From NCBI GenBank assembly GCA_003225215.1, contig QIBC01000118.1, positions 1 through 34,582 of the forward strand: a stretch of DNA of 34,582 nt. Reading direction: 5' to 3'. The position numbers and the translations under genes are program-made. Shown one piece after another: positions 1 through 34,582 of the stretch; the first letter of the stretch is position 1, and each line of letters opens with the position of its first letter. The notes beneath the pieces are model-generated. The model did no database searches. It saw nothing but the letters and a program-made list of their open reading frames with translations, and was not told the DNA's origin. This stretch comes from Acidobacteriota bacterium. GTDB lineage: Bacteria; Acidobacteriota; Terriglobia; Terriglobales; Acidobacteriaceae.

Positions 1-2130
1 CATCGAGCGTCGGAGCATGGCTCGCCACATAAAGGGAAGGATCGAACGTCGTAAGCGTGTTGTTGGCATCGATCGGTGGAGGGAAAATCGAGTAGCGCGC
101 ACCCAGAGTGAGTGTCAGGTTGCTCGCAAGTCGCCATTCGTCCTGACCATATATTTCGTACTGGTTCTGCATCATGTCTGGAGTCAGGTCGCTAAGCCCG
201 GTTTGCGTATAACGAGGTACAAAACCGGTCAGGAAGTCGGCAAAAGATTGCTCCAGCGTGCTTGGACAAGCGGGATCCGTGTTACCAGCGGGGCATTGAG
301 CAGCCGCCTTTGCTCCCTGTGCCGCCGGGCCGCCGGCAAATGCGTATGTTCCGGCGATATTGAGACTGTTGCCCAGAGCGTTTTCGGTTTTTTCGTAATG
401 GTTGTAGGTGACGCCGGCCTTGATGGTGTGCGAGCCGATGATTTTCGTCAAGTTTGCGAAGGCGTTGTGATTGCGGTTGAAGTCGTTGTAGGGACCGTTG
501 CCAGTAAAGCTGCTGAGAGTTTGGAATGAAACGCCAGGAATACGCGGTAGAGACAGGTTGAAGAAGTTCGGAGCTTTCACGTCTGGCGAGCCGCTCGTGT
601 TGATTGAGCCGGTTGGCTTACTGATAATTCCGCCAAACGAATACGCATAACCACCATCCACAAGGAATGTTGGTGACAGCGAAGCTGTTACGTGTCCGAG
701 GTGAGTCCGCCCTGGAGAGTTCGTCGCCGTCGACGCCACTTCAAAAAGGGGCGAGCCAAGGAACAAACCGCCTGGTTCAGTCGTCGGGAAGGTATCGCTG
801 ATAAATCTGTAGAAGGCGCTCAAATGCGGACCAAATGTATGGTCCACTCGAACCAGATCTTGCCGGTTATCGAACACACCCCGCGCTTGCCGGAGCAAAC
901 CGTTCACCAAGTCTGATGGAGGGCTGTTCGGCGGAGCTAGTTTGTTTACGATGTCCTTAAGGTACTGCTGAGCAATCGGATCGACAGGTACAACCGAGCT
1001 CAAAGGCATTCCCGCGGGCAGAGTCTGCGTGCAGGTTGCAGTCCCGTTGGATACGCTGTGTCCGACGCAAACGTTTTTCAGGAATACGCCCGTGCGCTCC
1101 GGGGTGGACGGAACCGAGGCCTGGAAATTGGTGTAGTTGACAACGCGCCGAAACTCCTCTGAGAAGAAAAAGAAAGTGTTTATGTCGCCAGCCTTGTCCT
1201 TAAAGAAAGGCACACCAGGAATCGGTCCGCCGACGGTATAGCCGAAATTGTTGTACCGGAGCGGTGGTCGGGCGACATTGGGAGTCACCTGCTTGTTCGG
1301 CACTGTATTCGCATTGAGCAGGTCGTTGCGGAAGAATTCGTAAGCGTCTCCATGGAAGCGATTGGTTCCCGACTTTGTGACCACATTGATGATGCCGCTG
1401 GCATTGCGTCCGAACTCTGCGTTGTATTGATTGCGGATGGTCTTGAATTCGGAGATCGCGTCCACGCTGGGATAGTTGAGCAGGGTGAGATTTGCGCCCC
1501 GATCGACGTTGTCGGCGCCATCTATGGTCCAGTTATTGGCACTATTGCGGCTGCCATTGATGGAGAAGTTCACCGTGTTAGCCGTACCAAATGGGCTGGT
1601 TGCACCCACGTAGATCTGGTCGCTGGTACCGCCGTAGGTCACACCCGGCTGCAGAGCCACCAACTGCTCATAATTACGCGTATTGAGGGTCAATTCCTCG
1701 ATTTGACGGCCCGTAATAAGACCGGAAGCTGCTGGCGTTTGTAGCTCTACCTGCACTGCGTTGGCTTCAACCGTCACAGTCTGGGTAGCTTGCCCAACGC
1801 TCAGCGCAACGTCCTCGGTCAGATGATCGTGAGCATTCAGCTCTACGTTCTTCAGAGTGACCTTCTTAAACCCACTGCTCTCCACGTCGATGTTGTAACG
1901 CCCTACGGAAAGTAGCGGAGCGGAGTAATTACCAGATTGGTCCGACGTAACCCTGCGGGCTACAAGCCCTGTATCCGCATTCGTTATGGTCACGGTGGCG
2001 CCAGGCAGTGCGGCCCCGCTTGGATCCTTGACCGTGCCAGTGATGTCGCCATTGGAAGTGATCTGGGCACCAGCGCTACACACCCAGCTAAAGAATGCTA
2101 TGAGGACTGCCAAACGCAATAACACACGCA
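1..2130 (-). CDS. TonB-dependent receptor with N-terminal carboxypeptidase-regulatory-like domain (Oar-like), truncated by window start
   Basis: My reverse-strand reading is open from ATG 2130 to base 1: MRVLLRLAVLIAFFSWVCSAGAQITSNGDITGTVKDPSGAALPGATVTITNADTGL..., then ...SINGSRNSANNWTIDGADNVDRG...SGTNRFHGDAYEFFRND.... SD-like CTCCTCGGAGGAG lies upstream. Missing from the ORF track because it has no stop inside the window. Confidence 0.93.
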
Positions 2131-2753
2131 TCTTGCTCCTCCGAGGAGTGAAATTTGAGATTTGGGATAAAGAGCCTCGCGATTGGGGTCCCGCGAGATT
2201 TTCTAGCCGTCGCATGCTATTTGGGATGGATTGTCGTTGTCAAACCTTAATAATCGGCTAAGTGCTTATGTTGTCAATGAGTAAGCCCGGTCGGAGGCAG
2301 TCGGGCTCTTCTTAGAGGATTGCGTCGCGATTCCTGGAGCCTGGTGGCTTCGATTGGCAAACAGCGGATGACGGGACTTGATTGCCGCATTAAACTACTT
2401 GTGGTGAGTTACCGGGCCAAACTGATATTGCTGGGGTTTATCCTTGCGGCGATTTTGTATGTGCTGATTTCTCCTCTCCCGGAACTTGCTGCCACCAGCA
2501 CTCTCAAACTTCATCTATTTCCACTTCCCTTGATCCTGGTTGTTCTGATTCTTCTATCTCCCTGTTGCGGTATTCGGCCTGCACGGCTTTCGGACGATGC
2601 GCCCTGGTCCGATTGCCAGTTTTTCTTGGGGCGAAATTGCGTGATGCTCTGCTAATCTGTCACGCATCCCAGTTCCTGGCTGATTGATTTTTCTTTATAT
2701 TGTTCTGCTTAGATAGTGGACCAGAAGTTTGGCTGAAGTGGGGGGAGATCCCG

Positions 2754-3563
2754 ATGGGGCACTGGAAAGACATCATGCTGCGGGGAGCGGTGATTCCTCT
2801 CCAACAGATGGCGATGTTCCGCGAGCAAGTGGCGGTTCTGCGCGGTTCTCTGAGTAGCGAAGATCGAGCGCGGCACGAGCTGGTTCGCTTCGGCGCTCTG
2901 CTGCATGAGAACGGTTTTGTCGCCGCTACTGACGGCAACCTCTCGGTTCGGCTGGAGCAGGGCCGCGTAATGATTACGCCCTCAGGGTTCAGCAAAGGGA
3001 TGATGCAGCCCGAGGACATGGTCGTCGTCGATCTCGCGGGAGGAAAACTGGAAGGCACCTATAACGCTTCAAGCGAAGTTGAAATGCATTTGGCCATTTA
3101 TCAGGAACGGCGTGACGTAGACGCCGTGGTCCACGCTCATCCATGCACGGCTACGGCATTCGCCTGCAATGGGATTTCGCTTGAAGAACCCATTTGCGCC
3201 GAAGTCGTGATGACACTCGGCAAAGTTCCTCTCGCCCCTTACGCCACTACAGGTACACCTGAACTCACCCAGAGCATTCGTCCGTTCATATACGACCACC
3301 AGGCCATTCTGCTGGCGAATCATGGCGTGGTGACATATGGCGAAGATCTAATGACCGCGTACCTGCGAATGGAAGCGGTGGAACATTTTGCCAAAGTTAC
3401 GCTGGCGGCCCGTCAGATCGGCGCTCCCCAGGTGCTTAACCCGGTTCAACTTGAAGCACTGGAAGACGCTCGCCGGAAGTACCTCGATCGTCGTCCGACA
3501 AAGTTCGAGCGGCCTGGCCTTGCGTTGGAAACGCTTTGGCCTCAGCTCGCCCGGCGAAATTGA
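2754..3563 (+). CDS. Class II aldolase/adducin family protein (L-fuculose-phosphate aldolase-like)
   Basis: VVHAHPCTATAFACNG and LLANHGVVTYGEDLMTAYLRMEAVEHFAK motifs typical of class II aldolases. Start moved from 2700 (TTG) to ATG 2754, preceded by GGGGGAG. Confidence 0.88.
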   Translation: MGHWKDIMLRGAVIPLQQMAMFREQVAVLRGSLSSEDRARHELVRFGALLHENGFVAATDGNLSVRLEQGRVMITPSGFSKGMMQPEDMVVVDLAGGKLEGTYNASSEVEMHLAIYQERRDVDAVVHAHPCTATAFACNGISLEEPICAEVVMTLGKVPLAPYATTGTPELTQSIRPFIYDHQAILLANHGVVTYGEDLMTAYLRMEAVEHFAKVTLAARQIGAPQVLNPVQLEALEDARRKYLDRRPTKFERPGLALETLWPQLARRN

Positions 3564-3614
3564 TCGGGCGGTTAGGTGTCGGCAGGCTGCGAAAAAAGTT
3601 CCGTTTTGGGACAA

Positions 3615-3812
3615 CAATTCCCTGAGGATTCCCTGTTAATTTTCTGCATCCTTCAGAAAACCGCTCTAAGCGATTGACTGAGGGCGGCTTAAGTGCAAAT
3701 CCATAGAGTTCCCTGTTATTTCCCTGCGTTGCAGCAAAATTCACAACTTTTGGGCAGAATTCGATGATTTTTACCTCGAATTCGAAATTCCCCTGTTATT
3801 GTCCCTGTTCTT
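3615..3812. repeat. Intergenic cluster of TCCCTGTTATT-type motifs
   Basis: ccctgaggattccctgttaat (3621-3640), ttccctgttatttccctgc (3709-3726), cccctgttattgtccctgtt (3790-3809). Confidence 0.5.
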
Positions 3813-3881
3813 TTGCTTGGGCTGGTGGATTTTCCGGAGCTTCCCCCGGCCGTAAATCAGGACTTTCTCCAGCTTTTCGGA

Positions 3882-4142
3882 TTACGACTCGGCAAGAATC
3901 AGCCGGTCTGATTTGCCGATGTAGCTCTTCCTGTGAAACCAGTCTTCCATGGCGCTCCGTAGCGCATCGAGTGGAACTCGTGCTCCTATCTCCATAAGCC
4001 CGTCGGAAATTGGCAGCGTGTCGTCAAAGACGGCGTCATTCGTGAAATTGCGCATGGAGAAGCTGTCGAGCCACTTCAGTTGGCACGGTTTGCGCTGGCC
4101 ATTGTGGTCGTACTCGACTCGGATTCGGCGGGAAAACATGGA
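3882..4142 (-). CDS. Small hypothetical protein
   Basis: Track ORF starts at TTG 4148; ATG alternative about 4139. MFSRRIRVEYDHNGQRKPCQLKWLDSFSMRN... looks coding but no family recognised. Confidence 0.35.
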   Translation of the reverse strand, partial: SMFSRRIRVEYDHNGQRKPCQLKWLDSFSMRNFTNDAVFDDTLPISDGLMEIGARVPLDALRSAMEDWFHRKSYIGKSDRLILAES

Positions 4143-4147
4143 GATCA

Positions 4148-4311
4148 ATTAACCACAGAGGACACGGAGGTCACAGAGGAAAAACCGCTTGGCGTATTGT
4201 TTGGAAATGCCGGCCGGCTCGTACTAGCGTGCATGTTCTTGGCTGCGTGTTCCGATCAAAGACAACTAGACCTTGCCTTCCTCTGTGACCTCTGTGTCCT
4301 CTGTGGTCAAT
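4148..4311. repeat. Inverted-repeat element with (CACAGAGGA)n-like arms
   Basis: Left arm ATTAACCACAGAGGACACGGAGGTCACAGAGGAAAA (4148-4183); right arm 4276-4311 is its reverse complement at about 32/36 positions. Arms are built of a 9-nt sub-repeat. Confidence 0.85.
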
Positions 4312-4332
4312 CGTTTTTGGCTTTAGCCTGGT

Positions 4333-6189
4333 TCACAATCGGCAGATCAGCAGCTCTCTTTCGTATACCATTTCGGGAGGAAGGTGATCGTGCAATTTGA
4401 TGAACAGCTCTTCATGGCCGATTACCTCTAATTTCCACGCATCGCGATCGACCGTCTGCAGCTCTTCGAATTTTTCTCGCGGGAAATCCAGCGCACGCCA
4501 TTCGATGTCTTCGTATCGCGGCACCCAGCCGATGGGGGTCTCGCGGCCGACCACACGTCCATGGACGCGATCGACGATCCATTTCAGTACCCGCATGTTC
4601 TCGCGGTATCCGGGCCAGAGAAAGCTCCCATTCTGGTCTTTGCGGAACCAGTTTACGTGGAAGATGCGCGGCGTCATGCTGAGGAGCCGCTGCATCTTGA
4701 GCCAGTGGCGGAAGTAATCGCCCATGTGATATCCGCAGAACGGGAGCATCGCCATGGGATCGCGGCGAACTTTGCCGATTGTGCCCGCTGCCGCAGCCGT
4801 CATCTCCGATCCCATCGTGGCGCCGGCATAGACTCCGGCGCTCCAATTGAAAGCCTGGTAGACGAGCGGCATAACCGTGGCGCGGCGGCCGCCGAAGATG
4901 AAGGCACTGATGGGCACGCCGTGCGGGTCTTCCCATAGTGGATCGATGGTCGGACACTGCGATGCCGGCGCGGTGAAACGCGCATTAGGATGGGCGGCTT
5001 TCGCGCCGGTTTGCTTGGCGATCTCCGGAGTCCAGCGATTCCCCTGCCAGTCCAGACACTCGGCGGGCGGCTCTTTCGTCATACCTTCCCACCAAACTCC
5101 GCCATCCGGCGTGAGCGCGACGTTGGTGAAGATGGTATTGCGCGACAACGTCGCCATCGCATTGGGATTCGTCTCCCAGGAAGTTCCCGGAGCTACGCCG
5201 AAGAATCCCGCTTCGGGATTGATAGCGCGCAGCTGCCCCTTTTCGTCAGGACGAATCCAGGCAATGTCATCGCCTACCGTCCAAACCTTCCAGCCCTCGA
5301 AACCTTTCGGCGGGACCAGCATGGCGAAATTAGTCTTTCCGCAGGAACTGGGAAATGCCGCAGCTACGTAGGTTTTCTCTCCCTGCGGAGACTCCACGCC
5401 CAGAATCAGCATGTGCTCGGCCATCCAGCCTTCGTCGCGCGCAATAGTCGATGCGATACGGAGAGCGAAGCACTTCTTTCCCAGCAAAGCGTTGCCGCCG
5501 TATCCGGAGCCGAACGACCAGATTTCGCGGCTCTCGGGAAAATGCACAATGTATTTTTCTTTGTTGCAGGGCCAGGAAACATCTTTCTGTCCCGGAGCCA
5601 ATGGCACACCAACGCTGTGCATGCAGGGAACTACGCGCTTCACGTCTTTGTCGATCTCGCGAAAAACCGGAAGCCCGATACGGGTCATGATCCGCATGCT
5701 GACGACCACGTAAGCCGAATCGGTAAGCTGGACACCGATCTGTGACATCGGTGAGTCAATCGGTCCCATGCAGAATGGCAGGACGTACATGGTTCGTCCG
5801 CGCATGCAGCCGTCGAACAGGCCCTTCAGCTTGCGACGCATCGAGAACGGCTCTTCCCAATTGTTGGTGGGACCGGCTCCGTCTTTGGAGAACGAGCTGA
5901 TGAAGGTGCGATCTTCCACTCTGGCAACATCGCTGGCGTCGGAGCGCGCGTAATAACAACCGGGCCAGAGCTTCTCGTTCAGCTTTACGAAGGTCCTACT
6001 CTCGACCAGCTGCGAGCAAAGCTGCTCATACTCCTCCCGGGAACCGTCTACCCAGTGTACGTTCATAGGCTGGGTCAACTCAGCCATCTTCTCTACCCAG
6101 CGAACCAAATGTTTGTTGGTGGTTAAGGGCTGCGTTCTATATGGGTCCCAATGGTCGGTGGCGCGCGATGATGACTCCGTGTTCTCCAC
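4333..6189 (-). CDS. pckG: Phosphoenolpyruvate carboxykinase (GTP)
   Basis: 618 aa. Motifs [42 protein letters not shown] typical of GTP-PEPCK. GTG start. Confidence 0.96.
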
Positions 6190-7529
6190 GGCTGTGCAGC
6201 ATCGTATTGTTGGTGTTTCTGCAGGTGACCTCTGCGTTCCCGCAGATGCAGCAGCAGGAAGATCGACCTCTTGATCCGTCTTTGCCGGAGGGCGTTACAG
6301 TTCGCGCGATCATTAACCGCTTCGCCGCCCAGGAACAGATCTATAAACAAGCCCGCGAGCACTACACCTATCGCCAGGTAGTTCGGATGCAGACGCTGGA
6401 CGATAGAGGTTTTCCCGACGGCGAGTACGACGATACTTTCGACGTCACTGTCAACGATCAGGGCGAGCGAGTCACCAAACAGGTTTCGCAGCCGCGTGAC
6501 ACGCTCAAGCGCATTCGCGTGACTTCGGAAGACATCGACGACATCCGCAATCGCCTGCCATTCGTGCTCACGACCGACGAGATTCCGGACTACAACATCA
6601 GGTACCGCGGCCAGCAGGATACGAGCGGAACCCACGCATACGTCTTTGATATCTCTCCAAAAGCGATGGAAGAGAACAGACGCTACTTCGAAGGTCGCAT
6701 CTGGGTTGACTCCAACCAATACCAGATCGTGAAGAGCGCAGGGAAAGCAGTGCCTGACATCTACAACGAGAACGGAGAAAATCTCTTCCCGAGCTTCACC
6801 ACCTACCGCGAACTAGTCGACGGCAAATATTGGTTCCCTTCGTACACCAAGTCAGACGACTATCTGCACTTCAGCACGGACTCCATACACGTGGTAGAGA
6901 CCGTGGACTACATCAACTACAAGCGCTTCGGCGCCGAGTCGCGCATTATTTTTGACGGAAAGCAAGTGGGCTCGGATGAATCGCAGCCATCGCGCGATCA
7001 ACGTGGAAGCGGAAACCGGCAGTCTGGGCCGCAGTCCTCTCCCACTCAGAATGATCGTCCGCAGAACAATGCCACGCCAGCAAATCCGCAGCAATCTGCT
7101 CCGGTGCAACGTCCGCGTGCGCCACAGCAGCCTGTGAACCCGCCGCCTCAGCCCGCGCAATATGTACAGCAGGCACTGATGTCTCTGGAGCAGGAGATTT
7201 CTGACGTGATTACCAAGAGAGAAGTCTCAATCCTTAATCGCATCCTGACCGATGATTATCACCTCATCAGCGCCAACGGCGATTCGGAAAGCAAATTCGA
7301 TTTTCTAAGTGACGTTCAAAAGGGACGCGCCGGAACATTTAGGCAGCCTGAGAACATGCAGGTCGAAGTGAACGGCGATCGAGCCATTGTGATTGGTGAG
7401 CGCGAGGAATCGATTCCCACTGATCGGAATCGAGTGCAAACAGCGCGCGTCCGTTTTACCGATACTTTTGTCCGCCGAGCAGGAGAGTGGTTTTTAATTC
7501 AGACAAAAGAGGCGGGAGTTCGGAGATAA
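6168..7529 (+). CDS. Secreted protein: N-terminal outer-membrane-lipoprotein-sorting-like region, Q/P-rich linker, C-terminal DUF4440/SnoaL-like domain
   Basis: Signal peptide [27 protein letters not shown]-terminus [33 protein letters not shown]...[23 protein letters not shown] resembles DUF4440. Confidence 0.7.
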
Positions 7530-7562
7530 TGCTTCAGGACTTATCTGCATCTAACCTCTCTC

Positions 7563-7775
7563 GTGGAACGCTGGGAACAATACGAGATTTGGAAGCCGAT
7601 CCCGGGAAGCTCGCGATGGGAGTTGGTGGCCGCGTTTCGCGATTTCGATGTGGCATCAGCTGTTGCCAAGGGGCGTGGCCAGAGTCTTCGGCTGGTTCGC
7701 GCGGTTTACGATGGCAATAAGTTAGCTGAGCACCATGTGATCGCGGAAATTGGTCGGACTCGCCAGACCGCATGA
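7563..7775 (+). CDS. Small conserved-looking hypothetical protein
   Basis: 70 aa, GTG start, MERWEQYEIWKPIPGSSRWELVAAFRDFDVASAVAKGRG; sits between two co-directional genes. Confidence 0.55.
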   Translation: MERWEQYEIWKPIPGSSRWELVAAFRDFDVASAVAKGRGQSLRLVRAVYDGNKLAEHHVIAEIGRTRQTA

Positions 7776-7806
7776 GGCAAAAAGTTGTATACCCTCATTC
7801 TCCTGA

Positions 7807-7835
7807 TTGCGTTGCCAGAAATTTCGCTTTACTAT
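7807..7835 (+). promoter_or_regulatory. Candidate sigma-70 promoter of ruvB
   Basis: TTGCGT (7807-7812), 17-nt spacer, TACTAT (7830-7835); GTG start at 7845. Confidence 0.45.
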
Positions 7836-7844
7836 CGCCCCTGA

Positions 7845-8888
7845 GTGTCCACCGCGAAGACCAGTTCAGAGGTGCGCGAGCGAGTCGTCTCAGCCGGAAT
7901 GGTGGACGACGATGCATCGTTCGAACTAAAACTTCGGCCGCGAAGGCTTCAGGAATTCATCGGACAGAAAAAAGTAAAGGACAACCTCGCAGTTGCCATC
8001 CAAGCGGCAAAGTCGCGCGGCGAGGCTCTTGACCATGTCCTGCTCTACGGTCCTCCCGGACTGGGCAAGACTACTCTGGCGACCATTATCGCCAATGAAA
8101 TGGGCGTCGATTACCAGCAGACCTCAGGTCCGACGCTGCAGATCAAGGGCGACCTCACTGCGATTCTGACAAACGTTCGCGAGAAACAGATTCTTTTCTT
8201 TGACGAAGTTCACCGCCTGCAGCCTGCGCTGGAGGAAATCCTGTACTCGGCGCTCGAGGACTATAGACTCGACATCATCGTCGGGCAGGGGCCCTCGGCA
8301 CGCACTCATACTCTGGACGTAAAGCCATTCACCTTCGTCGCTGCCACTACACGAGCTGGTCTGCTTTCGGCGCCGTTGCGCTCCCGGTTTGGCATCGTGC
8401 TGCGCCTCGAGTTTTATTCGGACGAAGATCTCAGGATCATCGTAACGCGGTCCGCTGAGATTCTCGATGTGGCCATTGACGCTGAAGGTGCGCTCGAGAT
8501 CGCAAGCCGCGCGCGCGGAACGCCGCGCATCGCTAATCGGCTGCTACGCAGGTGTCGCGATTACGCTCAAGTTCGTGGAGCTGGTCACATAGATCGGCCC
8601 ACTGCACAAGCTGCCCTCCAAATGCTCGAGGTAGATAAGCATGGCTTCGACGAAATGGATCGCAAGCTGCTCCTTGCGATCATCGAGAAATATCAAGGTG
8701 GACCAGTTGGCTTAAATACGCTCGCCGCAGCCCTGGCCGAAGAAGCCGACGCGATCGAGGATATCTACGAGCCGTTCCTGATGCAAATCGGATTTCTCGA
8801 TCGCACGCCTCGCGGTCGCGTCGCTACGCAGTTGGCGTATGACCATTTCGGGATCGCCGTGCCCAGGAAGCAGCACCCGCTTTTTTAA
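7845..8888 (+). CDS. ruvB: Holliday junction branch migration helicase RuvB
   Basis: [78 protein letters not shown]. Confidence 0.97.
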
Positions 8889-9050
8889 CCACAGAGGACG
8901 CTGAGTATCACAGAGGAACCTCGGGCTGGTCCGGTACGGCGCTCGGGTTTTGTGTCATTGGATCGGCTCACTCGTAGTCTGCTGCAAGTCCTAATTCCTG
9001 GTAATCGCTTTAATTTGTCCTCCGTGCCCTCTGTGTCCTCTGTGGTTTAG
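8885..9050. repeat. Second copy of the CCACAGAGGA-type inverted-repeat element
   Basis: Left arm ttaaccacagaggacgctgagtatcacagaggaa starts in the ruvB stop codon; right arm tcctccgtgccctctgtgtcctctgtggttta about 9018-9049. Confidence 0.75.
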
Positions 9051-9065
9051 ACTTTCCACCTGTCC

Positions 9066-10424
9066 ATGAGCAGAAAACTCTTTGGCACTGATGGAATTCG
9101 CGGCGTCGCCGGCGAGTTTCCCCTCGATGGCAGCACGGTCTTCGCTATCGGTCGAGCACTCGGACATCATCTCTCACGCGGCAAACGCCGCCCGCGCGTT
9201 GTGATTGGCCAGGACACGCGCGAATCCAGCGCATGGATTGCAGATGCCGTCGCTGCCGGACTTGCCTCCTGGACCGCCGAGATCTCTTCGGCCGGCGTCA
9301 TCACGACTCCCGGAATCGCTTTCCTGGCTCGCGAACTCGGATTCGATGCCGGCGTCGTGATCTCCGCCTCCCACAATCCATGGACCGACAATGGAATAAA
9401 AGTATTTGGCGGCGACGGCTACAAGCTCTCCGATGAGATTGAGCTATCCATCGAAAAAGAGATCTTCCGCCTGATTGAGAATGGGGGCTCGCCGGAAGCA
9501 CGTCCACAGGTGTTACCAACTCTGCCGGGAGATCACGATCTGCGCGAGCGCTACGAGACCTGGTTAAGATCCCGTGTTCCCAAGCCAAAGATTCGAGGAA
9601 AGATAATCATCGACTGTGCGAACGGCGCGGCAAGTCCTTGCGCCCCCGAATTGTTTGCCATGCTCGGGCTTGACGTCGAATTTATTCACCACGATCCGAA
9701 CGGGAAAAACATCAACGATCACTGCGGCGCACTCTATCCGCAAGTTGTCGCGGAGCGTGTGCGGCAGTGTGGAGCAGTGATGGGCATAACCTTCGACGGC
9801 GACGCGGACCGTGCGCTTTTTGCCGATCGCCACGGCAACGTTGTGAATGGCGACGCTGTGCTGCTCATGGCCTCTCGTGACCTGCAATCCCGGAACGAAC
9901 TCGATGCCGGAATGGTAGTGGCAACTACGATGTCCAATATGGGATTGGAAGCCGCATTGAAACGTTTCGGCATTCGCATGCTGCGAGCAGCGGTTGGCGA
10001 TAAGTATGTGCTGGACGAAATGCGCAAGAACGGCGCGGTTCTTGGAGGCGAGCAATCAGGGCATATCATATTTTCCCGAATTGCAACTACCGGTGATGGG
10101 CTTCTAACCGCACTTGTGGTGCTCGACGTCGTTTCGCGCACAGGAAAGCAACTCGACGAACTCGTCGCTGACCTAAAAGTCTTTCCCCAACTCATCAAAA
10201 ACGTGCGAGTGCGAGAGAAGCAGCCGCTGGAGCAGATCGCAACTGTCAGGTCCGCGATTCGCGAAGCCGAACAAGACCTGGAGGGCAGCGGACGCGTCGT
10301 GGTCCGCTATTCCGGTACTGAGCCGTTAGCGCGCGTAATGATCGAGGCAGAGTCGCAGGAGAAGATGCAGAGACACATTGAGGCGATCTCCGGCGCCATT
10401 CAGAAGGCCATCGGTGTAATTTGA
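9066..10424 (+). CDS. glmM: Phosphoglucosamine mutase
   Basis: RKLFGTDGIRGVAGEFPL, GVVISASHNPWTDNGIKVF, TFDGDADRALFAD, GEQSGHIIF, RYSGTEPLARVMIE. Confidence 0.97.
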   Translation: MSRKLFGTDGIRGVAGEFPLDGSTVFAIGRALGHHLSRGKRRPRVVIGQDTRESSAWIADAVAAGLASWTAEISSAGVITTPGIAFLARELGFDAGVVISASHNPWTDNGIKVFGGDGYKLSDEIELSIEKEIFRLIENGGSPEARPQVLPTLPGDHDLRERYETWLRSRVPKPKIRGKIIIDCANGAASPCAPELFAMLGLDVEFIHHDPNGKNINDHCGALYPQVVAERVRQCGAVMGITFDGDADRALFADRHGNVVNGDAVLLMASRDLQSRNELDAGMVVATTMSNMGLEAALKRFGIRMLRAAVGDKYVLDEMRKNGAVLGGEQSGHIIFSRIATTGDGLLTALVVLDVVSRTGKQLDELVADLKVFPQLIKNVRVREKQPLEQIATVRSAIREAEQDLEGSGRVVVRYSGTEPLARVMIEAESQEKMQRHIEAISGAIQKAIGVI

Positions 10425-10721
10425 CCGTAATCTCAGTGATTGCGCTGACTCGGTGTAAGTGCAACAAAACACTCTGAACATGCGGGGTTCAGAAGTTTTC
10501 CACAATGCAGATTTTTTGTGCTACCATCCCTGAAGTTTCGAGTAACGATTCAGCAACGAACGCTCAGCCTCCAACCTTCACAGCAATTCGCGAAGGAATT
10601 TTTCAGGCTCAAAAATTTTGATCCGGCGTCTCGCGTTCCCCTGTTCGGGCGCCAATAGCCGCTGTTCCCAGACGGAATTCCCGTTCTGACCGAACTGCGG
10701 ACATTTTTTGGTAAGGCATCA

Positions 10722-12152
10722 ATGTCCCTTTCATCTTCCGCAGCAGCTCAAGTGAATCCATGGATGCGCATTCTCGGCGCCCTGGAAAAGAAAATTAACC
10801 GACATTCCTACGAAACCTGGCTCAAACCGACTCGCTTCAGTCACGCCGTGGGCAAGGTAATGTTTGTCCGAGTACCTACTCCGGAGTTTCGCCATATCGG
10901 CGACAAGTACGGCGACCTGATTTTTGAAGCGGTCGATAACCTCGGGCTTGAGTTCGAAGATTTTCAGTTTGTGACTGTCGATGAGGATCCCTCGGTTGTT
11001 GCACAACGTCCCCCCTCGCAACCGATTCCCGTTCAGTCTGCTGGCCATCATGCAGGCAACGGCGGAGCTGCAGGTTCCGCTAGATCTGGCGCAGGAGTCG
11101 GCCCTTCGCAGTCGCGTTTTGATTGGGAAACCGCCGCTCAGCTAAATCCCAAGTACACCTTTGACGCTTTCGTGATCGGCAGCGGTAATCAGTTCGCACA
11201 TGCTGCATCGCGCGCTGTTGCTGAGCGCCCTTCGAAGGCCTATAACCCGCTCTTCCTCTATGGCGGCGTGGGAATGGGCAAGACTCACCTGATGCAGGCG
11301 ATCGGGCATGAAGTAAAGAAGCGCATGCCGGAGGCGTCCATCTGTTATGTATCGAGCGAGAAATTCACGAACGAGATGATCAACTCGCTGCGGTACGACA
11401 AGATGACCAGTTTCCGCGACAAGTTCCGCAATGTCGACGTGCTGCTCATCGACGATATTCAATTCCTGGCCCAGAAGGAGCGTACGCAAGAAGAGTTCTT
11501 CCATACCTTCAACGCTTTGCATGAGTCGATGAAGCAGATCGTGATTGCCAGCGATCGTCCGCCGAAGGAGTTGGCTGAGATCGAGGATCGCCTGCGCAGC
11601 CGCTTCGAGTGGGGCCTGATCGCAGACATTCAGCCCCCTGACTTGGAAACCAAGGTCGCAATTCTGCAAAAGAAGAGCGAGACCGAGCGTGTGCCTCTGC
11701 CGACCGACCTGGCGCTCTATATCGCGTCGAATGTTCGCACGAACGTACGCGAACTTGAAGGCGCGCTAATCCGTTTGATTGCCTACTGCTCTCTGACCGG
11801 CGCTGAAGTTACTTTGAGCACTGCGCAGCAAGTGCTGAAGAACTTTATTGACTCGCAGGCGCGTAAGATCAGTATTGACGCCATTCAGAAGGCTGTCGCC
11901 GAGCAATTTGGGCTGCGGACGCCCGAGATCAAGCAGAAGAACAACTCCCGATCCATCGTGGTACCCCGCCAGATCGCGATGTACCTGGCCAAGCAGATGA
12001 CAGAAGCCTCTTTGCCCGAGATCGGCCGCCAGTTCGGTGGAAAGCACCATACTACCGTGATGCACTCGATCGCGAAGATCGATGAGCAGCGCCGAGCCGA
12101 CAAAGATCTGAACCGGCTGATTAACAAACTCACCGAGACGCTGAACGGTTGA
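10722..12152 (+). CDS. dnaA: Chromosomal replication initiator protein DnaA
   Basis: Domain I NPWMRILGALEKKINRHSYETWLKPT, Walker A GGVGMGKTHLMQAIGH, domain IV GRQFGGKHHTTVMHSIAKI. Confidence 0.98.
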   Translation: MSLSSSAAAQVNPWMRILGALEKKINRHSYETWLKPTRFSHAVGKVMFVRVPTPEFRHIGDKYGDLIFEAVDNLGLEFEDFQFVTVDEDPSVVAQRPPSQPIPVQSAGHHAGNGGAAGSARSGAGVGPSQSRFDWETAAQLNPKYTFDAFVIGSGNQFAHAASRAVAERPSKAYNPLFLYGGVGMGKTHLMQAIGHEVKKRMPEASICYVSSEKFTNEMINSLRYDKMTSFRDKFRNVDVLLIDDIQFLAQKERTQEEFFHTFNALHESMKQIVIASDRPPKELAEIEDRLRSRFEWGLIADIQPPDLETKVAILQKKSETERVPLPTDLALYIASNVRTNVRELEGALIRLIAYCSLTGAEVTLSTAQQVLKNFIDSQARKISIDAIQKAVAEQFGLRTPEIKQKNNSRSIVVPRQIAMYLAKQMTEASLPEIGRQFGGKHHTTVMHSIAKIDEQRRADKDLNRLINKLTETLNG

Positions 12153-12159
12153 AGAAGTA

Positions 12160-12240
12160 GTCAGTACTCAGTTATCAGTTTTCAGTAAAAGCCCGGATCG
12201 TCTGGGCTTTTCTTTCAGTTACTGATAACTGAATAATGAG
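12160..12240. repeat. Inverted repeat of TCAGTTATCAG family enclosing the dnaA terminator
   Basis: TCAGTTATCAG (12168-12178) pairs with CTGATAACTGA (12222-12232); related block at 27652-27754. Confidence 0.7.
12187..12211 (+). terminator. Rho-independent-like terminator after dnaA
   Basis: AAAAGCCC-ggatcgtct... stem with GGGCTTTT, roughly symmetric so could act on both strands. Confidence 0.75.
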
Positions 12241-12255
12241 AACAGGTTACCTTCT

Positions 12256-12786
12256 TCAAATCCCCAATCCATATCGATCCTTCAAGATCGCCTTATGGTG
12301 GAGTTCGTGTCCGGCGATGATGTAAGCGAGTGCGCGCACGCTGACTTCGACGTTGTTGGCAATACCTGTTCGCTCCCAGGCTGCTGGCTCCAGATTGCGA
12401 AAGAGCGAGATCGTGGCGCGCCGCACTTGCTCGAACTCGCGTCCTAAATTCCCCACGCTGCGCTGGTCGAAGCCGCCGTTTTTCACGTAGTCGTCCTGCT
12501 CGAAGCCAGAGAGCGGAGTGCGATCGTTTCGCGCGATGCGCAGGGCGCGATAGCCCATGATGCGTTCCGTGTCTACAACGTGCCCAAGTACTTCCTTGAC
12601 GCTCCATTTGTTCGGTTCGTAGCGGAATGTGCCGTGTTGCTCAGAGAGGCTGCGCAGCAGGATCAGAGTTTCAGACAATTGCTGATCGAGCGCGAAGAGC
12701 ACATCCTCATTTGGCACGAGTGAAATGTAGCGATGGTAGTAGGGATCGTATTCCGACTTCGCAGGGCGTATGGCACTCGCAGACAT
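12256..12786 (-). CDS. DinB family protein
   Basis: 176 aa; KWSVKEVLGHVVDTERIMGYRALRIARND and YIIAGHELHHKAILKDRYG histidine pattern of DinB-like four-helix proteins. Confidence 0.85.
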   Translation of the reverse strand: MSASAIRPAKSEYDPYYHRYISLVPNEDVLFALDQQLSETLILLRSLSEQHGTFRYEPNKWSVKEVLGHVVDTERIMGYRALRIARNDRTPLSGFEQDDYVKNGGFDQRSVGNLGREFEQVRRATISLFRNLEPAAWERTGIANNVEVSVRALAYIIAGHELHHKAILKDRYGLGI

Positions 12787-12879
12787 GCAATCCTCCCGAA
12801 TTCAGCCTTCTGATCTAGGTGTCTTCATTGATGGTAACAAGCCGGGATGGGCTAACATCAGGCATCTATAATCTTCTCG

Positions 12880-14352
12880 ATGGCTACGGCGGTCTCACCG
12901 GATGTGCGCACAAAGTATGAGGCGGTAATCGGGCTCGAAGTGCACGTCCAGCTACTCACAGTCACGAAAGCATTTTGTGGATGCTCGGCTAAATTTGGCG
13001 CGCCGCCAAACACGAATGTGTGTCCGGTGTGCCTCGGATTGCCGGGTGCCCTGCCGGTTCTGAATAGGAAAGCGGTGGAGTATGCGGTCCGCGCTGCCAT
13101 GGCGCTGAACTGCACGATGCGTGAAACGTCGATCTTCGCACGCAAGAACTACTTCTATCCCGATCTGCCCAAGGGTTATCAGATCTCGCAGTACGACAGG
13201 CCAGTGGCGGAGCATGGTTACATCGATGTGGCAGGTGTAAACGGCGCCACGCGACGGATCGGGATCACGCGCCTCCACCTCGAAGAAGACGCCGGCAAGA
13301 GTATGCACGATGGTCTTCCCGATTCGGCACACTATACGTATGTCGATCTGAACCGCTCAGGCGTGCCGCTGGTCGAGATCGTGAGTGAGCCCGACATGCG
13401 CTCACCCGATGAGGCCTACGAGTACCTGACGCGACTCAAGGAGATCATTCTTTACACCGGTGTGAGCGACTGCAACATGGAGGAAGGCTCCCTGCGCTGC
13501 GACGCCAATGTGAGTGTGCGTCCTCGTGGCGAGCAGAAGTTCGGCACGAAGGCGGAAGTGAAGAACGTAAACTCTTTCCGCTTCATTCGCGAAGCTCTGG
13601 AGTATGAGATCGAGCGCCAGATCGAGACCGTAGAGTCCGGCGAGAAGGTTATTCAGGAGACCCGGCTCTATAATCCCAGTGAAGGAAAGACCTACAGTAT
13701 GCGCTCGAAGGAGGAGGCGCATGACTATCGCTACTTTCCCGAGCCAGACCTGATGCCGCTGGTTGTCGATGCGAAGTGGCAGGCACAGATTCGGTCGAGG
13801 CTTGCCGAACTCCCTGAGGCTCGTCGCCAAAGGATGATCACTGAATACGGCATTACAGCCTACGACGCTGGAGTTCTGACAGCAACGCGATCACTGGCCG
13901 ATCAGTTCGAAGAAGCTGCTCGCTCAGCAAAGAACCCGAAGCGCGTCGCCAACCTCCTACAAAGCGAGATTATGGGCAGGTTGAAGATGCGTGGGCTTGC
14001 GATTGAACAGTCGCCGATCAGCATGAAAGGCATTGCTATGTCTGCCGATCTCGTAGAGAGCGGCGCGATCTCGGGCAAAATGCTCAAAGACCTGTACGAC
14101 TTCGCCTTCGAACGCAATCAGGATTTTCCCGCCGTGTACGAACAGAAAAAGCCGCAACAGATCACCGATACAACAACGATCGAGAAGATGATCGACGAAG
14201 TGATCGCCGCCAGTCCCAAGCAGGTGGAGCAATACCGCGCCGGAAAGAAGACCGTCGCGGGCTTCTTCGTCGGCCAAGTGATGAAGGCGTCAAAGGGCCA
14301 GGCGAATCCGGCGCTGGTGAATGAGATCCTCTCCCGCAAACTCGACGCTTAA
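12880..14352 (+). CDS. gatB: Aspartyl/glutamyl-tRNA amidotransferase subunit B
   Basis: YEAVIGLEVHVQL, VCPVCLGLPGALPVLN, KNYFYPDLPKGYQISQYD, DCNMEEGSLRCDANVSVRP, GFFVGQVMKASKGQANP. Confidence 0.97.
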   Translation: MATAVSPDVRTKYEAVIGLEVHVQLLTVTKAFCGCSAKFGAPPNTNVCPVCLGLPGALPVLNRKAVEYAVRAAMALNCTMRETSIFARKNYFYPDLPKGYQISQYDRPVAEHGYIDVAGVNGATRRIGITRLHLEEDAGKSMHDGLPDSAHYTYVDLNRSGVPLVEIVSEPDMRSPDEAYEYLTRLKEIILYTGVSDCNMEEGSLRCDANVSVRPRGEQKFGTKAEVKNVNSFRFIREALEYEIERQIETVESGEKVIQETRLYNPSEGKTYSMRSKEEAHDYRYFPEPDLMPLVVDAKWQAQIRSRLAELPEARRQRMITEYGITAYDAGVLTATRSLADQFEEAARSAKNPKRVANLLQSEIMGRLKMRGLAIEQSPISMKGIAMSADLVESGAISGKMLKDLYDFAFERNQDFPAVYEQKKPQQITDTTTIEKMIDEVIAASPKQVEQYRAGKKTVAGFFVGQVMKASKGQANPALVNEILSRKLDA

Positions 14353-14534
14353 GGGCCTTTTCGACGCGGAGATACCTAGGGTGAGCTCGAAGATGCAAGA
14401 CACTTCAAGAGATATATGCTCTGATCCAACGCCTCTGGGAACTGCTTATTCAAATCCTTTCGTTTTCTCCGTGTCTCCGTGACTCCGTGCTGAAAAATAC
14501 CTGAACGAATCTTCTGAGCCGCCGTTCTTCACTC

Positions 14535-15143
14535 ATGAGACGTAGCATGGGTGGCTTTGAACGCTACATTCCCGGTCCAATGGTCTTCGAACTCACTCGG
14601 ACGGAGCCTCGCTGCGTGACCATTGATGCAGTCGCTCCGGAGATTGAATCGCTGGTGCGGGAGCACTCGCGATTGGTCTTTCGCATTGCCTATTCTGTCG
14701 TGCGCAACCATGCGGACGCGGAAGATGTGGTGCAGGAAGTCTTCCTGCGCGTGGCCAAGCATGGAGCGACTGGCATTGAGGACGCAAAAGCATGGATCTC
14801 GCGCATCGCCTGGCGAGCGTCAGTAGACCGCTTTCGAAGCCTCGGGCGCGCAAATCAGGAAGAATTCGACGAGCGCCTCCATTCGCCGCAAACTCGCCAG
14901 CTCGGAACGGAGCAGCAAGTTATTTCGCGGGAGAAGCTCGAGCTGCTCGATCGCATGATCGCCGCGCTGCCAGAGAAGGAACGAGATGCTTTGTTGCTCA
15001 CGTCAATTGAGGAGATGAGCAGTGCAGAAGCAGCCAAGGTGCTGGGAGCCACCGAGACTTCCATCCGAGCACAAGTATTTCGGGCCCGGCAGCGCCTCGC
15101 TGAGAAGTTGCAGAAGGTAACAGGAACGAAGTATGGACGCTGA
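14535..15143 (+). CDS. RNA polymerase sigma factor, ECF (sigma-70) family
   Basis: LVREHSRLVFRIAYSVVRNHADAEDVVQEVFLRV (sigma2) and IAALPEKERDALLLTSIEEMSSAEAAKVLGATETSIRAQVFRARQRL (sigma4). True start may be internal (for example 14581). Confidence 0.92.
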   Translation: MRRSMGGFERYIPGPMVFELTRTEPRCVTIDAVAPEIESLVREHSRLVFRIAYSVVRNHADAEDVVQEVFLRVAKHGATGIEDAKAWISRIAWRASVDRFRSLGRANQEEFDERLHSPQTRQLGTEQQVISREKLELLDRMIAALPEKERDALLLTSIEEMSSAEAAKVLGATETSIRAQVFRARQRLAEKLQKVTGTKYGR

Positions 15144-15744
15144 GAACCAAAGGCCTGAATTCGAAGATGTTGACCGCTGGTTGGATGTTGCTCTACGAGA
15201 GCGAGCAAATGCAGAGCCTCGAAGCGGTCTTGAAGAGCGCGTGCTGGCGCGGCTCGCGGCCCATCCGCCACGGCGAGCTTTCGCATCGTGGCAAGCGTGG
15301 GTGGCTGCTGCGGCAATTTTCGTGATCGTTCTTACGCTCGCCTTGCTATATCCGCGTCGCCAACAGCAGGTTGCGAGTGGGAAACAGCACTCGCCTCAGC
15401 CTGGAACTCAAGCCAATAAGCTGACACAACCGCCTGTCACCAGTCGTAGAGACGCAGCATGCTGCGTCTCTACGAGGGGGCTGGCGAAGAACATGCAGCG
15501 ATCCGCTATTGGGCGGCCTGCAATTCGCACTCAACCTGAAGCGTTACCTAAGTTAGCTACGTTTCCCGCTCCTCGTCCTGAAACGCGAGAGGAGCACATG
15601 CTGGCGCGACTGGCAGCCCGGCAAGGTTCCTACGACCTGGCCAATGCTTCTCCTGACATTGTGCCGCTTAAAGATTTGTCGGTCCCGGAATTGAAGATTG
15701 AACCGATGGAGGGAACTCCACCGGACAACACTCCACAGAAGTGA
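15133..15744 (+). CDS. Anti-sigma-factor-like membrane protein
   Basis: Overlaps the 3' end of the sigma gene by 11 nt; single TM segment WQAWVAAAAIFVIVLTLALLYP after a short cytoplasmic region. Confidence 0.65.
   Translation: MDAENQRPEFEDVDRWLDVALRERANAEPRSGLEERVLARLAAHPPRRAFASWQAWVAAAAIFVIVLTLALLYPRRQQQVASGKQHSPQPGTQANKLTQPPVTSRRDAACCVSTRGLAKNMQRSAIGRPAIRTQPEALPKLATFPAPRPETREEHMLARLAARQGSYDLANASPDIVPLKDLSVPELKIEPMEGTPPDNTPQK
15444..15475. repeat. Perfect 32-bp palindrome inside CDS
   Basis: tcgtagagacgcagcatgctgcgtctctacga, reads identically on both strands. Confidence 0.95.
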
Positions 15745-15757
15745 CCTCGGAGGAAGA

Positions 15758-16285
15758 ATGCTTCGTCACAATCTATGCAGATTTGCAATTAGTTTTCTGA
15801 TGATTTTCGCCGCAATCGCATTGCGCGCGCAGGAATCAAAACCTCAACCGCCAACCAGCACCTATAAGCTCGAATATGTATTCTCGGAAGTGCAAGACGG
15901 CAAGCGAATCAATGCTCGCAGCTACACAGCACTGGTTCGACTGTTGGACAAGGGCAGCATTCGGCTGGGTAAACGAGTCCCAGTTGTTGCTACCAGCTCA
16001 AAAGAAGGCAATCAAATTCAGTATCTGGATATTGGAGTGAATATCGACTGCCGCGTGGAACAGGAGCTCGAATCGGGCATTACTCTGTTCACCAACGTCG
16101 AAACCAGCAGTCTCGCCCACGAGCCGCCAGGAGAGAATCGCACCGACAATCCGGTCATCCGGCAGGTGCGGTATCAGGTTGATAGTGTCGTACCGCTCGG
16201 CAAATCCACATTGCTAGGCAGCGCCGATGAGGTGGATGGAACGCGCCGACTACAGATCGAGGTAACAGCAACAAAAGTGAGATAA
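15758..16285 (+). CDS. Secreted hypothetical protein
   Basis: Signal peptide MLRHNLCRFAISFLMIFAAIALRAQ; strong SD GGAGGAAG just upstream of ATG 15758; follows the sigma/anti-sigma pair. Confidence 0.75.
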   Translation: MLRHNLCRFAISFLMIFAAIALRAQESKPQPPTSTYKLEYVFSEVQDGKRINARSYTALVRLLDKGSIRLGKRVPVVATSSKEGNQIQYLDIGVNIDCRVEQELESGITLFTNVETSSLAHEPPGENRTDNPVIRQVRYQVDSVVPLGKSTLLGSADEVDGTRRLQIEVTATKVR

Positions 16286-16298
16286 GACCGAGATACAA

Positions 16299-16326
16299 GT
16301 AGCGACGCAGCATGCTGCGTCTCTAC
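16299..16326. repeat. Second copy of GTAGAGACGCAGCATGCTGCGTCTCTAC palindrome
   Basis: gtagcgacgcagcatgctgcgtctctac, one mismatch between half-sites; begins 14 nt after the stop of the upstream CDS, between convergent genes. Confidence 0.9.
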
Positions 16327-16343
16327 CATGCAGCCCTGAGCAA

Positions 16344-16709
16344 TCAAACATTCTTATTCGCCCGTTCCGCCTCGCCGATCAAAGCCTTCAGCAGCATGTT
16401 CACCAGCATCAGCAGAATGGCGCCAACGAGAGCCGAGAAGAAGGAGCGGATAAAGAACCCAGGAACTATTGCTGAAGTGATCTCCAGGATGATGGCGTTG
16501 ATCACGAACCAGAAGAGTCCAAGCGTGAGGATCGTGAATGGAAAGGTGAGGACCTTTAGCACGAGCCCGAGCGTTGCGTTGAGGAAGCCGAAAACCAGCG
16601 CGCCGATTAAGGCTGCTCCGATTCCGCGCACGAAAAAGCCGGGGACGACGTAGGAAACGATCAGCAGACTGAGTGACATCAACAGCCAGCGAACGAGAGC
16701 ATAGATCAT
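16344..16709 (-). CDS. Phage-holin-family (superfamily IV-like) small membrane protein
   Basis: 121 aa, about four hydrophobic segments; VRWLLMSLSLLIVSYVVPGFFVRGIGAALIGALVFGFLNATLG...LTLGLFWFVINAIILEITSAIVPGF. Confidence 0.8.
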   Translation of the reverse strand: MIYALVRWLLMSLSLLIVSYVVPGFFVRGIGAALIGALVFGFLNATLGLVLKVLTFPFTILTLGLFWFVINAIILEITSAIVPGFFIRSFFSALVGAILLMLVNMLLKALIGEAERANKNV

Positions 16710-16731
16710 AGCGAGCGGCCAGCCGCTCGCC

Positions 16732-17265
16732 TTAATAGATTTCTGCTTCGAGGAGATGCAGATCGACGAGCAGCCCGTAAGTCCTCAGCAGGTTATATAT
16801 CATGAAGCCCTGTAAGAACAGCGGCAGGAGCATCATAAAAATGCCGTCGCCCATCATCGCGCTTACAGCAATGAAGATCGTCCTGCAGGTGTAGAGTCCG
16901 ATGGCGAAGAGCAGCGCCTTGAGGTTCAGCTTGAACGTGTAGAAGCCGACGATCGAGAACGCCACAAAGACGATTCCCGAACTGATCGCGACTGGCAAGT
17001 TATCTCTGCTGAAGTACATCTCGAAGAGCGATAGAGCGGCCACGGCGAAGAAGCGCACGGACGCGCGTTGCACCAATCGTGTTACCAGGCTGCGTGAAGC
17101 TGAAGTATCCACTTTCTTCGCGATGAACGTGGTCTCATTAAATACGGTTTCCTTTACGGGCTCGTCTGCCTTAGCCGGCTCTGCCACCTTCTCCAGGTAT
17201 GTGACATCTGCGACGTGTTTGATTCTGAGTTCAGGACCCTGATAAATCGTCTCCCTATCCGGCAT
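16732..17265 (-). CDS. Hypothetical membrane protein
   Basis: 177 aa, hydrophilic N-terminus, several TM segments in the C-terminal half. Confidence 0.65.
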   Translation of the reverse strand: MPDRETIYQGPELRIKHVADVTYLEKVAEPAKADEPVKETVFNETTFIAKKVDTSASRSLVTRLVQRASVRFFAVAALSLFEMYFSRDNLPVAISSGIVFVAFSIVGFYTFKLNLKALLFAIGLYTCRTIFIAVSAMMGDGIFMMLLPLFLQGFMIYNLLRTYGLLVDLHLLEAEIY

Positions 17266-17447
17266 GATGAGGTCATGCGCAATTCGCCCCAGCTTGGCGA
17301 ATCTTTAACGGGCGTGGGGATGGAATCGCTGCTCATGGATAGACCAGGGTCGCCCTAAAATAACTTGGTCGCACCACTATTCTGAGCGCAATTGCTCACC
17401 GGATCATTACTAGTAATTGGGATGGCGATTACGTTAGTAAGTTCCCG

Positions 17448-18992
17448 CTAGCTCGCAAACTCGCTTCGATGGCGACTGTAGAAGAAGTAGATCACGAGGC
17501 CTACGATCAGCCAGCCGAAGAAGCGCAGCCAGGTGAGAATCGGCAGCCCCGCCATGAGTAGGAGACAGAACGCAACACTCAAGATTGGGGCGACGGGGCC
17601 GCCTGGAGAGCGAAACCCGCGATGCCGCCCGGGTTCGCGATAACGCAGGATCAATACTCCGATCGAGACGAGAACAAACGCGAAGAGCGTCCCAATGTTG
17701 GAGAGGTCGGAAGCTGTGCCGATGTCCAGCAATCCTGCAGGTAGCCCAACCACGAATCCCGCAACCCAAGTTGAAAATGCTGGAGTACGAAAGCGCGGAT
17801 GGACGTTGCTGAAGAGCTTGGGCAGCAACCCGTCGCGCGACATGGAGAACCATACGCGCGCTTGTCCCAGTTGAAATACCAGGATCGAAGAGATCATTCC
17901 CATCATGGCACCAAACAGCACAACCAATCGAATCCACCGCAGCATGCCACCGCCGGGAATCAAAGAAAGCTTCTTGAGCGCATTTACCACCGGCGCAGCG
18001 TCGTCAATCATCGACTGCCATGGCACGAGTCCGGTCAGCGTCACGGCCACTCCGACATAAAGCAGCGTGCAGACTACGAGTGTGGCGATGATCCCAATCG
18101 GTATATCGCGCTGCGGATTACGCGCTTCTTCGGCTGCAGTCGATACAGAATCGAATCCGATGTATGTAAAGAAGATGATGGAGCCGCCAGTTAGTACTCC
18201 GGACCATCCATTGGGAACGAACGGGTGGTAGTGGGACGGATGGGTGAAGTGTGCGCCGGCTATGATGAATGCCAGGATTGCTGAAATTTTTAGCAGCACC
18301 ATTACGTTATTGGTCTCAGCCGACTCGCGGATGCCGCGTACCAGGACTACTGTAATCAGCATCACGATCAGAAACGCTGGGATGTTGAATCCCGGGTGCC
18401 AGCCAGGACTGTAGATCATGTTTCCGGCAAGATCGCTAAGACCTCCAGGGAGGTACGCTGGAGTAATCCATTTTGCTGTGGGATGAATGCCGAACCAGTC
18501 GAACAGGTCGACAAAATGCGCGGAAAATCCGATGCATACCGCGATGTTGCTGACCGCATATTCCAGGATCAGATCCCACCCGATGATCCACGCGATCAGT
18601 TCCCCGATAGTCGCATACGTATACGTATAAGCGCTTCCCGCAATGGGAATCATTGACGCCAGCTCGGCATAGCACAGAGCCGTGAAGGCGCACACCATGG
18701 CTACCAGGACGAGCGAGAGCGCGAGTGCAGGTCCGGCTCCGGGACGCCCAAAGGTCGCGGAGTGTCGAATCAGATAATCGAGGAGCGGGGCATTGAGAAT
18801 TGAGGAGGTGTCGAACTTTTGTCCCGCGATGGCCGTCCCGATGACTGTAAAAATTCCGGAACCGATCACAGCGCCAATGCCCAAAGCAGTCAGGGACCAA
18901 GGACCAAGCGTCTTTTTAAGGCGATGCTCCGGCTCTTCGGAGCTGGCAATTAATTTGTCAATGGACTTCTTCGCGAACAGTTGGCTCGGCAG
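17448..18992 (-). CDS. Amino acid permease (APC superfamily, cationic amino acid transporter-like)
   Basis: TALGIGAVIGSGIFTVIG, multi-TM, FFTYIGFDSVSTAAEEARNPQRDIPIGI. Extended past the track start (18884) because the upstream frame encodes SQLFAKKSIDKLIASSEEPEHRLKKTLGPWSL; candidate CTG start at 18992 with GGGAG 7 nt upstream. Confidence 0.9.
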   Translation of the reverse strand: MPSQLFAKKSIDKLIASSEEPEHRLKKTLGPWSLTALGIGAVIGSGIFTVIGTAIAGQKFDTSSILNAPLLDYLIRHSATFGRPGAGPALALSLVLVAMVCAFTALCYAELASMIPIAGSAYTYTYATIGELIAWIIGWDLILEYAVSNIAVCIGFSAHFVDLFDWFGIHPTAKWITPAYLPGGLSDLAGNMIYSPGWHPGFNIPAFLIVMLITVVLVRGIRESAETNNVMVLLKISAILAFIIAGAHFTHPSHYHPFVPNGWSGVLTGGSIIFFTYIGFDSVSTAAEEARNPQRDIPIGIIATLVVCTLLYVGVAVTLTGLVPWQSMIDDAAPVVNALKKLSLIPGGGMLRWIRLVVLFGAMMGMISSILVFQLGQARVWFSMSRDGLLPKLFSNVHPRFRTPAFSTWVAGFVVGLPAGLLDIGTASDLSNIGTLFAFVLVSIGVLILRYREPGRHRGFRSPGGPVAPILSVAFCLLLMAGLPILTWLRFFGWLIVGLVIYFFYSRHRSEFAS

Positions 18993-19464
18993 GGCTAAGC
19001 TCCCGGTTACGGGATAGAAATGCGTACCCCGATTTCAATGGAAGTTGCCAGATAGGTCAAGCGAGAAACCCTATACTCCAACCGACTTCATCGATTCGCT
19101 ATTCAACTTCAACGGAGAACTGGCGGCTTCTAAAACTCTCTCCAATTCAGGCTGCCGGTATTTATCACAGCGGTTTCGAAAAAATGCCAGATCGGCAAAG
19201 CTGTCGACAGAGGCTACTCTGCTCTTGAAATAGAGCGAATCTACGGAGAATTTCTGATTGTTTCCGGAATAATCACAGAAAATCCGCTAAAAATGCGCTT
19301 TTTCCTCTTGACACGGAGGAGGAATTGGCCGCATGGTATCGAACGGATGTTGCAAAAACCCGCATGGATACAGGCGAAAACGCTTTTCTTCTCCGCTCGT
19401 GTGCGATAAGATAACGCTCGATTCGCAATCCAATTTCCGACTCAAACCCCGCTAAGGAGGATTC

Positions 19465-19761
19465 ATGGCATCAGGCATGACCAAGACAGCCCTCGTCCGC
19501 AACATGGCCGAGAAACTTGAAATCAACAACAAACAGGCGGCAGCGTTCCTTCAGCACCTCGCTGATACCGCTATCAAGGAAACCAAGAAGAACGGCGTGT
19601 TCGTAATCCCCGGACTTGGCCGCCTGGTGAAGGCCGAGCGCAAGGCGCGCATGGGCCGCAACCCGCAGACCGGCGAACCCATCAAGATCAAGGCCAAGAC
19701 CGTCGTGAAGTTCCGCGTCGCCAAGGCTGCGAAAGACTCCATCGCTCCCAAAAAGGGCTAG
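19465..19761 (+). CDS. HU family DNA-binding protein
   Basis: MTKTALVRNMAEKLEINNKQAAAFLQHLADTAIKETKKNGVFVIPGLGRLVKAERKARMGRNPQTGEPIKIKAKTVVKFRVAKAAKD; SD TAAGGAGG upstream. Confidence 0.95.
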   Translation: MASGMTKTALVRNMAEKLEINNKQAAAFLQHLADTAIKETKKNGVFVIPGLGRLVKAERKARMGRNPQTGEPIKIKAKTVVKFRVAKAAKDSIAPKKG

Positions 19762-19781
19762 TTTCGAGTCTGCTAAAGACG

Positions 19782-19806
19782 AAGGCCGGCGTTGAGCCGG
19801 CCTTTT
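19782..19806 (+). terminator. Rho-independent terminator after HU gene
   Basis: AAGGCCGGC-GTTGA-GCCGGCCTTTT stem-loop with T-run. Confidence 0.9.
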
Positions 19807-19814
19807 GATTTGCT

Positions 19815-19950
19815 CGTCGCCATTCCGAGCCGCTGTCGCTGCGCCGAAGAATACCGACAAGTCACGCGTCAAGTATCATGGAACCACAGGGTGGTCCTCT
19901 CTCCGCGAATGTCCGCGGCGGCGGACATTGTGCTCCGCTCGGAATGACAA
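19815..19950. repeat. Imperfect inverted-repeat element with GCCATTCCGAGC / GCTCGGAATGAC ends
   Basis: tcgccattccgagccgc at about 19815-19832 and gctccgctcggaatgacaa at 19932-19950. Confidence 0.55.
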
Positions 19951-19959
19951 AGAAGGCTA

Positions 19960-21651
19960 ATGGATCGTCAGTACATCCGAAATTTCGCGATCATCGCGCA
20001 TATTGACCACGGAAAATCCACGCTTTCCGATCGTCTCCTTGAGCTCACCGGCTCGGTGACTGAGCGCGAAATGCAGGCGCAGGTACTGGACGCGATGGAT
20101 CTTGAGCGTGAACGTGGAATCACGATTAAGGCCCATGCTGTCCGCATGATGTACACCGCCAAGGACGGCAAGCAGTACCAGCTCAACCTGATCGACACGC
20201 CCGGCCACGTGGATTTCAGCTATGAAGTTTCGCGTTCTCTAGCTTCTTGCGAGGGTGCCCTTCTCATTGTCGACGCATCGCAAGGCGTCGAGGCGCAGAC
20301 GCTTGCAAATGCCTACCTGGCAATTCATAACGGGCTTGAGATCATTCCCGTCATTAATAAGATCGATCTGCCCAGTGCCGATATACCACGCGCCAAGGAG
20401 ATGATTGAACACGCGGTTGGGCTCGATGCATCGGAAGCGCTGCTGGTCAGCGCCAAAACTGGTGAAGGGGTTCCCGATGTTCTCGAAGCCATTGTGAAGC
20501 GGCTGCCGCCGCCGAAGGGTCCGGCAGATGCGCCTCTTCAGGGCCTAATCTTCGATTCCTGGTTTGATCCGTATCGCGGCGTGATCGTGCTCAGTCGCAT
20601 TGTCGCGGGCACGTTGCGTAAAGGGATGAAGATCCGTCTGTGGTCAAATGGCGAAGCCTTCGAGGTGGAGCAATTGGGAGTGCTCACGCCGAAGCCCGTG
20701 GAGATCGACCAACTCGAGGCCGGCGAGGTCGGTTTCCTGATGGCAAACATCAAGAACGTGGCTCATGCCAAGATCGGCGACACCATTACCGAAGATGCCC
20801 ATCCGGCAATCGAAGCGCTGCCCGGATTCGAGGAGCTCAAGCCGATGGTCTTCGCCGGTCTCTACACCGTCGATGCCCATGAGCACACGCTGCTGCGCGA
20901 TGCCCTGGAAAAACTTCGACTGAACGATTCCTCTTTCTTCTTCGAGCCCGAGAGCTCGGCCGCACTTGGCTTCGGATTCCGTTGTGGATTCCTCGGCCTG
21001 CTGCACATGGAAATCATCCAGGAACGCCTTGAGCGTGAATTCAATGTCGATCTCATTACGACTGCTCCAAGCGTGCGCTATCGCGTCACAAAAACCGATG
21101 GGACCGTAGTGGAGGTAGACAATCCATCAAAATGGATTTCCCAAAGCGAGATTGCCAAAGTCGAGGAGCCGGTGATCACCGCCATGATCATGACCAACGA
21201 AGAGTACGTTGGCGGAATCCTGAAGTTAGTCGAGGAAAAGCGCGGCAAACAAAAGAACTTTGAGTATGTGAGCGCGAATCGCGTAATGCTCACGTATGAA
21301 CTGCCGTTAAACGAGATCGTGCTCGATTTCTATGATCGGCTGAAGTCGGTGTCGCGAGGATATGCGTCGCTCGACTATCACCTTTCAGGAAGCTGGGAAT
21401 CGCCGGTCGTGAAGCTCGATATCTTAATCTCCGGCGATCCCGTCGATGCGCTCTCGATCATCGTGCACCGTGACAGCGCCTATGAACGTGGGCGCGCGCT
21501 CGCTTCCAAAATGAAGGAGCTGATTCCGCGGCAGATGTTCGAGGTCGCGATTCAGGCGGCGATCCGATATTCCTCAGGAAGCATTTTTGGCTGTGTTGAA
21601 AGTCGGAGAATAAGGTCAGGAGCGCCTGCTCCGTGTCGCAAATGGATTTAA
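19960..21651 (+). CDS. lepA: Translation factor LepA (EF4), C-terminally deleted and frameshifted
   Basis: [75 protein letters not shown]. The CTD is absent after IQAAI; ancestral tail [15 protein letters not shown] lies in another frame at 21566-21613. Confidence 0.95.
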
Positions 21652-21656
21652 GGTTA

Positions 21657-22397
21657 ATGAGCCAACACTCCAAAGAGAACTGTCATCTTTCTCTCGCGTT
21701 TTTCTCGCGATTGATCTGCTGTCGTTTCGTTATCCATGCGTCTTCTCTGAAGATCTTGTTGGCCTTTACGTTATTCTTTTCAGCCACCTTGCCACTTGCC
21801 GGCCAGACTCCGAACACCGCATTTCTCAGTTGTTGGGAAGGCAAGGACCGAAGCAATTTCCAATCGCGTCGGGCGAAGACCCCGACGGCAAAGTCAAGCG
21901 GAGGCTTCGCTTACGCCGAGGCGATCGCCGAAGCCACCAAAGACATGGGCGAGGCGCAGTTCTGCAAGAACAAGGTGCAGCTCTTCTACTCCAAAGACGG
22001 AAGTGACTACAAAGTCGTATATGAAAAAGCCGGGCTGGAGGATCAAGGCGTAGGCATACGAGTCCTCGGCTGGTCGCACACCGGGAGTCAGCTCCTGGTC
22101 GAAGTTGGTGTATGGGGATACGACCGTGATGCCGATGTCGTGAAGTCAGCTCTCGCGCTTGACTCAACAACCCGGCAGGTGCACGAGCTCCCATTGGCTG
22201 ACGCCTTTGAGCGCGTGCTGGGTAAAGATTGCGAATACGATTCCTCCATTGTGGGCTGGTCAAGCGACGACAGTGTTCTTGTGCGCGTTGCCAAGACACC
22301 TGCGACTACACGCTATAACCAGACTTTTTGTGTCGACAAGCCGACCGTGTACGCCTTTAATCTGCAGAGCGGCAATTTGCAGCGTAGCGCCCCGTAG
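21657..22397 (+). CDS. Secreted hypothetical protein
   Basis: Hydrophobic segment ILLAFTLFFSATLPLAGQ near the N-terminus; start uncertain (21633 or 21657). Confidence 0.6.
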   Translation: MSQHSKENCHLSLAFFSRLICCRFVIHASSLKILLAFTLFFSATLPLAGQTPNTAFLSCWEGKDRSNFQSRRAKTPTAKSSGGFAYAEAIAEATKDMGEAQFCKNKVQLFYSKDGSDYKVVYEKAGLEDQGVGIRVLGWSHTGSQLLVEVGVWGYDRDADVVKSALALDSTTRQVHELPLADAFERVLGKDCEYDSSIVGWSSDDSVLVRVAKTPATTRYNQTFCVDKPTVYAFNLQSGNLQRSAP

Positions 22398-22513
22398 TCA
22401 TCCTCGGCGGCTGAAGTCGTCCGAAGGCAGAATCTCAGAATCGGCGGCCTTCGTTCGTAGAAGCCGCAGACCGTCGCAACGACTTCTGAGATATTCTCAA
22501 CGTCTGTTTTTCT

Positions 22514-23569
22514 ATGAGCGCCGATCCTCTCCTCGTGGTGATTCTTGGGCCCACAGCCAGCGGCAAGACTGCCCTGTCGCTGAGACTCGCCGAGCAATTC
22601 GGAGGCGAGATCGTGAGCTGCGACTCGGTAGCGGTATATCGCGAGCTAGAGATCGGCACCGCGAAGCCGACGAAAGCGGAGCGGCATCGCGTGCGCCATC
22701 ATTTGATTGACGTCGCGTCTCCTATTGAAGATTTCACTGCTGGCGACTATTCACGCCTGGCTCGAAAGACCATCGCTGATATTCGCGACCGCGGATCTCT
22801 GCCGATCGTAGTTGGAGGAACTGGGCTCTACCTGCGCGCTCTGCTCGAAGGTCTCTTCGAAGGCCCCGCCCGCTCGGAGCAGCTTCGCATTCGGTTGCGG
22901 CGCCGGGCCGATCAGAGGACCATCGAACATCTGCACCGCATTCTCACTCGACTCGATCCGGAAGCGGCAGCCCGGATTCATCCGAACGACACTCCCAAAC
23001 TGATTCGTGCCATCGAGGTCTGCCTGCTGGCGGGCGAGCGGCTCACAGTGATGTGGGACAAGGGGCGCGACCCGCTTGTAGGTTTTCGCATACTGCGCAT
23101 CGGTCTGGAACCAGAGCGTAACGGGCTGTATGAACGCATCAACGCTCGTTGTGCTGCGATGTTCGAGGGAGGTCTTATCGACGAAGCGCGACGATTGCTC
23201 ACGGCCTATCAAGCACCGGAAACGGCAAACGAATCCGACCGACGACCAGTTGCGCGTCCCCTCGGTTCTCTAGGCTACCGGCAAGTATTGCAGTACCTGC
23301 GCGGGGAGCTTTCAGCAGACCTGGCTCTACTGGCCGCTCAGCAAGCACATCGCAATTATGCCAAGCGCCAGCTCACCTGGTTCCGCCGCGAGCCAAACGT
23401 AAGCTGGTTCCCTTCTTTTGGAGATGATCCAGAAGTCCAGTGCGAGGTTGCGAAGATGATCGCGCAAGAGCTAGGCGGCACAAAGGAGCAGCCGCGGGAT
23501 GCCTCGTCCGAACCCGCGTTGACTTCACAAGCCTCTACGGACGCTACCGAAAAGCTCAAAATCTTTTAG
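22514..23569 (+). CDS. miaA: tRNA dimethylallyltransferase
   Basis: VVILGPTASGKTALSLRLAEQFGGEIVSCDSVAVYRELEIGTAKPT, HHLIDV, VVGGTGLYLRALLEGL, GYRQ, AKRQLTWFR. Confidence 0.95.
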   Translation: MSADPLLVVILGPTASGKTALSLRLAEQFGGEIVSCDSVAVYRELEIGTAKPTKAERHRVRHHLIDVASPIEDFTAGDYSRLARKTIADIRDRGSLPIVVGGTGLYLRALLEGLFEGPARSEQLRIRLRRRADQRTIEHLHRILTRLDPEAAARIHPNDTPKLIRAIEVCLLAGERLTVMWDKGRDPLVGFRILRIGLEPERNGLYERINARCAAMFEGGLIDEARRLLTAYQAPETANESDRRPVARPLGSLGYRQVLQYLRGELSADLALLAAQQAHRNYAKRQLTWFRREPNVSWFPSFGDDPEVQCEVAKMIAQELGGTKEQPRDASSEPALTSQASTDATEKLKIF

Positions 23570-23719
23570 TCCTAGGCCCCAAGATAAAGCGGAGTGCCGC
23601 TTGACCCACCCGGCGAACTGCCGGCAACTGACATTCTTGCCGAACCATGCGTGGCACCCGCCGGGCGGGGGCACCCGGCGCTCCATTTTCATGCTCCTTC
23701 TCTCTGTTATCTTGGCTCC

Positions 23720-25660
23720 ATGTTGATTTCCAGGCTTAGGGCCATCGTCATCGTTCTGCTGCTTGTCATTCCTGCCTTCGCCAAGGAGGAGAAGTATTCC
23801 AAAGCGCGTCCCGTTCAACTTACATCTGAGGGCAACAAGTGGGCGGAAAAAACGCTCAGGAAGATGTCTCTCGAAGAAAAGATCGGGCAGATAATCCAAA
23901 TCCGCGCGTACGCTGATTTTCTCAACGTCGAAAGCGATGCATACCGGCAAGTCAGCGAGGCGATCAAGAAGTACCACCTCGGCTCGATCATCCTGACGGT
24001 GCGCGTCTCCGATGGACTCCTCGTGAAAGATCTACCTTACGAGGCAGCCGCCGTAACGAATCTTTTTCAGAAGGAATCGAAGCTTCCGCTGCTGGTGGCA
24101 GCTGACTTTGAGCGTGGACTCTCTATGCGGTTGAATGAGACTCCCGCGTTTCCGCACGCAATGGCATTTGGCGCCACTCAGAATCCGGAGTTCGAGGAGA
24201 AATTCGCCGCAATCACTGCCCAGGAATCACGCGCTATCGGCGTGCACTGGAATTTCTTTCCGGTCGCTGATGTCAACATCAATCCCAAGAACCCGATTAT
24301 CAACACGCGTTCTTTTGGAGAGGATCCGCAGGCAGTCGCGGCGATGGTCGCGGCCTATATCAAGGGATCGCGAGAGAATGGCTTGCTGAGCACCGCCAAG
24401 CACTTTCCCGGACATGGCGACACGGCCACCGATTCCCATCTTGGCGTTGCTACCGTTTCCGGCGACACGCAGCGGCTTGAATCCGTCGAGCTCCCGCCCT
24501 TTCAGAAGGCTGTTGAGGCCGGCGTTGATTCCATCATGGTTGCGCACGTCACGATTCCCGCTTTGGAGCCCGATGCAGACAAAGTCGCAACTACCTCACG
24601 CAAGGTTGTGACAGACCTGCTCAAGGACAAGATGCACTTTCAGGGTTTAATTGTCACGGATGCCCTCGAAATGCACGGTTTAACGCGTCTTTATCCGGAG
24701 AACGGCCCCAATCCTGCCGGACGTGCCGCAGTGGACGCAGTAAAGGCCGGCAACGACATGGTTCTGCTGCCCTCAGATCTCGACGGCGCTTTCAAAGGTC
24801 TGGTCGAAGCGGTCAAGAACAAAGAGATTTCGCAACAACAGATTGACACGTCAGTGCTCAAGATCTTGCGCGCCAAAGCATCGCTCGGACTGCACAAGGC
24901 ACGCCTCGTCGATCTGGAAAACGTCTCGCGCATGGTGAGCCGTCCGGAGAGCATCGATTTCGCGCAGCAGGTTGCTGATTCGGCTGCAACTCTGGTCCGA
25001 GACAATGGACAAGTGCTTCCTTTGCCCCTGTCGGCCCAGCGCCTTGCGGGAACCTACGCGTCGGCCGGTACGTATCGTTCTCCAGGCTCGGAAGCGGCAG
25101 TGGTCGCCGTGGTTATTACCGACGATGTCCGCAGTGAGTATGGCCGAGTGTTTGAAATCGAACTGCGCCGTCGATCGAGGGCGAAAGTTTACCTCGTGGA
25201 CGCCGATATCGCAGGAGGGATGACCCCCGAGATTCTTGACGCCGTCAGGCAGGCAGAGAAGGTCGTGATTGCGGCATATGTTGTGCCCACGGCAGCCAAG
25301 CAGACGGTAGTCAACGGACAAGTGACGAACACCGTCGGGCTAAACGATGCAACCGGAAATCTGATGCAGCAGTTGCTTCGGGCGGCAGCACAAAAAACCG
25401 CGGTGATTGCTATGGGGAATCCATATCTGGCATCGAACTTTCCCAGCGTGCAGACGTATATATGCACGTACTCGAACGCGCCCACTTCGGAACGGAGCGC
25501 AGTGAAGCTGCTGTTCGGCGAGATGCAGCTGAAAGGCAAGCTTCCGGTGAGTTTGCCGGGAATCGCCGATCGCGGTTTCGGGTTGGAGCTCAAGCCGGAG
25601 GAGCTGCGCGTTGCCACGGCGCCGACGAAACCTACATCAGGAGCAGCTCAAATCGAATGA
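23720..25660 (+). CDS. Glycoside hydrolase family 3 protein (beta-N-acetylhexosaminidase/NagZ-like catalytic domain), secreted
   Basis: Signal peptide MLISRLRAIVIVLLLVIPAFA; KHFPGHGDTATDSH and VTDALEMHGL motifs; MSLEEKIGQI. Confidence 0.88.
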   Translation: MLISRLRAIVIVLLLVIPAFAKEEKYSKARPVQLTSEGNKWAEKTLRKMSLEEKIGQIIQIRAYADFLNVESDAYRQVSEAIKKYHLGSIILTVRVSDGLLVKDLPYEAAAVTNLFQKESKLPLLVAADFERGLSMRLNETPAFPHAMAFGATQNPEFEEKFAAITAQESRAIGVHWNFFPVADVNINPKNPIINTRSFGEDPQAVAAMVAAYIKGSRENGLLSTAKHFPGHGDTATDSHLGVATVSGDTQRLESVELPPFQKAVEAGVDSIMVAHVTIPALEPDADKVATTSRKVVTDLLKDKMHFQGLIVTDALEMHGLTRLYPENGPNPAGRAAVDAVKAGNDMVLLPSDLDGAFKGLVEAVKNKEISQQQIDTSVLKILRAKASLGLHKARLVDLENVSRMVSRPESIDFAQQVADSAATLVRDNGQVLPLPLSAQRLAGTYASAGTYRSPGSEAAVVAVVITDDVRSEYGRVFEIELRRRSRAKVYLVDADIAGGMTPEILDAVRQAEKVVIAAYVVPTAAKQTVVNGQVTNTVGLNDATGNLMQQLLRAAAQKTAVIAMGNPYLASNFPSVQTYICTYSNAPTSERSAVKLLFGEMQLKGKLPVSLPGIADRGFGLELKPEELRVATAPTKPTSGAAQIE

Positions 25661-26259
25661 ACTCGCGCATACTTTTCGTCTCAAGCTTCGCGCTGTTGAG
25701 CGCCGTGCTGGCGCTAACAGCATGTGTAAATGTCAAGAAGAGCGACAACGGCGACAATGTCGATGTGAAGACGCCATTCGGTTCTGTAAGCGTTCGCACC
25801 GAACAGGTCAAACCCGAAGACACGGGACTGAGTGTCTATCCCGGCTCCCGCCTGGTTCCGAAGCACGGTCACGACCATGATCAGGCAAATGTGAACATTG
25901 CAAGTCCCTGGGGACAGCTCAAGGTGATCGCGCTTAACTATCACTCCGATGACGCTCCCGAGAGAGTCCTCGACTGGTATCGCAAAGATCTGCAGCAGAA
26001 GTACGGAAGGTTTCTCGAATGCAAAGGTGGAGATGTCTCACTGCATGGCCGCAAGGAAGACCAGGGCAATCAGCTAACCTGCGGCAGCGAACGAAGCAAC
26101 GGCAAAGACTTTACGTACTCGTCGGGCGATAGAAACACCCTCGAGTTGAAGACTGGAACCAACGACAAGCAGCACATCGTCGCGGTAAAGCCAGAAGATG
26201 GCGGAAGCAACATCGCTCTGGTCTATGTACAGAAGCACGGGGAGAAAGATTCGATTTGA
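25657..26259 (+). CDS. Putative lipoprotein, function unknown
   Basis: Lipobox-like LLSAVLALTAC; ATGA overlap with the stop of the GH3 gene. Confidence 0.7.
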   Translation: MNSRILFVSSFALLSAVLALTACVNVKKSDNGDNVDVKTPFGSVSVRTEQVKPEDTGLSVYPGSRLVPKHGHDHDQANVNIASPWGQLKVIALNYHSDDAPERVLDWYRKDLQQKYGRFLECKGGDVSLHGRKEDQGNQLTCGSERSNGKDFTYSSGDRNTLELKTGTNDKQHIVAVKPEDGGSNIALVYVQKHGEKDSI

Positions 26260-26263
26260 GCTT

Positions 26264-26284
26264 CGTGCCGCGTCTCGCGGCACG
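26264..26284. terminator. GC-rich hairpin after lipoprotein gene
   Basis: CGTGCCGC-GTCTC-GCGGCACG perfect stem, no strong T-run. Confidence 0.45.
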
Positions 26285-26333
26285 AGTCTTGGTCCGCTTG
26301 CACACTCCTAACTCACTGATTTAAGTTCGACAG

Positions 26334-26987
26334 GTGGAGCAAACCTGTCATCGCTGCGGCGCCGTGCTAGGCGCTGGTACCGCGTTTTGCAGCCAGTGCG
26401 GCGCGCCTCAGGTTCGTGTTCCGGAAACGGTGACTACTCCTGTTGCCACTGACAATCCTGGTCCGGCAACTTCGGAAGCCGCCCAGAGCTCCGGTTCATT
26501 GATCAATTGGAGACACGCTTTACCTTCTGCCATCACTGCTGGACTGGGGATGGCGGTCGCCTCGACGTTGCCCATCGTTAACGTGTTGTTCCCGTTATGG
26601 ATGCTCGGCGGAGGATGGCTGGCAGTGATTTTGTACCGACGCCGCTCTCCATTGCTGTTGTTGTCGTCGACGATTGGCGGGAAAATCGGCGCTCTCGCTG
26701 GACTTCTGGGATTTCTCTTCTTCGCGGTATTTACGTCGTCGTACCTTGCTATCGAAACGCTGGCGATGCACCAAGGAGAGCAGATTCGCGCGCTGCTGAG
26801 GAGCGCGCTGGATCAGACGGCTGCAAACAATCCGCAGACGCAGGCGATCTCCCAATGGGTACAGACACCGGAAGGGCTCGCGGTGTTCGTTGCGTTCGGC
26901 ACGTTTCTGTTTTTTGTCGCCTTTCTGTTGCTCTCGACCGCAGGCGGTGTATTTGCCGCATCTCTTGGGCGCCGAAAGCTTCGTTAG
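26334..26987 (+). CDS. Zinc-ribbon domain membrane protein
   Basis: CHRCGAVLGAGTAFCSQCGAP ribbon then several TM segments; GTG start. Confidence 0.75.
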   Translation: MEQTCHRCGAVLGAGTAFCSQCGAPQVRVPETVTTPVATDNPGPATSEAAQSSGSLINWRHALPSAITAGLGMAVASTLPIVNVLFPLWMLGGGWLAVILYRRRSPLLLLSSTIGGKIGALAGLLGFLFFAVFTSSYLAIETLAMHQGEQIRALLRSALDQTAANNPQTQAISQWVQTPEGLAVFVAFGTFLFFVAFLLLSTAGGVFAASLGRRKLR

Positions 26988-27102
26988 TCACGCTCGCCCG
27001 AACATTTCAAAGCGCTGTTCGCCTGGAACAGGTGGCGCGCTTGCCTATAACGATGTTAGAAATGTTATTTCAGTAACTCGCAGAGGTGACTGTCCCCCAG
27101 CT

Positions 27103-27645
27103 ATGCCGATTCAAGATCGAGTTGCCGCCGCCCGACGTGTTGACGAAGTCCTGCGCAACACCATTCAAATGGCCGGATTTCGCCTGAAGTACCGCATCAG
27201 GGCGAATCCGCCGATGAATACCAGTATCGGTGAGAGCCCGGAAATCATGGTCGAATTTGCTGGGCCCGATAGCCCGCTGCTTTTGGAGCGCAATGGCGAG
27301 CTCTTGCGCGCGCTGGAGCATGTGTCCTTGAAAGTGCTCCGCCTGGAATCGGAGGAGCACGACAAGCTCAGCTTCGATTGCATGAATTTCAAGACGCTGC
27401 GAGCCCAGGAGCTGAAGCTCGCAGCCGAAGTCGCCGCCGAACGCGTGCGCAAGACCGGCCAGCCGTATCAATTTGCGCCGATGTCCGCCCGCGAACGCCG
27501 CATGGTCCACCTCGCCATGCGCGATCACGCCGACCTCCGCACCGAAAGCTCCGGCGAAGCTGAAAGGCGTTCTGTTGTCGTGTATCCGAAAGACTACAAC
27601 GGCGCTGCGCCAGTCCCGATGATGAGAGGGCGTGGGAGACGATAG
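27103..27645 (+). CDS. Jag/KhpB-like R3H-domain RNA-binding protein
   Basis: R3H region AAERVRKTGQPYQFAPMSARERRMVHLAMRDHADLRTESSGEAERRSVVVYP; degenerate KH-like region before it. Confidence 0.8.
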   Translation: MPIQDRVAAARRVDEVLRNTIQMAGFRLKYRIRANPPMNTSIGESPEIMVEFAGPDSPLLLERNGELLRALEHVSLKVLRLESEEHDKLSFDCMNFKTLRAQELKLAAEVAAERVRKTGQPYQFAPMSARERRMVHLAMRDHADLRTESSGEAERRSVVVYPKDYNGAAPVPMMRGRGRR

Positions 27646-27651
27646 GCAAGT

Positions 27652-27754
27652 TTCAGTAACCAGCATTCAGTTCTCAGTAAAGGCTGAAAAGCAAACGATC
27701 GCGACGAAGCCGGCGGTTTTACTGACAACATATAACTGAGTACTGATTAACTGG
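27652..27754. repeat. Second TCAGTACTCAGTTAT-family inverted-repeat block
   Basis: ttcagtaaccagcattcagttctcagtaaa (left) and tttactgacaacatataactgagtactgattaactgg (right); right arm reverse complement resembles the block at 12160-12190. Confidence 0.55.
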
Positions 27755-27825
27755 CCTCCCTGCCCGTAGACCGTCCGCCACCTTCCTCTTTGCTTTACAC
27801 TTAAGACATAGGAGAAGCACAAGCA

Positions 27826-29244
27826 GTGGCGATTTACCTCCCTGGGACCCAGGAAGAGCAGGAACTCGCGCTCGACGAACTCACGCCGCGCGAGATTGTT
27901 TCCGAACTCGATAAATACGTTGTCGGCCAGAACGCCGCCAAGCGCGCGGTGGCCATCGCGCTGCGCAACCGCATGCGTCGGCAGAAGCTCGCGCCCGAAC
28001 TGGCGGAAGAGATCATGCCGAAGAACATCATCATGATCGGTCCGACCGGCGTGGGCAAAACCGAGATCGCGCGGCGTCTCGCACGGTTGGCCAATTCACC
28101 CTTCCTCAAAGTAGAAGCTTCCAAGTTCACCGAAGTTGGCTACGTCGGTCGTGACGTCGAGTCCATCGTCCGCGATCTGGTGGAGATTGCGATCGACATG
28201 GTTCGGGAAGAGCGTCTTGAGGAAGTCGAAGATAAGGCGGAGCTCAACGCCGAAGAGCGCCTGCTTGATCTCCTGTTTCCGCCAACTCAGCAATCCAGTC
28301 CCAGCGCCAGCCTAGCTTTGGGAACCGGCGATGGCGAGCGCGGAACAGATTCGCAATCGCGCACACGCGAGAAGCTTCGCCAGCAGTTGCGTGAAGGCAA
28401 GCTCGACGAACGCACTGTAGAACTCGATGTCCGCGAGCGTTCAATGCCGGCCTTCGAAATCATCTCCAACCAGGGCGTCGAGGAGATGGATATCAACATT
28501 AAGGACATGCTGCCCAACATCTTCGGCCAGCGCACGAAGAAGCGGAAGATGAAGGTCAGCGAAGCGTTTGAGTACCTGATTCAGGAAGAGGAGCAGCGCC
28601 TTATCGACATGGATCAGGTCACGCGTACTGCAGTTGAGCGCGTGGAGCAATCCGGAATCGTGTTCCTGGACGAAATCGACAAGATTGCGGGCCGAGAAGG
28701 CGGCCATGGTCCCGACGTTTCCCGCGAAGGTGTGCAGCGCGACATCCTGCCGATTGTGGAAGGGACTACCGTCAATACGCGTTACGGGATGGTCCGTACC
28801 GATCATATTCTCTTCATCGCTGCTGGGGCTTTTCACGTTTCTAAGCCCAGCGATCTGATTCCGGAGCTGCAAGGACGATTCCCAATACGGGTCGAGCTGC
28901 AATCACTGACAATCGAGGACTTCATCAAGATTCTCACCGAACCGAAGTCTTCGTTAGTAAAGCAGTACACGGCATTGCTCGAAACTGAAGGCCTGAAGCT
29001 GGAGTTCACGCGCGATGCCCTCGACGAAGTCGCGCATTTTGCCTTCAGGGTCAACGAATCCACGGAGAACATCGGCGCCCGCCGGCTGCATACCATCATG
29101 GAGCGCGTACTCGACGAGATCAGCTTTGCCGCACCCGAGATGGCGAAGGACAACAAGGACAAAGTGGTCGTCGATTCCGACTACGTCAAGAAGATGGTGG
29201 CCGACATCGCCAAAGATCAGGACCTGTCTCGCTATATCCTGTAA
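27826..29244 (+). CDS. hslU: ATP-dependent protease ATPase subunit HslU
   Basis: [81 protein letters not shown]. Confidence 0.97.
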
Positions 29245-29264
29245 ACGCAGCATGCTGCGTCTCC
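29241..29264. repeat. Third, decayed copy of the ACGCAGCATGCTGCGT palindrome
   Basis: gtaaACGCAGCATGCTGCGTctcc; perfect 16-bp core 29245-29260 immediately after the hslU TAA. Confidence 0.8.
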
Positions 29265-29422
29265 GCGAGCCAGCCTGAAGAGCAGATCCTGTGTTAGGAA
29301 TCCTGACTCGCTATAACAAGAAATCGGTCACCGTGATCACCGACGATGGTCATCGGTGAAACGTGTCTCCGCGTTTCTTGCGTCTGGCTACATCAACCAT
29401 TGCGGCAGCAAAAAGACAAGAA

Positions 29423-29440
29423 GGCGCTCATCCGAGCGCC
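29423..29440 (-). terminator. Hairpin with T-rich tail on minus strand
   Basis: GGCGCTC-ATCC-GAGCGCC; minus-strand continuation is TTCTTGTCTTTTT. Confidence 0.5.
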
Positions 29441-29569
29441 GTGATTCCGTTCAAGCAGAAATGAACAGGGTGTTGCAGCAGCGTGTGGGCGCCGCCGGAC
29501 AAGACTCACTGACAAAGTCGAAGCCTGGGGAGTCTGAAGGAGAGTGCGGTCGCCCGACTTCTCACCCTC

Positions 29570-29598
29570 TTGAATCGGTATGCATAAATCATGCATAC
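29570..29598 (+). promoter_or_regulatory. vapBC promoter/operator
   Basis: TTGAAT (29570-29575), about 17-18 nt spacer, GCATAC/CATACT; palindrome GTATGCAT-aaatc-ATGCATAC at 29578-29598 overlaps it. Confidence 0.55.
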
Positions 29599-29606
29599 TG
29601 ATGCAT

Positions 29607-29816
29607 ATGCGGACGACACTGAACCTCAACGATGACTTGCTGAAGCAAGCGGTACGGCTCAGCGGTATCAGCGAAAAAACTGCTGTCATTCACGCGGGAC
29701 TGGAAGCCCTTATTGCCCGTGAGAGTGCTAAGAGGCTGGCGGCGCTGGGCGGCAGCGAGCCGCGTCTACGAAAAATCCGGCGTCGCCGTCCTCAAGTAGC
29801 TATGGCCAGCCGCTGA
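29607..29816 (+). CDS. vapB: VapB-family antitoxin
   Basis: MRTTLNLNDDLLKQAVRLSGISEKTAVIHAGLEALIARESAKRLAALGG; 1-nt TGATG overlap with the PIN toxin gene. Confidence 0.88.
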   Translation: MRTTLNLNDDLLKQAVRLSGISEKTAVIHAGLEALIARESAKRLAALGGSEPRLRKIRRRRPQVAMASR

Positions 29817-30175
29817 TGCTTGTTGATACCTCGATCTGGGTAGAGCATTTGCGCCATACCCAGCCAGGGCTCGTCTCGCTTCTTCATGCTGCCGACGTTC
29901 AGTGCCATCCGTTTATCATAGGCGAATTGGCCTGTGGTTCCGTAAGCCGCCGCTCTGAAGTTCTGCAACTGCTCCGGAGATTGCCCTCAGTACAGGTGGT
30001 GGAAAACGAGGAAGTGATAACTTTGGTCGAGCGGCATCGGCTGATGGGTCGGGGTGCCGGTTGGGTCGATGTACACTTGCTGGCATCGGCGGCATTGGCA
30101 AGCTTGCTGCTTTGGACCACAGACCGGCGACTCGCGGCGATTGCGCGATCACTGGGAGTCTATGGTGAGCCGTAA
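29816..30175 (+). CDS. vapC: VapC-family PIN-domain toxin
   Basis: MLVDTSIWVEHLR, IGELACGS, GWVDVHLLASA, LWTTDRRLAAIA acidic PIN motifs. Confidence 0.92.
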   Translation: MLVDTSIWVEHLRHTQPGLVSLLHAADVQCHPFIIGELACGSVSRRSEVLQLLRRLPSVQVVENEEVITLVERHRLMGRGAGWVDVHLLASAALASLLLWTTDRRLAAIARSLGVYGEP

Positions 30176-30395
30176 TTGAAACCGATTGTCTGGTCGAATG
30201 TGGGATCAGTTCGTAGGCAGTTGTCTCGGCAAGAGTCTGCCCTAGCGTCAAAGTCGCTACGCCTTTTACCGCAATGGCAACGCGTAGAAGGCTATAGCAG
30301 CAACGGAATCTGCATCGTGATCGGCACTGCGATCCAGAAATGGTTCGAAACGCCGAAGACCCTGCGCCAAAACCTAAACCGAAAAAAGGAAAAGC

Positions 30396-30472
30396 TGGCG
30401 CGCCCTGAGAGATTCGAACTCCCGACCTACTGGTTCGAAGCCAGCCGCTCTATCCAACTGAGCTAAGGGCGC
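30396..30472 (-). tRNA. tRNA-Arg (anticodon UCG), CCA encoded
   Basis: Minus strand GCGCCCT TA GCTC AGTTGGATA GAGC G GCTGG CTTCGAA CCAGT AGGTC GGGAG TTCGAAT CTCTC AGGGCGC G CCA folds as a cloverleaf. Confidence 0.96.
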
Positions 30473-30647
30473 GCTGAGAGTCATTGTATCGTGCTTTCGC
30501 CAGGGCCTCTCGCTGTTCTGCTTCGGCACATTGAAGTAGGTCATTCGCCGCTCGCTGCGTATTTGCTGACTCCTCCACCTCGGTTTGTTATATTCGAGGG
30601 CATTCCCACAGCAGCAGGGAGTTGTCCAGCTTTCCGCGGGAGGATCG

Positions 30648-31727
30648 GTGCCCAGCCAGCAGCAGGTGAAGTGGTCGCAGCTACGCGTCGGAATCACGGT
30701 CGTTGTTGCTACCATCACCCTCTTCGTTCTGATCTTCTTCATGAGCGGAACGGTCAGTCCATTCAGCCGCAAGCTGCACCTGCGCTCCTACTTTGAGAAT
30801 GCCGCCGGCTTAGTAAAGGGAGCTCCGGTAAGGGTCGCGGGAGTCGATATCGGCAATGTAGCTGAGATCAACATCACTACCGCCCCCGACAGGAGGTTGA
30901 CTCCGGTAGAAGTCATCATGAAAGTGAGCTCCGACAGGGCCGCTAACGTGCGCAAAGACTCTCGCGCCACGCTCGCGACCGCCGGCGTTCTCGGCGCCAC
31001 CTTCGTTGACATTGACAGTTCCCGTGCCCAGGGGCTTACGGTAAAGGACAATGACGAACTGGCAACCACCGAAACCCCAGCCCTGCAGGACGTTCTCAAG
31101 TCCAGCCAAGGCACCATCGACAAATTGAATGTAATCGTGAACCGGGTGGACGACATCGTGGCTGCGATCCAGAACGGAAAAGGATCGGTCGGAAAGATCA
31201 TCAACGATCCAGAGCTCTACAATCGCGCGAACAGCACTATCGCTCAGTTGCAAAAGCTTACCAACCAAGTCTCGGAAGGCAGAGGCAGCATCGGCAAGCT
31301 GCTGTACTCCGACGAGCTTTACGACCGAATCAACGATTCCGTCACAAAGCTGAACAAAATGGTCGACGACGTGAATTCCGGGAAGGGCAACCTCGGGAAG
31401 CTCCTGAAGGACGAACAACTCTACGCAAATCTAAACCAAACGACGGCGAAACTCAGAGATCTAGTGGCCGATATTGATGCTGGACGCGGCACTCTGGGCA
31501 AGCTGGCCAAAGATCAGGAATATGCGCAGAAGATCGATCGCATTACTACCAATCTGGAACTTCTCTCAAATCGTCTCGCCACTGGCGAAGGCAGCGTGGG
31601 CATGCTGTTCAAAGATCCCGCACTGTACAACAACGCCGATCAAATGCTGGTGGAAAGCCGGCACCTGGTGAAGGCGATTCGCGAGAACCCTAAGAGATAT
31701 CTGACGATTCACTTCAAAGTGTTTTAG
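30648..31727 (+). CDS. MCE/MlaD family lipid-transport protein with C-terminal 34-residue repeats
   Basis: N-terminal TM, then LRSYFENAAGLVKGAPVRVAGVDIGNVAEI MCE domain; GTG start after GGGAGGA. Confidence 0.92.
   Translation: MPSQQQVKWSQLRVGITVVVATITLFVLIFFMSGTVSPFSRKLHLRSYFENAAGLVKGAPVRVAGVDIGNVAEINITTAPDRRLTPVEVIMKVSSDRAANVRKDSRATLATAGVLGATFVDIDSSRAQGLTVKDNDELATTETPALQDVLKSSQGTIDKLNVIVNRVDDIVAAIQNGKGSVGKIINDPELYNRANSTIAQLQKLTNQVSEGRGSIGKLLYSDELYDRINDSVTKLNKMVDDVNSGKGNLGKLLKDEQLYANLNQTTAKLRDLVADIDAGRGTLGKLAKDQEYAQKIDRITTNLELLSNRLATGEGSVGMLFKDPALYNNADQMLVESRHLVKAIRENPKRYLTIHFKVF
31176..31685 (+). repeat. Five in-frame 102-nt (34-aa) repeat units in the MCE protein
   Basis: GKGSVGK/GRGSIGK/GKGNLGK/GRGTLGK/GEGSVGM begin at 31176, 31278, 31380, 31482, 31584. 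Confidence 0.9.
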
Positions 31728-31800
31728 CTTCTGAGCTGCTAACCTTCTAAGCAAACACCTGGCGTGCAACTTCGGTAGCCTTCCTGACACCCTGGGGTCT

Positions 31801-31963
31801 GTCATCCAGAGCCCTGTTTTGGGCGAAGGATCTCCCGGAATATTTCGGACTCAATCGTCGCATCCTGGCTCTTTGGCCAAGATTCTCGGGAAGATGCTGG
31901 ATAGTGCAATCAAGTCCAATAGATTGCGGGAGATCCTTCTCCCAAAACAGAGCTCTGGATGAT
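31801..31963. repeat. Long imperfect inverted repeat (MITE/REP-like)
   Basis: Arm 31801-31841 GTCATCCAGAGCCCTGTTTTGGGCGAAGGATCTCCCGGAAT versus reverse complement of 31923-31963, about 37/41 identical; 81-nt interior also partly self-complementary. Confidence 0.9.
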
Positions 31964-32005
31964 AGTCTCTGTGAGTTTCCCTTGATTACAAATAAGGAGG
32001 AAGGC

Positions 32006-33387
32006 CTACTGCGCATTTCTTCGCAATGCCTTGCCCGCCAGCGTCCCGTTGTACTTGCCATCTTCGACCGCAAGCTTTCCGTTGACCATCACATAGCGCA
32101 TGCCCGTTGCAAGCAGCTCGGGCTTTTCGTAGGTCGCCTGATCGGCAATAGTCCTCTCATCAAAGACAATCACGTCGGCGAAGTAGCCGACGCGCAGCCA
32201 TCCACGTTCCTTGATTCCAAGACTTTCTGCCGCCAGCGCGCTGCTGGAGCGAATTGCAAACGGCAGACTCACAACCCTTCGCCTCAGCGCATATTCTCGA
32301 ATCTTCCGAGGGAAGGTGCCAAATTTGCGCGGATGCCCCGGCGATCCGTCCGAACCGGTCATCACAAAATCCTGCTTCATGAAGTTCTCGATGTCGGCCT
32401 CGCTCATATTGAATGACGCGACATCGTTAGGTCCCGCCTTGATCAGCTCAATGGCTGCGCTAAGCGGAGATTCATGCCGCTCATCGGCGATCTGTTGCAG
32501 GTTGTTGCCCGTGGCACGCGAATCTGCTGATGCGGTGATCAATAGCGACTGGGCGCCACCCCGGCGCTTTAGATTTTGCTCCATCTCCGCAAGCAAACGC
32601 GGTCGCGTACCGGGATCATCGAAGCGCTTGAGCATCTGGTCGCGGCCGCCGGCTTCGGCCCAGCGCGGCACGAGCACCGGAACCAGGCTCGTGCCCGATG
32701 CGTTGTAAGGATACTGATCGGCAGTTACGTCGATCCCTTGCGCCTTGCTCGATCACTTCTTCGGTCGCGGCAAAACTGCAGGGCGCGTAGAAGAGTCCCG
32801 CCGACATACCGAATGCTCCCTCATTCATTCCTTGCGCCACGAGCTGCTTCATCTGCTCTAGTTGCGCGGGACTCGGAGCTGCGTCGGACATACCCATCAC
32901 TTGGCGACGAACCGAACACATACCGACGAGAAGTGCCGCGTTGGTTCCAATTCCTTGCTGATCCCACTTCTGCAAAGCGCTGCCAATCGGCAGCGGACTA
33001 GTGCCATCGTTTCCGGTAATGACCGTCGTCACACCCTGCATGAGATAAGCGATGTTACCGTGGCGCTGAGGACTACTGAGGTCGTCGAATGTATGCGTGT
33101 GTGGATCGATAAAGCCGGGGGCAACTATCAAGCCATGGGCGTCTATCACACGCACCGCGGCTGGCTTGGTCTTAGAGGAATCGCCGACGAAGATGATGCG
33201 GTCATCTCTTATGCCTATATCAGCGACTCGAGGCGGGGCGCCCGACCCGTCAATCAGCTCTCCTCCGGTGATCAGCAGATCGAGGCGCTGTTCCGTTGGC
33301 TGCTGGAGCAGACTGGGACCAGATGCACTCCCCGGGGACGAGGAGTAAAAAAGTTAACGCGAGCAGCCAGTATCCACAGTTTCGCAT
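32006..33387 (-). pseudogene. D-aminoacylase / N-acyl-D-amino-acid deacylase-like amidohydrolase, disrupted
   Basis: Signal peptide MRNCGYWLLALTFLLLVPGECIWSQSAPAA (from 33387), then LDLLITGGELIDGSGAPPRVADIGI...VAPGFIDPHTHTFDDL in another frame, then QGIDVTADQYPYNASGTSLVPVLVPRWAEAGG...FVMTGSDGSPGHPRKFGTFPRKI in a further frame. Confidence 0.88.
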
Positions 33388-33629
33388 GAGGAATGTTTGT
33401 CGGATTTCTAAGGCATCGCGTTGGATACTAGCAGATCGCGCGAATCACACACTGTCTTAGACCTTGTGCTGATTAATTCCGATTTGGCTGCATCAGCCGA
33501 TTTTGGATTGACAACGAACATGCGAGAAATAAACAATTTCACCCCTTAGCAAACTACGTAGGTGAATCGGTACAGACCGAATCTCAACCTACACCAACCG
33601 GCATAAAACAGATTTCTACGAGGGTGCAT

Positions 33630-34582
33630 ATGAAATCGCGAATATCAGGCGTTGTCGTATTGTTTCTCGTGCTTAGTACCGCTTCAGCCCAAGTCAGCAC
33701 CTCGCGCATCGAAGGGACGGTTATCGATAAGACCAATGCTGTTGTCGCGGACGCTACTGTAAAGATCACTAATGAAGAAACCGGCGTGAGCTATGAAACC
33801 AGGTCCGGTAGCGCTGGCACTTGGAACATCCCTTCGCTTACGCCGGGACGATACACCGTAACTGTCACTCACTCCGGATTCCAAACCATCAGCAGTCAAC
33901 ACAACGTTCTCTCCGTGGGCGTGCCTTTGGTTGTGAATACGACGCTGCTGGTCGGCGGGACCACGCAAATCGTCGAAGTGGAATCATCCTATCAACGGAT
34001 CGAAACTACTAACGCGACTGTCAGCGATGTGATGACCACGGAGCAGGTTAAGAATCTTCCGCTCAACGGCAGAAACCCATTGAGTCTGCTGACGCTGGAA
34101 CCGGGCGTGACGCAACGTCCGACGTCGGCAAGCGGGTCGGGTACTCACGTTTTCGGATCGCGAGACCGGTCACATAATGTGACCATCGACGGTATTGACG
34201 CGAACGAATCCACGGTTCCGAATCCTCAGAGCAATATCCAGCGATTGAATCCGGATAATGTGCAGGAATTCCGCACTATCACGCTGGGTGCTACCGCCGA
34301 GCAGGGACGCAACAGCGGCGCCAACGTAATGATAGGTACCAAATCGGGAACGAATGCGGTTCATGGCGACGTCTTCTATTTCAATCGCAACACCGCATAC
34401 AACGCCAATGAATGGTTTAACAACTACACCGGCCATGATCGTCCGGTGCTCGATCTGCATCAGTACGGCTTTGATGTCGGCGGTCCCATCATTAAGAACA
34501 AAACCTTCTTCTTCGGCAGCTATCAGGGGAACAAGATCTCCCAGACTGAGCCGATCAACGCTACCGGCGTCGGTATCGCTGG
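33630..34582 (+). CDS. TonB-dependent receptor with carboxypeptidase-regulatory-like domain (Oar-like), truncated by window end
   Basis: MKSRISGVVVLFLVLSTASAQVSTSRIEGTVIDKTNAVVADATVKITNEETGVSYETRSGSAGTWNIPSLTPGRYTVTVTHSGFQ...LPLNGRNPLSLLTLEPGV...VTIDGIDANEST; open to the window end. Confidence 0.93.
   Translation, partial: MKSRISGVVVLFLVLSTASAQVSTSRIEGTVIDKTNAVVADATVKITNEETGVSYETRSGSAGTWNIPSLTPGRYTVTVTHSGFQTISSQHNVLSVGVPLVVNTTLLVGGTTQIVEVESSYQRIETTNATVSDVMTTEQVKNLPLNGRNPLSLLTLEPGVTQRPTSASGSGTHVFGSRDRSHNVTIDGIDANESTVPNPQSNIQRLNPDNVQEFRTITLGATAEQGRNSGANVMIGTKSGTNAVHGDVFYFNRNTAYNANEWFNNYTGHDRPVLDLHQYGFDVGGPIIKNKTFFFGSYQGNKISQTEPINATGVGIA

Follow-up and report, generated by a model that had tools for sequence, protein, structure and literature searches.

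A Frame-Breaking Gap in lepA of an Acidobacteriaceae Draft Genome, Most Probably a Local Assembly Error

Introduction

LepA, also known as elongation factor 4 (EF4), is recognized with the NCBIfam model TIGR01393 and, at its C-terminal domain, with the Pfam family LepA_C (PF06421). E. coli EF4 proteins truncated after residue 520 or 555 were reported to keep nucleotide binding, intrinsic GTPase activity and ribosome association (PMC4339808). In these truncations the K_M of the ribosome-stimulated reaction is increased at least ten-fold (PMC4339808). The deletion of lepA from E. coli is reported to cause no obvious growth defect (PMC4245954).

Local assembly errors in metagenome-assembled genomes (MAGs) are known to corrupt protein-coding genes (PMC7111523). 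There, consensus errors at unresolved points leave genes that are incomplete or incorrect.

The lepA gene analyzed here, from a draft genome of Acidobacteriaceae, can be compared with all of these. It agrees with canonical LepA (TIGR01393, PF06421) at residues 1-535 and again at the last 15 residues. Between them, some 49 codons belonging to the C-terminal domain have dropped out and the reading frame is interrupted, a change confined to this assembly. The E. coli truncations after Pro520 or Gly555 likewise lack the distal portion of this domain (PMC4339808). Those proteins are, however, engineered and clean, while the lepA reading frame here is shifted and the organism probably makes no such product. 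The likeness to the MAG errors lies in the incomplete gene that results; read support is the defining test for those errors (PMC7111523), whereas the lepA case was judged from assembled sequences.

The lepA Junction

The window, meaning the whole stretch of DNA that was analyzed, is 34,582 nt long. The genome that holds it (designated G000) amounts to 4.94 Mb in 421 contigs and is 88% complete; the contig count and the completeness suggest that it is a metagenome bin. The lepA open reading frame (ORF) called on the plus strand occupies positions 19960-21651 and encodes 563 amino acids. It matches TIGR01393 with 848.1 bits, well over the curated cut-off of 533.9 bits, although the match covers only positions 2-532 of the 595 profile positions. 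The LepA_C profile is matched in frame at positions 1-47 of 107, which falls short of the complete domain.

Codons 1-535 (19960-21564) are intact. The protein is canonical as far as ...FEVAIQAAI, whose last codon is ATC at 21562-21564. The junction lies at 21562-21568 on the plus strand, where blastn and alignment with the loci of the same genus revealed that 146 nt found in every relative are absent. The DNA reads ...GCG GCG ATC (21562-21564), a C at 21565 that can be assigned to neither side, and then GAT ATT CCT CAG GAA GCA TTT TTG GCT GTG TTG AAA GTC GGA GAA TAA (21566-21613). The sequence that follows the canonical part directly, GATATTCCT...GAATAA, is thus the usual end of LepA read in a different frame. 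This remnant of the lepA 3' end encodes 15 residues, every one of which matches the C-terminus of LepA in the nearest relative. The called ORF continues out of frame through 21565-21651, and the 28 residues added by this extension are an artefact of the junction.

Measured against each of the relatives G001, G004 and G005, the gap amounts to a net 146 nt. The first-pass annotation, made from the letters of the window, had placed the last canonical codon at ATC 21562-21564, had recognized the displaced tail at 21566-21613, and had estimated from the spacing of E. coli LepA that about 146 nt were missing. The DNA, the identity of the tail and the measured loss bear out all three statements. It is confirmed that the break is present in the assembled sequence, and chance is no issue.

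lepA in Relatives and Across the Class

LepA was found in all five genomes of the same genus, with 93-98% amino-acid identity over codons 1-535. Complete and uninterrupted LepA proteins of 599-603 amino acids, with the missing segment included, were read from 29 of 29 relatives (the five of the same genus and 24 further ones). Each has a complete C-terminal domain, and the break is present in none. Alignment with the lepA genes of relatives had been proposed in the first-pass annotation, and it established that the tail is homologous to the LepA C-terminus. A truncation shared by sister genomes, which it had raised as well, is contradicted by the intact LepA of the five same-genus genomes.

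The dN/dS ratio of lepA codons 1-535 against the five same-genus relatives is 0.012-0.028, which indicates strong constraint on the part of the gene that is retained. The relaxed constraint and the further disabling changes of a decaying pseudogene are not seen, given this dN/dS and a tail conserved at 15 of 15 residues. The constraint and the undecayed tail are compatible with a very recent event or with no event at all; a very recent pseudogene would look alike.

A second intact lepA, for which the first-pass annotation had advised a check, was not found. A LepA_C search of the whole genome recovered the truncated copy only, and a genome search for a displaced copy, with the missing segment plus the tail as the query, returned only the tail, in the window. 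A second intact gene or a relocated segment in G000 was rejected on these genome-wide searches.

Across the class, a LepA_C match was found in 374 of 399 sampled genomes. Partial matches were seen in five genomes, three of them at or adjoining a contig end. In the other two, the drafts G288 and G378 (loci L118 and L119), lepA is frame-broken mid-contig; the single lepA gene of G288 has two breaks, and the stretch that separates them is conserved. Three fairly complete genomes of the class, G072 (20 contigs), G299 and G337, include no protein above the LepA cut-off. Genuine absence of lepA may occur in some genomes of the class, for example G072.

Missing Stretches Elsewhere in the Draft Genome

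A second frame-breaking junction was found on the same contig, in an amidohydrolase gene on the minus strand (32006-33155). The 5' part up to the junction (32748-33155) matches positions 1-149 of the 472 positions of the Amidohydro_3 profile, and the 3' part (32006-32747), in another frame, matches positions 271-470. Near 32748, a stretch of 209 nt that G004 possesses is missing, which breaks the frame. Intact homologues occur in G004 and G002.

Further sites were recognized in the window. At 6137-6140, between a divergent PEPCK gene and the gene at 6141-7529, 187 nt are missing against G001, which removes the starts of both genes. At 17301-17302, where the loss is 193 nt against G001 or 187 nt against G004, a minus-strand gene for a membrane protein is deprived of its N-terminal part. 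The start codons called at these two junctions are unreliable. An intergenic site at 7528-7545, with a net 147 nt missing against G001, is less clean and includes 16 unmatched nt. Natural indels may account for some of the intergenic sites. A frame break indicated by an automatic scan at position 12873 was rejected; an open frame that read through a stop beside an intact gene had served as the query there.

Against G001, other contigs of the same genome also have stretches missing: 219 nt at a less clean site and 55 nt at another on contig C11, 171 nt on C82 and 200 nt on C100. The genes broken by sharp deletions are unrelated: lepA, the amidohydrolase gene, an acyl-CoA synthetase/acyltransferase gene and a response-regulator receiver gene. 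Eight of the nine deletions counted are within 146-219 nt, with a mean of 184 nt, and the exception is that of 55 nt; the clustering of sizes was tested after the sizes had been seen, and the test is descriptive.

The comparison between G000 and G001 covered sampled contigs with about 96 kb of alignable sequence, on which the recurrence rate rests. In the reverse direction, a single difference, of 69 nt, is missing in G001 and present in G000, and no G001 gene was seen to be frame-broken relative to G000. A comparison of G004 with G001 across part of the region revealed no such deletions. For G000 and G001, the count of eight against one reaches only modest significance (sign test, p = 0.04), and the size clustering and the hits on coding sequence weigh more.

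None of the junctions checked against G001 shares microhomology, and recombination between short repeats was rejected on this ground as a route of deletion. The readable sampled contigs of G000 contain no internal runs of N, and N-filled gaps were rejected as an account of the missing stretches.

Two other differences between G000 and its relatives were observed. Compared with the window, G001 carries the block 17446-27657, with lepA in it, in inverted orientation. Since G004 is colinear with the window, the inversion probably occurred on the G001 side. At locus L246, on contig C27 of G000, a long tandem-repeat protein shifts frame near 1183-1202, at the edge of the repeat region, while its homologue is a frame of 2706 amino acids in G001. 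This frame change is possibly due to repeat collapse.

Discussion

It is very probable that the lepA break arose as a local error in the assembly of a draft metagenome-assembled genome. The break is absent from all close relatives, those of the same genus included, and similar sharp breaks are found at unrelated loci of G000, but not in the reverse comparison except for the one 69-nt difference. The fragmented and incomplete state of G000, the strong constraint on codons 1-535 with the undecayed tail, and the mid-contig frame breaks of lepA in the drafts G288 and G378 also speak for it. Losses of similar size with clean edges, spread over unrelated loci, are what one would expect of short gaps that failed to assemble and were closed without Ns. 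Read coverage would fail over about 150-220 nt, and the flanking pieces would be joined end to end, with the intervening stretch dropped and no Ns inserted. In lepA, such a join would remove 146 nt and shift the frame. We infer both this closure of gaps without Ns and an intact real chromosome.

The first-pass annotation had taken lepA to have lost its C-terminal domain. As a statement on biology, this is not sustained, given the similar sharp deletions in unrelated genes and their near absence in the reverse direction. It had offered a recent loss, an EF4 variant devoid of the C-terminal domain and, listed last, an assembly error. It is the last of these that the evidence supports best.

A real and very recent inactivating deletion in this strain is unlikely. 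It would leave a 563-residue product that lacks the distal C-terminal domain, or else no protein that is stable. Such a loss would be tolerable, since the E. coli truncations keep the core activities (PMC4339808) and the lepA deletion is reported to be without obvious growth defect (PMC4245954), yet it is not needed to explain the data. Genomes of the class that are fairly complete but yield no LepA at the family cut-off, such as G072 with its 20 contigs, are in line with such a loss. The similar deletions in unrelated genes of the same draft, the undecayed state of the retained part and the tail, and the intact lepA of every same-genus relative argue against it. A reading in which the species carries a real frame-shifted EF4 devoid of the distal C-terminal domain, within a genome-wide wave of 150-220 nt deletions, is very unlikely.

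A functional EF4 variant devoid of the C-terminal subdomain would bind GTP and the ribosome and have a weak ribosome-stimulated GTPase activity. It draws on the E. coli proteins cut after 520 or 555, which still bind nucleotide, hydrolyze GTP intrinsically and associate with the ribosome, and it is weakened by their at least ten-fold higher K_M for the ribosome-stimulated reaction (PMC4339808). The shifted frame, the 28-residue wrong-frame tail in place of a clean stop, and the absence of this form from every relative make such a variant extremely improbable here.

Metagenome bins blend strains, and chimeric reads can yield joins devoid of microhomology like those observed. Even so, the possibility that the assembler picked a minority variant or a chimeric read carrying the deletion, with most of the population intact, does not readily explain several deletions of similar size at unrelated loci and is exceedingly improbable.

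The assembly error, the preferred explanation, serves as a warning that the G000 draft holds several short missing stretches that break genes. Therefore, other apparent pseudogenes, truncated proteins and lost gene starts in this draft are untrustworthy without reads. If the lepA break were true, the protein would retain its GTPase core without the distal C-terminal domain, and it would provide a natural test of the role of that domain in EF4, but this reading is unlikely. The organism most likely has an ordinary LepA of 599 amino acids.
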